Positions 1 to 64,000 of a stretch of DNA of 64,000 nucleotides are shown here, one piece after another. The DNA is from Modicisalibacter tunisiensis (GTDB lineage Bacteria; Pseudomonadota; Gammaproteobacteria; Pseudomonadales; Halomonadaceae). The notes under the pieces are model-generated. The model was not told where the DNA came from, ran no database searches, and saw nothing but the letters and a program-made list of their open reading frames with translations. The position numbers and the translations under genes were made by a program. Location: contig NZ_JAGXFD010000001.1 in NCBI RefSeq assembly GCF_020148005.1, forward strand, positions 2,011,739 to 2,075,738, given 5' to 3'. Every line of letters starts with the position of its first letter. Position 1 is the first letter of the stretch.

Positions 1-236
1 CCGGCCGGCTGCTGGAGCGCCTGGAGATGTCCACCGCGATGGTGCTGGATTTCGACCGCGACTTCTCGACGCCGACGCGCTGCCAGCACTTCGCCACCCG
101 CCTGCCCGCCTGGCTCCAGCGGCTCGACCGCGGCCTCTCCGAACGCTTCTCGCTCGAGGATCAGCTGATCGCCCGGCTGCACGCCGCGCATTCCCCGCAG
201 CTGGCGCCGAGCGCGGCGCCCCGCGCCACCCTGTAA
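1..236 (+). CDS. C-terminal part of an unidentified protein (5' end outside window)
   Basis: An open frame enters from the left edge (codons in phase with base 3) and ends at a TAA at 234-236. About 77 codons are visible. The visible tail is Arg/Leu-rich, probably helical, and ends in an Ala/Pro-rich stretch. The first in-window ATG (27) is unlikely to be the real start because the frame is open to the edge. I do not recognise the family. It is followed by a terminator-like hairpin and lies tail-to-tail with the RND pump gene, so it belongs to a separate transcript. Confidence 0.6.
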   Translation, partial: GRLLERLEMSTAMVLDFDRDFSTPTRCQHFATRLPAWLQRLDRGLSERFSLEDQLIARLHAAHSPQLAPSAAPRATL

Positions 237-261
237 CGACCGTCGTCGCCCGACAATTCCC

Positions 262-298
262 GCGCCTCGCCGAATGACTCGACGAGGCGCTCTGCTTT
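262..298 (+). terminator. Hairpin between convergent genes, probable terminator
   Basis: GCGCCTCG at 262-269 pairs with CGAGGCGC at 283-290. An inner CGA/TCG pair of triplets lengthens the stem to about 11 bp around a 5-nt loop. It is followed on the plus strand by a T-rich TCTGCTTT. It sits 25 bases after the stop of the left-edge gene and just beyond the RND gene stop. Confidence 0.55.
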
Positions 299-306
299 AC
301 TCCCCC

Positions 307-3300
307 TTACTTGCGACGCCACCGCGCGCCCATGCGCGCCCCCAGCTCCAGCATGCAGGGCGTGAGCAGCAGCGTCAGCCCGGTGGCGAAGGCCAGGCCG
401 CCGGCGATGGCGCTGGAGAGCTGGGTCCACCACTGGGTCGAGGGCGCGTGCCAGCCCAGGCTGGGCGTCAGCAGGTCGACGTTGACCCCCAGCACCATGG
501 GGATCAGCCCCAGCACTGTGGTGATCGCGGTGAGCAGCACCGGTCGCAGCCGTCGGCAGCCGGCTTCCAGCGCTGCCTGGCGGGCCGGCAGCCCGTCGCC
601 GCGCAGCTGGTTGTAGGTGTCGATCAGCACGATGTTGTTGTTCACCACGATGCCGGCCAGGGCGATGATGCCCATGCCCACCATGACGATGCCGAAGGGC
701 TGGGCGTTGAGCAGCAGACCCAGCAGCACGCCGGCGGTCGAGAAGACGATCGCCGAGAGCACCAGCGCGGTCTGGTAGAGGCTGTTGAACTGGGTGACCA
801 GAATGATCGTCATCAAAAACAGGGCGACGCCGAAGGCGCTGACTAGAAAACGGCTGGTTTCGGCCTGGTCCTCGCGCTCACCGGCCAGGTTGGCGCGCAC
901 GCCCTCGGGCAGCTCGGCCAGGCTCGGCGCCAGGGCGCGCAGCCGTTCGTCGACCTGACGGCCGGGCTGCACGTCGGCTTCCAGGGTGATGGCGCGGTGG
1001 CCGTCGATGCGGTGCAGGATGCCGACCTTGGGCGCGGGCGTGAGCCGCACGAACTGACGGATCGGCAGCTGGCCCCGGTTGGTATGCACGGTCAGGCGTT
1101 CGAGCTGGTCGAGGCTGCGCCGTACCGCCGGCAGACGGACCCGGATGTCCACCTCGTCGTCCACCTCGGGCGGCCGGTAGGTGGCCAGGGGCAGGCCGTT
1201 GGTGACCAGCTGTACGGCGCTGCCGATGGTCGCCACGTCGGCACCGAAGCGGGCCGCCGCCTCGCGATCCACCTCGATGCGCCACTCCACGCCCGGCAGG
1301 CTGCGATTGTCCTGAATGTCCCGGAAGCCGCCCAGGCGCTGCATGGCCGTGCGCAGCTGTTCCACGGCCGCGTCCAGTGTGTCCGGCTGGCGGCCGGTCA
1401 GCTCGATCTGGATCGGCTTGCCGCTGGTCGGGCCGCGCTCCTGTTCCTGAAACGCCAGGCGCACGCCGGGCAGGTCGCGGGTGCGCGCGGCCATGTCGTC
1501 GAGAATGGCACCCGCGGAGCGCCGCTTGTCCCAGTCGATCAGCGAAAAGTTGAGCTGGCCGATCACGTCGGCGGCCATGCGGGTGTCCGGCGCGGCGAAG
1601 GAGCGCGCATAGAGCGCGTCGATTTCGGGCATGCCGGCGACCCGGGCCTCGACACGACGCACGATGGCGTCCTTTTCGTCCACCGACAGGTCGCCGCGGG
1701 CGTGCACCAGAATCTGCGCGTTGTCGGGTTCCACCTCGGGAAAGAACACCACGCCATGATTGAAGCGTGCATAAGCGGCATAGATCACGGCCATGATGCC
1801 CAGGGCGCCGAGCAGCGCCAGGCCCGGGCGAGCCAACAGGCGGTCGAGGAGTCGGCGATAGAGCCGGGCGCCGACGTGCAGGCTTTCGCGGGTGGCGGGC
1901 GCATTCCGGCGGCGCAGCAGGTTGCCCAGGGTGGGCAGGAAGATCAGGGCCATCAGCAGCGAGGCCAGCAGGCACAGCACCACGGTGGCGGGCAGGTATT
2001 TCATGAACTCGCCGACCACGCCGGGCCAGAACAGCAGCGGCACGAACACCGCCAGGGTGGTGGCGGTCGAGGCGATCACCGGCCAGGCCATGCGTCCGGC
2101 GGCTCCCGCCCAGGCGTCCCGTGATGACAATCCCCGGGCGAGGTTGTAATCGGCCTGCTCGCCGACCACGATGGCGCCGTCCACCAGCATCCCGGCGACC
2201 AGGATCAGGGCGAACAGCACGACGATGTTGAGGGTGTAGCCGATGCTCCAGATCAGCAGGATGCCGGTCAGAAAGGCGCCGGGAATGGTCAGGCCGATCA
2301 GCAGCGCCGAACGCAGGCCCATGGTGGCGAGAATCACGATCAGCACCAGTACCACCGCGGTTAGCACGTTGTTGAGTAGGTCATCGAGCAGGGAGACGAC
2401 GGTGGTGGACTGGTCCATGATGGTGCGCAGCTGCAGGGTATTCGGCAGGCTGGGCCGGGCCTCGTCGAGCACGGCGTGGACGGCCCGGCTCGTGGCGATG
2501 ATGTTGGCCCCGGCGCGCTTGGCGATCTCCAGCACGACGGCGGGCTGGCCGTCGATCCGGGCATAGCCCTGCGGGTCCTTGAAGGTGCGATGGATGACCG
2601 CGACGTCGCCGAAGGTGACCACCCGGTCGCCGTCCACCTTGATCGGCATGGACAGCAGGTCGTCGAGGTTCTCGATCAGCCCGGGCACCTTGATCGCCAG
2701 GCGGCCGGCGCCGTTGTCGATGCTGCCGGCGGCGACCAGGCGATGATTGCGCGAGACCAGGTTGAACAGGGTGTCGAAGTCGATGCCGTAGCCGGCCAGT
2801 ACCTGCGGGTCGACGACGATTTCCATCAGGTCCTCGCGCTCGCCGGCGATATCGACGTCGAGTACCTGCGGCAGCCCCTCGATGGCGTCCCGGAGGCCAC
2901 GCGCCGCCAGCATCAGCTCGCCGGCGGAGAGCGGGCCGGAAAGTCCCACCGAGAGCACCGGAAACCGCGAGACGTTGACTTCCATGACCCGCGGTTCATC
3001 GGCCTCATCGGGCAGCGAGCTGCGGGCGATATCGACCTTTTCGCGCACGTCGGCCAGCGCCTGGCGCGGGTCGAAGCCGGCATCGAACTCCAGGGTGATC
3101 GAGGCATAGCCCTCGGCCGCCTGGGCGGTCATCTTGCGTACGCCCTCGATGGCCTGCAGTTCCTGCTCCATGGGGCGTACCAGCAGGCGTTCGGCGTCTT
3201 CCGGGCTGACGCCCTCGAGTGTCAGCGACACGTAGATGGTGGGGATCGTGACGTCCGGGTTAGCCTCCTTGGGGATGGCCAGGTAGGCCACGCCGCCGCC

Positions 3301-3372
3301 GATCAGCAGGAAGAGCAGCACCAGCAGGGTGGTCCGGGTGCGGTCGATGGCGGCGTCGATCCAGCGGCGCAT
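307..3372 (-). CDS. RND-family efflux transporter permease
   Basis: Inner-membrane resistance-nodulation-division pump subunit of 1021 residues, the usual RND length (AcrB/MexB superfamily). It has an N-terminal membrane segment (about 10-32), a periplasmic porter domain, a transmembrane bundle from about 335-510, a second porter half and a final bundle from about 855. The TM4 motif reads GMLVDGAIVVGE (about 394-405). The first proton-relay Asp (398) is present, but the second position is Gly399 where AcrB has Asp408. The TM10 motif is GIVVNNNIVLID, with Asn where AcrB has Lys940. The adaptor gene lies upstream, and its TGA shares one base with this ATG (TGATG), so the two are translationally coupled. 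No outer-membrane factor gene is visible. Substrate unknown; family assignment is secure. Confidence 0.93.
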   Translation of the reverse strand: MRRWIDAAIDRTRTTLLVLLFLLIGGGVAYLAIPKEANPDVTIPTIYVSLTLEGVSPEDAERLLVRPMEQELQAIEGVRKMTAQAAEGYASITLEFDAGFDPRQALADVREKVDIARSSLPDEADEPRVMEVNVSRFPVLSVGLSGPLSAGELMLAARGLRDAIEGLPQVLDVDIAGEREDLMEIVVDPQVLAGYGIDFDTLFNLVSRNHRLVAAGSIDNGAGRLAIKVPGLIENLDDLLSMPIKVDGDRVVTFGDVAVIHRTFKDPQGYARIDGQPAVVLEIAKRAGANIIATSRAVHAVLDEARPSLPNTLQLRTIMDQSTTVVSLLDDLLNNVLTAVVLVLIVILATMGLRSALLIGLTIPGAFLTGILLIWSIGYTLNIVVLFALILVAGMLVDGAIVVGEQADYNLARGLSSRDAWAGAAGRMAWPVIASTATTLAVFVPLLFWPGVVGEFMKYLPATVVLCLLASLLMALIFLPTLGNLLRRRNAPATRESLHVGARLYRRLLDRLLARPGLALLGALGIMAVIYAAYARFNHGVVFFPEVEPDNAQILVHARGDLSVDEKDAIVRRVEARVAGMPEIDALYARSFAAPDTRMAADVIGQLNFSLIDWDKRRSAGAILDDMAARTRDLPGVRLAFQEQERGPTSGKPIQIELTGRQPDTLDAAVEQLRTAMQRLGGFRDIQDNRSLPGVEWRIEVDREAAARFGADVATIGSAVQLVTNGLPLATYRPPEVDDEVDIRVRLPAVRRSLDQLERLTVHTNRGQLPIRQFVRLTPAPKVGILHRIDGHRAITLEADVQPGRQVDERLRALAPSLAELPEGVRANLAGEREDQAETSRFLVSAFGVALFLMTIILVTQFNSLYQTALVLSAIVFSTAGVLLGLLLNAQPFGIVMVGMGIIALAGIVVNNNIVLIDTYNQLRGDGLPARQAALEAGCRRLRPVLLTAITTVLGLIPMVLGVNVDLLTPSLGWHAPSTQWWTQLSSAIAGGLAFATGLTLLLTPCMLELGARMGARWRRK

Positions 3373-4463
3373 CAGGAGCCCTCGGGGGTGTCGGCGGGGA
3401 CGGGGGTCACCCGCTGGCCGGCCTTGACGAAACCGCCGCCCAGCGTGATCAGCCGCACCGGATCGGGCAGGCCGCCGACCCAGGCGTGCTCGGCATCGGC
3501 GCTGATCAGCTCGACGGGGCGAAAGCGTACGCGATTATCGGCGTCGACGGTCTTCACCCCCAGACGGCCCTGCTCATCGAGCACCAGCCGGGCCGGCGAC
3601 AGGCGGTGCGCCGGTCGGGGCGGCAGGGAAAGGGTCAGGGTGGCGCTGGCCCCGGCGACCCGCCAGCCTTCGGGGTTGGGCACGTCGGCTTCCAGGGCGA
3701 AGCGCCGAGTGGCCTCGTCGGCCTCGCTGGCCACGAAGCTGATTCGCCCCTCGAGGTGGCGGCCGTCGAGCAGGGCGAGACGCACGGGCATGCCGGCCGC
3801 AATGTCGGCGGCGCGCTGCTGCGGCAGCCAGGCGGTCGCCTTCAGGTGGCCGACATCCACCAGCCGGCCCAGCGTCTCGCCGACCTCGACGTAGGCCCCG
3901 GGGTCGATGTCGAACCGCTCGAGCGTTCCCGCGAACGGCGCGTCGATGCGGGTATCGGAGAGTGACTCCTGCAGGGTGGCCAGCGTGGCCTGACTGGCGG
4001 CCAGCTTGCTCTTCAGCCGCAGCAGTTCGTTGTTCGAGACCAGCTCGCGCCCGCGCAGCTGGCGCGCGCCCTCCAGCTCGGCGCGGGCCAGCGCCAGATC
4101 GGCCCGGGCCTGCTCGAGGCGGGCGGGCAGGTCGCCGGCGTCGAGGGTCGCCAGACGATCACCGGCGTCGACCCGGTCGCCCTGGGCGTGCGGCAGCGCC
4201 TCGACCCGTCCGGCGCGCCGCGCGCGCAGGACCACGCTGCGGCGAGGCTCGAGCTGGCCTTCCAGAATGACCTGCGGGGCATGGGGTTCGGCGTGTGACA
4301 GGCGAACCTCGACGCGGGGTGCCTCGGCGGTGGTCGTCTCGGTGGCGGAAGCGGGCGGTGTGTCGCGGAAATGCCGGCTGTCTCCGAAGGCGAGCCAGAG
4401 CAGCAGACCCAGGCTCAGCAGCAGCGCCAGCCAGGCGGGAGAGAGCATCGCTCGTATGCGCAT
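3372..4463 (-). CDS. RND efflux periplasmic adaptor (membrane-fusion protein, HlyD/AcrA type)
   Basis: Periplasmic adaptor of 363 residues that should link the downstream RND permease to an outer-membrane channel. An N-terminal hydrophobic segment of about 17 residues acts as anchor or signal. A split biotinyl-lipoyl domain (GRVEALPHAQGDRVDAGD, later DAPFAGTLERF) flanks an alpha-helical coiled-coil hairpin rich in Leu, Ala, Arg and Glu, followed by beta-barrel and membrane-proximal domains. I chose the ATG at 4463 (MRIRAML) because AGGA stands 8 bases upstream. An in-frame start 33 bases further up exists but has no clear ribosome site. First gene of a two-gene operon with the permease. Confidence 0.9.
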   Translation of the reverse strand: MRIRAMLSPAWLALLLSLGLLLWLAFGDSRHFRDTPPASATETTTAEAPRVEVRLSHAEPHAPQVILEGQLEPRRSVVLRARRAGRVEALPHAQGDRVDAGDRLATLDAGDLPARLEQARADLALARAELEGARQLRGRELVSNNELLRLKSKLAASQATLATLQESLSDTRIDAPFAGTLERFDIDPGAYVEVGETLGRLVDVGHLKATAWLPQQRAADIAAGMPVRLALLDGRHLEGRISFVASEADEATRRFALEADVPNPEGWRVAGASATLTLSLPPRPAHRLSPARLVLDEQGRLGVKTVDADNRVRFRPVELISADAEHAWVGGLPDPVRLITLGGGFVKAGQRVTPVPADTPEGS

Positions 4464-4544
4464 GACGGGATCCTGGTAAGGCCAAGCGGCGGCCACATGA
4501 CAGACCGCCCCGGCGCGAACGTCGAGGCGGTCAGTCTAACAGGT

Positions 4545-4570
4545 GGCGGAAGGCCCGAAAGCCTCCCGCC
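4545..4570 (-). terminator. Hairpin downstream of mqo
   Basis: GGCGGAAGGC (4545-4554) and GCCTCCCGCC (4561-4570) form a 10-bp stem with a 6-nt loop. The single mismatch becomes a G-U wobble on the minus strand, so the structure fits the mqo transcript. There is no strong U tract after it, hence moderate confidence. Confidence 0.45.
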
Positions 4571-4582
4571 TGTCGGTAGGGA

Positions 4583-6112
4583 TCAGCAGGCCGGTTCGGC
4601 CTCGGCGGGCGCACTGGCGGCCGTCCGGCGCGTGCGAAGCCCCAGGGCTTCATCACTGGCGGCACGGATGCGGCGCAGCAGGGCGGCATCACCGGCCAGG
4701 GCGTCGGCCCGGGCGGGGACCAGCCGCTGCAGCCGTGCCCGCCACTCGGGCGAGGCGAACTTCTCGGGGAAGCAGCGCTCGACCAGTTCCAGCATGATCG
4801 AGGTCGCCGTCGAGGCACCCGGGGAGGCGCCGAGCAGCGCGGCCAGCGAGCCGTCGCCGGCGGTGACGATCTCGGTGCCGAACTGCAGGACGCCACCCTT
4901 CTGCGGATCCTTCTTGATGATCTGCACGCGCTGGCCCGCCACTTCCAGCCGCCAGTCGCCGGGCTCGGCCGACGGGTAGAAGGCGCGCAGCTCCTCGACC
5001 CGCTCCTCGTGGGACAGCCGTACCTGATCGACCAGGTACTTGACCAGGCTGGCGTTGTGGCGGGCCACCGACAGCATGGGGCTGAGGTTGGACTTGCTGA
5101 CCGACTTGACCAGATCGAAGACCGAGCCGTTCTTGAGGAACTTGGTGGTGAAACCGGCGAAGGGGCCGAACAGCAGCGAGGGCTTGCCATTGACGTGGCG
5201 CCGGTCGAGGTGCGGGACCGACATCGGCGGGGCCCCGATGGCGGCCTTGCTGTAGACCTTGGCCTGGTGACGCGAGACGATCTCCGGGTCGTCGCAGCGC
5301 AGCCATTGCCCGCTCACCGGGAAACCGGCATAGCCACGTCCTTCGGGGATGCCGCTCTTCTGCAGCAGGCGCAGCGAGGCGCCGCCGGCACCGAGGAACA
5401 CGAAACGCGAGCGCAGCTCGCGGCGGTCACCGTTGCCGAGATGAATCGTCAGGGTCCAGGTGCCGTCGGCATTGCGCTCGAGGTTCTTGATGGTCTGGCC
5501 GGTGCTGACGCGCACCCGGTCGTTGTCCACGGCATGCAGGCGTGCCAGCAGCTGGTCGGTCAGCGCACCGAAGTTGACATCGGTGCCGCCCTCGGCCCAG
5601 GTGGCCGCCACCGGTTCTGCCGGGTCGCGGTCGGCCATCAGCAGCGGCGCCCACTCGGCGATGGTGCGGGCGTCCTGCGTGTAGTGCATGCCCTCGAAGC
5701 AGTGGTGCTGGGTCAGCGTCTCGTGGCGGGTCCGCAAGAAGCGCACGTTGTCCTCGCCACGCACGAAGCTCATGTGCGGGACAGGGGTGAGGAAGCCGGC
5801 GGGGTCGCCGAGATTGCCCTGCGAGGCGAGGTGGCTCCAGAACTGCTTGGATTCCTCGAAGAGGGTGTTGATGCGAATGGCCTTGGCAATGTCGACATCG
5901 CCATCGGCGGTCTCGGGCGTGTAGTTGAGTTCGCAGAGGCCGGCGTGGCCGGTTCCGGCGTTGTTCCAGGCGAACGAACTCTCGCTGGCCGTGGAGTCGA
6001 GTCGCTCGATGATCTCGATGCGGGCGTCGGGCTCCAGCTCGTGAAGGAGTGTCGCCAGCGTCGCGCTCATGACACCGGCCCCTACCAGTACGCAATCAAC
6101 CGTCTCGTCCAT
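4583..6112 (-). CDS. mqo: Malate:quinone oxidoreductase
   Basis: FAD-dependent, membrane-associated enzyme that oxidises malate to oxaloacetate and passes electrons to the quinone pool (TCA cycle and respiration). The 509-residue length matches the Mqo family. The N-terminus carries a dinucleotide-binding fold ([16 protein letters not shown]) followed by the Mqo-typical [48 protein letters not shown] near the C-terminus is also characteristic (split here: GVLQFGTE, then [17 protein letters not shown]). The last 25 residues are Ala/Pro/Glu-rich and variable. It is monocistronic, with a good promoter about 30 bases upstream of the ATG at 6112 and a hairpin after the stop. Confidence 0.96.
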
Positions 6113-6148
6113 AGTGGATATCAGCCCTTTGGCGATTCAGATGACGGG

Positions 6149-6157
6149 ATTATATCA
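6149..6157 (-). promoter_or_regulatory. Extended -10 promoter for mqo
   Basis: On the minus strand the sequence reads TGATATAAT: a perfect TATAAT (6149-6154) preceded by TG and one base, the extended -10 form. No good -35 is present, as expected for extended -10 promoters. A start near 6142 would leave a 5' UTR of about 30 bases. Confidence 0.6.
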
Positions 6158-6329
6158 TATTGCAATGCAAAAACGACCGGCGCAGAAGGGATGTATTATG
6201 CTGGGAGGCCTTTCCATAAGGGAAAGGTTTGTTCGGGATGAGCGAAGAAGCCCGTCTTCCCAGGCACTTATATTTAGTCTGCGAACATTTTGCGCGTAGT
6301 CCTGCGCCGGGTTTCAGGAGCATTTTCAG

Positions 6330-6983
6330 TCATCGCAGGCTGATGATCCGCCAGCCCCGCTCCCGGGCGACCTCGGCGAGGGCGGCATCGGGGTCGACGG
6401 CGACGGGGTGATCGACGCGCTCCAGCAGGGGGATGTCGTTGTGCGAGTCGCTGTAGAACCAGGCGTCGTCCAGGGTGACGTCGCGGGTGGCCAGCCACTG
6501 CTCGAGCCGGGTGATCTTGCCTTCGCGGAAGCTGGGCACGCCGCTCACGCGGCCGGTATAGCGTCCCCCGGCGGTTTCCGGTTCGACGGCGATCAGCTCG
6601 TCGACGCCCAGGCGGCGGGCGATGGGGCCGGTGATGAAGCGGTTGGTGGCGGTGATGATCAGCAGGGTGTCGCCCCGTGCCCGATGGCGGGCCAGCAGTT
6701 CCTCGCCCCGGGGCAGGATGTGCGGTTCGATCTTGCTGGCCATGAACTGCTGGTGCCAGGCGGCCAGCTGCTCCGGACTGTGCTCGGCCAGCGGCTTGAG
6801 CGCCAGGGCCAGGTAGGCGTGGATGTCCAGGGTGCCTTCCTGATAGGCCGCCAGGAAGCGTTCGTTGGCCTCGCGGTAGCTGATCGGGTCCACGGCGCCC
6901 TGTTCCACCAGGAACTCGCCCCAGGCATGGTCGCTGTCGATGCCCAGCAGCGTATTGTCGAGATCGAAGATGGCCAGGCTCAA
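6330..6983 (-). CDS. HAD-IB family phosphatase (SerB-like; possible histidinol-phosphatase)
   Basis: Haloacid-dehalogenase phosphatase of 217 residues. Motif I is FDLDNTLL (Asp6 nucleophile, Asp8), motif II is the Thr of IITATN, and motif IV is [10 protein letters not shown]. The layout is that of the HAD-IB group (SerB-related). It is divergent from rppH-ptsP, the same arrangement as in Pseudomonas, where the neighbour of rppH (PA0335) has, from memory, been reported to be histidinol-phosphate phosphatase. That role is plausible here because many gammaproteobacteria of this type lack the HisB phosphatase domain, but the sequence alone cannot separate it from other small-molecule phosphatases. 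It starts at ATG 6983. Confidence 0.85.
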
Positions 6984-7157
6984 TGCGCTCTCCTCAGGTC
7001 TGGTTGGTCGCTCATCGGGCGGGTGGCGAAAAGGCGGCGGCGATTATTGCAGAACTCCGACAGGCTTGCACATCGCGGCGCCGCCAAGCGTGTATTGATG
7101 CGCTTTCAGCGTTTGTGGAAGAATGGCAGCAATACTGGATTTCATAAGGTGAAGCCC

Positions 7158-7649
7158 GTGATCGACGCTGACGGCTTCCGCCCCAATGTTGGCATCATCA
7201 TCGCCAACCCGGAGGGCCAGCTGCTGTGGGCGCGTCGGGTGGGGCAGAACGCATGGCAATTCCCTCAGGGGGGCATCAAGGCCTACGAGACACCGCAGCA
7301 GGCGCTCTATCGCGAGCTGGAAGAGGAAATCGGCCTCACGCCCGATGACGTCGAGGTGCTGGCCTGTACCCGAGGGTGGTTGCGCTATCGTCTACCCCGA
7401 CGCATGGTCCGTACCCAATCGCGTCCGGTGTGCATCGGTCAGAAGCAGAAGTGGTTTCTGCTCAAGATCCGCTGTCAGGACAACCGCATCTGCATGGATA
7501 CCACGGCCAAGCCGGAGTTCGATGGCTGGCGCTGGGTCAGCTACTGGTATCCGCTGGGGCAGGTCGTGCCCTTCAAGCGCGAGGTCTATCGGCGCGCGCT
7601 GCGCGAACTCGCGCCCCGGGTGCAGCGCCTGGCCCGGGGGGGCGGCTGA
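7158..7649 (+). CDS. rppH: RNA pyrophosphohydrolase (Nudix)
   Basis: RppH removes pyrophosphate from 5'-triphosphate mRNA ends and so triggers RNase E-dependent decay. The protein is 163 residues. The start is GTG at 7158: the family begins M-I-D-x-x-G-(F/Y)-R-P-N-V-G, which matches here from the GTG, and AAGGTGA stands 6 bases upstream. The full Nudix box G-x5-E-x7-RELEEEIG lies at residues 39-60. It lies 39 bases ahead of ptsP, a conserved pair in Pseudomonas and relatives. Confidence 0.95.
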
Positions 7650-7688
7650 CATGCGGCCGCTGTCACACCGACAACAAGAAGAATGCTC

Positions 7689-9962
7689 ATGCTCGATGTA
7701 CTACGTCGTATCGTCCAGGAGGTAAACGGCGCGCGCAGCCTGGATGCCGCGTTGGCCACCATGGTCCGGCGGATCCGCAAGGCCATGCATACCGACGTGT
7801 GCTCCATCTACCTCTTCGACGCCGCTCAGGACCGCCTGGTCCTGATGAATACCATCGGCCTGCGCAGTCAGGCCGTTGGGCATGTCAGCCTGCGCCTGGG
7901 AGAGGGCCTGGTGGGCCTGGTCGGCCAGCGCGAGGAACCGCTCAACCTCGAGGACGCCCCGTCCCATCCCGGTTTCCGCTATTTCGAGGAAACCGGCGAG
8001 GAGCGCTTTTCCAGCTTTCTGGGGGTGCCGGTCATCCACCAGCGCCGGACGCTGGGCGTGCTGGTGGTGCAGCAGCAGGAAAAGCGTCGTTACGACGAGG
8101 GCGACGAGGCCTTTCTGGTGACCATGGCGGCCCAGCTGGCCGGGGTGCTGGCGCATGCCCTGGCGACCGGCACGCTCAACCGGCCGACCCGCACTCCCGG
8201 CATGGCGACCTTCACCGGCGTGGCGGCCTCGCCCGGCATGGTGATCGGCGAGGCGCGGGTGATCGCGCCGCCGGCCGACCTGGACAGCGTGCCGGACCTG
8301 GTACCCACGGATACCGACTATGAGATCCGCCGTCTGGGCGAGGCGATCGAGCGGGTGCGCGGCGAAATTCGTGCGGCGGGCGCGCGCCTGTCGAGCCGTA
8401 TTCCCAGCCAGGAGCTGGCGCTGTTTGATGTCTACGAGCAGATGCTGGCGGATGCCGCCCTCGGTCAGGAGGTGGAGAAGCGCATCCGCGAAGGGCAGTG
8501 GGCGCCGGGCGCACTGGCCGACGTGGTGCGCCGGCATGCTCAGTATCTCGAGCGGGTCGACGATGACTACCTGCGCGAGCGGGCGGCCGATGTCCGTGAT
8601 CTGGGCCGGCGGGTGCTGGCCCACCTGCAGCAGGAGACCAGCGACGGGCCCCACGAATACCCCGAACAGTGCATCCTGGTCGGCGACGAACTGAGCGTGA
8701 CCATGCTCGGCGAGGTACCCCGCGAGCGCCTGGCCGGGCTGGTGTCGCTGAAGGGCTCGAGCACCTCGCACGTGGCGATTCTGGCGCGGGCCATGGGCAT
8801 TCCCACGGTGCTGGGCATGGTCGACCTGCCGTTGCCCAGGCTCAACGGGGCGCCGGTGATTCTCGACGGGCATCGCGGACGGCTGTTCGTGCGCCCCGAA
8901 GAGGATCTGATCGGACATTACCGCAAGCTGATCGACGAGGAGCGGGCGCTGGCCGAGGTGCTCGAGCACGAGCAGCATCTGCCGAGCGTCACGCCGGATG
9001 GACACACCATGCCGCTGATGGTCAACACCGGACTGGCGGTCGACGCGGTGGCATCGCTCAAGCCGCGCATCGCCGGGGTCGGACTGTATCGCACCGAAGT
9101 GCCCTTCATGATCACCGAGCGCTTCCCCGGGGAGCAGGAGCAGTCGCGACTCTATCGCGACCAGCTCGAGGGCTTCGCGCCGCTGCCGGTAGTGATGCGC
9201 ACGCTGGACATCGGTGGCGACAAGGATCTGCCGTACTTCCCCATCCACGAGGCCAATCCCTTCCTCGGCTGGCGGGGGATCCGGGTGACGCTCGACCACC
9301 CCGAGGTGCTGATGGTGCAGTTGCGCGCCATGCTGCGCGCCTCCGTCGGGCTGGACAACCTGCGCATCATGCTGCCGATGATCACCAACGTCGACGAGGT
9401 CGACATGGCCCTGCGGCTGCTTGATCGGGCGCTCAAGGAGCTCAACGAGGAGGGGGTGTCGATCCGGCGGCCCGAGGTCGGGGTGATGATCGAGGTGCCG
9501 GCGACCCTCTACCAGCTGGGCGCGCTGGCCGAACGGGTCGACTTCTTCTCGGTAGGCAGCAACGACCTGACCCAGTATCTGCTGGCGGTGGACCGCAACA
9601 ACCCGCGAGTGGCCGACCTCTACGATGCCTGCCATCCCGCGGTGCTGTCGGCGCTGGCGCAGCTGGCGGCGGAATCCCGGCGCCTCGAGATGCCGGCCAC
9701 CGTGTGCGGCGAACTGGCCGGTGACCCGTGCGGGGCGCTGCTGCTGACCGGCATGGGCTTCGTCGGGCTGTCGATGAACGCCCCCAGCCTGCCCCGGGTG
9801 CGGGCGGCCATCCGGCGGGTGCCGCTGTCCGATGCCCAGGCGCTGGTCGACGAGACCCTGGGCCTGCCGACCGCCAGGGCGGTGCGCGCCCACCTGATCG
9901 AGCGCTTCGCCCAGTGGCAGTTGACGCATCTGCTGCCGCCGCGCGACGAACAAGAACGCTGA
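7689..9962 (+). CDS. ptsP: Phosphoenolpyruvate-protein phosphotransferase EI-Ntr
   Basis: Enzyme I of the nitrogen-related phosphotransferase system. It autophosphorylates from PEP and passes phosphate to NPr. The 757-residue protein has an N-terminal GAF sensor domain (about 5-160; binds glutamine in studied homologues), the EI HPr-binding part, the phospho-His domain with active His361 in GSSTSHVAILARAMGIPTVLG (split: GSSTSHVAIL, ARAMGIP), and the PEP-binding barrel with VGSNDLTQYLLAVDRNN and the catalytic Cys of VCGELAGDP. ATG 7689 is preferred over ATG 7683 because AAGAAG lies 7 bases before it and homologues start MLxxLRxIVQEVN. NPr and EIIA-Ntr genes are not in the window. Confidence 0.96.
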   Translation: MLDVLRRIVQEVNGARSLDAALATMVRRIRKAMHTDVCSIYLFDAAQDRLVLMNTIGLRSQAVGHVSLRLGEGLVGLVGQREEPLNLEDAPSHPGFRYFEETGEERFSSFLGVPVIHQRRTLGVLVVQQQEKRRYDEGDEAFLVTMAAQLAGVLAHALATGTLNRPTRTPGMATFTGVAASPGMVIGEARVIAPPADLDSVPDLVPTDTDYEIRRLGEAIERVRGEIRAAGARLSSRIPSQELALFDVYEQMLADAALGQEVEKRIREGQWAPGALADVVRRHAQYLERVDDDYLRERAADVRDLGRRVLAHLQQETSDGPHEYPEQCILVGDELSVTMLGEVPRERLAGLVSLKGSSTSHVAILARAMGIPTVLGMVDLPLPRLNGAPVILDGHRGRLFVRPEEDLIGHYRKLIDEERALAEVLEHEQHLPSVTPDGHTMPLMVNTGLAVDAVASLKPRIAGVGLYRTEVPFMITERFPGEQEQSRLYRDQLEGFAPLPVVMRTLDIGGDKDLPYFPIHEANPFLGWRGIRVTLDHPEVLMVQLRAMLRASVGLDNLRIMLPMITNVDEVDMALRLLDRALKELNEEGVSIRRPEVGVMIEVPATLYQLGALAERVDFFSVGSNDLTQYLLAVDRNNPRVADLYDACHPAVLSALAQLAAESRRLEMPATVCGELAGDPCGALLLTGMGFVGLSMNAPSLPRVRAAIRRVPLSDAQALVDETLGLPTARAVRAHLIERFAQWQLTHLLPPRDEQER

Positions 9963-9977
9963 GCCGACGTGCCGGGG

Positions 9978-10772
9978 CTACCGGGCGCGGTGCAGTCGCT
10001 CGGTGGGCAGGTGCTCAGTGTGGGTGTCTTCCTCGCGCCCCAGGGGGCCGAAACGACGCTCGACCAGCGTCAGCTCGCCCGTGGCGCGCCATTCCACCAG
10101 CGTCGTGGCGCGCGTGCCGTAATCGCGGCCGAGGATGAAGGGCGCCGACAGCCAGCGTTCCCGCTCCAGCCCCACGCCGGTGTCCGGCAGTTCGGCGTCC
10201 GGTGCCTGGCGGGTATCGGCCATCAATGCCCAGGCCCGGTGTTGAAACGTCTCCCACGGGGCGTCGTGCAGGGCGCTCACTCCGTGCCGCACGCGGCACA
10301 GCTTGGGCCAGGGGGTGTCGAGACTGGCGTTGGAGACGCCGTGCACGCCGGGCGCCACGCGCTGCAGGCGCGTTTCGTGACGGCCGTGGTGCACATGCCA
10401 GAGCGTCTCGCCGTCGCTGACCAGCAGGTTGAAGCCGGCGTAGGCCCCGGCCTCGTGATCGGCCAGGCGTGACAGCCAGGCCGGCAGGGACGGGCTTTCC
10501 AGTGCCTCCCGCACCAGATGTCCGCGGCTGGGGGCATTCGGCGGCGGGGAAAACCCCGGATCCCGGACATTGGTCAAGGCCGCCAGACGCCCGCCGACCC
10601 GAGCCGCCAGCCAGGTACCGCCGGCTTCCAGGTCACGGCCGCCGACGATGTCCGGGGCGTCCTTCCACGGGGCGAGCGGCGCGCTGGGGCGGTCGTGACG
10701 CTCGTCGCGGTTGGCCGCCAGGCGCAGTGGCACGGGCGCGTGCGGGCGCCAGTCGAGAACGATCAGGCACAT
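9978..10772 (-). CDS. NRDE-family protein (TANGO2-like)
   Basis: 264-residue member of the NRDE/TANGO2 family, named for the AANRDE motif, seen here at residues 20-25 after the MCLIVLDW start. The family is widespread in bacteria and eukaryotes. The human member affects haem handling and lipid metabolism, but no bacterial reaction is established. WLAARVGGRLAALTNVRDP is another conserved stretch. ATG 10772 is preceded by GAGAG. It is convergent with ptsP (15 bases between stops) and divergent from the receiver-domain gene. Confidence 0.85.
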   Translation of the reverse strand: MCLIVLDWRPHAPVPLRLAANRDERHDRPSAPLAPWKDAPDIVGGRDLEAGGTWLAARVGGRLAALTNVRDPGFSPPPNAPSRGHLVREALESPSLPAWLSRLADHEAGAYAGFNLLVSDGETLWHVHHGRHETRLQRVAPGVHGVSNASLDTPWPKLCRVRHGVSALHDAPWETFQHRAWALMADTRQAPDAELPDTGVGLERERWLSAPFILGRDYGTRATTLVEWRATGELTLVERRFGPLGREEDTHTEHLPTERLHRAR

Positions 10773-10857
10773 GGCATCTCTCGTTGAATGGCCGGGGCCA
10801 TGACAGGCCGGTGACCGGCGATGTAAACTCGCTCCATTGTCGACGGCAGGGACGCGG

Positions 10858-11841
10858 ATGCAAGACCTCGAGGCGGAGCGCAGACACCAGCGAGGCCCCG
10901 GTCGTCGCCCCTTGTGGCTGGGGGCGGCGTGGGCTGTGCTGTGCCTGCTGGGGGCGCTGGGCGTGGCGCGCTTCCTGCCGGTATCGACGCTCTGGGTCGC
11001 CATCGTCGGCGGATGGGTCTGGCTGGTGGGCGGCCTGTTGCTGATGCTGGGCTTCTGCGGGCTGCCGCGTGAGCACTGCCGGGTCGTGATGGGACGGCGA
11101 TTGCGACGCCTGGCCGACGTGCTCGAGAGGGCGGAGCGTCCCTCGGGCCTGGCGTCCGAAAAGCCGGGCGGGGCGCCGGCCGATGCGACTCGGCCGCGTG
11201 GCGGTGTTGCGCATCGCCGAATGCTGCAACAGTGCGTCCGGGAGCGGGATCGGGCCCGCGAAGAGGCGGAACTGCTGATGCGTTACCTGCGTCAGGTGCG
11301 TCGCGAGCTGGAAGCGCTGGAAGGGTGGTCGCCGGAGGTGGAAGCCGGGGCGGAGCGTCGCCTCGCGGACGTGCTGGCGTTGCTGCGGCAGTTCGATGGG
11401 CCGGACGGCCCGCGCGAACTGGCCCGCACGGATGGCGAGCCGCCGCGGGTGCTGATCGTCGACGACGGTCCCGTGAATGCGGCGCTGGCCCGGCGCGTGC
11501 TGGGCGCGGAAGGCTTGCAGGTCGATATCACCGCCGATGGCGAGGCGGCCCTGGCCCTGATGCAGCAGCACGATTACGCCCTGGTATTCATGGACATCTT
11601 CATGCCCACGCTCGACGGGGTGGAGACCAGCCGCCGCTGGCGCGCGCTGGAGCGCGAACGCCGGGCGGTGCCGAGCATCCTGATCGCGCTGACGGCCAAT
11701 GCCAGCGAGGCGGATCGCCAACGCTTCTTCGCCGCCGGCATGGATGATTACCTCGCCAAGCCGTATCGTCCCCAGGCGCTGGTCGAGCGTGTGCATCGCT
11801 GGCTGCCCGGCCGATGGCCGCACGATCCCAGCGTTCCATGA
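10858..11841 (+). CDS. Membrane-anchored orphan receiver-domain protein
   Basis: 327 residues. Two transmembrane segments (about 19-40 and 44-66) are followed by a charged helical, probably coiled-coil region (about 75-180) and a complete receiver domain (about 197-315). All phosphorylation residues are present: Asp202/Asp203, phospho-acceptor Asp246 in VFMDIFMP, Thr279, Lys301 in AKPY. There is no HisKA or ATPase domain between membrane part and receiver, so it looks like a hybrid histidine kinase from which the kinase core is missing, or a membrane-tethered phosphate sink. The ATG at 10858 has AGGGA 6 bases upstream; a TTG 21 bases further up is less likely. It lies 30 bases before lgt. The partner kinase is unknown. 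Confidence 0.8.
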   Translation: MQDLEAERRHQRGPGRRPLWLGAAWAVLCLLGALGVARFLPVSTLWVAIVGGWVWLVGGLLLMLGFCGLPREHCRVVMGRRLRRLADVLERAERPSGLASEKPGGAPADATRPRGGVAHRRMLQQCVRERDRAREEAELLMRYLRQVRRELEALEGWSPEVEAGAERRLADVLALLRQFDGPDGPRELARTDGEPPRVLIVDDGPVNAALARRVLGAEGLQVDITADGEAALALMQQHDYALVFMDIFMPTLDGVETSRRWRALERERRAVPSILIALTANASEADRQRFFAAGMDDYLAKPYRPQALVERVHRWLPGRWPHDPSVP

Positions 11842-11871
11842 TCCCCTTTTCACCCTTGTTCAGGAATCATC

Positions 11872-12672
11872 ATGCTTGAGTATCCGCAAATCGATCCCAT
11901 CGCTGTGGCGCTGGGTCCGCTGAAGGTCCACTGGTACGGGCTGATGTATGTGGTGGGGTTCGTCGGCGCCTGGTGGCTGGGACGGCGGCGTGCCGCCCGG
12001 GTCGGCCTGACCGCCGATGATATCGGTGACTTGCTGTTCTATGGCGCGCTGGGGGTCGTGCTGGGCGGCCGCCTGGGCTATGTGCTGTTCTACGGCTTCG
12101 AGCGGCTGGCCAGCGACCCCCTGTGGATCTTCCAGGTCTGGGATGGCGGCATGAGCTTCCATGGCGGGCTGCTCGGGGTGCTGATCGCCGCGGCGCTGTT
12201 TGCCCGCAAGCATCGCCTGGCGTTCTTCCAGCTCACCGATTTCATCGCGCCGCTGGTACCGATCGGTCTGGGGGCCGGGCGCATCGGCAACTTCATCAAC
12301 GCCGAGCTGCCGGGTCGGGTCAGCGATGTGCCCTGGGCGATGGTGTTTCCCGGCGGTACCCAGCCGCGCCACCCCTCGTCGCTCTACGAGTTCGCGCTGG
12401 AAGGCGTCGTGCTGTTCACCGTGCTCTGGCTGGTGTCGCACCAGCCGCGTCGGCGGGGTATGATATCCGGCCTTTTTCTGCTGCTCTATGCCCTGTTCCG
12501 CTTCGGCGTGGAATTCGTGCGCCAGCCGGACCCGCAGCTCGGGTTCATCGCCTTCGGCTGGCTGACCATGGGGCAGCTGCTGACCGTGCCGATGGCGCTG
12601 GCCGGCATCGCACTGATGCTGTGGTCGCGGCGTCAGCCGGTGGATGGGGCCGCAACCCCGCAGCCGGCCTGA
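11872..12672 (+). CDS. lgt: Prolipoprotein diacylglyceryl transferase
   Basis: Inner-membrane enzyme that transfers diacylglycerol from phosphatidylglycerol to the lipobox Cys of prolipoproteins, the first step of lipoprotein maturation. The 266 residues contain several membrane segments and the Lgt signature [17 protein letters not shown] (about 138-154), plus the HGG motif near residue 97 (SFHGGLLG) and the RHPSSLYE stretch. Start ATG 11872 with AGGA 6 bases before. The order ptsP...lgt-thyA is shared with Pseudomonas and enterics. Confidence 0.96.
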
Positions 12673-12721
12673 GCGGCGTGTCACGCCGACATTCGATTTT
12701 TCTGGTGAGTATTCCCTCGAC

Positions 12722-13516
12722 ATGCAGCCCTATCTCGACCTGATGCGCCGCGTGCTGGACAGCGGCGTGAAAAAAGACGACCGCACCGGCACCGGCACCC
12801 TCAGCGTATTCGGCCATCAGATGCGCTTCGACCTGGCCGACGGCTTCCCGCTGGTGACCACCAAGAAGCTGCATCTGCGCTCGATCATCCACGAGCTGCT
12901 GTGGTTTCTGCGTGGCGACACCAATATCGCCTATCTCAAGGCACATGGAGTACGCATCTGGGACGAGTGGGCCGACGAGAACGGCGAGCTGGGGCCGGTT
13001 TACGGCTACCAGTGGCGCAGCTGGCCGCGGCCCGACGGCGGTCACGTCGACCAGATCGCCAATGTGGTCGAGCAGATTCGTCGCAATCCCGACTCGCGGC
13101 GACTGATCGTCTCGGCCTGGAATCCGGCGCAGGTCGACGAGATGCAGTTGCCGCCGTGCCACGCCCTGTTCCAGTTCTACGTCGCCGAGGGGCGGCTGTC
13201 CTGCCAGCTCTACCAGCGCAGCGCCGACATCTTCCTCGGCGTGCCGTTCAACATCGCCAGCTACGCGCTGCTCACGCAGATGATTGCGCAGGTCTGCGAC
13301 CTGGCGCCCGGCGAGTTCATCCATACCCTGGGCGATGCCCACCTCTACCTCAACCATCTCGATCAGGCCCGCGAGCAGCTGACCCGAGCGCCGCGCCCGC
13401 TGCCGCGACTGGTGCTCGATCCGACGGTCGATGACCTGTTTGCCTTCCGTTTCGAGCACATCGCCATCGAGGGGTATGATCCGCATCCCCACATCAAGGC
13501 ACCGGTGGCCGTATGA
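12722..13516 (+). CDS. thyA: Thymidylate synthase
   Basis: Methylates dUMP to dTMP using methylene-tetrahydrofolate, releasing dihydrofolate. The 264 residues from ATG 12722 equal the E. coli ThyA length exactly, which decides this start over the longer open frame. Conserved parts include [12 protein letters not shown], the active-site Cys in [12 protein letters not shown], the [19 protein letters not shown] stretch (split: [17 protein letters not shown]) and [10 protein letters not shown] at the end. Its TGA overlaps the folA ATG (ATGA), coupling thymidylate synthase to dihydrofolate reductase, which recycles its product. Confidence 0.97.
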
Positions 13517-14082
13517 ACGAATCGCAACCCCTCGACGCCCGGCACGAGACGCTGGTGCCGGTCGCCATGATCGCTGCCGTGTCACGCAACGGCGTGATCG
13601 GCGTGGACAATCAGCTGCCCTGGTACCTGCCGGAAGACCTCAAGTTCTTCAAGCGCATGACCCAGGGCAAGCCGCTGGTCATGGGGCGCAAGACCTTCGC
13701 CTCCATCGGCCGGGCGCTGCCGGGGCGGCTCAATATCGTCGTCACCCGCGACCCGGACTTCCGGGCCGAGGGCGTTCGCGTCTGCCACGACCTAGTCGAG
13801 GCGCTGTCGCTGGCCGACGACCAGGCGCTGATCGATGGCGTCGAGGAAATCATGGTCATGGGCGGCGGCGAGATCTACGCCCAGGCCATGCCGTGGGCCT
13901 CGCGGCTGTATGTCACCGAGGTCGACCGGGAGGTGACCGGCGATGCCCGCTTCCCCGACATCGACCCGACGCTGTGGGAAGAGGCGCAGCGACAGCCCGG
14001 CGAGCACAGCGGCGAGGCCGACCAGCCGGGGTACGCCTTCGTGGTCTACCGCCGCCGGCAGGCGGGCTCCGACGACGCCTGA
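13513..14082 (+). CDS. folA: Dihydrofolate reductase
   Basis: NADPH-dependent reduction of dihydrofolate to tetrahydrofolate; target of trimethoprim. The protein is 189 residues, longer than the E. coli enzyme (159), through about 17 extra N-terminal residues and a short C-terminal tail. Core motifs: [24 protein letters not shown] (with the catalytic acid in PEDLK), [10 protein letters not shown] and [10 protein letters not shown]. The ATG overlaps the thyA stop by ATGA. A second start at the Met before IAAVSRN would remove the N-terminal extension, but the coupling favours 13513. Confidence 0.95.
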
Positions 14083-14182
14083 GCCCGGTTGCCAAGGGCC
14101 GCGGGGTGACACAGACTGGGTGCAGGGTCGTTCACGGGGTGCCGTGACGGGATCGAGGGGTCGAGCCAGGGGAGAGCGTGCC

Positions 14183-14836
14183 TTGTTGTCGGAACGCACG
14201 GGAGCACTATTCGAGCGACTGGAACGTCAGGCCGGTGACGCGGTGGCGGAAGTGGCGCGTCTGCGCGCGCACCTGCGTCGGCTGGAAGCGGAAAACGCCC
14301 GGCTGCGCGAGGCTCTGAGCCGCGTGGAGGAGGGCATCGCCGCAGCCAGCGAGTCGGCTGCCGCATCGCGCCAGGCCGTTTCCGAAAGCCACGACCGGCA
14401 CACGGCGACAGCCGTTCCCGCGGCAGGGCCATCCACCCATCTCGTGGACTCCGAGCCCCCCCCTTCGCCCCGTGCCCTGTTGAATCAATGGTACCAACGC
14501 TATCCGCAGGCCTTCTTCAAGGGGCACACCCGGCCCTTGAAGGTCGGCATCCATCAGGACCTGCTTGCCCGTGAGCCGTGGCCGGAGAAACTCGTTCGGC
14601 GCGCGCTGGCCTGCTATGTGCACCTGCCGCGCTATCTCAAGGCCGTGCGAGCCGGGGCCGAGCGGGTCGACCTCGACGGCCGGGCGGCCGGTGCCGTGGG
14701 TGACGAGGAGGCCCGGCACGCCCGCAGCAAGCTGGACGCCCTGCGCGCCGACAAGGCGGCCGAGCGCGAGGCGCGTCGTCGCGAGCGTCTCGATCGCAAG
14801 CTCGGCGATCTGCTGGCCAAGCACCATTCGTCGTGA
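14183..14836 (+). CDS. ProQ/FinO-domain RNA-binding protein
   Basis: 217 residues from a TTG start at 14183, chosen because AGGGGAGAG ends 6 bases upstream; a GTG at 14144 in frame is an alternative. The N-terminal third is a predicted coiled coil (about 5-60, rich in Leu, Arg, Glu, Ala), then a Ser/Ala/Pro linker, then a ProQ/FinO fold (about 95-175) with LLNQWYQRYPQAFF, the KVGIHQDLL element and LARRALACY-like helix (here LVRRALACYVHLPRYLKA). A basic Arg-rich tail ends the protein. ProQ-type proteins are RNA chaperones binding structured 3' ends. The N-terminal coiled coil is unlike E. coli ProQ. Targets unknown. Confidence 0.8.
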   Translation: MLSERTGALFERLERQAGDAVAEVARLRAHLRRLEAENARLREALSRVEEGIAAASESAAASRQAVSESHDRHTATAVPAAGPSTHLVDSEPPPSPRALLNQWYQRYPQAFFKGHTRPLKVGIHQDLLAREPWPEKLVRRALACYVHLPRYLKAVRAGAERVDLDGRAAGAVGDEEARHARSKLDALRADKAAEREARRRERLDRKLGDLLAKHHSS

Positions 14837-14838
14837 GG

Positions 14839-14869
14839 GGCCACGGCCGGTGTGGCACCGGCAGTGGCC
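14839..14869 (+). terminator. Long GC hairpin just after the ProQ-domain gene
   Basis: GGCCAC and GCCGGTG (14839-14852) pair with CACCGGC and GTGGCC (14856-14869) with one internal mismatch and a 3-nt loop. It starts 2 bases after the stop codon. There is no U tract, so it may protect the 3' end or be a ProQ-type target rather than a classical terminator. Confidence 0.45.
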
Positions 14870-15272
14870 AGGCCTTCGTTCCTCCGTTAACCAGCCGTTG
14901 GCCACGGCCGCTTGCCCGCGGTTTCAGGGTGCTTGCAATGGTCGTGACCTCGACCCATCATGAACGCCGTTCGCGTTGGTCACGCTTTCGTCATACAGCG
15001 GCGTTAGGGTGCTTCGTGACGCGGTCTCGTGCCGTTGCGAGGCCAGCCGTATCGTAGGAGAGACGGCCGAGGAGACGCCTCGGGCGACAGGATTAAAAAC
15101 AGTGTTTTTTCTTGTTGCGTTCGTGCAGAACCCGGTATAAGGTTCCTCCTGCGAGCATTGGATAATAACAAGGCTTGGCCGAGGCGGATCGCTCATGCAT
15201 CCACTGGGCGCAGTCCGGCAAGCCGCTTTTAGATAACGATCGAAAAAGTAAGCTAGTTAAGGAACTATCGCG
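14870..15272. other. Gene-free leader region of the first porin
   Basis: No gene is seen. A possible promoter is TTGTTG (15112-15117) with TATAAG (15136-15141) 18 bases on. AAAAAC-AGT-GTTTTT (15095-15109) is a small A/T hairpin just upstream of it. The segment closest to the porin is AT-richer than its surroundings, as expected for a strong porin promoter with a long 5' UTR. Confidence 0.4.
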
Positions 15273-16367
15273 ATGAAAAAGACGCTCCTAGCGACTGCTA
15301 TTGCTGGTGCCCTGGGCGCCTCCGCTGCACAAGCCGCCACCGTTTACAACCAGGACGGCACTCAGGTCGACCTGTACGGCAACATTCAGATCGGTTACCG
15401 CTCTGTTGAAACTGCAACTGATGCTAACAACGACGGAACAGTTCAGCCTGGCGAAGGTGTAAGCTCTCAGGACGATATCTTCGATAACGGTACTACCCTG
15501 GGTGTCGCCGCCCAGCATCAGGTCAACCCGGGCCTGGTCGCCTACCTGAAGCTCGAGCTGGACGGTTTCCAGGCCGACGAGCTCAAGAAGCGCAACTACG
15601 ACTCCGGTGACACCGCCTACGCCGGCCTGAAGGGCAACTTCGGTGACGTCAAGATCGGCTCCTACGATGTGCTGATCGACGACTGGGTCAAGGATCCGGT
15701 CGACGGCTCCTGGTATGTCGGTGTCTGGAACTCCAGCCACTACATCGGTGACGGCAAGACCAGCGCTTCGGCACAAAACGACACGTTCAATGACGACCGG
15801 GAAGGCGACCAGATTCGCTATCTGTCTCCGTCCTTCGCTGGTCTGCAGTTCTCCCTGGGTACCCAGTACAAGGGTGACGCCGAGGCCGAACGCAATGGCG
15901 ACGGCAGCGCCGCATCCTTTGTCGGTGGCCTGAAGTACACCGTGGGCGCCCTGCAGCTGGCAGCCGTCTACGATGATCTGAACACCTACGACTACCGCAG
16001 CTACGATGCCGGCGATGCCTACGGTCTCTCCGCCATGTACTCCATGAACGCGCTGACCCTGGGCGCCAAGTGGGAGCGTTACGACGGCAGCAACGACACC
16101 GCGACCGACAAGTCCGACATGTATGCCGTCAAGGCCAACTATGCCTACGGCATGGGTAATGTCTACGCGACCTACCAGTACGTCGACGAGCAGAACAATG
16201 TGTCGTCGAACAATCCCAATGGTAGCGACGAGACCTACAACCAGGTCATGCTGGGCGCCGACTACAGCCTGACGCCGGCAGTGACCTACTTCGTCGAGTC
16301 CACCATGTACGACCAGTCTAAGGACGAAGATGACTTCGTCGCTACCGGTCTGGCCTACACCTTCTAA
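15273..16367 (+). CDS. Outer-membrane porin (general Gram-negative porin type)
   Basis: 364-residue beta-barrel porin. The signal peptide MKKTLLATAIAGALGASAAQA is cleaved after AQA; the mature part begins ATVYNQDGTQVDLYGNIQ, the VDLYG(x)(I/L) start typical of gammaproteobacterial porins. It ends in the aromatic C-terminal signature LAYTF needed for BAM-dependent insertion. Many acidic residues fit a halotolerant organism. Start ATG 15273 with AAGGA 8 bases before; a perfect terminator follows, so it is monocistronic. Codon choice (AAC, CTG, GGT, TAC) is that of a highly expressed gene. Ion or solute preference cannot be read from sequence. Confidence 0.92.
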   Translation: MKKTLLATAIAGALGASAAQAATVYNQDGTQVDLYGNIQIGYRSVETATDANNDGTVQPGEGVSSQDDIFDNGTTLGVAAQHQVNPGLVAYLKLELDGFQADELKKRNYDSGDTAYAGLKGNFGDVKIGSYDVLIDDWVKDPVDGSWYVGVWNSSHYIGDGKTSASAQNDTFNDDREGDQIRYLSPSFAGLQFSLGTQYKGDAEAERNGDGSAASFVGGLKYTVGALQLAAVYDDLNTYDYRSYDAGDAYGLSAMYSMNALTLGAKWERYDGSNDTATDKSDMYAVKANYAYGMGNVYATYQYVDEQNNVSSNNPNGSDETYNQVMLGADYSLTPAVTYFVESTMYDQSKDEDDFVATGLAYTF

Positions 16368-16396
16368 AAGCCCCCTGCGCTTTTGGATGGACAGCG

Positions 16397-16424
16397 AAGC
16401 CGGCCCCTCGGGGCCGGCTTTCTT
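16397..16424 (+). terminator. Intrinsic terminator of the first porin
   Basis: AAGCCGGCCC (16397-16406) pairs perfectly with GGGCCGGCTT (16411-16420) around a CTCG loop, followed by TCTT. It lies 30 bases after the porin stop. Confidence 0.9.
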
Positions 16425-16524
16425 GTGGGTGGATGCTTGATGCCCGGGCCGGGGCGGTGCAGACTCGTGATCACCGTCTTTAAAGACAACCCCCTCTTTT
16501 TCTTGTGAAACAGGACAAGCAGCT

Positions 16525-17553
16525 ATGAATCATCGGCTTCTGGCTCCCCTCGTGATCGGGCTGGGCCTGTGTGTCGTCGTGCCGGCCGCACAGGCCGACA
16601 TGCCGCCCAATTACGATAAATCGTCATCTCTGGACCTGAGCCAGTACCTTCAGCAGCGCACCGACGCGCAGAGCCAAAGCTTCAATTTCGGCGGCTGGAA
16701 CGAGCACAAGTTCACCGTGAAGAAGGCCGGACGCTACCTGATCGAGAGCGCGTCGCGGGCGGGCATGTCCGATGAATATCGGATCAAGGCCCGGCTGCTC
16801 GATGCCCAGGGCAATGTCGTCGCCCGCAGCGAGGCACTGGGCACGAACGGTGGCCTGCACATGACAGAGCAACTGGAGCCCGGCGATTACGTGGTCAAGG
16901 TCTATGCCCGGGAATTCGGCAACACCAAGCTGAAGGGCAATCGCTACACCATTTCGGTATCCGGGCTGGGCGCGCAGGGTCAGCGCCTGAGTGGGTCCCA
17001 GAGCGGTATCGATAGCGGCAGCGGTATCCTCTTTGACAAGGATGCCGAGGCGAAGGGGCCGACGACGGCCTTCGTGCGCTCGCCGGAAGCCTCGGCAGCC
17101 CTGGCGGCACCGGCGGTTGCGGGTTCGTCGTCCAAGGCGTCGGCTGCCCGGCCGTCCGATACGAAGGCGGCCACGGCGAACGACAGTCAGTCGGCGAGCC
17201 AGGCAAGGCCGAAAGACGAGTCGCGTCGCTTCAAGGAGGTCGTCACCGACGTCGACATGAACTTTGAGGGCAAGGCGCTGAGCTTCGACGTGGTTCAACG
17301 CGGCACGGTGGCCGTCAATACGTCGACCATGGTCGGTGCTGAGGGGTCCTTCCAGATCGAAGCGCGGGTTCTCGATGACCAGGGCAATGTCGTGGCCAGC
17401 GACGAGGGCTCGCGTTTTGCCGGCAATGTTCACATCAAGCAAGTCTTGCCGCCGGGGCATTACACGGTCTGGGTCAAGGGGCATAACTACGGCAATGCCA
17501 AGGACTCGGCCAATAATTTTGCGCTGCGCGTCAAGCAGCTGGACACCCGCTGA
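16525..17553 (+). CDS. Secreted protein with two copies of a PPC-like beta domain
   Basis: 342 residues, not assigned to a named family. A signal peptide (1-24, cut after AQA) directs it to the periplasm or beyond. Two related all-beta segments follow: about 53-148 and 245-338. Residues 90-135 and 281-326 align without gaps; both carry LDxQGNVVA, then LxPGxY-V-VKVY/VWVKG, then a GN-K turn. The pattern recalls pre-peptidase C-terminal (PPC) domains. They are joined by an Ser/Ala-rich, probably disordered linker (about 150-235). No catalytic domain is attached. It is a single gene with its own terminator, between a porin and a sensor diguanylate cyclase. Function unknown; cell-surface or periplasmic binding is a guess. 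Confidence 0.75.
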   Translation: MNHRLLAPLVIGLGLCVVVPAAQADMPPNYDKSSSLDLSQYLQQRTDAQSQSFNFGGWNEHKFTVKKAGRYLIESASRAGMSDEYRIKARLLDAQGNVVARSEALGTNGGLHMTEQLEPGDYVVKVYAREFGNTKLKGNRYTISVSGLGAQGQRLSGSQSGIDSGSGILFDKDAEAKGPTTAFVRSPEASAALAAPAVAGSSSKASAARPSDTKAATANDSQSASQARPKDESRRFKEVVTDVDMNFEGKALSFDVVQRGTVAVNTSTMVGAEGSFQIEARVLDDQGNVVASDEGSRFAGNVHIKQVLPPGHYTVWVKGHNYGNAKDSANNFALRVKQLDTR

Positions 17554-17577
17554 TCGTTCCAAGATCGTCCTCCTTCG

Positions 17578-17616
17578 AACCACGCCGGCCCGTCAATGAC
17601 GGGCCGGCGTGGTTTA
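17578..17616 (+). terminator. Strong terminator after the PPC-like protein gene
   Basis: A perfect stem of 17 bp: AACCACGCCGGCCCGTC (17578-17594) with GACGGGCCGGCGTGGTT (17598-17614), loop AAT, then TA. The flanking AA/TT would let it work in either direction. Confidence 0.85.
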
Positions 17617-17812
17617 GGGCCGCATTTTGTTCCCGTCAACGCCTGGCAGGCTCAAGGTTGCCTTTCTCCGGCCGATACTGGATACACACCTCCTCCCAGG
17701 AGACCGACGGTTTTTAAACGGCCTTGTGGACGAGGCCACCTGGTCCTGACGGCCCGCAGGGGCGGGCAGAGTGAATCCCCACGGCGATTTGCATCTCGCG
17801 GAGCGCGACACC

Positions 17813-19804
17813 ATGACACAAAGCGGAAGACGAACAGGTCGGCGCTCGCTGCGCCGCCGCCTGCTGATCGGCCTGGGCATGGGCTGGGCGGTGATCGTCT
17901 GCGTGTTGATGGTGGCGCTCTGGTACTCGGGGCAGGACCGGATTCGCGACGTCAATGACACCCATCTGGAGTATGAGGCCCGCCTGATCGCCCAGCAGAT
18001 CGACCAGGAGGTCGAGCTGCGGCTGGCGGCGTTGCAGCAGCTGGCGGCGACAATGGCCCCGCGTGCGGTGCCGGACGCGGCGTCGCTGCAGGCGCGCCTG
18101 CGTAACGAGAGTGGCTTGCTGACGCTGTTTGACGGGTTGATCGTGACCGATGCCGAAGGCCGGGTGCAGGCGGCCTGGCCGCGTTCGTCGGGGCGACGCG
18201 GTACGGATGTCAGCGATCGGCTGTCGTTTCGCTTCCAGCAGCAGGTGGGGCGCCCCCACGTCAGTGAGCCGTTCACCGAACAGCCAGGCGGCACGCCCTG
18301 GATTCTGTTCAGCGTGCCGCTGGCGGATGCCTGGGGGCATTTCGCCGGCATGGTGGGCGGGCTGATCAGTGTCGAGAATGGCAGCCTGTTCGCCAAGTTG
18401 CGGCGTATCCGCCTGGGGCGGCAGGGCTTCGCGGTAGTGATGACCGCCTCGGGCAAGGTGCTGACCCACCCGCGGCAGGATCACCTGCTGGCCCCGGCGG
18501 CCTCGGTGGTGCCGTCGGCCTGGCGCGAGCTGGTGCTGGATGGCTGGCAGGGCACGCTCACCGGTGCGCTGCCCAGCGGTAAAACGGCGCTGCAGAGCTA
18601 CCGTCAGATCTGGACGCCCGGCTGGATCGTGGGGGTGTTCCTGCCGGCCGATCAGGCCTTTGCGCCGCTGCGCACCTTCCTCAACCAGCTGTGGCTGGCG
18701 GGAGGATTGACCATCCTGCTGATGCTGCCGATGCTGGCGTGGCTGATTCATCTGCTGCTCAGGCCGCTTCGCCGCCTGACCCGCCAGATCGAGGCGGTGC
18801 GTCACGGGCACCGCGATTACCTGGACGTGCCTGACGCCAGCCACGAGATCGTCCAGCTGATCGAGGCGTTCAACCGCATGGTGGACACCAGCCTCGAGGC
18901 ACGCCAACGGTTGCTCAATCGGCAGGCCTTTCTGGATGCCGTGCTGGATTCCTCGCCGGTGGGCATGTTCGTCTACGACATGCAGGGGGAGCTGCTGTAC
19001 GTTAGTCCGGCACTCACGGAAATGACGGGGCATTCGCTGGTGGACTATCAGGCGGACTCGATGCATTCGCACATTCACCCCGACGACCGTCAGCGCGTGC
19101 TCGATTACTGGCTGGCGAGTCGCCTCAGCGAGCATGATTTCCAGTGCCAGTATCGGTATGTCACGGCCCGGGGCGAGAGCATCTGGATGGACGTGCACGC
19201 CAGTCTGGTCCGGCTCGAGACGGGCAAGGCCCTGGGCTTCGTCGGCACCATGAAGGACATCACCGAGCATCGGGAAAACGAGGCCCTGCAGCGCTGGGAG
19301 GCCGAGCACGATCCCTTGACTGGCCTGCTCAATCGGCGCGGCTTCGAGCGGCGTATGGAAGAGGCCCTGGCCGATTGGCTCAAGGGCGCGGTTCCGGCGG
19401 CACTGATCGCCTTCGACCTGGACCACTTCAAGCCGATCAACGACGAGGGCGGTCATGCCCTCGGGGACCGGATGCTGTCGCTGATCGCCCGGACGCTCGC
19501 GGCGCGGATTCGCCGCAGCGACTTCGCGGCCCGTTACGGCGGTGACGAGTTCGCGATCCTGCTGCCCGGCTGCGGGGTCGAGCAGGCACGCCGGACCGCG
19601 GAAGCCCTGCGCAAGGCGGTAGGGGCGCTGAGCGTCACTCACGAGGGACGCAGCTACCGGGTTTCACTGAGCCTCGGGGTGACGGCCCTGGCCCCCGGTG
19701 ACGAGACGATCGGCCAGGTCATGCAGCGCGCCGACGATGCCAGCTACCGGGCCAAGGCGGCGGGGCGCGATCGGGTCGAGGTCGAGGCGGCGCCCGCCGG
19801 CTGA
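17813..19804 (+). CDS. Membrane sensor diguanylate cyclase (Cache-HAMP-PAS-GGDEF)
   Basis: 663 residues from ATG 17813 (GGAG 9 bases upstream; a GTG at 17771 is an alternative). Transmembrane segments at about 18-38 and 282-304 enclose a periplasmic Cache-like sensor domain. A HAMP linker, a PAS domain (about 365-480, ending FVGTMKDITEHRENE) and a GGDEF domain follow. The active motif GGDEF is at 576-580. The product-inhibition site RRSD sits five residues before it, so the cyclase should be active and feedback-inhibited by c-di-GMP. There is no EAL domain. It appears to be transcribed alone. The ligand of the periplasmic domain is unknown. Confidence 0.9.
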   Translation: MTQSGRRTGRRSLRRRLLIGLGMGWAVIVCVLMVALWYSGQDRIRDVNDTHLEYEARLIAQQIDQEVELRLAALQQLAATMAPRAVPDAASLQARLRNESGLLTLFDGLIVTDAEGRVQAAWPRSSGRRGTDVSDRLSFRFQQQVGRPHVSEPFTEQPGGTPWILFSVPLADAWGHFAGMVGGLISVENGSLFAKLRRIRLGRQGFAVVMTASGKVLTHPRQDHLLAPAASVVPSAWRELVLDGWQGTLTGALPSGKTALQSYRQIWTPGWIVGVFLPADQAFAPLRTFLNQLWLAGGLTILLMLPMLAWLIHLLLRPLRRLTRQIEAVRHGHRDYLDVPDASHEIVQLIEAFNRMVDTSLEARQRLLNRQAFLDAVLDSSPVGMFVYDMQGELLYVSPALTEMTGHSLVDYQADSMHSHIHPDDRQRVLDYWLASRLSEHDFQCQYRYVTARGESIWMDVHASLVRLETGKALGFVGTMKDITEHRENEALQRWEAEHDPLTGLLNRRGFERRMEEALADWLKGAVPAALIAFDLDHFKPINDEGGHALGDRMLSLIARTLAARIRRSDFAARYGGDEFAILLPGCGVEQARRTAEALRKAVGALSVTHEGRSYRVSLSLGVTALAPGDETIGQVMQRADDASYRAKAAGRDRVEVEAAPAG

Positions 19805-19889
19805 CCGAGGGTTTCCTGATCGGCGTCAAGGCCGTTTCGCCGCCGGGGCGCTACACGGAAATGAGGACCGCCACCCGGAGCAACGAGCC

Positions 19890-20207
19890 ATGAGCGATCG
19901 CCGTGCCACGCTGGAAGCCCTGCGGGCGACCTTGCAGACGCGCCTGCATGCCTATCGGGAGCACAAGACGCGCGCGCTCGACAGGGATGCCGACGAGCAG
20001 TCGCTTGAGATCGAGAACGACGAAGTGGTGGAGCGTCTGGACGAGGAAGCCTTCGCGGAACTGGAGCAGGTCGACCGGGCGCTCGCGCGCATTGCCGACG
20101 GCGAGGGCGATCGCTGCGAAGCCTGTGGCGAGGCGATCGACGCGCGGCGCCTTCAGGCCCTGCCCATGGCGACCCTGTGCATTGATTGCGCCGAGCTGGA
20201 ACGCTGA
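19890..20207 (+). CDS. Short DksA/TraR-family zinc-finger protein
   Basis: 105 residues. The N-terminal two thirds is a charged coiled-coil hairpin (about 1-65); the C-terminus has the four-Cys zinc finger CEAC-x17-CIDC of the DksA/TraR family. DksA proteins enter the RNA polymerase secondary channel and alter promoter response to ppGpp. At 105 residues this is shorter than DksA (about 150), nearer to TraR/YbiI-type members. ATG 19890 has GGAG about 9 bases upstream. It lies 85 bases after the diguanylate cyclase. Whether it binds RNA polymerase is inference from the family. Confidence 0.85.
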   Translation: MSDRRATLEALRATLQTRLHAYREHKTRALDRDADEQSLEIENDEVVERLDEEAFAELEQVDRALARIADGEGDRCEACGEAIDARRLQALPMATLCIDCAELER

Positions 20208-20670
20208 CTTTCAGAACGGGACAGGTCGGGTTGCGCCGGTCTGCAAGGCGTATTGCGCGCAGTTTATGCTCGTGTTACGCGACCTGTGTTTATCGATTTA
20301 ATCCATTGTTTTTATTGGCTATAGCGCCAGGCTGGGGGTCAAGTTTGCCGACTCATTTTCCTTGGTTATCTTTCCGAGGATTATCGATAAAAAACCGTAC
20401 AGGATAACGTGGGTTAATTACGCCGGCGGGAGGGCGTGCGACATTGTGCGCGTCGACTCAGGAAGGGGCGACACACGGGCGAACACCGTGACAGGGACGT
20501 TTCGGGCAGGGACGCCCGATGGCCAGGGATGGTCCGCTTGTGGGCCCGGGGCTCTCGTCAACAGGAGGTTGTGACTGCCAGGGAAGGGCCCGCTTCGACG
20601 TGTTGTCGGGTCGCGAGCCGGCGCCGCCTTCGGGGGGCGCCGGCTCGTTTCGTTGCGTGCTCGGCCGGGC
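20208..20670. other. Gene-free region between the DksA-like and Crp/Fnr-like genes
   Basis: No credible gene. The left part (20270-20410) is notably AT-rich for this window and holds two TATCGAT motifs, 20290-20296 and 20382-20388, the second inside the perfect palindrome TTATCGATAA (20381-20390). A strong terminator closes the region at 20614-20650. An unannotated plus-strand transcript ending there is possible. Confidence 0.4.
20614..20650 (+). terminator. Strong UUCG-loop terminator without an assigned plus-strand gene
   Basis: CGAGCCGGCGCC (20614-20625) pairs with GGCGCCGGCTCG (20636-20647); an inner CC/GG pair closes a TTCG tetraloop, and TTTCGTT follows. The nearest plus-strand gene ends 400 bases earlier. 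On the minus strand it lies just after the Crp/Fnr-like gene but lacks a U tract there. Confidence 0.7.
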
Positions 20671-21444
20671 CTACAGGTCAGGCGAGGTGGGCGGCTCACG
20701 GCCGACGAAGGCCGGGTTGAGGGTGTCGCTGAAGCGTTCGGGGCGGAAGTTGGCGATCCGGGCAAGCTCCTCGAAGTCGAGGATGTCGATGCTCTGTCGC
20801 TGGCGAAGCACCAGACGGCGTTCGGCAAGTTCCGACAGCGTGCGACTGACATGGACCTCGCTCATGCCCAGCAGCTGGCTGAGGCGCCGTTGCGTCAGGG
20901 GCAGGGTGAAGCGATTGCTGACCTCCATGCCGGTGCCTGCCAGGCGATGATGGATCTCCAGGGCGAAATGGGCGATGCGCGAGCAGGCATCGTTGCCCAG
21001 TACGTTGACGAGACGCTGGGTAATGTTGCGCTGCTGGCGTGCGGTTGCGGCCTGAAGGGACATGGCCACGCGCGGGGCTGCCTGGAAAAGACGATGGATG
21101 CCAGCGATCGGGATCGCGCGCACGACGCCGTCAGTCAGCATTTCCGCCGTGGTGTAATGGGTCGTGAAGGTGAAATCGAGCAGGCCCAGGACATCGCCGG
21201 GCAAGTGCAGGTCAAGCACCTGCTCGGCATCGTCTTCGGAGCGATGCAGCGTGCACGCCCATCCTCGATGCAGGGAATACAGGTGGCGGGGCACTTCGTC
21301 CGGGTGCCAGAGCGTGTCACCCCGGGCGACGGCGAAGGGTTCGCTTTCCAGAGCCGAGATGAGCCGGTGTTCGCGCTCCGTGAACGCAATATGTCGATCG
21401 AGATTCTGCATGACGCTTCGTACGGGTGAGGACACCGGCTCCAT
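20671..21444 (-). CDS. Crp/Fnr-family transcriptional regulator
   Basis: 257 residues: an N-terminal cyclic-nucleotide-binding-type beta roll (about 25-145; RGDTLWHPDEVPRHLYSLHRG), a dimer helix and a C-terminal winged helix-turn-helix (about 165-230) with LTQRRLSQLLGMSEVHVSRTL (split: LTQRRLSQLL, GMSEVHVSRTL). No N-terminal Cys cluster is present, so it is not an oxygen-sensing Fnr/Anr. It also lacks the clear cAMP-binding Arg/Ser pattern of Crp, so the effector is unknown. Starts at ATG 21444 (weak ribosome site) or at the Met 11 codons later (21411); the sequence does not decide. A palindrome in its upstream region may be its operator. Confidence 0.85.
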   Translation of the reverse strand: MEPVSSPVRSVMQNLDRHIAFTEREHRLISALESEPFAVARGDTLWHPDEVPRHLYSLHRGWACTLHRSEDDAEQVLDLHLPGDVLGLLDFTFTTHYTTAEMLTDGVVRAIPIAGIHRLFQAAPRVAMSLQAATARQQRNITQRLVNVLGNDACSRIAHFALEIHHRLAGTGMEVSNRFTLPLTQRRLSQLLGMSEVHVSRTLSELAERRLVLRQRQSIDILDFEELARIANFRPERFSDTLNPAFVGREPPTSPDL

Positions 21445-21900
21445 TCCCGGAACCCGGTCTTCAGCGCGAATGGGGGCCTTCCCTGGGGCAAAGACGCCTA
21501 ATTTATTATCTTGTACCAGTATTGTTCAATAGCAACCGCGTGCAACTATTTTTGTAAAATTATTGTGCATGAAAGCCTTGTTGGTAAGCGGTCACTATAA
21601 GGCTCGCGACCTGCCACGGCAATGTGCACCCGCCACCGGACCGGGCGATGGTGGTTGCACAAGACGCGGGCGCCGAGTGCATCCCGGGCCGTGTGCCGCA
21701 GCCCCGGGGACGGTGGGAGTTGACGCGAAAATCACTTGCGGCCAGCCTCTTGGGGGGCCATCATCTGCGCCCTCTCGCCGGCCTCTCGAGGTCCGGGCGA
21801 GGCCAAGACCGGGGTGGCATCGGGTCGGGGGCGGCGTGCGCATCCCACCACCGATAAGACCCTTACCACTGTTGACTTTTCCCGATCTGGAAGCGAACCC
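21445..21900. other. Divergent intergenic region, regulator / norspermidine genes
   Basis: 456 bases without a gene. The AT-rich left part contains a possible minus-strand promoter for the Crp/Fnr-like gene (TTGAAC 21524-21529 and TAATAA 21503-21508 on the minus strand, 15-base spacing). A perfect palindrome TATTGTTCAATA (21520-21531) overlaps its -35. The right part is GC-rich leader to the dehydrogenase gene and shows no clear structure I can name. Confidence 0.4.
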
Positions 21901-23100
21901 ATGAGCAAAGTCCTGATTATCGGCGCTGGTGGCGTCGGCGGTGTCGTCACTCACAAGTGTGCCCAGCATCCCGAAGTGTTCAGCGAAATCTGCCTGGCCA
22001 GTCGCAACGAAGCGAAATGCAAGGCGATCGCCGCCCAGCTGGATCGCCCCATTCAGACCGCTCAGGTCGATGCCGATGACGTCGAGGCGCTGGTCGCGCT
22101 GATCGAGTCGTTCACGCCGGACGTGCTGATTCACGTGGCCTTGCCCTATCAGGACCTGACCATCATGGAGGCCTGCCTGCGCACCGGCGTGCCCTATCTG
22201 GATACCGCCAACTACGAGCATCCGGACGAGGCCAAGTTCGAGTACAAGGAGCAGTGGGCCTTTCAGGAGCGCTACAAGAGCGCCGGCAACATGGCCACCC
22301 TGGGCTGCGGCTTCGATCCGGGCATGACCAACATCTACTGCGCCTACGCACAGAAGAACCTGTTCGACGAGATCCACACCATCGACATCCTCGATGCCAA
22401 CGGCGGCGACCACGGCTATCCGTTCGCCACCAACTTCAACCCGGAGATCAACATTCGCGAGATCACCGCGAATGGCCGCTACTGGGAGAAGGGCGAGTGG
22501 AAGGTGACCGCGCCGCTGGCCGAGAAGCGCACCTTCGACTTCGACGGCATCGGCGAGAAAGACATCTACCTGCTCTACCACGAGGAGCTCGAGTCGCTGT
22601 CGCAGAACATCAAGGGGCTGCAGCGCATCCGCTTCTGGATGACCTTCTCCGAGAAGTACCTCACCCACCTCAAGGTGCTCGAGAACGTCGGTATGACGAG
22701 CATCGAGCCGATCAAGGTGGGCGACAGCGAGATCTCGCCGCTGGAATTCCTCAAGGCGGTACTGCCCGATCCGGCCTCGCTGGGCCCGCGCACCAAAGGC
22801 AAGACCAACATCGGCGTGATCGTCGATGGCATCAAGGACGGCAAGCGTCGCAAGGTGCACATCTACAACATCTGCGACCACCAGCAGTGCTACCAGGAAG
22901 TCCAGTCCCAGGCGATCTCCTACACCACCGGCGTGCCGGCGGTGACCGGTGCCATGCTGATGCTCGAGGGCGTCTGGAAGGGCGAGGGCGTGTTCAACGT
23001 CGAGCAGCTCGACCCGAACCCGTTCATGGAGCGTATCGGCGATATGGGGCTGCCGTGGCAGGTGGTCGAGCTCGACCCCGAAGCCGATCCGCTGGCCTGA
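21901..23100 (+). CDS. Carboxynorspermidine synthase (saccharopine dehydrogenase-like)
   Basis: 399 residues. NADPH-dependent enzyme that condenses an amino-aldehyde (aspartate semialdehyde) with a diamine to carboxy(nor)spermidine in the alternative polyamine pathway. The N-terminal Rossmann fold has VLIIGAGGVGGVVTHK (4-19). The middle has the family stretch LGCGFDPGMTNIYCAYAQ. Length and sequence style match the LYS9/COG1748 branch that pairs with NspC. ATG 21901 has GGAAG 7 bases before. The decarboxylase gene follows after 3 bases, which supports the polyamine role over lysine metabolism. The product may be carboxyspermidine or carboxynorspermidine, depending on the diamine available. Confidence 0.9.
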   Translation: MSKVLIIGAGGVGGVVTHKCAQHPEVFSEICLASRNEAKCKAIAAQLDRPIQTAQVDADDVEALVALIESFTPDVLIHVALPYQDLTIMEACLRTGVPYLDTANYEHPDEAKFEYKEQWAFQERYKSAGNMATLGCGFDPGMTNIYCAYAQKNLFDEIHTIDILDANGGDHGYPFATNFNPEINIREITANGRYWEKGEWKVTAPLAEKRTFDFDGIGEKDIYLLYHEELESLSQNIKGLQRIRFWMTFSEKYLTHLKVLENVGMTSIEPIKVGDSEISPLEFLKAVLPDPASLGPRTKGKTNIGVIVDGIKDGKRRKVHIYNICDHQQCYQEVQSQAISYTTGVPAVTGAMLMLEGVWKGEGVFNVEQLDPNPFMERIGDMGLPWQVVELDPEADPLA

Positions 23101-23103
23101 TCG

Positions 23104-24270
23104 ATGGCGATGACGGACAACACGGGATACCCGTTCGATATCCATGCCTGCCCGTCGCCGGCCTACGTGGTCGACGACGCCCTGCTGCGCCGTAATCTGG
23201 AGTGCCTGAAGGCGGTTCAGGAGCGCAGCGGCGCGAAGGTCCTGCTGGCCCTCAAGGGCTTCGCCATGTGGGATACCTTCCCGCTGGTCAGCGAATACCT
23301 GGTGGGCACGACCTCCAGCGGCCAGGACGAGGCTCGCCTCGGCGCCGAGACTTTCGGCGGCGAGGTGCATGTCTATTCGCCGGCCTTCACCGCGCCAGAA
23401 ATGGACGTGGTGCTGCGCTATGCCGATCACCTGAGCTTCAACTCGCCGGGGCAGTGGCGGCGCTTCCGCGAGACCGTCGCGGCGGCGCCGCGACGCATCT
23501 CCTGCGGGTTACGGGTCAACCCCGAGCACTCCACGGGCGAGGTTGCGCTCTATGACCCCTGCGCGCCGGGTTCGAGGCTGGGTACGCGGGCGGCCGATCT
23601 CGAGCCGGGTGATATCGACGGTCTCGAGGGGCTGCACTTCCACACCCTGTGTGAGCAGAACAGCGACGCTCTGGAGGAAACCCTCGACGCCTTTGAAGCG
23701 AAGTTCGGGCAGTATCTGGCGGGCCTGCGTTGGGTCAACTTCGGGGGCGGTCATCACATCACCCGTGCCGACTACGATGTCGATCGGCTGGTGCGGATCA
23801 TTCGTGACTTCAAGTCACGTCATCCGCATCTCGAGGTCTACCTCGAGCCGGGCGAGGCGGTGGCGTTGAACACCGGCTTTCTGGTCGCCAGCGTGCTGGA
23901 TATCGTCGACAACGATGGACCGATCGCCATCCTGGACACCTCCGCCACCGCGCACATGCCGGATGTACTGGAGATGCCGTACCGTCCGGAAATCATCGGT
24001 GCCGGGCGGCCCGGCGAAAAGCCGTACACGTATCGTCTAGGGGGCACCACCTGCCTGGCCGGCGACGTGATCGGCGACTACTCGTTCGGCAAGCCGCTCG
24101 AGATTGGTGACCGCCTGGTGTTCACCGACATGGCCCACTACACCATGGTCAAGACCACCACCTTCAATGGCATTCGCCTGCCGGCGATCTGCCGGGTCGA
24201 CGAGACCACCCGGGCGGTGCGTACGGTGCGGACCTTCGGCTACGTGGATTACATGCAGCGCCTGAGCTGA
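23104..24270 (+). CDS. nspC: Carboxynorspermidine decarboxylase
   Basis: 388-residue PLP enzyme of the alanine-racemase fold (type III) that decarboxylates carboxy(nor)spermidine. LLALKGFAMW contains the PLP Lys (about residue 51). HFHTLCEQN and WVNFGGGHHITRADYD are typical of NspC, as is YLEPGEAVALNTG. The start ATG (23104) is 3 bases after the dehydrogenase stop, so the pair forms one operon ending at a GC hairpin about 30 bases downstream. Norspermidine and spermidine affect biofilm formation in Vibrio; that link is family knowledge, not shown here. Confidence 0.93.
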   Translation: MAMTDNTGYPFDIHACPSPAYVVDDALLRRNLECLKAVQERSGAKVLLALKGFAMWDTFPLVSEYLVGTTSSGQDEARLGAETFGGEVHVYSPAFTAPEMDVVLRYADHLSFNSPGQWRRFRETVAAAPRRISCGLRVNPEHSTGEVALYDPCAPGSRLGTRAADLEPGDIDGLEGLHFHTLCEQNSDALEETLDAFEAKFGQYLAGLRWVNFGGGHHITRADYDVDRLVRIIRDFKSRHPHLEVYLEPGEAVALNTGFLVASVLDIVDNDGPIAILDTSATAHMPDVLEMPYRPEIIGAGRPGEKPYTYRLGGTTCLAGDVIGDYSFGKPLEIGDRLVFTDMAHYTMVKTTTFNGIRLPAICRVDETTRAVRTVRTFGYVDYMQRLS

Positions 24271-24296
24271 ACCTCCCCGTGACCGGTTCGTGGCCC

Positions 24297-24322
24297 GACG
24301 CCCCGCCCTCGCGCGGGGCGTC
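24297..24322 (+). terminator. Hairpin after nspC
   Basis: GACGCCCCGC (24297-24306) pairs with GCGGGGCGTC (24313-24322), 10 bp with a 6-nt loop, followed by GTGTGTCG. The U tract is poor, but the position 27 bases after the stop fits a terminator. Confidence 0.6.
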
Positions 24323-24679
24323 GTGTGTCGTGCCCGGTCGTTGTACCGGCCGAAGCCACCGTAGAGACTTTCCCTGTTCATCCCCGGACGCAAGGAACCG
24401 ATGGCATGACTTCGAAGCGCCTGTTGCCACAGCCTCGGGCAGCTTCCGCCGTCAACGGCTCGCCGCGCCGAGTCGAGCGATGCCGGATCGATGGCGGTCG
24501 CCTCGGAAAAACGGCAACGTGTCCCCGCCGAGCTTGATACGGGTCATGTTTTCCATCGTGATTTTGGCCTAGCCTGAGATTGGCACGACATCCATGGAAA
24601 GGAGCAGCAAGGGACGGCTTTACCAGGGATGCATCCGCAGGGGGCGGGTGGAAGAATGCGACAGGACACAGCGCCATGC

Positions 24680-24707
24680 AGCCCGGCCGAGCGCCGGGCT
24701 TTTCTTT
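24680..24707 (+). terminator. Intrinsic terminator with no gene upstream
   Basis: AGCCCGGC (24680-24687) pairs with GCCGGGCT (24693-24700), loop CGAGC, followed by TTTCTTTG. It is textbook in form. The nearest upstream coding sequence ends about 410 bases earlier and already has its own hairpin, so this may end a small RNA. Confidence 0.75.
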
Positions 24708-25009
24708 GTCGTTTCCCGTGGCCACGGTACTGACGGATTTGCGTACCATGGCCCTCCGGCTCAGTGCTGCACGTCTCCAGCCGTAGGAACCATAGGCCCT
24801 GTATTCGCCTGCTTCAGGCCCCTCCGGGCGTCGTCAGGGCGTTCATTCCGGCAACACCGCTTCTGCCTGTCTTCCTGACAGATAAACTTCCGACGTTTCC
24901 GCTCTTCTGCATGCCGTTATGCCTCGCCATGACCTCGGCGTTATTGCCGTTGACCCGGTCTCTATTGAGCTGGGTCAAGTCGCGGAATGAGGGTGATGGT
25001 ACTATTTGG

Positions 25010-25037
25010 TTGTTGATTTATATTATTTTGATATAAA
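25010..25037 (+). promoter_or_regulatory. Promoter for the DoxD-DoxA gene
   Basis: TTGTTG (25010-25015), 16 bases, TATAAA (25032-25037). The -10 lies inside the right arm of an 8-bp inverted repeat (25016-25023 / 25031-25038) that spans the spacer, so a repressor could bind there. Predicted start near 25044, about 60 bases before the ATG. Confidence 0.55.
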
Positions 25038-25104
25038 TCGCATGAGAGCGTATCAACCTGCGTGTTGAATGCCTCATTAATGTGACTAGGAGCAGAGGTG
25101 CCTG

Positions 25105-26037
25105 ATGGAAAAAGTCCCGAATCTTTCACTATGGCGTGGTGGAGTTGCCTTGCGTGCTTCCGCGATCTCCATGGGCTTCGTGTTCCTGATGGGCGGGTGG
25201 CGTCGATTCGTCAATGTACCCGCGAAGCACGATATCAATACGCCGGCTTCGCTGGCCAGCAAGCTGGTGGAAGCGGCACCGGGGTCGCCTATAGAGCCGG
25301 TTATTCACTGGGTCCTGGCGCATCCTGTGGTAGCGGAGTGGTCGATTTATGCCATGTCCACTGCCGAAGTACTGGTGGGGCTGGGGCTGATCCTGGGACT
25401 GCTGACGCGCCTCGCGGCCACCGGGTCGGCCTTGCTGAATATTGCACTGATGCTGATTTTCGGCTGGATGGGTTACGAGTGTCTTGACGAGTGGACGATG
25501 GCGGCCCTGGGTTTCGCTATTTCGGTCAGTGTCATGATCCATGGTGCTGATACGTATTCCCTCGATCATGCGCTGAAGCGCGACGATTTTTCGGGGGTGT
25601 TCACCCGAAATGTCTGTCTGGGACTTACAGTCATGTCCGTGATTTTCACCGTGGGATTCTACAGCTACTATTTTGGGATTTTCGACTTCGGAAAGCTTAC
25701 CAGTACAGGAAGCTACCACATTTCCGTGGTTGAAAGTCCCGGGTCTGCCGGTCAAGAGCGTCTCTATGTGGATGCCGGTCCTTCCTCCGCCTTTGCCTAC
25801 GTGACGTCCATCACATATACCCTGGATGGTGGCAGCAAGAAGACCGTCGATGCTTCGGATATCGACGTCCTGAAAAGTCACTTCGAACCTTGGGCGCACA
25901 ACTCCGGAAGTCTGGTCGATGGCGTCATGAAGCTGCGCCTTGGCTCAATGGTCGATATTCGGGTCCCCGAGGCGGCGGTATCGGCAACGATTCATCTGCT
26001 CGACAACAAGGATTCCGTGGTCCGCTTCCGGCCATAG
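25105..26037 (+). CDS. Fused DoxD-DoxA thiosulfate:quinone oxidoreductase-like protein
   Basis: 310 residues. The N-terminal half is DoxD-like with membrane segments at about 18-35, 80-100, 105-123 and 130-147; a fifth segment (about 170-191) leads into a beta-rich, DoxA-like periplasmic domain (about 196-306). In Acidianus, DoxD and DoxA are the two subunits of thiosulfate:quinone oxidoreductase, which oxidises thiosulfate to tetrathionate and reduces quinone. Single-chain fusions occur in bacteria. ATG 25105 has GAGGTG 4 bases upstream. The gene stands alone, next to tRNA-Arg, and is visibly lower in GC than its neighbours, suggesting transfer. Thiosulfate activity is inferred from the family only. 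Confidence 0.8.
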   Translation: MEKVPNLSLWRGGVALRASAISMGFVFLMGGWRRFVNVPAKHDINTPASLASKLVEAAPGSPIEPVIHWVLAHPVVAEWSIYAMSTAEVLVGLGLILGLLTRLAATGSALLNIALMLIFGWMGYECLDEWTMAALGFAISVSVMIHGADTYSLDHALKRDDFSGVFTRNVCLGLTVMSVIFTVGFYSYYFGIFDFGKLTSTGSYHISVVESPGSAGQERLYVDAGPSSAFAYVTSITYTLDGGSKKTVDASDIDVLKSHFEPWAHNSGSLVDGVMKLRLGSMVDIRVPEAAVSATIHLLDNKDSVVRFRP

Positions 26038-26335
26038 CCGGGGGCACCATCCTGCATGCGCCTTTGGCATGGCGTTTACCCGGGTCGGCGCACGGCCCGG
26101 GTAATGCGTTGGGTACTCCGGCTTTCATGCCCTCCCGGGGTTCGAGGCGTCCGGACGGCAAGTGGAGTCGGCGGTACGGAGCATCGATGGTGGTCTGACG
26201 CTGATATCTCCGAACACCCTGCACGGTCCGGGCGTCACGAGTCATGTCGGTATATTTCCGGGGGCGAGGCAGGGGGCGAAGTGTGGTTTCGGGTCGAACC
26301 GGAGAGGGAGGGTTGCTGCAAGCCATTGATTCCCT
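26038..26335. other. Gene-free stretch between doxDA and tRNA-Arg
   Basis: No gene seen. TTACCCGGG (26076-26084) and CCCGGGTAA (26096-26104) form a 9-bp stem with an 11-nt loop 39 bases after the doxDA stop. It may end that transcript, although no U tract follows. I see no second copy of the tRNA 3' end nearby that would mark an integration site. Confidence 0.4.
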
Positions 26336-26412
26336 TGGCGCCCCCGATAGGATTCGAACCTATGACCTACCCCTTAGGAGGGGGTTGCTCTATCCAGCTG
26401 AGCTACGGGGGC
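26336..26412 (-). tRNA. tRNA-Arg (anticodon CCT)
   Basis: Read on the minus strand. Acceptor stem GCCCCCG/CGGGGGC, then TA, D stem GCTC/GAGC, anticodon stem ACCCC/GGGGT with loop CTCCTAA (anticodon CCT, reads AGG), T arm ATAGG-TTCGAAT-CCTAT, discriminator G and an encoded CCA. 77 nt and fully cloverleaf. A promoter with a perfect -10 lies just upstream. Confidence 0.97.
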
Positions 26413-26429
26413 GCGATGGAACGCGTCGC

Positions 26430-26458
26430 ATTATAAGCGCCTGACCGGCCAAGATAAA
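26430..26458 (-). promoter_or_regulatory. Promoter of tRNA-Arg
   Basis: On the minus strand: TTTATC (26453-26458), 17 bases, TATAAT (26430-26435), then a GC-rich discriminator GCGACGCG typical of stringently controlled stable-RNA promoters. The predicted start is about 10 bases before the mature tRNA 5' end. Confidence 0.75.
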
Positions 26459-26490
26459 CCCGCAGGACGAGCCGCGCAGGCCGGAAGGTG

Positions 26491-28569
26491 TCAGGCGCGG
26501 ACGGCAGGGCGGCGCTGCAGCGGGTAGTCGGGGCGAGCGGTGGGGTCGAGGTAACGCCGGGTCAGCTCGTCGGCGGGCATCGGCTCCCCCAGCAGGAATC
26601 CCTGGGCCAGGTCGCAGCGGCAGCGGCGCAGTTCGTCGAGCTGGGCCTGACGTTCCACCCCCTCGGCCAGCACCTTGCGCTGCATGGCGTGGGCCATGTT
26701 GATGATGCCGCCGACGAACTGGCGCTGGCTGGCACGCGTGTCGATGCCGTTGATGGCACTGTGGTCGATCTTGAGCGTGTCGATGGGCAGCTGGCTGGCG
26801 TAGGTGATCGAGGAGATGCCGGCGCCGAAGTCGTCCAGCGAGACGGAGGTACCCAGTTGCTTGGCCTCGAGGAGCTGGCTGCAGGCCAGGTCGAGGTCGT
26901 GAAACTGGCTGGACTCGAGGACCTCGATCGTCAGGTAGGGCGTGGACAGGCGCAGTGCTTCGCGGGACTCGCTGATGGCGCGCAGGAAGCTGCCCGTTTC
27001 GATCTGGTCCTGGGACAGGTTGATGCTGACGCCGACAAGGTACCCATGATCCTGCAGGCGCTTGGCCATTCGGCTGGCTTCCTGCACCAGCCAGCCTCCG
27101 AAGGGCAGGCTCAGCGACGAATGCATGATCACGTCGATGAAATGATGCGGTGCCAGCACGCCTTCCTGCGGATGCCGCCAGCGTGCCAGCGCTTCGAAGT
27201 ACAGTGTCCGGTCGGAGGCCAGGTCGACGATGGGTTGGTAGTAGAGCTCCAGCTCACCTGTCTCGAAGGCCTGCCTGACGCGCTGGAAGGTATCCTGGGA
27301 GCGGGACTCGACGAAGCGCTGGGCCCGGGCGATGCGGTTCTTGCCGCTGAGCTTGGCGTCGTACATGGCCTGGTCGGCACTGTCGATCAGCGTCGCGGTA
27401 CCCAGCCGGTAGTCGTTGGTGAATGCCACGCCGATGGACACCGAGATGCCCACCGACTCGCCGTTGTCGAGCTGGAAGGGCTGGACCAGATCATCGACGA
27501 TCTTCTGGGCGACCTTGACCGCCTTGTCGCCATTGCCCATGCCGGTCAGGGCGATGACGAACTCGTCACCGCCGAAGCGGGCGACGATATCGGTGCTGCG
27601 CATCAGCCGCTTGAGGCGTCGGCTGATCTCGACAAGCAGCTCGTCCCCGGCGGCATGGCCAAATCCGTCGTTGATCGGCTTGAAGTCATCGAGATCCATG
27701 AACAGCACGGCGATGCCGCTTTCCGTGTACTGCAGGCTGACCAGGTGCGTCTCGAGCGTGGCGATGAAATGCTCGCGGTTGTACAGGCCGGTCAGCGGAT
27801 CGTAGATCGCCATGCGCTCGAGCCGGGCCTGGTTGAGGCGCTGCTGGGTGATGTCGCGGAACACGCTGACATAGTTGAGGAGACGGCCGTCGTTGTCGCG
27901 CACTGCCGAGATGGTGGCATTGACGATCAGCTGGCTGCCGTCCTTGCGGGTATTCCAGATATCGCCGGACCAGTAGCCCTGCTCCGCGATTGTGGCAAAC
28001 AGCGCCTGATAGAAGACGGCGTCGTGCTTGCCCGACGACAGCAGCTGCGGCTTGTGGCCCAGGGCTTCCCCGCGCGTGTAGCCGGTCAGCCGGGTGAAGG
28101 CCGGGTTGGTATCGATGATGATCTTGTCGGCGTCAGTGACGATGATGCCGTCGTGGGTGTTGTCGAAGACCGCCAGGGCCAGTCCCGAACGCCGGGCTCC
28201 ATCGGCGTCGCGCTGCATGCAGATCAGGTAGCGGTGGCCGTCGTGGTTTTCCACCGGCGAGACCGTCATCTCGGTCCACAGGCGCGAACCGTCGCGGCGA
28301 TGACACTCGACGGTGTCGGTCATGGCGGCGCCGTGTCGCAGTACCCTGGCCATCATGGCCGGCAGGTCTGTATCGCCGTCGGGGGCGGCCAAGTGGCGCA
28401 ACGGCGTACCCGCCGGGGGAGCGTCCGGGCGCCCGAGCAGGCGCCCGAAGCCATGATTGGCGAACACGAGCGAAAGATCGGTGCGCTCGCCGTCGACAAT
28501 GGCCACCGCCGTGCCGGGCAGGTCCAGCACCCGGGCGAGCGAGGCAATCAAGGGCGGCAGCGAATCCAA
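26491..28569 (-). CDS. PAS-PAS-GGDEF-EAL c-di-GMP signalling protein
   Basis: 692 residues from a TTG at 28569 (AGGAG 7 bases upstream; an in-frame TTG at 28602 is less well placed). Two PAS domains (about 10-125 and 130-245) precede a GGDEF domain with intact GGDEF (333-337) and inhibition site RSTD five residues before. The EAL domain has EAL at 459-461, QPIV, the Asn of SINLS, DDFGAG, LKID and AEGVE. Both cyclase and phosphodiesterase sites look intact. No membrane segment is seen, so it is probably cytoplasmic. A close paralogue lies at 29508-31268 in the same orientation, with cmoM between them on the other strand. Confidence 0.92.
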   Translation of the reverse strand: MDSLPPLIASLARVLDLPGTAVAIVDGERTDLSLVFANHGFGRLLGRPDAPPAGTPLRHLAAPDGDTDLPAMMARVLRHGAAMTDTVECHRRDGSRLWTEMTVSPVENHDGHRYLICMQRDADGARRSGLALAVFDNTHDGIIVTDADKIIIDTNPAFTRLTGYTRGEALGHKPQLLSSGKHDAVFYQALFATIAEQGYWSGDIWNTRKDGSQLIVNATISAVRDNDGRLLNYVSVFRDITQQRLNQARLERMAIYDPLTGLYNREHFIATLETHLVSLQYTESGIAVLFMDLDDFKPINDGFGHAAGDELLVEISRRLKRLMRSTDIVARFGGDEFVIALTGMGNGDKAVKVAQKIVDDLVQPFQLDNGESVGISVSIGVAFTNDYRLGTATLIDSADQAMYDAKLSGKNRIARAQRFVESRSQDTFQRVRQAFETGELELYYQPIVDLASDRTLYFEALARWRHPQEGVLAPHHFIDVIMHSSLSLPFGGWLVQEASRMAKRLQDHGYLVGVSINLSQDQIETGSFLRAISESREALRLSTPYLTIEVLESSQFHDLDLACSQLLEAKQLGTSVSLDDFGAGISSITYASQLPIDTLKIDHSAINGIDTRASQRQFVGGIINMAHAMQRKVLAEGVERQAQLDELRRCRCDLAQGFLLGEPMPADELTRRYLDPTARPDYPLQRRPAVRA

Positions 28570-28716
28570 GGCAAGACTCCTGTGGCATCGGGCAGGGTGC
28601 AATTGAGTGAATATCGGCAGGCTGTCGTCAACCTTTAGCCGCGACCCGGGGCGGTGCCGGCTGGAGCCGGTGTCACGACGCGGCTAGACTGGGCACTTTT
28701 TCGTAGCGGGGGAAGG

Positions 28717-29493
28717 GTGAGCGCCGAAGACCGCATTTTCGACGGCCTGGCCGACAAGTTCGCCGACAGCCTTTACGGCAAGCCGCGGGGAGCGTTGCGC
28801 CTGGCGCTGCTGGATGCACTGTTGCCGCGTACCCTGCACCTGGCGGGCCAGCCGGCGCTGGATGTCGGCGGCGGGCTAGGGCAGATGAGTGTCTGGCTGG
28901 CCGAGCGTGGCCATCCGGTGACGCTGGCCGAACCCTCGGCGGAGATGCTAGCGCGGGCCCGTGAGTCGCTGGGATGCCGGCGGGCCACGCTGCTGCAGGC
29001 GCCGCTTCAGGCGCTCCCGGAGCGGGCGCCGGGGCCCTGGCCGCTGATCGTCTGTCATGCGGTGCTCGAGTGGCTGGCCGAGCCGCGCGAGGCGATCCGC
29101 ATTCTGGCCGATCTGCTGGCACCGGGCGGTCAATTGTCGCTGATGGTCTTCAACCGTGATGCCCTGCGCTTTTCCAACATCATCAAGGGCAACCTGACCA
29201 AGGCGCTGGATGACCGGCTGGCGGGCACCGGCAAGCGCCGGCGGCTGACGCCGATCTCGCCGCTGACCCACACCGAGGTGGTCGCGTGGCTGGCCGAGGC
29301 CGGGCTGGTCGTCGAGCATGTCGCCGGGATCCGTGTCTTCCATGACTACCTGCGCGAACGCGAGCCCGACGCGACGACTCTGGCACAGCTCCTGGAACTC
29401 GAGCATCGCTACTGCGATGTGGAGCCGCACTGGCGGCTCGGCCGTTATCTTCTCTACAGCGTGACAAAGCCGGGCGGCAGCACGGGCGAGTGA
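28717..29493 (+). CDS. cmoM: tRNA 5-carboxymethoxyuridine methyltransferase
   Basis: SAM-dependent enzyme that methyl-esterifies cmo5U34 in certain tRNAs to mcmo5U. 258 residues from a GTG at 28717 (E. coli CmoM has 261). It aligns with CmoM along its length: DRIFDGLADKFADSLYG at the start, SAM motif ALDVGGGLGQMSVWLAERGH (split: LDVGGGLGQ, WLAERGH), CHAVLEWLAEPREA, GVRVFHDYLRE-like RVFHDYLRERE, and LELEHRYCDVEPHWRLGRY at the end. CmoA and CmoB, which make the substrate modification, are encoded about 11 kb away in this window. The start is decided by homologue length; a purine-rich GGGGGA precedes it. Confidence 0.9.
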   Translation: MSAEDRIFDGLADKFADSLYGKPRGALRLALLDALLPRTLHLAGQPALDVGGGLGQMSVWLAERGHPVTLAEPSAEMLARARESLGCRRATLLQAPLQALPERAPGPWPLIVCHAVLEWLAEPREAIRILADLLAPGGQLSLMVFNRDALRFSNIIKGNLTKALDDRLAGTGKRRRLTPISPLTHTEVVAWLAEAGLVVEHVAGIRVFHDYLREREPDATTLAQLLELEHRYCDVEPHWRLGRYLLYSVTKPGGSTGE

Positions 29494-29507
29494 GGGAGTT
29501 CGCGCGG

Positions 29508-31268
29508 CTATCGCCAGACCAGCGGATAGTCGGGCCGGGCCCCCGGCGTCAGGTAGTGCTCGAGCAGCGCTTCCTCGGTCATGGGGCGCCCCATGAAGAA
29601 GCCCTGGGCCAGGTCGCAGCCCAGCTCGCGCAGCAGCCGGAGCTGGCCCGCAGTCTCGACGCCCTCGACGACGACCTGACGCTGCATGGCCTGGGCCATC
29701 AGGGTCACGCCGCGCACGAATTCCCGCTGATCGCGGCGATTCTCCAGGCTCTTGATCATGCTGCGATCGATCTTCAGCGTGTCGATGGGCAGTTCGGACG
29801 CATACGTCACCGAGGACACGCCGGTCCCGAAGTCATCCAGCGCCACGCTGGCGCCCAGCAGACGCGCTTCATGCAGCTGGTTGGCGGTCAGGTCAAGATC
29901 GTGGAACTGGCTGGTCTCGTGAATTTCGATGGCGATGAAGGGGGAGGCGAGCCCCAGTTCGTCGCGTACTTCGCCCAGCGTTTGCAGGAAATCACCGCCC
30001 TCGATCTGCTCCTGGGTCAGGTTGATGCCGATGACGGCCTGGACGTGGCATCTCTGCAGCCGCCGGGCGAGCCTGCCGGCACTGCGTACCAGCCATTGGG
30101 CAAAGGGATGGCACAGCGAGGAACAGGTCAGGGTATCGATGAAGTGAGGCGGCCCGAGAACCCCCTGTTCGGGATGATGCCAGCGTGCCAGCCCCTCGAA
30201 GCCGACCGTCTTCAGGTCGGCGAGCCGGATGATGGGCTGGTAGTGCAGTCGAATTTCGCCGTTTTCGAAGGCATGGCGTAGGCGCAAAAAGGTTTCGCTG
30301 GAGCGCGTGACATGGCGGTCATGGGCGGTGGCGATGCGGTTCTTGCCCTGCTGCTTGGCATCGTACATGGCGGCGTCCGCTGTATCGATCAGCGTCTCGG
30401 CGGTCGTTTCGGGGTCAACCGTGACGACGATGCCGATCGAGGCCGATACCTGCACGCGTTGTCCGTTGCTCAGCTGATGGGGGCGCATGATCTCCTTGAG
30501 CATCCGCGCGGCGATGGATTCGGCCATCTCGAGGGAGGCGACGCCGGACAGGGCCACCATGAACTCGTCGCCGCCGAAGCGGGCCACCAGGTCGGTGGTG
30601 CGCATCATGTGCTTGAGCCGGTGGCTGATCTCCACCAGCAGCTCGTCGCCGGCCGCGTGACCGTGGCGGTCGTTGATCGGCTTGAAGTCATCGAGGTCCG
30701 TGAAGAGCACCGCCAGGCCGGTCTCCGTGTAGCGCAGGCCGTCGAGCAGGTTGTTCAGGGCGTTGGTGAAGTGCTCGCGGTTGAAAAGCCGGGTCAGTGG
30801 ATCATGGATGGCCAGGCGCTCGAGGCGCGCCTGACTGAGCCGGCTCTGCGTCACGTCCCGAAAGAGGCTGAAGTAATGGCTGAGCCTGCCCGAACGGGTA
30901 TAGAGCGCGCTGATGGTGGTCTGGGCGATGAAGTGGGTGCCGTCCCGGCGACGGTTCTTGATGTTGCCGCTCCAGAACCCCTGCTCGGCGACATCGAAGA
31001 AGACGTTCTGGTAAAACAGCGAGGCGTGCTTTCCCGAGGAGAGAATGTGAGGTTTCCTGCCCAGCACATCTTCGCGCGTATAGCCGGTAATCCGCGTGAA
31101 GGCCGGATTGGTGTCGATGATGACCTTGCGGGCATCCGTGATCAGGATACCCTCCTGGCAATGCTCGAATATCGCCCGCATCAACCAGGGACGAAGGGCA
31201 TCGTCTTCGGGATGGCCGGGGAAGCATGTGTTTTCGAGAGGCTCCGGGCCTGGGTCGGTCACGTTCAC
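29508..31268 (-). CDS. PAS-GGDEF-EAL c-di-GMP signalling protein, paralogue of the 26.5 kb gene
   Basis: 586 residues from GTG 31268 (AAGGA close before; GTG 31262 two codons on has better spacing). It has one PAS domain (about 28-140), GGDEF at 232-236 with inhibition site RTTD five residues upstream, and a phosphodiesterase domain where the signature reads EGL (358-360) rather than EAL; the metal-binding Glu is kept. The Asn of GINLT, DDFGTG, LKID and VEGVE are also kept. It is similar to the 26491-28569 protein from the second PAS to the C-terminus (both end with ARPDYPL plus a short tail) but lacks the first PAS. It ends 14 bases from the cmoM stop, tail to tail. Confidence 0.91.
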   Translation of the reverse strand: MNVTDPGPEPLENTCFPGHPEDDALRPWLMRAIFEHCQEGILITDARKVIIDTNPAFTRITGYTREDVLGRKPHILSSGKHASLFYQNVFFDVAEQGFWSGNIKNRRRDGTHFIAQTTISALYTRSGRLSHYFSLFRDVTQSRLSQARLERLAIHDPLTRLFNREHFTNALNNLLDGLRYTETGLAVLFTDLDDFKPINDRHGHAAGDELLVEISHRLKHMMRTTDLVARFGGDEFMVALSGVASLEMAESIAARMLKEIMRPHQLSNGQRVQVSASIGIVVTVDPETTAETLIDTADAAMYDAKQQGKNRIATAHDRHVTRSSETFLRLRHAFENGEIRLHYQPIIRLADLKTVGFEGLARWHHPEQGVLGPPHFIDTLTCSSLCHPFAQWLVRSAGRLARRLQRCHVQAVIGINLTQEQIEGGDFLQTLGEVRDELGLASPFIAIEIHETSQFHDLDLTANQLHEARLLGASVALDDFGTGVSSVTYASELPIDTLKIDRSMIKSLENRRDQREFVRGVTLMAQAMQRQVVVEGVETAGQLRLLRELGCDLAQGFFMGRPMTEEALLEHYLTPGARPDYPLVWR

Positions 31269-31416
31269 GGTTCCTTGCGATAGAATCCGGGCCGTTCGCT
31301 GGCCGGTTTGTTGTCATGGGCGCCGGCTCTTCGTCGCCATGCTGTTGTTTGCGAGATATTTCACCACGTTACTCGGCGTTTCAATACTTGAGTCTGATTC
31401 AGATCATGGAGGAAGC

Positions 31417-31443
31417 ATGAATTTCCCTGGAGCCATGCCATGA
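31417..31443 (+). CDS. Eight-codon upstream ORF overlapping the rsmC start
   Basis: ATG at 31417 with a near-perfect GGAGGA 4 bases upstream encodes M-N-F-P-G-A-M-P and stops at TGA 31441-31443. That TGA overlaps the rsmC ATG (31440) as ATGA. Ribosomes loading at the strong site would terminate exactly on the rsmC start, so it probably feeds rsmC translation by coupling. Whether the peptide itself matters is unknown. Confidence 0.55.
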   Translation: MNFPGAMP

Positions 31444-32435
31444 GTCCCGTCACCCCGACATGCCAGCTGCTGGATCGCCAGGCCCTCGACTATCGCGGCT
31501 GGCTATGGGTCGCGCCACCGGATGACCCCTGGCTGGGCGACGCCGGCGGCACGGTATGGAGTACCGATGCCGCGATCGCCGCGACCTGGCGGGCGCGCGG
31601 GGTGACGGTGCATGACGACCTGAATGCCGATCCGGGCGTGCCGCCGGGGGCGGTGCTGTTCTGGCCCAAGGCCCATGCGCTGGGGGAGTGGTGGTTGCTG
31701 GCGCTGTGCCGTGCGCTGCCGGCCGGCACGCCGCTGCAGGTGGTGGGCGAGAACCAGGGCGGCATCCGGCGGGTACTGAAGGTGCTGGCGGCGCTGGGGC
31801 TGGGCTGTCGCAAGCGCGACAGTGCACGGCGCTGCACCCTCTTCGAAACCCGGGTGGGGGCGGTGCCGCTCGACCCCGACGCTGTCTGGACGCAGTTCGA
31901 GGCGGCCGGCCTGACCCTTGCGAGTCATCCCGGGGTGTTCGGCCACGGCAAGCTGGATGACGGCACTCGCCTGCTGCTCGACCACCTGCCCGCCGGGCTG
32001 GGGCAGGACGGCGAGCGGCTGCTCGACGTGGGCTGCGGCGACGGCGTGATTGCAGCGTATCTGGCCCGCCGGGGCGGGGCGGTCACCGCGCTCGACGTCA
32101 ACGCCTTCGCCGTCGAGGCCACACGACGCACCTTGTCGGCCAATGACCTGGACGGGCGGGTGCTGGCCAGCGATGTCTACACGGCACTCGGCGAGCAGGA
32201 GCGCTTCGCCGCGATCGTCAGCAACCCCCCGTTTCATCAGGAGCGGCGCATCGACTACGGGCCGACTGCCCGGCTGATCGAGCAGGCGCCACGCCATCTC
32301 GAGCCGGGCGGCAGTTTGTGGCTGGTGGCCAACGCCTTCCTGCCCTATGCGGATCGGCTCGAAGCCGCCTTCGGTGGCTTCAGTATCATCACCGACGACG
32401 GGCGCTTTCGGGTCTACCGCGCCGTGCGGCGCTGA
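31440..32435 (+). CDS. rsmC: 16S rRNA (guanine-1207-N2) methyltransferase
   Basis: 331 residues with the RsmC two-domain plan: a degenerate N-terminal methyltransferase-like domain (1-160) and an active C-terminal SAM domain with LLDVGCGDGVIAAYLARRGG (about 190-209) and the N2-guanine signature SNPPFHQ (about 260-266), which binds the target base. It methylates G1207 of 16S rRNA in the 30S subunit. The ATG at 31440 has GGAG 9 bases upstream, inside the 8-codon ORF that overlaps it. It is divergent from the GGDEF-EAL gene and convergent with greB. Confidence 0.92.
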   Translation: MSPVTPTCQLLDRQALDYRGWLWVAPPDDPWLGDAGGTVWSTDAAIAATWRARGVTVHDDLNADPGVPPGAVLFWPKAHALGEWWLLALCRALPAGTPLQVVGENQGGIRRVLKVLAALGLGCRKRDSARRCTLFETRVGAVPLDPDAVWTQFEAAGLTLASHPGVFGHGKLDDGTRLLLDHLPAGLGQDGERLLDVGCGDGVIAAYLARRGGAVTALDVNAFAVEATRRTLSANDLDGRVLASDVYTALGEQERFAAIVSNPPFHQERRIDYGPTARLIEQAPRHLEPGGSLWLVANAFLPYADRLEAAFGGFSIITDDGRFRVYRAVRR

Positions 32436-32457
32436 GTCGCCGAGTCAGGGTGATACC

Positions 32458-32982
32458 TCAGCGCGACGGGTCGCGATAGTCGATGGCAGTGATGATATAG
32501 GTGGTCTCGCCGCCGGGGGCGGCCACTGTCACCTCGTCGTCGAGCGCCTTGCCCAGCAGGGCGCGGGCCAGCGGCGCATCGACGCTGATCCAGTGCTTGC
32601 CGGTGTCGGTCTCGTCGTGGCCGACGAGGCGGATGGCCATCTCTTCGCCGTCCTCGTCCTCGAGGGTGACGAAGGCGCCGAAGTAGACGCGCCCGGTATC
32701 GGCCGGCAGACGGTCGACCACCTGCAGCTCGTCGAGCCGCTTGCCCAGGTAGCGAATGCGCGCGATGACCCGGTTGAGCTCCTTCTTGTTGTAGGTGTAG
32801 TCGGCGTTTTCGCTGCGATCGCCCAGCGCGGCGGCCTCGCCGACCTTGGTCGACAGCTCGGGACGGCGTACCCGCGAGAGATGCTCGTGAATACCCTTGA
32901 GCCGGGCGAACCCCTCGGGGGTGATGAGGTTGCTCTTCTTCTCCTGGCGCGGGTCCTTGGCCGGATCCCGCCAGCGCGTCAT
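32458..32982 (-). CDS. greB: Transcription elongation factor GreB
   Basis: 174 residues. Gre factors enter the RNA polymerase secondary channel and stimulate cleavage of backtracked RNA. The N-terminal coiled coil carries the acidic tip ALGDRSENADYTYNKKEL (about 53-70) characteristic of GreB/GreA; the C-terminal domain has GAFVTLEDEDGEE and WISVDAPLARALLGK. Resemblance is closer to GreB than GreA (longer N-terminus, basic patch). Start at 32982 (MTRWRDP) is favoured by AAGGTC 6 bases upstream over the Met 5 codons earlier. It is convergent with rsmC. Confidence 0.93.
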   Translation of the reverse strand: MTRWRDPAKDPRQEKKSNLITPEGFARLKGIHEHLSRVRRPELSTKVGEAAALGDRSENADYTYNKKELNRVIARIRYLGKRLDELQVVDRLPADTGRVYFGAFVTLEDEDGEEMAIRLVGHDETDTGKHWISVDAPLARALLGKALDDEVTVAAPGGETTYIITAIDYRDPSR

Positions 32983-33165
32983 GTTGCGACCTTTCATGGC
33001 GGCACTCTCTATGGGGACAACGGTGGCGATGGTGACAACCTGAGTACCCTACGCAACCGCGTGCGAGCGGCCAAGCACTTGTGACATGCGAGCGAGGCTG
33101 TCTGGCGAATCATTCAAACGTTCGTTACATTGCAGGGGTCATCCATTCACTGTCGGGAGCCGTTC

Positions 33166-33801
33166 ATGCGACTGTCCTTTCCATGGCGCACTCTGTCGGG
33201 TGCCTTCGTATTGCTGCTGGCCCTGCCGGCCATGGCCGGGGAGGCTTCGGTATTTCCCCTGATGCATCGCTGGGCGCACATCAACTATCGTATGCACGGC
33301 GAGGCCCAGGAGACGGCTTTCGCCGCTCTGGCCGATGACGCTGCCGGCCTGGCCGAGACGCATCCACGCAACGCCGAGGTGCTGACCTGGCAGGGTATCA
33401 TCCTCGCCTCCGAGGCCGGCGCGAGGGGAGGGTTGGGAGCGCTCGATCTGGCCAAGCAGGCTCGGGATGTGCTCGAGCGCGCGATCGACATCGATCCGCA
33501 GGGCGATAATGGGTCGGCCTATGTGACGCTGGGCACGCTCTATGCCCGGGTGCCGGGGTGGCCGATCAGCTTCGGCGACGACGAGCGGGCGGAGCGCCTG
33601 TTGAAGAAAGCCGTCGCCATCCGCCCCGAGGGCATCGATACGCGCTATTTCTATGCCGCCTTTCTGCATGGTCAGGGGCGCGATCCGGCGGCTCTCGACC
33701 AGGCGCTCAAGGCGCAGCAGGCGCCGGACCGGCCGGGGCGCGAGGCATCCGACAAGGGGCTGCGCGAGGCGATCGGGCGTCTCGTCGCCGAACTGCGCTG
33801 A
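33166..33801 (+). CDS. Secreted TPR-like protein
   Basis: 211 residues with a signal peptide (about 1-24, MRLSFPW...AMA) and an all-helical mature part. Helix pairs with TPR-like spacing appear at about 35-60, 68-95, 98-130 and 140-175: for example VLERAIDIDPQGDNGSAYVTLGTLYA and LLKKAVAIRPEGID, the A-I/V-x-x-P-x-G turn of TPR units. The position of motifs recalls TatT-type periplasmic TPR proteins of TRAP transporters, but no TRAP genes are here. ATG 33166 has GGGAG 7 bases before. Function unknown. Confidence 0.75.
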   Translation: MRLSFPWRTLSGAFVLLLALPAMAGEASVFPLMHRWAHINYRMHGEAQETAFAALADDAAGLAETHPRNAEVLTWQGIILASEAGARGGLGALDLAKQARDVLERAIDIDPQGDNGSAYVTLGTLYARVPGWPISFGDDERAERLLKKAVAIRPEGIDTRYFYAAFLHGQGRDPAALDQALKAQQAPDRPGREASDKGLREAIGRLVAELR

Positions 33802-33900
33802 GCCGCCTCGTCGGTCGGCGGCTTGGCAGGGGCCGAATGGCCCGGGATAATGAGGCGCATTGTGCCTGAACGGGGCGCCCAGCCGGCCAGCGGAGGAATC

Positions 33901-34530
33901 ATGACCGACGAGATCGAAGCAGGGCGCGCGCAATTCGGCAGCGAGGATGTCGAGCGCGTGGCGACCGAGTCGCTGTACCAGGGCTTCTTCAGCCTGGAGC
34001 GACGCCGCCTGCGCCATCGTCTCTTCGAGGGCGGATGGAGCGACGTCGTGACCCGCGAGGTGCACGTGCGTCGCGATGCCGTGGGGGTGCTGCTCTACGA
34101 TGTCGAACGCGACCACGTGGTGCTGGTGGAGCAGGTGCGCGCCGGCGCCCTGAACGACCCGGTCAGCCCGTGGAAGCTGGAGCCCGTCGCCGGGCTGGTC
34201 GAGCCGGGCGAGAGTCCGGCCGAGGTCGCCCGGCGCGAGGCCGTGGAGGAGGCGGGCTGCACGATCGACGAGCTGATCGAGCTGTATCGCTACTACCCGA
34301 GCCCCGGGGCCTGCGATGAGCAGGTCACGCTGTACTGCGGCCTGGTCGACAGCCAGGGCATAGGCGGCGTGCACGGCCTGGCCGAGGAGCACGAGGACAT
34401 TCTGGTGCATGTGCTACCCTTTGCCCGCGCCTGGGAACTGCTGCAGACGGGGCGACTCGACAATGCCATGTGCCTGATCGCCTTTCTCTGGCTGTCCCGT
34501 GAACGCGCCTCACTGCGAGCAAGGAGGTAA
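33901..34530 (+). CDS. nudF: ADP-ribose pyrophosphatase (Nudix)
   Basis: 209 residues; hydrolyses ADP-ribose to AMP and ribose-5-phosphate. The Nudix box G-x5-E-x7-REAVEEAG is complete (GLVEPGESPAEVARREAVEEAG; about residues 99-120). The downstream YYPSPGACDEQVTLYCG is diagnostic of the ADP-ribose class. ATG 33901 has GGAGGA 5 bases before, so the 26 extra in-frame residues upstream are excluded. Its TAA lies inside the ribosome site of the next gene (yqiB-like), and cpdA follows: the conserved nudF-yqiB-cpdA order. Confidence 0.93.
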   Translation: MTDEIEAGRAQFGSEDVERVATESLYQGFFSLERRRLRHRLFEGGWSDVVTREVHVRRDAVGVLLYDVERDHVVLVEQVRAGALNDPVSPWKLEPVAGLVEPGESPAEVARREAVEEAGCTIDELIELYRYYPSPGACDEQVTLYCGLVDSQGIGGVHGLAEEHEDILVHVLPFARAWELLQTGRLDNAMCLIAFLWLSRERASLRARR

Positions 34531-34533
34531 CCC

Positions 34534-34980
34534 GTGGCCAGGACCGCTTATGTCACCGACCTCAAGTCACTCCAGGCCGAGTGTTCGGCCAACTATCTGC
34601 GGCTGACGCGGCTGGTCGACGATCTGGAGGCCGGGGCGGTGCGCGAGGTGCCGCTGGCCGGTCACGCCGGGCGCTTCGGCACGCTGTGGCTCGAGGTGGC
34701 CGAGTGTGCCCCGTACACCACCATTCTGCGGGTCGCCCAGACCGGTGTGCTCGACGGCATCATCGACTCGCCGCGCATGACCGTGCATCTCTACCATGAT
34801 GTGCGCATGGCCGAGGTCACCGACTTCCAGCGCCAGCGCCATTTCCACGGCCGCTACCGTTATCCCAATCCGCGCATGCACCAGCCCGACGAGAAACTTC
34901 AGCTCAACCGCTTCCTCGGCGAGTGGCTGGAACACGGCCTGGCCCACGGCCATGCCGCCGATCTGACTCCGCTGCGCTGA
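34534..34980 (+). CDS. yqiB: DUF1249 family protein (YqiB-like)
   Basis: 148 residues from GTG 34534, preceded by an ideal AAGGAGGT that includes the nudF stop. The conserved stretch CSANYLRLTRLV near the start, and PRMTVHLYHDVRMAEVTDFQ and YPNPRMHQPDEKLQLNRFLGEWL (split: YPNPRMHQ, DEKLQLNRFLGEWL) identify the DUF1249/YqiB family. Its gene is almost always between nudF and cpdA in gammaproteobacteria, but no biochemical role is known to me. It is translationally linked to nudF. Confidence 0.9.
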   Translation: MARTAYVTDLKSLQAECSANYLRLTRLVDDLEAGAVREVPLAGHAGRFGTLWLEVAECAPYTTILRVAQTGVLDGIIDSPRMTVHLYHDVRMAEVTDFQRQRHFHGRYRYPNPRMHQPDEKLQLNRFLGEWLEHGLAHGHAADLTPLR

Positions 34981-35064
34981 GCCCCTTCTCCGTCTGCCGG
35001 CAAGCCGGCCGGTGGTTCCCTTCGGCACGCCGTGCCGCCCGTCCTTCCAGGAGTTGATTGTCCG

Positions 35065-35799
35065 ATGCGGCTGATCCAGGTCACCGATTGCCACTTGCAC
35101 GCCGACCCCGAGGCCCGCTCGCGGGCGGGGGTGCCGTTCCGCCAGCTCGAGGCGGTGCTCGAGCGGGTGCGGGCGCTGCGTCCGGATGTGCTGCTGGTGA
35201 CCGGCGACGTCAGCCAGGACGAGACGCCCGCCTCCTATGAACTGGCCGCGCGGGCCTTCGCCGGAGTGGACTGCCCCTGGTTCTGGCTGGCCGGCAATCA
35301 TGACCGGCCCCAGTACATGGCCGAGGCGCACGCACTGCTCGACGAGGTGGATCTGGGCGACTGGCGCCTGCTGCTGCTGGATTCGCGGGTCAGCGGTCAG
35401 GTGCACGGCGAGCTGGGGCAGACACAGCTGCAGGAGCTGGCCCTGCGACTCGAGATGGACGACCGGCCGACGCTGCTGGCGCTGCACCATCCGCCGGTCG
35501 AACTGGGCTCAGCCTGGATGGATGCGATCGGCCTGCTGGATCGCGAGGCCTTCTGGCAGACCCTGGCGGCCTATGCCCAGGTGCGCGTGGTGCTGTTCGG
35601 CCACGCCCATCAGCCCTTCGCGGCGCGCCACGCCGGCACCGGTGGCGAGATCGCCATCTACGGCTGCCCGGCCACGGCGGATCAGTTCCTGCCCAGCTCG
35701 CCCACCTTTGCCGTCGACGAGGCGTCGCGCCCGGGATGCCGGGTGGTGGACCTGGAGGGCGAGGTAATGACCACCTGGATCGAACGGGTGACGCCCTGA
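35065..35799 (+). CDS. cpdA: 3',5'-cyclic AMP phosphodiesterase
   Basis: 244-residue class III cyclic nucleotide phosphodiesterase that hydrolyses cAMP to AMP in the cytoplasm and so tunes Crp-type regulators. The metallophosphoesterase motifs are in order: TDCHLH, VTGDVSQDE, AGNHDRP, LHHPP and GHAHQP. ATG 35065 fits the family start MRLIQVTD; AGGAG is 11 bases upstream, a little far. Last gene of the nudF-yqiB-cpdA cluster. In many relatives the next genes are yqiA and parE, but here cysDN, a porin, cmoAB and pgi intervene. Confidence 0.94.
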   Translation: MRLIQVTDCHLHADPEARSRAGVPFRQLEAVLERVRALRPDVLLVTGDVSQDETPASYELAARAFAGVDCPWFWLAGNHDRPQYMAEAHALLDEVDLGDWRLLLLDSRVSGQVHGELGQTQLQELALRLEMDDRPTLLALHHPPVELGSAWMDAIGLLDREAFWQTLAAYAQVRVVLFGHAHQPFAARHAGTGGEIAIYGCPATADQFLPSSPTFAVDEASRPGCRVVDLEGEVMTTWIERVTP

Positions 35800-35838
35800 G
35801 CGTTATTCCCTCAAGAAATTAAAGGATGTTTCTTAATT

Positions 35839-35855
35839 CTTGGACGTTATCCAAG
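35839..35855 (+). promoter_or_regulatory. Inverted repeat in the cysD upstream region, possible operator
   Basis: CTTGGA (35839-35844), 5 bases, TCCAAG (35850-35855): a perfect dyad about 80 bases before the cysD ATG. It follows an AT-rich stretch with AAGAAATTAA and TTCTTAATTCTT. The position suits a regulator of sulfate assimilation, but I cannot match it to a CysB site. Confidence 0.4.
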
Positions 35856-35934
35856 GTCGCTCGGTAACGTACTCTCATCCTTGTTCCCCCGGTCCGGCGG
35901 GAATGCCACCGGTCATGAGAGGTTGCAAGCCGAG

Positions 35935-36846
35935 ATGCTTTCTCCCGAGCGACAGACCCACCTGAAGCAGCTCGAAGCCGAGTCGATCCATATCATCCGC
36001 GAGGTAGCCGCCGAGTTCCGCAACCCGGTGATGCTCTACTCCATCGGCAAGGACTCCTCGGTGATGCTGCACCTGGCGCGCAAGGCCTTCTATCCGGGCA
36101 CGCCGCCGTTCCCGCTGATGCACGTCAACACCACCTGGAAGTTCCGCGAGATGATCGAGTTCCGCGATCGCATGGCGGATGCGGTGGGCATGGAGCTGAT
36201 CGAGCACATCAACGAGGAAGGCCGAGCCGCCGGCATCAACCCCTTCGACCACGGCAGCGCCAAGTACACCGACATCATGAAGACCCAGTCGCTGAAGATG
36301 GCGCTGGACAAGTACGGCTTCGACGCCGCCTTCGGCGGGGCGCGCCGCGACGAGGAGGCCTCGCGGGCCAAGGAGCGGGTCTACTCGTTCCGTGACAAGT
36401 ACCACCGCTGGGATCCCAGGAACCAGCGTCCCGAGCTGTGGAATCTCTACAACGGCAAGGTCAACAAGGGCGAGTCGATCCGCGTGTTTCCGCTCTCCAA
36501 CTGGACCGAGCTGGATATCTGGCAGTACATCTACCTCGAATCGATCCCCATCGTGCCGCTGTACTATGCCGCGCCGCGGCCGGTGGTCGAGCGCGACGGC
36601 ATGCAGATCATGGTCGACGACGAACGGATGCCGCTCGAGGAAGGCGAGGTACCCGAGGAGAAGTGGGTGCGCTTCCGCACGCTGGGCTGCTACCCGCTGA
36701 CCGGCGCGGTGGAGTCACGCGCCGCCACCCTGCCCGAGATCATTCAGGAGATGCTGCTCACCCGGACCAGCGAGCGCTCGGGGCGCGCCATCGACCACGA
36801 CCAGGCCGGCAGCATGGAGCGCAAGAAGCGCGAGGGGTATTTCTAA
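35935..36846 (+). CDS. cysD: Sulfate adenylyltransferase subunit 2
   Basis: Catalytic subunit of ATP sulfurylase, which makes adenosine 5'-phosphosulfate from sulfate and ATP. 303 residues (E. coli CysD has 302), which decides ATG 35935 over the TTG further upstream. The PP-loop ATPase motif is [18 protein letters not shown] (about 35-52; SxGKDS). [16 protein letters not shown] and [19 protein letters not shown] are conserved. The TAA and the cysN ATG share one base (TAATG), so the two subunits are coupled. The operon ends at a strong terminator. Confidence 0.96.
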
Positions 36847-38273
36847 TGGCACACCAGTCAACGCTGATCGCCGACGACATCGAGCAGTACCTGCACGAGC
36901 ACGAGACCAAGGACCTGCTGCGCTTCATCACCTGCGGCAGCGTCGACGACGGCAAGTCAACGCTGATCGGGCGGCTGCTGCACGACTCCAAGATGATCTA
37001 CGAGGATCAGCTCGCCGCCATCACCCAGGCCTCGAAGACCAGCGGCACCACCGGCGACCAGGTCGACCTGGCGCTGCTGGTCGACGGGTTGCAGTCCGAG
37101 CGCGAGCAGGGCATCACCATCGACGTCGCCTATCGCTACTTCTCCACCGACCGGCGCAAGTTCATCATCGCCGATACGCCGGGACACGAGCAGTACACCC
37201 GCAACATGGCGACCGGCGCCTCCACGGCCAGCCTGGCGGTGATCCTGATCGATGCCCGTCACGGCGTGCAGACCCAGACCCGGCGACACAGCTTCATCTG
37301 TGACCTGCTGGGCATCCAGCACCTGGTGATCGCCGTCAACAAGATGGATCTGGTCGACTACTCGCAGGCGCGTTTCGACGCCATCGTCGCCGACTACCGC
37401 GCCTTCGCCGAGAAGCTCGGCGCCCGCGACATCCGCTTCGTGCCGATCTCCGCGCTGGAAGGCGACAACGTCGTCAACGCCAGCGACAACATGCCCTGGT
37501 ACGACGGCCCGGCGCTGCTCGAGGGGCTCGAGACCGTCGAGATCGCCCGCGACAGCAACCTTTCCGACCTGCGTCTGCCGGTGCAGTACGTCAATCGCCC
37601 GAACCTCGACTTCCGCGGCTACTGCGGCACGCTGGCCGCCGGCATCCTGCGGCCGGGGCAGGCCGTCAAGGCGCTGCCGTCGGGCCGGCAGTCCCGCGTG
37701 GCGCGCATCGTCACCTACGACGGCGACCTCGAGACGGCCTATCCGGGGCAGGCGATCACCGTCACGCTGGACGATGAAATTGACGTCTCGCGGGGCGACT
37801 GGCTGGTCGCCGCGGATGCCGAGGTGGCGCTGTCCAACGCCTTCAGCGCCGACATCGTGTGGATGCACGACACCCCGCTGGAGCCGGGCCGGCTCTACGA
37901 TATCAAGCTGGCGACCCGGGATCTCTCCGGGCGGATCCAGTCCATCGACTACCAGGTCGACGTCAACACCCTCGAGCATCACTCGGCCGATCAGCTGCCG
38001 CTCAACGGCATCGCCCGCTGCCGGGTGGAGCTGACCGCCCCGGTGCCGGTGGACGACTATCGTCGCAGCCCGGGCACGGGCAGCCTCATCGTCATCGACC
38101 GCTTGAGCAACGTCACCGTGGGCGCGGGCATGATCCGCGAGGCGCTCGAAGGCGATGACACCGCCGCCGGCCCGGTCGACTGGGAGGCCTTCGAGATCGA
38201 GCTGAATGCCCTGATCCGCAAGCACTTTCCCCACTGGGAAGCGAAGGACGTCAGCGAACTGTTGCGACGTTAA
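36846..38273 (+). CDS. cysN: Sulfate adenylyltransferase subunit 1 (GTPase)
   Basis: GTPase subunit of ATP sulfurylase; GTP hydrolysis drives APS formation by CysD. 475 residues, without a CysC (APS kinase) fusion. G motifs: P-loop GSVDDGKST (about 30-38), [12 protein letters not shown]. The rest is the EF-Tu-like beta-barrel part ([20 protein letters not shown]). The start ATG overlaps the cysD stop. APS kinase or reductase must be encoded elsewhere. Confidence 0.96.
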
Positions 38274-38302
38274 CCTCCATTGCATCGGCATCGATCGTTG
38301 CT

Positions 38303-38332
38303 GGCCCCGCCGTTTTTCGGCGGGGCCTTTTT
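38303..38332 (+). terminator. Intrinsic terminator of cysDN
   Basis: GGCCCCGCCG (38303-38312), loop TTTTT, CGGCGGGGCC (38318-38327), then TTTTTCG. Perfect 10-bp stem with U tract, 30 bases after the cysN stop. Confidence 0.93.
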
Positions 38333-38464
38333 CGTTGGACGATCCCCGGCGCGCAGGGCTCCTGAGCGGACGGCCTGTCACCGTGGCGTCATCATTGCGT
38401 AACAGTACGGCGTTATTTTTGTTAGCAGACAATATTTTTACCTGTTAATTTTTAGTGGTATCAT

Positions 38465-38470
38465 TATAAA
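38465..38470 (+). promoter_or_regulatory. Probable -10 element of the second porin
   Basis: TATAAA in a very AT-rich stretch (38405-38475). No good -35 at 16-18 bases (TGTTAA is the best available). A start at about 38477 coincides with the first base of the structured leader. Confidence 0.45.
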
Positions 38471-38477
38471 TACCCCT

Positions 38478-38579
38478 ATCAACCAGGCTGGCGATGGGTG
38501 AAGGCGCGCAAAGCCGGCATCCGGAGTCCGGGCGCGTTGCTGCATGTCCGGCTCATGCCGACAGGGGCGCCTGGTTGAT
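38478..38579 (+). promoter_or_regulatory. Structured 5' leader of the second porin (candidate cis-acting or small RNA)
   Basis: ATCAACCAGGC (38478-38488) and GCCTGGTTGAT (38569-38579) form a perfect 11-bp stem closing a 102-nt fold. Inside, AGCCGG (38512-38517) pairs with CCGGCT (38548-38553), and CCGG-AGT-CCGG (38521-38531) can form a small hairpin. The remaining leader to the porin ATG (38580-38676) has a GCCGGCGTGCCGGC-like hairpin but no ORF. The closing stem starts at the predicted transcription start. No known riboswitch class recognised. Confidence 0.5.
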
Positions 38580-38676
38580 TGGCTGAAGCAGGGGAAGGGC
38601 AATGACGGGCCGGCGTGCCGGCGGGTGCTCGGCCTATAGCCTCCCCGATAACACGACGCAAAAAAGGAAATCATTC

Positions 38677-39819
38677 ATGTCTTGCAAGTGGTCACATGTC
38701 GTGCCGGGTGTCATCGGCGCCGGTGTTCTGGCGTATTCATCTCTGGCGAGTGCTGAAATCACGCTGGTTGAGCCCGATATGAACGGTTCCGCCTGGAACC
38801 GGTTCGAGGTACAGGTCGGTGGCAGCATCCGTGAGCAGTACTTCAATCGTTCAGGCGGGGGCGATGACGGCAGCTACAAGCACAAGGGCTATGACGGCGG
38901 CACCCGTTTCCGCCTGCATGCCAACTACCACGTCAACGACGACCTGACGCTGCTGAGTTATTTCGAATATGGCGTGGACACCATGCATGTCGCCGGCTGG
39001 GAAGACCATTACGTCAAGGGCAGCAAGACGACCAACCGCCGTCAGGTGTACTTCGGCTTCGACAGCTCACGTTACGGTCGCCTGACCCTGGGCAAGCAGA
39101 ACAGCGTCTATTACGACACCGTGGGTGTCCAGACCGACGTCTGGGACTACGACATGCTGGCTCAGGCCCCCAGCGTGGGCGTCAGCGGCGACTACGACGG
39201 TTCCTACCGTGCCCGCAAGAGCGCCAAGTACATCTACGATCTCGGCCGCACCAAGCTCTACTTCGGCTGGCTCATCCCCGATGACGACTATCATCTGGGC
39301 AACGGGTTGAACTACCGCCGCAAGAGCGGGGGTTCGGTGGGTGTCTCCTACGACTTCACCCCGACCCTGCAGCTGAACGCCGCCTACAGCAACGTCTCCT
39401 CCGAGGTGAACAACTACAGCGGCGACCAGAAGTCCTATCGTCAGGAGCTGACCGGCGCCGCGCTGACCTGGCAGCCGGGCCAGTGGTACCTCTCCGCGGG
39501 TGGCGGCTACTACCGCAACTTCGTGCCCAGCGGCATCGACACCATGAACGACTTCTTCACCGGCGATGCCTACGGTGTGGAATACGTGGCCAAGTACACC
39601 GTGCCGGTGAACGACCTGTTCGTGAAGACGGTGTCTCCCTACGTCGCCGGCGACCGCCTGAAGATGCTCAACGGCCCCGAGTACCAGAGCAACCACCAGG
39701 CCATCGGTGTCGCGACCAAGTTCGACTACGGCTTCCGCTTCGACCTGGAGCACACCTTCGCCAACACCTCGGACAACGAAGCCGACGCCACCCTGGCGCG
39801 GGTTCGCTACGACTTCTGA
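38677..39819 (+). CDS. Outer-membrane porin, OprD/OprO-unlike beta-barrel type
   Basis: 380 residues. Start ATG 38677 with AAGGAA 7 bases before. Signal peptide about 1-28 (cut after ASA). The mature barrel has alternating strands rich in Tyr, Gly and Asp and ends ARVRYDF, with the C-terminal Phe for BAM recognition. It resembles enteric OmpC-like/porin_4-type trimeric porins: the fold of strand GRLTLGKQNSVYYDTVG and the acidic loop DVWDYDM match this family loosely. It differs clearly from the first porin at 15.3 kb. It lies after the sulfate-activation operon, but no substrate can be read from sequence. A bidirectional terminator separates it from cmoB. Confidence 0.85.
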   Translation: MSCKWSHVVPGVIGAGVLAYSSLASAEITLVEPDMNGSAWNRFEVQVGGSIREQYFNRSGGGDDGSYKHKGYDGGTRFRLHANYHVNDDLTLLSYFEYGVDTMHVAGWEDHYVKGSKTTNRRQVYFGFDSSRYGRLTLGKQNSVYYDTVGVQTDVWDYDMLAQAPSVGVSGDYDGSYRARKSAKYIYDLGRTKLYFGWLIPDDDYHLGNGLNYRRKSGGSVGVSYDFTPTLQLNAAYSNVSSEVNNYSGDQKSYRQELTGAALTWQPGQWYLSAGGGYYRNFVPSGIDTMNDFFTGDAYGVEYVAKYTVPVNDLFVKTVSPYVAGDRLKMLNGPEYQSNHQAIGVATKFDYGFRFDLEHTFANTSDNEADATLARVRYDF

Positions 39820-39838
39820 GTGTTCGGGCCTCGACCTG

Positions 39839-39867
39839 AAAAAACCGGCCGCCAGGGCCGGTTTTTT
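39839..39867. terminator. Bidirectional terminator between porin and cmoB
   Basis: AAAAAACCGGCC (39839-39850), loop GCCAG, GGCCGGTTTTTT (39856-39867). The A and T flanks give a U tract on both strands, serving the porin (+) and the cmoAB operon (-). Confidence 0.93.
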
Positions 39868-39883
39868 GTGCCCGGTGGTCGGA

Positions 39884-40876
39884 TTAGCGCCGCGTGGCGA
39901 TCAGCACCGCGCGACGCGGTGCCGGGTAGCCCTCGACGGTGCGCGAGCGGTCCTGCGGGTCGAGGAAGTCGGCTAGCGACTGGAAGGTCATCCACTCGGT
40001 GGCGCGCTGTTCGTCGAGGGTGGTCGGCGCCTCGTCCACCACGCGCACGTCCGTGAAGCCGCAGCGCTCGAGCCACAGCGCCAGGGCCCGGGAGGCCGGC
40101 AGGAAGTAGACGTTGGGCATGCAGGCATAGCGTTCCTCGGGCATCAGCACGGTGGTCGCGTCGCCCTCGACCACCAGGGTCTCGAGCACCAGCTCGCCGC
40201 CCGGACGCAGGGCATCGCGCAGTTGCAGCAGGTGATCGAGCGGCGAGGCGCGGTGGTAGAGCACGCCCATCGAGAACACCGTGTCGAAGGTGGCGAGGTT
40301 CGCCGGCACGTCCTCGATACCCGCCGGCAGGAAATGCGTGCGTCCGCCATCGGCGTCGCCGACGAAGTGGCGGACCGCCTGGAACTGGTAGTAGAAGCGC
40401 GGCGAGGGGTCGATCACCAGCGTGAAGGCCGCCCCGGCACCGGCCATCCGCCAGGCGTGATAGCCGTTGCCGCCGCCCACGTCGAGCACCCGGCGTCCGG
40501 CCAGCGGCGCGAGATGCGGCGCCACGCGCTGCCACTTCCAGTCCGAGCGCCATTCGGTGTCGATGACGGTTCCGCCCAGCCGGTAGGGGCCCTTGCGCCA
40601 GGGCATCAGCGCCTTGAGCAGATTGTGGCAGCGGCGCCGATCGGCATCGGACAGGGCGACGTCGACGCTCACCGTGTCCCGGTCCAGCGCAACCTGCCGG
40701 TCGGCAGGCAGTTCCGGCAGCTTGGCCACCGCCTTCTCCCAGCCGGGCAGGTCGCCGTGGCGCCGACGGTCGAGGCCGCGGGCCAGCTGATCGGGCAGGC
40801 GCGCCAGCCAGGTGTCCAGCCCCTGATCGACGAAGGCGTGATAGAGCGCCTTGCGGGCACGCGCGTCAGGCGTCAT
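39884..40876 (-). CDS. cmoB: tRNA U34 carboxymethyltransferase
   Basis: Transfers the carboxymethyl group of carboxy-SAM to 5-hydroxyuridine at tRNA position 34, giving cmo5U, which widens wobble reading. 330 residues (E. coli 323). Conserved parts: PWRKGPYRLGGTVIDTEWRSDWKW, split here as PWRKGPYRL and DTEWRSDWKW, then RRVLDVGGGNGYHAWRM and VFSMGVLYHRASPLDHL. The ATG lies inside the end of cmoA (11-base overlap), so the two are translated together. Terminated by the shared porin terminator. Confidence 0.96.
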   Translation of the reverse strand: MTPDARARKALYHAFVDQGLDTWLARLPDQLARGLDRRRHGDLPGWEKAVAKLPELPADRQVALDRDTVSVDVALSDADRRRCHNLLKALMPWRKGPYRLGGTVIDTEWRSDWKWQRVAPHLAPLAGRRVLDVGGGNGYHAWRMAGAGAAFTLVIDPSPRFYYQFQAVRHFVGDADGGRTHFLPAGIEDVPANLATFDTVFSMGVLYHRASPLDHLLQLRDALRPGGELVLETLVVEGDATTVLMPEERYACMPNVYFLPASRALALWLERCGFTDVRVVDEAPTTLDEQRATEWMTFQSLADFLDPQDRSRTVEGYPAPRRAVLIATRR

Positions 40877-41633
40877 GGGGATGGCCTCCGGGACGGGCCT
40901 TGAAGGCGATCATCGAGGCGAAGTTGAGATACTGGAACCAGGTGGTGACGCGCTCGAAGCCGAGCCCCGCCAGGCGCGCATGGTGGGTCGCCAGGCTGTC
41001 CGGACGCAGCACGTTCTCCAGTGCGGTGCGCTTCTGGCTGATCTCCAGGTCGCTGTAGCCGTTGGCGCGCTTGAAGTCGTGGTAGCGCTCCACCAGCCAG
41101 GCGTTCTCCGCCTCGTCCTCGGCGACGATCTTCTCCGAGAGGATCAGCACACCGCCCGGTTCCAGGACCGAGTACAGCCGGCCGAGCAGGGCATCGCGAT
41201 CGGCGGGATCGAGGAACTGCAGGGTGAAGTTGAGCACGATCAGGCTTGCGGGGCGATAGTCGATCGTGCGGATGTCGCCCTGCTCGATGATGATCCGGTG
41301 CTCGGGGCACTCGCTGGCCAGGGTCGCCCGGGCCCGCTCGACCATCGCCGGCGACAGGTCGATCCCGGTCAGGGTGAAGGCTTCCGGCGGCAGGCGAGCG
41401 GCCAGTGCCAGGCCCACCGCGCCCAGCGAACAGCCCAGGTCGTAGACATGGCCGCCGTGGCGCAGGTGGCGTTCGGCGAGCACGCCCAGCATGCCCAGGA
41501 TCTGCCCGTAGCCGGGGATCGAGCGACGGACCATGTCGGGAAAGCAGGCCACGACCTGCTCGTCGAAGGAGAAGGACGCGACCCGGTCGAGGGGTGTCGT
41601 GAAGATCGCGTCACGGTAAGATGCATCACTCAT
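40866..41633 (-). CDS. cmoA: Carboxy-SAM synthase
   Basis: Converts S-adenosylmethionine and prephenate to carboxy-S-adenosylmethionine, the donor for CmoB. 255 residues from ATG 41633 (another ATG 2 codons earlier at 41639). Conserved: FSFDEQVVACFPDMVRRSIPGY (split: FSFDEQV, FPDMVRRSIPGY), VYDLGCSLGAVGLAL, LNFTLQFLDPADRDAL, and HDFKRANGYSDLEISQKR. The last 11 bases overlap cmoB. Upstream lies a large palindromic repeat element that probably shapes the 5' region of this operon. Confidence 0.96.
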   Translation of the reverse strand: MSDASYRDAIFTTPLDRVASFSFDEQVVACFPDMVRRSIPGYGQILGMLGVLAERHLRHGGHVYDLGCSLGAVGLALAARLPPEAFTLTGIDLSPAMVERARATLASECPEHRIIIEQGDIRTIDYRPASLIVLNFTLQFLDPADRDALLGRLYSVLEPGGVLILSEKIVAEDEAENAWLVERYHDFKRANGYSDLEISQKRTALENVLRPDSLATHHARLAGLGFERVTTWFQYLNFASMIAFKARPGGHPHDA

Positions 41634-41657
41634 GGACATTCGCCGTGGGTACTAGGC

Positions 41658-41792
41658 TTTGTCTGAAAACTGGCTGCGCTCGATCGTGCGGTGTTCAAAA
41701 TCAGCTCAAAATGCTCGTTTACGTCTCGTAAACTCCGCTTTTTCGCTGATTTTTGCCTTGTCTGATCGTCGCTCGACGCCTTTTCGGACAAA
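41658..41792. repeat. Large palindromic multi-stem repeat element, copy 1
   Basis: Outer arms TTTGTCTGAAAA (41659-41669 region) and TTTTCGGACAAA (41781-41792) pair with one wobble. A middle stem AAAATCAGC (41697-41705) / GCTGATTTT (41745-41753) encloses an apical hairpin GTTTAC-GTCTC-GTAAAC (41717-41733). Conserved single-stranded blocks are TGCGCTCGAT (41675-41684), TGCTC just before and TCCGC just after the apical hairpin, and a 20-base block 41755-41774 beginning GCCTTGTCT. The same architecture recurs at 55956-56088. It lies between divergent cmoA and pgi. Bases 41793-41950 show only the pgi leader. Confidence 0.8.
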
Positions 41793-41950
41793 CCCGGGGT
41801 GGCATGACAGGGCGCGGCCGGGGCCGGGAAGGCGGTCGTCGCCCGGAACGGGGCACCAGTTTACGCATCGCCCCGGCGGCTTGCACCCGCCCGCGGTGGT
41901 CCAGGGCAAGGCAGCACGAGTGTGACTAAGGACGGTTAAAGGAGAGGCCG

Positions 41951-43615
41951 ATGAGCACCACGATGATCGATCAGCACCCCGCCTGGCAGGCACTGCGCGA
42001 ACATGCCGACACGATGCGCGACATCCACCTGGCGACCCTGTTCCGGGAGCCGGGGCGCTATCCCGATTTCAGCCGCCGGGCCGCCGGGCTGATGCTCGAT
42101 CTGTCCAAGCAGCGCTGGCGCCACGAGACGCTCGACAAGCTGCTCGACCTGGCGCGTGCCGCGGGCGTGCCCGAGGCGATCGCTCGCCTGCTGGCCGGCG
42201 AGCGGGTCAACATCAGCGAGGATCGCCCGGCGTTGCACACCGCGCTGCGCCTGCCGGCGGAGGCGCGCCTGGTGGTCGACGGCGAGGACGTGGTGCCGGC
42301 CGTGCACGCCACCCTCGACAGGATGGCGCACATCGTCGAGCAGTGCCATGCCGGGCAGTGGCGGGGCGCCACCGGCAAGGCGGTGACCGACGTGGTCAAC
42401 CTCGGGGTCGGCGGTTCCGACCTGGGACCCCTGATGGTCTCCCACGCCCTGGCCGACTATCGCCCCCGCGACATCCATCCGCTCGAGGTGCACTTCGCCT
42501 CGACCATGGACGGCTCCCAGCTCGCCGACTACCTGACGCGCTTCAACCCGGAGACGACGCTGTTCGTGCTGTCGTCGAAGTCGTTCACCACCGTCGATAC
42601 CCTGTCCAACGCCCGCACCGCCCAGGACTGGCTGATGAGCCATCTGGTCAACGGCGACGGCGACCGGGACCTGGTCCAGCGCCAGCACTTCATCGGCGTC
42701 TCGGCCAGCCCCGAGAAGATGAGCGAGTGGGGCATCGCCGAGCGCAATCAGCTGGAGTTCTGGGAGTGGGTCGGTGGCCGCTACTCGCTGTGGGGCGCCA
42801 TCGGCCTGCCGATCGCCCTGGCGGTGGGGATGGACAACTTCCGCGCGCTGCTCGCCGGTGCCCACGCCATGGACCGGCATTTCGCCGAGGCCGAGCTCGA
42901 GTCCAACCTGCCGGTGCTGCTGGCGCTGGCGGGTATCTGGAACAACAATTTCCTCGATATTCGCGCCCATTCGATTCTGCCCTACGACGGTCGCCTGGAG
43001 TTCTTCGCCAGCTACCTCGAGCAGCTGGAGATGGAGTCCAACGGCAAGTCGGTGACCAACCACGGCGAGCTCACGCGCTATTCGACCTGCCCGGTGCTCT
43101 GGGGGCAGCTGGGTCCCAATGCCCAGCACGCCTTCTACCAGCTGCTGCACCAGGGGACCCAGGCGGTGGAGTGCGATTTCATCGCGCCGATGCGCCGCTA
43201 CGACCGCGTCGAGGACGAGGCGACCCGCCGGCATCTCAAGAACCAGCATCGTCTGACCCTGGCCAACTGCTTCGCCCAGTCGCGGGTGCTGATGCTGGGC
43301 GACGAGGCAATCGATGACGACGGCCCGCGGCCGAGTCACAAGCGTTACCGGGGCAACCAGCCGTCGACCACGGTACTGCTCGAGCGGCTGACTCCCGAGA
43401 CCCTGGGGTCGCTGATCGCGCTCTACGAGCACAAGGTCTTCGTCCAGGCGACGATCTGGGACATCAACCCCTTCGACCAGTGGGGGGTGGAACTGGGCAA
43501 GAAGATCGCCACCCAGACCGAGCGTGTGCTGGCCTCCCGCGAGGGCGTCGAGGCCCTCGACGAATCCAGTCGTGGCCTGATCGAGGCGGTCTGGGAGGCG
43601 GAGTCGCGCAATTGA
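41951..43615 (+). CDS. pgi: Glucose-6-phosphate isomerase
   Basis: Interconverts glucose-6-phosphate and fructose-6-phosphate. 554 residues, standard for the bacterial type. Motifs: DVVNLGVGGSDLGPLM (about 142-157), SKSFTTVDTLSNA (substrate phosphate binding), GGRYSLWGAIGLP, NAQHAFYQLLHQGTQ with the catalytic His, and KVFVQATIWDINPFDQWGVELGK (split: KVFVQATIWDINPF, DQWGVELGK). ATG 41951 with AGGAGA 6 bases upstream. Followed 27 bases later by yqiA, but likely a separate functional unit. Confidence 0.97.
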   Translation: MSTTMIDQHPAWQALREHADTMRDIHLATLFREPGRYPDFSRRAAGLMLDLSKQRWRHETLDKLLDLARAAGVPEAIARLLAGERVNISEDRPALHTALRLPAEARLVVDGEDVVPAVHATLDRMAHIVEQCHAGQWRGATGKAVTDVVNLGVGGSDLGPLMVSHALADYRPRDIHPLEVHFASTMDGSQLADYLTRFNPETTLFVLSSKSFTTVDTLSNARTAQDWLMSHLVNGDGDRDLVQRQHFIGVSASPEKMSEWGIAERNQLEFWEWVGGRYSLWGAIGLPIALAVGMDNFRALLAGAHAMDRHFAEAELESNLPVLLALAGIWNNNFLDIRAHSILPYDGRLEFFASYLEQLEMESNGKSVTNHGELTRYSTCPVLWGQLGPNAQHAFYQLLHQGTQAVECDFIAPMRRYDRVEDEATRRHLKNQHRLTLANCFAQSRVLMLGDEAIDDDGPRPSHKRYRGNQPSTTVLLERLTPETLGSLIALYEHKVFVQATIWDINPFDQWGVELGKKIATQTERVLASREGVEALDESSRGLIEAVWEAESRN

Positions 43616-43642
43616 TGCTGTTTATCCATCCAGGTTTTGGGT

Positions 43643-46203
<2,561 letters not shown>

Positions 46204-46226
46204 TCCCTTCGGGGAGCTGCAAGCGT

Positions 46227-46293
46227 TAAGCCGTAAGCTGTAAGAAAAGTCCGTCGATCATGGAGTGGCTTGCCGCTTCAAGCTTACGGCTTA
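46227..46293. repeat. TAAGC-type inverted repeat between parE and parC
   Basis: TAAGCCGTAAGCT (46227-46239) and AGCTTACGGCTTA (46281-46293) form a perfect 13-bp dyad with a 41-nt loop. The left arm continues GTAAG. A related tandem, TAAGCGGTAAGCGATAAGCT, lies at 54179-54198. Confidence 0.7.
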
Positions 46294-46365
46294 CCGCTCT
46301 TCCCGGACGTATCGTGCGGGCACCGCCCGCGAAGTTTCCATGATGGCAGACAGGGCCCCGTACCC

Positions 46366-48621
46366 ATGACCATGGATATCCACGTGGAGGAAGGCGACGT
46401 CGAACGCCTTTCCCTGAAGGAATACACCGAGAAGGCGTATCTCGACTATTCGATGTACGTGATTCTCGATCGCGCGCTGCCGCACGTCGGCGACGGCATG
46501 AAGCCGGTCCAGCGGCGCATCATCTACGCCATGCGCGAGCTGTCGCTGACCGCCAACGCCAAGTACAAGAAGTCGGCGCGTACCGTCGGCGACGTGCTGG
46601 GCAAGTTCCACCCCCACGGCGACAGCGCCTGCTACGAGGCGATGGTGCTGATGGCGCAGCCGTTCAGCTACCGGTATCCGCTGGTCGACGGCCAGGGCAA
46701 CTGGGGCAGCCCCGACGATCCCAAGTCGTTCGCGGCGATGCGCTACACCGAGGCGCGGCTGTCCAGGTTCTCCGAGGTGCTGCTCGGCGAGCTCGGTCAG
46801 GGCACCGTCGACTGGATGCCCAACTTCGACGGCACCCTGAACGAGCCGGCGGTGCTGCCGGCGCGCCTGCCGCACGTGCTGCTCAACGGCGCCACCGGCA
46901 TCGCGGTGGGCATGGCCACCGACATCCCGCCGCACAACGTCCACGAGGTGGTCGAGGCGACCTGTCATCTGCTGCGCCACCCCGAGGCCACGGTCGGCGA
47001 TCTCGTCGCCCACGTCCCGGCCCCGGACTTTCCCACCGAGGCGGAGATCATTTCCTCGCGGGCCGACCTCGCCAAGCTCTACGAGAGCGGCCGCGGCTCG
47101 GTGAAGCTGCGCGCCCGCTACAGCCTGGAGGAGGGCAGCGTGGTGATCACCGCGCTGCCCTACCAGGTCAGCGGGGCCAAGGTGCTCGAACAGATCGCCG
47201 ACCAGATGCAGAAGAAGAAGCTGCCGATGGTCGCCGACCTGCGCGACGAGTCGACCCACGAGACGCCCACGCGGCTGGTCATCGAGCCGCGTTCCAGCCG
47301 TGTCGATATCGAGTCGCTGATGGCGCATCTGTTCGCCACCACCGATCTCGAGAAGAACGTGCGCGTCAATCTCAACGTCATCGGCCTCGACGGCCGCCCG
47401 CGGGTGCTGTCGCTGGCCGAGATGCTCGGCGAGTGGCTGCGCTACCGGCGGGCCACGGTGCGCCGGCGGCTCGAGCACCGGCTGGGCAAGGTCGAGGATC
47501 GCCTGCACATTCTCGAGGGCCTGCTCGCCGCCTACCTCAACATCGACGAGGTGATCCGCATCATCCGCGAGGAGGACGAGCCCAAGCCGGCGCTGATCGA
47601 GGCCTTCGGCATTTCCGAGCGCCAGGCCGAGGCGATCCTCGAGCTGCGCCTGCGCCACCTGGCGCGTCTCGAGGAGATGAAGATCCGCGGCGAGCAGGAT
47701 GACCTCCAGGCCGAGCGCGAGCGACTCAAGGAGCTGCTCGGCAACGACGCGGCGCTCACCGACCTGATCGAGGAGGAACTGCGCGAGGCCGATCGCGAGT
47801 ACGGTGACCCGCGCCGCTCGCCGATCGTCGAGCGCGAGGAGGCCCGCGCGCTGTCCGAGGTCGAGCTGATGGGCGCCGACCCGGTCACCGTGGTGCTCTC
47901 CGAGAAGGGCTGGATCCGCAGCGCCAAGGGCCACGAGATCGACCCGGCGGGGCTCTCCTACAAGGCCGGGGACCGCTTTCATCTGGCGGCGCGCGGCAAG
48001 ACCAACCAGCCGCTGGTGCTGCTCGATGACAGCGGGCGCGCCTATACGCTGAGCGCGCACAACCTGCCCAGCGCCCGCAGCCAGGGCGAGCCGATCACCG
48101 GGCGCATCAACCCTGCCGCCGGTGCGCACATGGTGGGCGTGCTGCTGGCGCCGCCCGAGACCCGCTATCTGCTGGCCTCCGATGGCGGCTACGGGTTCTG
48201 TACCTCGCTGGAGGCCCTGACCGGCAAGAACAAGGCCGGCAAGGCGGTGCTCAGCGTGCCCAAGGGCTGCAACGTCCTGCCGCCGCGCCGGGTGCCGGAG
48301 TCGGCCGAGGGAGCCCGGGTCGCGGTGGTGTCCAACGAGGGACGGCTGCTGGTCTTCGAGCTCGATCAACTGCCGGAGATGGCCAAGGGCAAGGGCAACA
48401 AGATGCTCGACATTCCCGGTGCGCGTGCCGCGCGGCGCGAGGAGTTCGTCCGCGACTGGATCGTGCTGGCCCCCGGCGCGCCGCTGGTCGTGCAGGCCGG
48501 CAAGCGCAAGCTGACCCTGAAGCCCGACGATCTGGCGTATTATGCCGGTGAGCGTGGCCGGCGCGGCAGCAAGCTGCCCCGCGGCTTCCAGAAGGTCGAC
48601 CGGCTCGAGACGGACGCCTGA
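46366..48621 (+). CDS. parC: DNA topoisomerase IV subunit A
   Basis: DNA-cleaving subunit of topoisomerase IV; 751 residues (E. coli 752). The catalytic Tyr is in [11 protein letters not shown]. The quinolone-resistance region [20 protein letters not shown] carries the wild-type Ser and Glu. [20 protein letters not shown] and the C-terminal beta-pinwheel (from about residue 500) complete the fold. ATG 46366 (or 46372, two codons on) is chosen by homology: the frame is open for 32 more codons upstream through the repeat, which is not coding. The ribosome site is weak. Confidence 0.97.
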
Positions 48622-48626
48622 GAGAC

Positions 48627-48651
48627 GGGCCGCGGGGCTCGCCCGCGGCCC
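48627..48651 (+). terminator. GC hairpin between parC and serB
   Basis: GGGCCGCGGG (48627-48636), loop GCTCG, CCCGCGGCCC (48642-48651). Perfect 10-bp stem 5 bases after the parC stop, but no U tract, so termination is uncertain. Confidence 0.4.
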
Positions 48652-48684
48652 GGGGCGTGTCGCGACTCATGATGTGAGGATGCA

Positions 48685-49905
48685 ATGACACAACGATTTC
48701 TGATCCGTGCCACGGGCAGCGCCACGCCCGGCCAGCTGGCCGGGCTGGGCAAGGCGCTGGCCACCTGCGGCGCGCGGCTGCTGGACATCAACCAGAGCGT
48801 GACCTTCGGCATCGTCGACTTCGAGGCGCTGGTGGGCCTCGATCACGACGCCAGCCTCGAGGCCACGCTGGCCGAGGCCGGCGACCACCTGGGGCTCGAC
48901 GTCCAGGCCATCCAGGTCGCCGCCGAGGACTATCATCGCTGGAGCGCCCAGGCCAGCCGGCCCCGGCTGATTCTCACCCTGCTGGCGCCGCGCCTGCCGG
49001 CGGGGATTCTCGCCGAGGTCGGCGCACTGACCGCCGAGCACGGCCTGACCGTGGAACTGATCCACCGCCTGTCGGGGCGTGAGCCGCTGGGCGGCACCCC
49101 GCTGGACGGCGAGGTGCCCGAGCACGGTGCCTGCGTGGAGTGCTGGCTGCGCGGCGAGGAAGTCGATCTCGAGGCTCTGCGAGAGCGGGCGCTGGCGCTG
49201 GGCGCCATGCACGGCGTGGACATCGCCATCCAGGAGGACTCGATCTGGCGGCGGCATCGTCGGCTGATCTGCTTCGACATGGATTCGACGCTGATCCAGA
49301 CCGAGGTGATCGACGAGCTGGCGCGACGCCACGGCGTCTTCGAGGAGGTGGCCGCGGTCACCGAACGCGCCATGCGCGGCGAGCTGGATTTCCAGCAGAG
49401 CTTTCGCGAGCGCATGGCCAGGCTCCGGGGGCTCGACGAGTCGGTGCTGGCCGAGATCGCCGAGAGCCTGCCGCTGATGGACGGCCTCGAGCGGTTGATG
49501 GCCCACCTCAAGCGGCTGGGCTATCGCACGGTGATCCTCTCCGGCGGCTTCACGTATTTCGCCCGCCACCTCCAGCAACGCCTGGGGTTCGACGAGATTC
49601 ATGCCAACGAGCTGGTGATCGAGAACGGCAAGGTGACCGGCGAGGTGCGCGAGCCGATCGTCGATGCCGATCGCAAGGCGGCGCTGCTCGCCGAGATCGC
49701 CGAGCGCGAGGGGCTGCGCCTCGAGCAGACCATCGCCGTGGGCGATGGCGCCAACGACCTCAAGATGCTGGCCACCGCCGGGCTGGGCATCGCCTTTCGG
49801 GCCAAGCCGCTGGTGCGCCAGCAGGCCCGGCAGTCGATCTCCACGCTGGGCATCGATGCCGTGCTCTATCTGATCGGCTATCGCCACGGGGACCTGGAAG
49901 CCTGA
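48685..49905 (+). CDS. serB: Phosphoserine phosphatase
   Basis: Last step of serine synthesis: phosphoserine to serine. 406 residues. Two N-terminal ACT-like regulatory segments (about 1-80 and 95-165) are found in long SerB forms. The HAD core has CFDMDSTLIQTEVIDELA (Asp nucleophile about 195), ILSGGFTYFA and VGDGANDLKML. Start ATG 48685 with GAGGA 5 bases before. parC-serB adjacency is also seen in Pseudomonas. Confidence 0.96.
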   Translation: MTQRFLIRATGSATPGQLAGLGKALATCGARLLDINQSVTFGIVDFEALVGLDHDASLEATLAEAGDHLGLDVQAIQVAAEDYHRWSAQASRPRLILTLLAPRLPAGILAEVGALTAEHGLTVELIHRLSGREPLGGTPLDGEVPEHGACVECWLRGEEVDLEALRERALALGAMHGVDIAIQEDSIWRRHRRLICFDMDSTLIQTEVIDELARRHGVFEEVAAVTERAMRGELDFQQSFRERMARLRGLDESVLAEIAESLPLMDGLERLMAHLKRLGYRTVILSGGFTYFARHLQQRLGFDEIHANELVIENGKVTGEVREPIVDADRKAALLAEIAEREGLRLEQTIAVGDGANDLKMLATAGLGIAFRAKPLVRQQARQSISTLGIDAVLYLIGYRHGDLEA

Positions 49906-49986
49906 TTTCGTGGCCTGATCACCCACTCATCGGGAGCGGCCGCGTCAGGGAGGCCGGGCCGCTCCGTCCCGACGGGAAACACATCC

Positions 49987-51702
49987 ATGGAGACACTCAG
50001 CGAGACACCGACCCAGGTGGTCGATCATCCGCGGGAAATCGCCGACATGCTCGAGGGGCTGACGCAGCCCGGCGATATCTCGCTGATCTTCGAGGACCGG
50101 GCGTCGGTGCCGCACTCCGTTCTGCTGGTCGAGTACCAGGAAGGCGAGCACCTGATACTCGACGTGACGGCGGTGCCGGAGGTGGCCAGCGGTCTGGTGG
50201 CGGAGCGTCCGTTCCGGTTGTCGGGGCAGGCAAGCGGGGCGATGGTCTCGACCCACCCGATGACGGCAAGCCCCATGAACGTCACGCCCGGACGCCTGCG
50301 CTTCTGGTGCCCGTACCCCGAAACGCTCGACGTCTGGCACCGCCGCCATGCCTTCCGGGCCGAACTCAGGTCGGGCATGCAGGTGCCCGTGGAGATCACG
50401 CTCGACACCGGCGAGACGACGCGCACGATCCGCGGTGAGCTGCTGAATCTCTCGCTGGGCGGCTGCCTGCTGCAGCTGCCCCTCGGTGCGGCGGTGCACC
50501 TGGAGCAGGGCCAGACGCTCGATCAGGTCGTGGCGATCTTCCCCAGCGGCCAGCGCCTCGAGGCACGCGGCGAGGTGCGTCACGTCACCTCGGATGATCG
50601 CTGGCAGCGGGCGCTGGTCGGCTTTGCCTTCGACGACACGGCACCGCGTTTCGAGCGTCTGGTGTGGTATCTGGTCAAGGAGATCGAACGCGAGAGCGCC
50701 CGGGACGCCGTCAACGGCCGCAACCTGGCGCCGTCGCCGCTGTTCCAGGCGCCCGCCGACAAGGCGGCGTCGCTGGCGGCCCAGACCGCCACCGAGACAC
50801 GCTATGCCACGCCCATGGCGCGCCGTCTGGCCAAGGTGGCCGACCTGATCAATGCTCAGGTGCTCGAGCTCAAGCAGGGCCAGCGCGTGGACAGCGCCCG
50901 GCTGTCGAAGGCCAGCGACCTGCTGCTGAGCCTGCTGGAGCAGGACCGCGAGGCGGTACTGTTCGCGACCGGCTGCCTGCATCGCGAGCCGGTGATCGTG
51001 CAGCACGGCATCACCGTGGCCGCGCGACTGGCCGACCTGGTGGCCAGCCGCCAGGTCCCGCGCGAGCTGCTCAAGGCGGTCGTGGCCACGGCGCTGGTGC
51101 ACGACCTGGGCAAGGCGCTGCTGCCCGATGCGCTGCTGGCCGCCCGGCAGCTCGACGAGGCGCAGTACCGGCAGCTGACGGAACACGTCGAGACGCTGCG
51201 CGAGCGCCTCGGCGAGTGTCGCTGGCTGGCGCCGGACGTCATCAGGAGCGTGGTCGTCGAGATCAACGAGCGCCTCGACGGCAGCGGCTATCCGCGGGGG
51301 CTGTCGGGCGAGGCGCTGTCGACGCTGGGCCGGGCCGCCGCGGTGGTCGACGTCATGGATGCCATGGCGCGGCGCCGCCCGGACCGCCCCGCCCGGGGCA
51401 TCGAGGCCATCTATCGCCACCTGCTGACCCACGGCGAGCAGTTCGATTCCCAGTGGGCGCAGCGCTATATCCGCCGCTTCGGCCTGCAGCCGATCGGCAG
51501 CCTGGTGGCCTATACCAGCGGCGCGGTCGGCTGGGTCCATCGGCTCGACGAGAAGGGCAACCCGGCGCTGGTGCACGTGGTGCGCAACCGCTTCACGCCT
51601 GACCGGCGCCTGGACCAGTGGGCCCGGGGGCGCGAGATCGAGCGCCTGGGGCGCTTCGAGCAGCTGCTCGACCCGGAGGGCGAAGGCTTGACCCCCTGCT
51701 AA
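49987..51702 (+). CDS. YcgR-like PilZ protein fused to a degenerate HD-GYP domain
   Basis: 571 residues with an unusual plan. A YcgR-type N-terminal domain (about 10-105) and a PilZ domain (about 117-235) have the full c-di-GMP-binding set RRHAFR (119-124) and NLSLGG (154-159). From about 335 an HD-GYP-like domain follows: His340, HD at 372-373, His400 and GYP at 434-436 are present, but the HHE motif before DGSGYP reads INE (426-428), losing two metal-binding His. So c-di-GMP binding looks intact while phosphodiesterase activity is doubtful. No membrane segment. ATG 49987; it stands alone between serB and a small gene. It may be an effector that senses c-di-GMP and acts by protein contact. 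Confidence 0.85.
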   Translation: METLSETPTQVVDHPREIADMLEGLTQPGDISLIFEDRASVPHSVLLVEYQEGEHLILDVTAVPEVASGLVAERPFRLSGQASGAMVSTHPMTASPMNVTPGRLRFWCPYPETLDVWHRRHAFRAELRSGMQVPVEITLDTGETTRTIRGELLNLSLGGCLLQLPLGAAVHLEQGQTLDQVVAIFPSGQRLEARGEVRHVTSDDRWQRALVGFAFDDTAPRFERLVWYLVKEIERESARDAVNGRNLAPSPLFQAPADKAASLAAQTATETRYATPMARRLAKVADLINAQVLELKQGQRVDSARLSKASDLLLSLLEQDREAVLFATGCLHREPVIVQHGITVAARLADLVASRQVPRELLKAVVATALVHDLGKALLPDALLAARQLDEAQYRQLTEHVETLRERLGECRWLAPDVIRSVVVEINERLDGSGYPRGLSGEALSTLGRAAAVVDVMDAMARRRPDRPARGIEAIYRHLLTHGEQFDSQWAQRYIRRFGLQPIGSLVAYTSGAVGWVHRLDEKGNPALVHVVRNRFTPDRRLDQWARGREIERLGRFEQLLDPEGEGLTPC

Positions 51703-51779
51703 GGCGCGGTCGCGATGGGCGAACCGGGGACGAGCAGGCTACAGTGAAGGCATCGCCACAGACTTTCCAAGAGGCTGCC

Positions 51780-52031
51780 ATGACCTATTCGCCCGATGTT
51801 CTCGATGCGCTCAATCTGCTCTGCCTGTTCAATCTCGACACGCGCCAGGAGGGCCTCAAGGTCCACGGCTCGGCGGATCCGGACCGGGTGGCGGCGGCGC
51901 GTCGCCTGTACGATCAGGGGCTGGTGACCCAGGCCGACGGCGGTTACCTGACCGAGAGAGGGCGCGAGGCGGCGGAACAGGCGCAGGCGCTGTGGCGGTT
52001 GCTGGTGGCAGAGCCGGTGACCACGGGGTGA
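51780..52031 (+). CDS. Small conserved protein, TIGR02647 type
   Basis: 83 residues. FNLDTRQEGLKVHGSADPD, YDQGLVTQADGGYLTERGREAAEQ (split: YDQGLVTQADGGYL, GREAAEQAQ) match from memory a small family (TIGR02647) of Pseudomonas, Vibrio and relatives with a winged-helix look. No function is known to me. ATG 51780 has AAGAGG 5 bases before. It follows the PilZ/HD-GYP gene by 77 bases. Confidence 0.8.
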   Translation: MTYSPDVLDALNLLCLFNLDTRQEGLKVHGSADPDRVAAARRLYDQGLVTQADGGYLTERGREAAEQAQALWRLLVAEPVTTG

Positions 52032-52097
52032 GGCCGGGCTGCCCCCCGACGCCCTCGTCAGGGCCGGCCGCGATTGCCTTGGCTGGGCGGGGTGGAG

Positions 52098-52126
52098 TTG
52101 ACAAGCCCCGCGGGAATTGATTTCTT
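52098..52126 (+). promoter_or_regulatory. Possible leuA promoter
   Basis: A perfect -35 TTGACA (52098-52103) is followed at 17 bases by TTTCTT (52121-52126), a weak -10. The predicted start would fall at about 52133, on the ATG of the leader peptide itself, which would make that peptide leaderless. Confidence 0.4.
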
Positions 52127-52132
52127 GAGGCC

Positions 52133-52195
52133 ATGACACACGGTATTGCGACTTTCTCACTAGCGTCACGACTACGCCTGCGCGCCGGCCTCTGA
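52133..52195 (+). CDS. Putative leuA leader peptide
   Basis: A 20-codon ORF, MTHGIATFSLASRLRLRAGL, ending in TGA 52193-52195. Four Leu codons lie in its second half, two of them CTA, which is rare in this GC-rich window. GAGG stands only 2-3 bases before the ATG. Together with the terminator hairpin at 52363-52394 it suggests transcription attenuation of leuA by charged tRNA-Leu. Confidence 0.45.
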   Translation: MTHGIATFSLASRLRLRAGL

Positions 52196-52362
52196 AGCCG
52201 AAGCGAGGCGTGTTGCCGTCCGGACGTTCAGCCAATCACGAGAAAGCCCCATGCCGCTCCATCCTTTCCGATACCCCATGACGACCGTCACCCCGACGCC
52301 GAGCGCGGCCCCTGTCGCGCGCGTCGCCGGCCGGTGCGCGGAACGTGTCGAGCCCGCCAGCC

Positions 52363-52394
52363 ACGCCCCGCCGACGATGCCGTCGGCGGGGCGT
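52363..52394 (+). terminator. Terminator-like hairpin in the leuA leader (attenuator candidate)
   Basis: ACGCCCCGCCGAC (52363-52375) pairs perfectly with GTCGGCGGGGCGT (52382-52394), loop GATGCC; TGCCGTTG follows, a weak U tract. It lies 57 bases before the leuA ATG. The rest of the 419-base gap (52032-52450) holds the promoter and leader peptide and no other gene. Confidence 0.55.
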
Positions 52395-52450
52395 TGCCGT
52401 TGTGGCCCGGCTCGCGCGTCCCGTCGTCGTCACGCCGAGGAGACTACGCC

Positions 52451-54160
52451 ATGATGTTGCCCGATCCGTCCGTCAAGTATCGTCCCTTCGAGGCCGTCGA
52501 TCTGCCCGATCGCCAGTGGCCCAGTCGCCGGCTGACCCAGCCGCCGCAGTGGTGCAGCGTCGACATGCGCGACGGCAATCAGGCGCTGATCGATCCCATG
52601 GACCTGGAGCGCAAGCGGCGCTTCTTCGAGCTGCTGGTGCAGATCGGTTTCAAGCAGATCGAGGTGGGCTTCCCCTCGGCCTCGCAGATCGACTTCGATT
52701 ACGTGCGCGAGCTGATCGACAACGACCGGGTGCCCGACGACGTGACCATCCAGGTGCTGACCCAGGCGCGTCCGCACCTGATCGATCGCACCTTCGAGGC
52801 GCTCAAGGGGGCCAAGCGGGCCATCGTTCACGTCTACAACGCCACCGACCCGGTGTTCCGGCAGGTGGTGTTCGGCGTCGACAAGGCCGAGTGCATCCAG
52901 ATCGCCACCGACGCCACCACGCTGATCAAGCAGCGCATGGCCGAGCATCCGGAGACCGAGTGGACCTTTCAGTACTCGCCGGAGCTGTTCACCTCCACGG
53001 AGCTGGACTTCGCCGTGCAGATCGTCGACGCGGTCAGCGCCACCTACGGCCCGACGCCCGACAAGCCGATGATCGTCAACCTGCCGGCCACCGTGGAAAT
53101 CGCCACGCCCAACCATTACGCCGATCAGATCGAGTGGTTCTGCCGGCATGTGGCGCGGCGCGACAGCCTGATCGTCAGCCTGCACCCGCACAACGACCGC
53201 GGCACCGGCGTCGCCGCGGCGGAGCTGGGGGTGATGGCCGGCGCCGATCGGGTCGAGGGTACGCTGTTCGGCAATGGCGAGCGGACCGGCAACGTCGACA
53301 TCGTCACCCTGGCGATGAACCTCTATACCCAGGGCGTGCATCCGGGGCTCGACTTCTCGAACATCACGCCGGTCATGCGCGAGGTGGAACACTGCAACCA
53401 GCTGCCGGTGCATCCGCGCCACCCCTATGTGGGCGACCTGGTGTTCACGGCGTTCTCCGGCTCGCACCAGGATGCCATCAAGAAGGGCATGGCCGAGCGC
53501 CGCGACAACCCCGAGGGCATCTGGGCCGTGCCCTATCTGCCCATCGACCCGCTCGACGTGGGCCGCACCTACGAGGCGGTGATCCGCGTCAACAGCCAGT
53601 CGGGCAAGGGCGGCGTGGCCTACCTGCTCGAGGAGGAGTACGGCATCGAGCTGCCGCGCCGGCTGTCCATCGAGTTCAGCCAGGTGGTGCAGGCGGTGGC
53701 CGAGCGTACCGGCCGCGAGATCACCGCGGAGATGATCTATCAGGCCTTCGCCGATGAATATCTGGCGGCGGATTCCCACTACCGCCTGCTGCATCATCGC
53801 CTGAGCTCCGAAGGCGACGGGCCGCGCCTGCAGCTCGAGGCGACGCTGGCCGTCGACGGTGACACCCGCGAGGTGCGCGGCATCGCCAATGGGCCGCTGG
53901 ATGCCTTCGTCAAGGCGCTGGCCGCCGACGGCCGCGACATCGAGATCATCGATTACCACGAGCACGCCCGTGGTCAGGGGTCCGACGCCGAGGCGATCGC
54001 CTACGTGGAGGTACGCATCGCGGACCGGTCGGTGTTCGGCGTGGGCATCGACGAGAGCATCACCAGCGCATCGATGAAGGCCGTGCTGGGGGCGATCAAC
54101 CGCCACCTGACCGCCGACCAGGCCGTGGCGCCCAACGTCACCGCCGAAACGCTGGCTTGA
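52451..54160 (+). CDS. leuA: 2-Isopropylmalate synthase (long LeuA type)
   Basis: First committed step of leucine synthesis: condenses 2-oxoisovalerate and acetyl-CoA. 569 residues, the long LeuA form of Pseudomonas and actinobacteria, ending in a regulatory LeuA allosteric domain (about 435-560). Motifs: [16 protein letters not shown] (metal Asp and Arg in the DMRDGNQ motif, about 33-39), [21 protein letters not shown] with metal-binding His, and [22 protein letters not shown] 52451 has AGGAG 8 bases before (a second ATG follows directly). The upstream leader suggests attenuation. A terminator follows. Confidence 0.96.
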
Positions 54161-54178
54161 ACCGAGTTCAGGCAGCAG

Positions 54179-54198
54179 TAAGCGGTAAGCGATAAGCT
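54179..54198. repeat. TAAGC-type repeat after leuA
   Basis: TAAGCGGTAAGCGATAAGCT: three TAAGC units in tandem with 2-base spacers, of the same kind as the arms at 46227-46293. Lies between the leuA stop and its terminator. Confidence 0.6.
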
Positions 54199-54207
54199 GG
54201 CAGTAAT

Positions 54208-54237
54208 AACCCCCAAGGCCTCGCCTGGGGGTTCTTG
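54208..54237 (+). terminator. Terminator between leuA and epmB
   Basis: AACCCCCA (54208-54215) pairs with TGGGGGTT (54226-54233), with an inner GG/CC, then CTTGTTG. It lies between converging genes and may act both ways. Confidence 0.85.
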
Positions 54238-54248
54238 TTGCTCACGGC

Positions 54249-55289
54249 TCACAGGGGCGTCTTGCTTGCCTCGCCGGGGATTTCTCGCACCAGCCGCGGC
54301 AGCAGGAAGCCGGCCAGGCGATCGCGCAGGGCGCGGTGCAGGGCACGCGCCTCGCCGTCGGGCACGTCGAAGTGCGCCGCGCCGGCCACCGGGTCCAGCA
54401 CGTGCAGGTAGTAGGGCAGGATGCCGGCGGCGAACAGCGCCTCCGACAGCTCGGCGAGCACGGCCACGTCATCGTTGACGCCGCGCAGCAGCACGCTCTG
54501 GTTGAGCAGGGTCACGCCGGCGTCCTTCAGCCGTGCGCAGGCGGCGATCACCGCGTCGTCGATCTCGGCGGGGTGGTTGATGTGCAGCACCATCACCGTC
54601 TGCAGGCGCGTGGCGGCCAGCCAGTCCAGCAGGGCGTCGTCGACCCGGTCGGGAATCACCACCGGTAGCCGGGTGTGGAGACGCAGCCGCTGCAGGTGCG
54701 GAATCGCCGCCAGCTCCTCGACCAGCCATGCCAGGCGCGCATCGCTGGAGGCGAGCGGGTCGCCGCCGGAAAGGATTGCCTCGCGAATGGTCGTGTCGGC
54801 GCGCAGGTAGTCGAGGCTTTCCTGCCATTGCTCGCGGGACGGCGAGTTCTCGGCATACGGGAAGTGGCGGCGGAAGCAGTAGCGGCAGTTGATCGCACAG
54901 GCCGGGCTGGTGATCAGCAGCACGCGCCCGACATACTTGTGAATCAGCCCGCGCCGCGGGGTATGCTCCGCCTCGGCCAGTGGGTCGGTGACGAAACCCG
55001 GCGGCGTGCGGGTCTCGGCCGTTACCGGCAGTACCTGGCGCAGCAGCGGGTCGGCCGGGTCGCCGAGGCGGATGCGTCGCAGGTAGGCCTCGGGCACGCG
55101 CACCGCGAACAGCGCGTGCCCGGCGTCGGCCCCGGGCAGCCAGGCCGCGTCGAGGCCGAGACGCTCGAGCAGCTCGTGCGGGTCGCGCACGGCGCGGCTC
55201 AGCTGGGTCTGCCAGGATTCGGTCCGGTGAATCGGGTTGGCGGGCACGGCGTCCGTGCGCTGCAAAAGACGCGGGCTTCGGGTTATCAT
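54249..55289 (-). CDS. epmB: EF-P lysine 2,3-aminomutase
   Basis: Radical-SAM/PLP enzyme converting L-alpha-lysine to (R)-beta-lysine for attachment to EF-P. 346 residues from ATG 55289 (or 55301; ribosome sites do not decide). The radical SAM motif is [18 protein letters not shown] (C-x3-C-x2-C). [28 protein letters not shown] and [16 protein letters not shown] match EpmB. It is divergent from efp, with about 97 bases between starts, so the target protein and its modifier share a promoter region. It is convergent with leuA. Confidence 0.95.
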
Positions 55290-55386
55290 TCGGGGCACCA
55301 TTCGATGGGGCGAGGCCGTGCGGCCTGGCCGAAAACATTACGTGCGTGGCCGCCAGGCGGCGCGCCGAGATCATCAGCGAGGAATC

Positions 55387-55953
55387 ATGGCGAGCTATTC
55401 TACCAACGAATTCAAGGGCGGTCTGAAGGTGATGCTGGACGGCGATCCCTGTGCCATCGTCGACAACGAATTCGTCAAGCCGGGCAAGGGCCAGGCCTTC
55501 AACCGTGTCAAGCTGCGCAACCTGATGACCGGTCGTGTCTGGGAGCGCACCTTCAAGTCCGGCGAATCGCTGGAAGCTGCCGACGTTCTCGAGCTGGACA
55601 TGGAGTACCTCTACAACGACGGCGAGATGTGGCACTTCATGAAGACCGACGGCTCCTTCGAGCAGTATGCGGTCGACAAGCGGGCGCTGGGCGACACCGA
55701 GAAGTGGCTCAAGGAGCAGGTGGCCTACACGGTGACGCTGTGGAACGACAACCCGATCAGCGTCTCGGCGCCGAACTTCATCGAGCTGGAAGTCACCGAG
55801 ACCGATCCCGGCCTGAAGGGCGATACCGCCCAGGGCGGCTCCAAGCCGGCGACGCTGTCCTCCGGCGCGGTGGTGCGGGTGCCGCTGTTCATCAACGAGG
55901 GCGAGGTGCTGAAGGTGGATACGCGCTCCGGCGAGTATGTCTCTAGAGCGTAA
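55387..55953 (+). CDS. efp: Translation elongation factor P
   Basis: EF-P relieves ribosome stalling at polyproline stretches. 188 residues. Lys34 in the loop VKPGKGQAF is the residue beta-lysylated by EpmA. The three beta-barrel domains end with [10 protein letters not shown]. Start ATG 55387 (AGGA 4 bases before) gives the usual family N-terminus. The adjacent epmB and epmA supply the modification. EpmC (hydroxylation) is not in the window. Confidence 0.97.
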
Positions 55954-55955
55954 TC

Positions 55956-56088
55956 GGCGCTATTGCGCTCGATGATACGGCGTTGAAGCCGGGCTCGGGC
56001 GCGAGTCCGATCGGCTTGCTCATTTACTGGAGTAAATTCCGCCGACTCGCCCGGCTTCGCCTTGTCTCATCGTCGCTCATGATGCGCC
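55956..56088. repeat. Large palindromic multi-stem repeat element, copy 2
   Basis: Starts 2 bases after the efp stop. Outer GGCGC/GCGCC and CGATGA/TCATCG pairs; middle stem GAAGCCGGGC (55985-55994) / GCCCGGCTTC (56049-56058); an extra CGAGT..CGGC / GCCG ACTCG stem; apical hairpin ATTTAC-TGGA-GTAAAT (56022-56037). The blocks TGCGCTCGAT (55964-55973), TGCTC and TCCGC around the apical hairpin, and GCCTTGTCT... (56059-56078) are shared with copy 1 at 41658-41792, while the stems differ in sequence but stay paired. Confidence 0.8.
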
Positions 56089-56139
56089 TGCCCAGGGGCG
56101 CTTCTCTGGGATGAGGTCTCCCGGTCATGAACAGTTATT

Positions 56140-56165
56140 GCCACGCTTACGGGCGTGGCTTTTGC
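56140..56165 (+). terminator. Intrinsic terminator before epmA
   Basis: GCCACGC (56140-56146), loop TTACGG, GCGTGGC (56153-56159), then TTTTGCGTT. Placed to end the efp transcript, so epmA may need its own promoter or readthrough. Confidence 0.8.
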
Positions 56166-56179
56166 GTTAGAGGAAGAGT

Positions 56180-57148
56180 ATGGCAAGCGATTGGCAGCCC
56201 ACAGCAGAGATCGCGACGCTGCGCGAGCGGGCGCGGCTGCTGGCCCGGGTGCGGGCGTTCTTCGCCGAGCGCGACGTGCTGGAGGTGGAGACGCCGGTGC
56301 TGGGCCGCGGCGGCAGCACCGACGTGCATCTGGATTCGCTGTGCACCGAGGCGAGGACGCCGGCGGGGCGCGAGCGGCTGTGGCTGCAGACCTCGCCGGA
56401 GTTCGCCATGAAGCGCCTGCTGGCGGCGGGCAGCGGCCCGATCTTCCAGCTGGCGCGCTGCTTCCGCGACGGCGAGACGGGGGCGCGGCACAACCTCGAG
56501 TTCACCATGCTCGAATGGTACCGGCCGGGCTTCTCGCTGGCGGCGCTGATCGACGAGACCGAGGCGCTGGTGAGAACCCTGCTGCCCGGGCGCGGCGCCT
56601 GTCGCCGGCATCGCTATCGGGCCCTGTTTCGTCAGCGGCTCGGCGTGGACCCGTTCACCACGCCGCTGGCCGAGCTGCGGCGGCTGGCGGGCGAGCGCGG
56701 CGGCCTGGACATGCGCGATGCCGATCGCGACGGCTGTCTGGATCTGCTGATAAGCTTCGCCATCGAGCCGCACCTGGGGCGCGAGGGCATCGACGTGGTG
56801 GTGGACTACCCGGCCAGCCAGGCGGCGCTGGCGCGCCACGGCGTCGACGACGAGGGCGACGCCGTGGCCGCGCGCTTCGAGCTCTACGTCGACGGCCTGG
56901 AGCTGGCCAACGGCTACGATGAACTCGTTGATGCCGACGAGCAGGCCGCCCGCTTCGCCGCCGACAACGCCGCCCGCGAGGCCGCCGGCAAGCCCGCGGT
57001 GGACGTCGACCAGCGCCTGATCGCCGCGCTCGAGGCGGGCATGCCCGAGGGCAGCGGGGTGGCGCTGGGCATCGATCGGCTGATCCAGCTGGCGCTGGGC
57101 CACCGCGAGCTGGCCGAGGTGCTGGCCTTCCCCGCGTCGCGCTGCTGA
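56180..57148 (+). CDS. epmA: EF-P lysine--beta-lysine ligase
   Basis: Class II lysyl-tRNA synthetase paralogue (PoxA/GenX) that attaches beta-lysine to Lys34 of EF-P. 322 residues; lacks the tRNA anticodon-binding domain. Class II motifs: LQTSPEFAMKRLLAAG, FRDGETGARHNLEFTMLEWYR (split: FRDGETG, HNLEFTMLEWYR; motif 2 Arg) and GSGVALGIDRLIQLALG (motif 3). ATG 56180 has GAGGA 5 bases before. Clustered with efp and epmB. Confidence 0.95.
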   Translation: MASDWQPTAEIATLRERARLLARVRAFFAERDVLEVETPVLGRGGSTDVHLDSLCTEARTPAGRERLWLQTSPEFAMKRLLAAGSGPIFQLARCFRDGETGARHNLEFTMLEWYRPGFSLAALIDETEALVRTLLPGRGACRRHRYRALFRQRLGVDPFTTPLAELRRLAGERGGLDMRDADRDGCLDLLISFAIEPHLGREGIDVVVDYPASQAALARHGVDDEGDAVAARFELYVDGLELANGYDELVDADEQAARFAADNAAREAAGKPAVDVDQRLIAALEAGMPEGSGVALGIDRLIQLALGHRELAEVLAFPASRC

Positions 57149-57325
57149 GTCTGATTCAGAACGCTTCTCGCTCCGGCAACAAGGCCTGGCGCGGGTGCCG
57201 TAACCCCCTCCCTGGGCGCTACCCTTGCCATCTACCGCCATGACGAGTGGCAATGCCGAATGGAAGGAAGTGCTTCAGCCCGAGACTGCCGGGCTGGCTC
57301 ACTGGCATGGCCGGTCAGATGGCTT

Positions 57326-58483
57326 TCATGAGCGGCGCCTCGATGAGACGGGGCTTGCCGAGCGGGCATCCACATGCCTGCGGAACTCGGGCAATGCCTG
57401 TACGCCCAGATCGGCAGCCTCAACGGCGCCGGCGAGGTAGCCCGGGAACCCGGGTGACCACTCGCTGGCGATACCGGTCAGGCGTTCATGCCAGGGCCCG
57501 GTCGCGGCCGTGGCGGTGGGTGCCGCGGCGTGCTGGGCGACAGGTTGCCGGTCGGCGGCGGTGGCCGTGCAGGAATCCTGAGCCCAGTCCTTGATGAAGT
57601 CGACTGCCGGTGTCGCGGCCCGAGGACCGAACAGGCGCGCCATCTGCACGCGACAGTGCAGGCGAAGCTGGTCATCGGGAATGCTTTTGCGGGTCTGTGC
57701 AGGCATCCCAAGGAAGCCGAACAGCGCCGCATGGCCGCCTGGCACGGATGCGTCGTGGATCTCGCCCAGCGGGCCGAGGGCGCTGCGGGCCTCGCCGGAG
57801 AGTCCCTGTTCGCGCCAGAACGGCTGATCGTAGAGGGCGATGTATTTGGCGTGGGGCGCCATCCAGGTGGGCGTCCCGCGCCACTGTCGGGCAAGTGCCC
57901 GCGGCAGGGAGGGGGAGAAGGTGATGTTGCCCTCGGCCAGTCGTGGCGGCACTGCCAGCAGTACCCTCTCGGCGCGCTGGATCATGGTTCGCCCGGATGC
58001 GTCTTCGCTGTCCAGCTCGATGTGCGATGCTGTCGCGCGCAGGTGATGAACCCTCTGGCCGGTGAGGATACGTGTCGTATCCAGGTGCCGGTGGAGGGCA
58101 TCGGCCAGCGCGCCCATTCCACCGATCAGGCGCATCGAGGGGGGTGAGTTCGCGAAGCCTTGCAGCCGTGTGGGAGGCTCATCGGGCGAGCGCTCCATCA
58201 GCATGTCTCCGGTCTCGAACTGCGCGAAACGCTCCAGGCCCAGCTCCTCGGCGAGACAGCCCAGCCGATGCTGGAAGCCGGGCCAGAACCAGGTCGGTCC
58301 GAGATCGAAGTGGTCGACCGTTTCCGGCGATGTCCCTGATGCGGATGCCGATTCAATGCGACCTCCAAGGCGATCACGGGCCTCGAGGAGCAGGTAGTCT
58401 CGAATGCCTGATTTCTCGAGCCGGAAAGCGGCATACAGGCCCGCCAGTCCCGCCCCGACGATGGCTATACGCGTGGTGCGCAT
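57326..58483 (-). CDS. FAD-dependent amine oxidoreductase
   Basis: 385 residues of the flavin-containing amine oxidase family. N-terminal FAD fold RIAIVGAGLAGLYAAFRLE (about 5-23) with the second Gly motif ARDRLGGRIES. C-terminal FAD contact SEWSPGFPGYLAGAVEAAD (about 345-363). Substrate unknown (monoamine, polyamine or protoporphyrinogen-like). The ATG overlaps the end of the cupin gene by 19 bases, so the two are coupled. The pair sits between epmA and psd beside an SDR remnant. The last 15 residues are Arg/Ser-rich and unlike the family. Confidence 0.85.
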   Translation of the reverse strand: MRTTRIAIVGAGLAGLYAAFRLEKSGIRDYLLLEARDRLGGRIESASASGTSPETVDHFDLGPTWFWPGFQHRLGCLAEELGLERFAQFETGDMLMERSPDEPPTRLQGFANSPPSMRLIGGMGALADALHRHLDTTRILTGQRVHHLRATASHIELDSEDASGRTMIQRAERVLLAVPPRLAEGNITFSPSLPRALARQWRGTPTWMAPHAKYIALYDQPFWREQGLSGEARSALGPLGEIHDASVPGGHAALFGFLGMPAQTRKSIPDDQLRLHCRVQMARLFGPRAATPAVDFIKDWAQDSCTATAADRQPVAQHAAAPTATAATGPWHERLTGIASEWSPGFPGYLAGAVEAADLGVQALPEFRRHVDARSASPVSSRRRS

Positions 58484-59154
58484 TCAGAGGCCTCTGCTGT
58501 TATCCGGCTCAGATGACCGGTCTTCAAATAGAAGGTGGCACCCTCCGGGCCGGCGATTAGCCGTGGCTGATCGCCGATGGGCAGGCGGATCCAGCTATCC
58601 GGCGGATGGCCTTGCCCCTCGATGACCAGTTCACCTTTCAGTACCAGCAGCTCGGCGCCGCCCGCTGCCTCGTCGGGAAAGGCGGCGTTCGGCGCCAGGC
58701 GCTGCAGGCTGACTCGCTCGGTGCCACGGGAGAACAGAGGGCAGACGTCGCGACCCTCTTGACGGTGCCAGTTCGTCGAATCGCCTGTATCGATGCGCAC
58801 CTGGCTGTCATCATCCGGCGACATCTGCCGCAGCTTGACGAAGATAGTGGCTCCCTCGTGGCTGAAGGGCTGGTGGGATGAGCCTGGCGGATTGCGTATA
58901 TACCAGCCGGATGGATAGTCGCCACCCTCATCGGAGAAGATGCCGGTAAGCACCAGGATTTCTTCGCCACCGGGGTGCCGGTGAGCCGGGAAGTGGGAGC
59001 TGGCGGCGTAACGCACGAGGCTGGTGGCACGGGCCTGCTCGGCCCCGATGCGGTCGAGCATCACCCGCTCGACACCGCCCTGGGGCGAGGTGACCCACCG
59101 GTGCTGGTCCGGAGTCACGTTGACGCGACGCGTGAAGTCGGCATTGACGAGCAT
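58465..59154 (-). CDS. Double-cupin protein (ChrR-like)
   Basis: 229 residues from ATG 59154 (GGAGGA 6 bases upstream; the frame is open 6 codons further). Two cupin units (about 20-110 and 125-220). The first has the ChrR-type signature FPAHRHPGGEEILVLTG...FSDEGGDYPSGWYIRNPPGSSH, with metal ligands His-x-His, Glu and later His. ChrR is a zinc anti-sigma factor in Rhodobacter, but the N-terminal anti-sigma domain is missing here, so this is a stand-alone sensor or metalloenzyme cupin. Translation is coupled to the amine oxidase downstream. No ECF sigma gene is near. Confidence 0.82.
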   Translation of the reverse strand: MLVNADFTRRVNVTPDQHRWVTSPQGGVERVMLDRIGAEQARATSLVRYAASSHFPAHRHPGGEEILVLTGIFSDEGGDYPSGWYIRNPPGSSHQPFSHEGATIFVKLRQMSPDDDSQVRIDTGDSTNWHRQEGRDVCPLFSRGTERVSLQRLAPNAAFPDEAAGGAELLVLKGELVIEGQGHPPDSWIRLPIGDQPRLIAGPEGATFYLKTGHLSRITAEASECAPRV

Positions 59155-59214
59155 GATGGTTCCTCCAGGCATGGGAAGAGGGGCGGCCCCCGGCGATTCG
59201 GGAAACCGGTCGCA

Positions 59215-59379
59215 CTACCACTGGCTTTTGGTGGCGGCGGCCATGACGCCGCCATCCACGTTTCAGGTAGCTTCGGCGGTTCAACCTGTCCAGTCTGACA
59301 GCAGGCAGGCGACCACCTCGGCGACGTCCTGCGGGGTGCCGATGCGGCCGACCGGGAGACGGGGCGGGCTTTCCCGGCG
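59215..59379 (-). pseudogene. Remnant of a short-chain dehydrogenase (C-terminal part)
   Basis: Read on the minus strand, one frame gives RLPVGRIGTPQDVAEVVAC then LLSDWTG, a stop, TAEAT, a stop, NVDGGVMAAATKSQW and the end TAG at 59215-59217. This is the standard SDR C-terminus (PLGRIGTPEDVA...SD...TA-ATW-NVDGG). The second stop replaces the Trp of ATWNVDGG (TGG to TGA), and the first interrupts the preceding GYVT-like stretch. The N-terminal 80% (Rossmann fold, Ser-Tyr-Lys) is absent. It lies between psd and the cupin gene, in the same direction. Confidence 0.75.
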
Positions 59380-59439
59380 TCAAGCCCCGAGGGATCTACG
59401 CGCTGACTTCTCGTGCCGCCCCTGGCCTGGTGCAGGCTC

Positions 59440-60339
59440 TCAATCCGCGGTGCCGGGCAGGCGCTCGGCTTGATCGGCGGCGGCCGGCGTGCCCGGCAGC
59501 TCGCCCATTGACTGGCCCATGCGCACCAGGCTGGCATCGGCCTGCAGGTCCTGGCGGAATGCCACCGGCTCGGCGGTGCACAGGATGACCGTCGAGCCCA
59601 GCTTGAAGCGGCCCATCTCCGCGCCGCGGGCCAGCTCCACCGGGGTGTCGAAGCGGGTGCTCTGGATGCGTCCGGCCAGGGGCGTGATCTGCCCGGCCCA
59701 CACGGTCTCGATCGCCGCCACGATCATCGCCCCGACCAGCACCATCGCCAGCGGCCCCTGGGGCGTGTCGAAGAAGCACACCAGGCGCTCGTTGCGGGCG
59801 AACAGGTCGGGGACATGCTCGGCGGTGGCCAGATTGACCGAGAACAGCCGGCCGGGGACGTAGACCATCTCGCGCAGGGTGGCGTCCAGCGGCATGTGCA
59901 CGCGGTGGTAGTCGCGCGGCGAGAGGTAGATGGTGGCGAAGCTGCCGCCGCGGAAGGCCGCCGCCCGGTCGGCGTCGCCGCCGAGCAGCGTGGTCAGCGA
60001 GTAGTGCCGTCCCTTGGCCTGGACCAGGGTGCCGTCCTCGAGGCGCCCGGACTGCGAGAGCAGGCCGTCGGCGGGCGAGACCAGCCCCTCGCCGAGCGGC
60101 CGGGCATCGTCGCGCAGCGCACGGGTGAAGAAGTCGTTGAAGCACGGGTAGGCGCGCGGATCGGGTTCGCGGGCCTGGCTCATGTCGACGTCGAAGGTGC
60201 GGATGAAGCGCCGGATCAGCCGGTCCTTCAGCCACGGCGTGCGGCATTCGGCGACGCGGCCGATCAGGCGCGACAGCCCGTGATGGGGCAGAGGGTACTG
60301 GCTCAGGGCGAACAGCTGGGCGCGATCCACGGCAGGCAT
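59440..60339 (-). CDS. psd: Phosphatidylserine decarboxylase proenzyme
   Basis: Makes phosphatidylethanolamine from phosphatidylserine at the inner membrane. 299 residues. The self-cleavage site LGST, which generates the pyruvoyl group, is in [12 protein letters not shown] (about 248-259). SPADG and [16 protein letters not shown] (catalytic His) are present. Start ATG 60339. Third gene of the minus-strand series rsgA-rhdA-psd, the Pseudomonas order. The C-terminal 25 residues are variable. Confidence 0.95.
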
Positions 60340-60408
60340 CCACGGCTGGAAAACGAAGCCGCCACGATAGTCGTGGCGGCCGGGGAGCGCAATATGCGGG
60401 CTTCGGGC

Positions 60409-61242
60409 TCAGGGTGTCTCGACCGGGGTGTCGTCGCGGTTCCCCCATTCCTTCCAGGAACCGGCGTAGCCGCGCATGTGTTCAAACCCCAGCGCCTTGC
60501 CGACCAGCCAGGTGAAGCCGCTGCGGTGATGGCTCTGGCAGTGGGTGGCCACTTCCATGTCCGGGGTCAGCCCCAGGGCTTCGAGTTCGGTGACCAGCTC
60601 GGCGTAGTCGCGGATGCGCAGGCCGCGGTCGGGGTCCATGGCGCGGGTCCATTCCAGGTTGACCGCGCCGGGGATATGCCCGAGGCGGCGATTCTGGCCC
60701 TTCTCACCACGGTATTCCTCGGGAGAGCGGGCATCCCAGACGGCCAGCGTCCGGTCGCCGAGGCGTTCGAGAAGCTCGTCGCGAGTGATCAGTACCTCGG
60801 GGTGGCGGATCTCGGCCTGATAGTCACTGGGGTGCGGCAGGCTCGGTTCGCGGCTGGTCTCGAGCCCGTCGGCGCGCCAGGCCCGGATGCCGCCGTTGAG
60901 GTAGGAGTAGCGGGTGTGGCCGATCAGCTCGAGGGTCCACAGCAGGCGTCCGGCCCAGCCGCCGCCCTCGTCGTCGTAGGCCACGACATGGGTGTCGCGG
61001 GTCAGGCCCAGCGACGCGAACAGCTCGGACAGCGCGGCCTCGTCGGGCACGTCGTTGGGCACGTCGCCGCTGCCGGCCATCAGCCGGCGGTGATCGAGGA
61101 AGACCGCGCCGGGCACGTGTCCCTCGTCGTAGCTCTCGGCCTTGAGCGGCACGTCGATGATCAGCAGCTGGGGGGCGTCGAGCTGCTCGGCGAGCCGGGC
61201 AGGCTCCACGATCAGCGGCAGCAGGTTGTCTTCAGAGCTCAT
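60409..61242 (-). CDS. rhdA: Thiosulfate sulfurtransferase (rhodanese)
   Basis: 277 residues with two rhodanese domains; the catalytic Cys is in the C-terminal one, loop CQSHHRSG (about 235-242). A. vinelandii RhdA has CQTHHR, so this belongs to the RhdA/PspE-like class rather than mercaptopyruvate sulfurtransferase (CGSGVT). It transfers sulfur from thiosulfate to cyanide in vitro; the cellular acceptor is uncertain. ATG 61242 has GGAG 7 bases before. It lies between rsgA and psd. Confidence 0.9.
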   Translation of the reverse strand: MSSEDNLLPLIVEPARLAEQLDAPQLLIIDVPLKAESYDEGHVPGAVFLDHRRLMAGSGDVPNDVPDEAALSELFASLGLTRDTHVVAYDDEGGGWAGRLLWTLELIGHTRYSYLNGGIRAWRADGLETSREPSLPHPSDYQAEIRHPEVLITRDELLERLGDRTLAVWDARSPEEYRGEKGQNRRLGHIPGAVNLEWTRAMDPDRGLRIRDYAELVTELEALGLTPDMEVATHCQSHHRSGFTWLVGKALGFEHMRGYAGSWKEWGNRDDTPVETP

Positions 61243-61330
61243 CGGCGACTCCTTTCGGTCAGCGGATGTCCGGATGATGTCACAGCCGCCGGCGGCTGGC
61301 GACCGCCGTGGCGCGGCGTGCCGTCGCGGC

Positions 61331-62344
61331 TCAGCGACCGGCCTGTTCGTCGAGGATGCGGCGGTAGCTGGCGAAGCGCTCGGCGCTGATCTCGCCGGCG
61401 TCGATCGCCGCCTGCAGGGCGCAGCCGGGTTCGTCGCGATGGCGGCAGTCGCGGAACCGGCAGCGGCCCAGGTAGTCGCGAAACTCGACGAAGCCGTCGG
61501 TGATCTGTGCGGCGTCGAGGTGGCCGAGACCGAACTCGCGGATGCCCGGCGAGTCGATCAGCTCGCCGCCGGCGGGCAGGGCGTAGAGCCGGGCGGTGGT
61601 GGTGGTATGGGTGCCCTTGCGCGAGTCCTCGGAGAGCGCGCCGATGCGCAGCGCCTGGTCCGGCAGCAGGCGGTCGATGAGCGAGGACTTGCCCACGCCG
61701 CTCTGGCCGACGAACACCGAGGTGCGTCCGGTGAGCTGAGCGTGCAGGGCGTCGAGGCCGGTGTCGCCCCGGGTAGTGGCGCGTACCACCGTGTAGCCGA
61801 GGCTGCGGTAGCGCTCGAGCAGGTGCGCGAGGGCGCCGCCGTCCTCGGGCAGCAGGTCGGTCTTGTTGAGCACCAGCACCGGCGTGATGCCGGTGGCCTC
61901 GGCGGCCACCAGGTAGCGGTCGATCAGGTTGGCGAAGGGCGCGGGCTCGACCGCGAAGACGATCAGGATCTGGTCGATGTTGGCCGCCACCGGCTTGAGC
62001 AGGCCGCGGGCGTCGGGGCGCTCGAGGACGTTGTCGCGTGAGTCGCGGGCCACCACCACGCCGCTGTCGTCGGCGGCCCGGCGCCAGACCACCCGGTCGC
62101 CGGTGACCAGGCCCTCGAGGTTGGCGCGCAGGTGACAGCGATGCAGGCTCGCCCCGGTGTCGCCGCGAACGTCCAGCGTGCGGCCGAAGTGGGCGATCAC
62201 GCGCCCGGGCTGTTCCGGACCGTATTCGCCGGCCTCCAGCGACCGGGTCTCGCGCTCGGCCTGGCGCTCGGCACGGGCCGCGCGTTCGGCCTGGATCTTC
62301 TCGACGCGCCAGCGCTGCTGACGGGATAGCTTGCGTTTGCTCAT
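61331..62344 (-). CDS. rsgA: Ribosome small subunit-dependent GTPase
   Basis: 337 residues. RsgA checks late 30S assembly. The G motifs are circularly permuted: NKTD (G4) comes before the P-loop [10 protein letters not shown] (G1), then the T-rich G2 [11 protein letters not shown] and [10 protein letters not shown] (G3). The C-terminal zinc motif is [15 protein letters not shown]-terminal OB fold after a basic helix. ATG 62344 ([10 protein letters not shown]) agrees with homologues; the longer frame is excluded. Divergent from orn, the common gammaproteobacterial arrangement. Confidence 0.95.
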
Positions 62345-62451
62345 GGGGCCTCGGCGAAGCGTACAATGGCAGGCATTGTAACCAGCCACGCCGCCGCTGT
62401 CCGACCCCTTCGCCGGATCGGGCAGCGCCGCCACCGATCAAGGAGTCCCCG

Positions 62452-63036
62452 ATGGCCGACGCCGCCGCCCCGCGCAACGATTGCCTGGTATGGATCGATC
62501 TCGAGATGACCGGGCTCGACCCCGATCGGGAGCGCATCATCGAGATCGCCACCCTGATCACCGACAACGAGCTGAACCCGATCGCCGAGGGGCCGGTGAT
62601 CGCCGTCAGGCAGTCCGATGCCCTGCTGGCGGGCATGGATGACTGGAATACCAAGACCCACGGCGACTCGGGGCTGATCGACCGGGTCAAGGCCAGCACG
62701 GTGGATACCGCCGAGGCCGAACGCCAGACGCTGGCCTTTCTCAAGCAGCACGTGGAAGCCAGCTCCTCGCCGATGTGCGGCAACAGCATCCATCAGGACC
62801 GGCGCTTCCTGGAGCGGGAGATGCCCGAACTGCTGGCGTTCTTCCACTATCGCAACCTCGACGTCTCGACCCTCAAGGAACTGGCCAAGCGCTGGAATCC
62901 GGCGGCGCTCAAGGGCTTCGAGAAGCGCGCCAGCCATCAGGCTATGGACGACATTCGCGAGTCGGTCGCCGAGCTGCGCCACTATCGGCGCACCTTCCTC
63001 AACCTCGAGGCGCCGAGGCACGACGAGGAGGAGTGA
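62452..63036 (+). CDS. orn: Oligoribonuclease
   Basis: 194-residue DEDDh 3'-5' exonuclease that finishes RNA decay and degrades pGpG, the product of EAL phosphodiesterases, so it also completes c-di-GMP turnover. Motifs: [13 protein letters not shown] (Asp, Glu), [10 protein letters not shown] (Asp), [10 protein letters not shown] (His, Asp). AGGAG 7 bases before ATG 62452. It is divergent from rsgA by about 107 bases. Confidence 0.97.
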
Positions 63037-63076
63037 GGGCTCAGGTGTCGCGGGAGTGCGTTTATTCGCGATGAGT

Positions 63077-63182
63077 CGACGGCGGAAACGCCGTTGTCGG
63101 GAATGAATCCCCTCCCACAAGGGCAAGGTGGCTACTGGCTGTCTCGGAGAGTCGATCCTTGTGTGGGAGCGACTTCAGTCGC
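63077..63182. repeat. Inverted pair of REP-like elements between orn and queG
   Basis: TGTGGGAG followed by a 6-bp stem with a TC loop appears on the plus strand at 63162-63182 (GCGACT-TC-AGTCGC) and on the minus strand at about 63099-63119 (GGGGAT-TC-ATTCCC). The head motif is the same in both; the stem sequence differs but stays paired. A third hairpin ACGGCG-GAAA-CGCCGT (63079-63094) flanks them. The form resembles Pseudomonas REP/BIME units. Confidence 0.75.
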
Positions 63183-63194
63183 GACTGAGTGGAA

Positions 63195-64000
63195 TCAGCC
63201 GCTGGCGATCCGTGCCTGCCGCTTGTCGCGCTGGCGCGCGAGGGCCCAGCGCACATGCTCGCGAACCAGCTCCGAGGGGTAGGCGAGCCGGGCGCGCAGC
63301 GCGGCCTCGACGGCGCGGCTCCAGGGCGCGTTGCCCAGCCCCACGGCGAGGTTGCGCAGCCAGCGTTCATAGCCGATGCGGCGAATCGCGCTGCCCGCGG
63401 TCCTGTCGAGGAACTCCGCCTCGCTCCAGGCGAACAGGGTCAGCAGGTCGGCGCGGTCCAGGTCGTGGCGGGGGGCGAAGTCGCCCTCGCGGCTGACCCG
63501 GGTGAAGCGGGTGAAGGGGCAGACCAGCTGGCAGTCGTCGCAGCCGTAGACGCGATTGCCGATCGCCTCGCGGTACTGCTCGGGAATGCTGCCATGCAGT
63601 TCGATGGTCAGGTACGAGATGCAGCGCCGCGAGTCGACCACCTTGTCGTCGACGATCGCCCCGGTGGGGCAGGCCGTACGGCAGGCGCTGCAACTGCCGC
63701 AGTGCTCGCCCTCGAAGGGCGCATCCACCGGCAGCGGCAGGTCGGTGTAGAGCTCGCCGAGGAAGAACAGTGAGCCGGCCCGGGGGTTGAGCAGCATGGC
63801 GTTCTTGCCGAACCAGCCCAGCCCGGCCTTCTGGGCCAGGGCGCGCTCCATTACCGGCGCCGAGTCGACGAAGGCACGGTAGCCGAAGGCGCCGACCTCG
63901 GCCTCGATGCGTCTTGCCAGCTCGGCCAGGCGCTTGCGAATCAGCTTGTGGTAGTCGCGACCCAGCGCATAGCGCGAGACATAGGCCTTCTCGGGTCGGC
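63195..64000 (-). CDS. queG: Epoxyqueuosine reductase (5' end outside window)
   Basis: Last step of queuosine synthesis in tRNA: reduces epoxyqueuosine. The frame stays open to the right edge; about 268 codons are visible. The two 4Fe-4S cluster motifs are CGSCSACRTACPTGAI and CDDCQLVCP. KAGLGWFGKNAMLLNPRAGS and GCDDCQLVCPFTRF are typical of QueG. The HEAT-like C-terminus ends ALARQRDKRQARIASG. Divergence order orn/queG matches Pseudomonas. Confidence 0.93.
   Translation of the reverse strand, partial: RPEKAYVSRYALGRDYHKLIRKRLAELARRIEAEVGAFGYRAFVDSAPVMERALAQKAGLGWFGKNAMLLNPRAGSLFFLGELYTDLPLPVDAPFEGEHCGSCSACRTACPTGAIVDDKVVDSRRCISYLTIELHGSIPEQYREAIGNRVYGCDDCQLVCPFTRFTRVSREGDFAPRHDLDRADLLTLFAWSEAEFLDRTAGSAIRRIGYERWLRNLAVGLGNAPWSRAVEAALRARLAYPSELVREHVRWALARQRDKRQARIASG

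Follow-up and report, generated by a model that had tools for sequence, protein, structure and literature searches.

Hairpins are frequent between genes. One repeat of this kind is ERIC, which was reportedly described by Hulton et al. in 1991. The available part of a 2024 review places ERIC in Enterobacteriaceae and Vibrionaceae (PMC10969869), and ERIC copies in Yersinia messengers are reported, in the accessible portions of two papers, to affect transcript levels (PMC10969869; PMC2267715). MITEPsy1 of Pseudomonas syringae, as far as the excerpt of its description goes, is 100 nt long, duplicates a 4-nt CTAG or YTAA target, carries the terminal repeat GGAAGGTCTGAAAAAGCC with TCTGAAAA within it, and was observed to move by its authors (PMC3189936). 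The available text of two further papers describes R178 of P. fluorescens (101 bp, with an internal 11-bp inverted repeat; PMC2718517) and Ppu-9 of P. putida (124 bp; PMC2267715), whose sizes and copy numbers are of an order comparable to those of the family reported here. The REP/REPIN system, associated with RAYT, consists of imperfect palindromes between genes with units of about 20 to 60 bp, according to the accessible part of its description (PMC3116915).

We analyzed a 64,000-nt stretch of the Modicisalibacter tunisiensis genome (the window), in which a first-pass annotation had noted two copies of a large palindromic element, W1 (41658-41792, + strand) and W2 (55956-56088, + strand). 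The shared body of these copies is about 110 nt long (110 positions of our covariance model) and thus exceeds the REP/REPIN unit. MITEPsy1 is similar to W1 in its target and in TCTGAAAA, within a terminal repeat that differs as a whole, and R178 and Ppu-9 were compared by description alone; all three may be members of the same family. Among the papers listed in searches of the open literature, we found no description of the hairpin family beyond ERIC; the letters GCTCATTTAC do occur in published papers, as a literature text search showed.

An element inserted between cmoA and pgi

W1 lies between the divergent genes cmoA and pgi, and W2 between efp and epmA (genX), with the efp stop codon TAA (55951-55953, + strand) 2 nt ahead of it. 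Both copies are present as annotated and fold far beyond shuffled DNA: W1 reached -48.5 kcal/mol (z -5.2) and W2 -65.9 kcal/mol (z -4.8), and in neither case did any of 200 dinucleotide shuffles equal the value. The middle stem, AAAATCAGC (41697-41705) with GCTGATTTT (41745-41753) in W1, is replaced in W2 by GAAGCCGGGC (55985-55994) with GCCCGGCTTC (56049-56058), a fully compensated swap, and the blocks TGCGCTCGAT, TGCTC, TCCGC and GCCTTGTCT are unchanged between the two, just as the first pass had stated. Two of its other claims held in part. The 12-bp outer stem exists in W1 only, where it is a terminal inverted repeat with one mismatch, and W2 has a short GGCGC/GCGCC stem in its place. The change of the apical closing pair from G-C to A-T is correct for these two copies, but the position is not a conserved pair, because A stands opposite C in most copies of our alignment A2.

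On the + strand of W1, the shared body begins with the conserved block TGCGCTCG (41675-41682; alignments A1 and A2) and ends with TCGCTCG (41769-41775). Between them, the apical hairpin TTTAC-GTCTC-GTAAA (41718-41732) is flanked by the conserved and for the most part unpaired blocks TGCTC (41712-41716) and CTCCGC (41733-41738), and the conserved block GCCTTG (41755-41760) follows the middle stem. Outside the body lie the left and right terminal inverted repeats, GCTTTGTCTGAAAAC (41656-41670) and TTTTCGGACAAAC (41781-41793). W2 has the same body, a different outer stem and no terminal repeat of the W1 type (end match p 0.755).

W2 also carries an optional 16-nt insertion, TCGGGCGCGAGTCCGA (55995-56010), that is absent from W1. 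Insertions of this type, G.GCGCGAGYCCGRTC, follow CTC in the 5' or the 3' arm and were seen in L005, L012, L016, L020, L031, L032, L035, L071 and L433 of the same genome. At L071, L433 and L438 the insertion is present in this genome and missing from that of a sister species (G144), so it seems to have been independently gained and lost. Copies of different species (L020/L438, L115, L116) carry a further, secondary insert in the 3' arm behind GCCTTG. It is about 50-60 nt long (CCCACATGGATGTGGG ... GGCCCGTAGGGAAC...) and is missing at the L438 site of G144.

We then compared the cmoA-pgi region with that of G144. The region is empty there: parts 2-407 and 548-1001 of the query abut, and the W1 site is a single CTAG within GTGCTAGGGTGGC. 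The empty site sets the bounds of the element at 41656-41793, 138 bp. A CTAG lies to its left (41652-41655) and a CCGG to its right (41794-41797), which we take for the right-hand target copy in changed form, and the target duplication is therefore imperfect. The first-pass annotation had set a MITE with terminal repeats and target duplications against its own reading of selection for a fold, and W1 turned out to have both features, allowing for the altered right copy. W1 is 138 bp long, ends in GCTTTGTC...GACAAAC and belongs to a family of 39 copies in its genome, not all of them so ended. In Marinospirillum, five of the eight copies read have identical CTAG, CTAA or TTAG on both sides and another terminal repeat. 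The terminal inverted repeats, the CTAG target and the empty site in G144 together identify W1 as a mobile copy of the MITE type. Simple duplication is at odds with the empty site and with the wide covariation reported below.

We favor, with a probability of about 0.6, the explanation that W1 is a small non-coding mobile element of the MITE type, whose body spreads as a DNA hairpin and which is moved in trans. Transposases of resident insertion sequences would recognize the terminal repeats in trans, and the enzyme for W1 may be of the IS5 type, if MITEPsy1, with its CTAG target, is taken as the model. We searched for insertion sequences with W1 ends in the W1 genome, so that a partner in other genomes is possible; the 23 pattern matches (at most 3 mismatches) included no inverted pair at the spacing of an insertion sequence. 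When 13 end types were sought in the collected loci, five inverted pairs appeared in L256, L306 and L209, and no transposase was recognized between them. The pair in L306 encloses an ORF with an Lcl_C domain, the ORFs inside the L256 pair presumably resemble sugar-phosphate deaminases, and the L209 pair consists of two copies of the hairpin element. Spread by phage was also considered and set aside: W1 matched none of 50,697 phage records, and six stretches among viral contigs matched.

Some copies are themselves rearranged. L022 (at about 1011779 of contig C1 in the W1 genome) is broken by an apparent insertion sequence whose protein begins MAKKIVSDELWSIVEPLLPPPQ; we read it as an insertion into the copy because the insertion sequence starts inside the repeat. 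L021 and L023 in the same genome and L389 in G144 have lost the core and kept the ends alone. L021 and L023 share an identical junction and may represent a mobile mini-derivative, and since they retain only the ends, the ends by themselves may suffice to move.

A hairpin family in more than one phylum

BLAST with W1 gave 33 places in its own genome at E ≤ 10, and W2 gave 13 at E ≤ 0.1. A covariance model (R1) built from 24 copies of that genome found 44 matches there at E ≤ 1. Of these, 39 had E ≤ 3.6e-9, among them the 24 copies that went into the model and match by construction. The first pass had proposed a search of gammaproteobacterial genomes with such a model, and the family was found widely: R1 matched 63 of 143 sampled genomes at E ≤ 0.01, the W1 genome included, and among the matches listed each positive genome came from another family. 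An exact scan with TGCTCATTTACN{3,5}GTAAACTCCGC returned at least 119 stretches in named genomes. Among the matches listed, the carriers included Pseudomonas, Halomonadaceae, Marinospirillum, Methylophaga, a Vibrio, Nitrosomonas, Nitrosomonadales and Mariprofundales, and, within Bacteroidota, for example Alistipes, Rikenellaceae, Tannerellaceae and Prevotellaceae; many Bacteroidota records are metagenome bins that could include foreign contigs, and the one from Pedobacter looks foreign. When 36 of these pattern loci were scored, R1 produced 44 matches at E ≤ 0.01. Some of these were partial, and those of full length included one from Alistipes (55 bits) and two from Rikenellaceae (50 and 47 bits).

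A second model, R2, was made from 55 matches with ERIC excluded. Copy numbers in these groups were high despite the possible foreign contigs: at E ≤ 0.001 R2 counted 66 copies in the Alistipes genome (G180), 52 in Rikenellaceae, 67 in Prevotellaceae, and at least 150 each in Nitrosomonadales and Mariprofundales. In the phylum of G180, 22 of 148 genomes were matched at E ≤ 1e-5, G180 included, with model matches down to E 4.5e-30. These data show that W1 belongs to a multi-copy family that occurs in more than one phylum and has a conserved, strand-asymmetric long hairpin body. Since hairpins between genes are common, one could suppose that the palindromes arose by chance, or that hairpins of separate origin converged. 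We give this explanation practically no credence, as 22 fixed apex letters recur, among named genomes, in two phyla or more and the matches in the G180 phylum reach the E-value given above.

We also asked how ERIC relates to this family. R2 matched all eight ERIC loci at the correct place and strand (E 1.8e-10 to 1e-3, the E-values of both models being rough owing to short calibrations), and the sole other match at E ≤ 1 on these loci had E 0.64. With R1, ERIC was the best match in all seven plasmid loci (E 2e-5 to 0.07) and in three E. coli loci that represent one orthologous place (E 0.003-0.009). Because R2 was trained without ERIC, its eight matches place ERIC in the same superfamily. The ERIC sequence itself matched nothing in the 143 gammaproteobacterial genomes, W1's included, a sample without a positive control, so the link rests on the models. 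By profile, ERIC (RU-1, 127 bp) shares with W1 the GCGTT, apical TTAC-n-GTAA and GCCTT blocks and is likewise a long imperfect hairpin, and a stop codon lies nearby (at most 25 nt from the BLAST match) in seven of the eight loci; in five of these seven, ERIC is antisense to the gene concerned. The stems and hosts of ERIC differ from those of W1, and W1 has neither the full ERIC sequence nor its ends, which in S. enterica are given as TACTC...GAGTATA in the available part of the source (PMC2759123), in contrast to GCTTTGTC at CTAG in W1.

Covariation, wobble pairs and the fate of settled copies

We next examined the stems. In the W1 genome, 25 of 36 predicted pairs were doubly changed with compensation among 26 aligned copies. 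Across families, 32 matches (31 distinct) aligned to R1 had 93.2% of their cells paired, compared with 68.2% for shuffled and 34-51% for slid partners, and double changes were seen at 33 of 36 pairs; for 28 further matches from the G180 phylum, the best-scoring ones with some sharing a genome, the values were 88.7%, 80.1% and 31-53%, with 26 of 36 pairs doubly changed. Both alignments are model-fitted and lean towards the model; the slid controls give the effect size. The covariation across families and phyla shows constraint on a fold.

The first-pass annotation had taken covariation to mean selection for a fold, either as RNA structure or as a hairpin recognized by a protein. To weigh these, we counted mismatches in the stems. 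The element stems contained 38 G-T/T-G and 57 A-C/C-A combinations in 1875 cells, along with 98 other mismatches; a pair that reads T-G in almost all copies was excluded from the wobble count. As a control, 30 tRNAs from the loci and the window contained 52 G-U and 5 A-C in 683 cells (Fisher p 9e-11), and the 27 tRNAs with at most 2 mismatches contained 40 and 2 in 606. A structured RNA tolerates G-U above A-C, and the element stems do not. Neither strand, then, looks like an RNA helix under selection, and pairing without a tRNA-like excess of G-U favors a DNA hairpin, with the RNA reading kept as a rival. A known RNA family for W1 was sought in Rfam, which gave no match above the gathering cut-off: a tRNA was the only match in the window, and there was no match up to E 10 at 41600-41850.

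Under the favored explanation, the body would fold in the single strand at the replication fork or as a cruciform, presumably with its mismatched blocks invariant, and would require this fold for spread, so that compensated changes would accumulate in spreading lineages and settled copies would decay one-sidedly. We looked at copies shared with G144. Among 41 G144 loci, flanks matched for 24 of the 39 copies in the W1 genome, on both sides for 19. At 14 of these 19 sites, with changes scored on the fold predicted from the W1-genome copy, 11 pair changes were breaking, 16 were between Watson-Crick and G-T, one was restoring, none was compensated and one was another double change. The reading of covariation as selection for a fold thus holds across families and phyla and finds no support at settled copies, where none of the 14 inherited sites shows a compensated change, five shared sites being omitted. 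At the 14 sites, changes affected 31 of 1363 stem positions, compared with 27 of 720 for unpaired bases and 256 of 5584 for the flanks, and this lower stem rate is compatible with some constraint on settled copies.

The omitted sites are L060, L061, L065 (W2), L067 and L070, whose elements are entirely different or inverted between the two genomes. We take them, provisionally, for sites where the element was replaced or inserted anew. If they were inherited copies, they would represent fast compensated change. The W2 site has flanks 96% and 91% identical in G144, and if W2 and its counterpart were one inherited copy, its compensated stem change would speak against decay at settled sites. L061 and its G144 counterpart L392 occupy one CTAG site in opposite orientations, and L070 in G144 resembles a hairpin that has collapsed, next to a new copy of the CTAG type.

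These sites bear on a different explanation of the covariation, in which, during replication, the hairpin would fold back on itself and use one arm as the template for the other, so that stems match without any selection for the fold. Such copying could account for the strictly Watson-Crick pairing, for the many terminal repeats on one body, for copy-specific outer stems that extend to the stop codon (L064, L069 and L056, for example), and for the W2 and L067 sites, where every stem differs in the sister species. A possible intermediate is L112, at efp-epmA in genome G143, which looks chimeric: its 5' arm is of another subtype than its 3' arm, and the stems are unmatched. The 14 inherited sites, with 28 one-sided changes against none compensated and one other double, are evidence against fast copying of this kind, and arm-to-arm copying should erase the conserved mismatched blocks, yet these persist. 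We consider it improbable as the source of the matched stems.

Stop codons and different ends on one body

We also determined where the copies lie relative to genes. In the W1 genome, the start of the copy, taken as model position 1, is no more than 30 nt from a sense stop codon in 30 of 39 cases, and four copies end within 30 nt of an antisense stop (six at 40 nt). The corresponding sense and antisense counts were 14 and 1 of 28 in G144 (12 in-ORF copies set aside), many of these sites being common to the W1 genome so that the sets overlap, 16 and 5 of 46 in Pseudomonas and relatives (8 set aside), and 15 and 1 of 25 in the Bacteroidota loci (1 set aside), which come mostly from the exact pattern and several of which share a genome. 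Three sets gave no significant bias: 12 and 6 of 26 in the class-wide set (2 in-ORF copies set aside), 2 and 1 of 13 in the Beta/Zeta set (3 set aside), and 8 and 5 of 28 in the G180-phylum sample. Genes were called by codon score in the W1 genome and by ORF length only in the others, which causes errors in GC-rich genomes. Taken together, the bias towards the sense orientation after stops is clear in the W1 genome and is not universal. The target of the CTAG-type copies contains the stop codon TAG, which accounts for their closeness to stops; CTAG being palindromic, it leaves the orientation unexplained.

A rival explanation is that the element acts as a structured RNA within 3' untranslated regions: read in sense directly after the stop codon, its fold would protect or cut the messenger or load a protein, and selection on this function would drive the covariation. 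The 30 sense copies against four antisense in the W1 genome, the 15 against one in the mostly pattern-found Bacteroidota loci, the strand asymmetry of the unpaired blocks and the ERIC effect on Yersinia transcripts, taken from partial sources (PMC10969869; PMC2267715), are all consistent with it. Against it stand the missing G-U excess (38 against 57 A-C, where tRNAs have 52 against 5), the lack of compensated changes at the 14 inherited sites, the position of W1 between two divergent genes and the weak stop-codon bias in other sets. We doubt this explanation about as much as that of arm-to-arm copying. Under the preferred reading of a mobile DNA hairpin, copies behind stop codons would be retained because they are least harmful there, and they might also act on the 3' end of the messenger.

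Finally, we compared the ends of the copies. In the W1 genome the ends matched as inverted repeats (p < 0.05) in 30 of 39 copies, in a test with 200 letter shuffles, where 4 and 6 letters of the body fall within the stretches compared; W2 is among the nine copies without a significant match. The end types in this genome include GCTTTGTCTGAAAAC, AGAGGGTG.TT.CAAA (L430 and L433, with L071 near it), GGGA.CC.TTG.AAAAC (L435) and GGAA.C.CTGA.TAAAT (L073), and L064 and L069 have copy-specific outer stems. About three of ten high-scoring copies read in P. alcaliphila had AGAACCTGTTCACGATCT-like ends and about three had CAGACTGTGTGAAAAC-like ends. Different ends on the same body were also found in Pseudomonas, Marinospirillum, Nitrosomonas, Nitrosomonadales, Mariprofundales and Bacteroidota. 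The results show that one body carries different terminal repeats, even inside one genome, and we infer that these are the ends of insertion sequences. Arm-to-arm copying could also transfer a newly gained end to the other side and so make new terminal repeats.

A broader proposal, which we put forward tentatively and hold to be possible rather than probable, is that one hairpin module, either ancient or phylum-crossing, forms the core of ERIC and of many MITE families. It would adopt the terminal repeats of its hosts' transposases, possibly by fold-back copying, and thereby escape dependence on a single transposase, and in many hosts it would lie mainly behind stop codons. With ERIC inside a phylum-spanning family, a large comparative set becomes available for asking how it is mobilized and what role its hairpin plays, and covariance models would let annotators label many intergenic hairpins that are now unmarked. 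Swapping of ends while the body stays constant, if it occurs, would be an unusual route of survival for a non-autonomous element.
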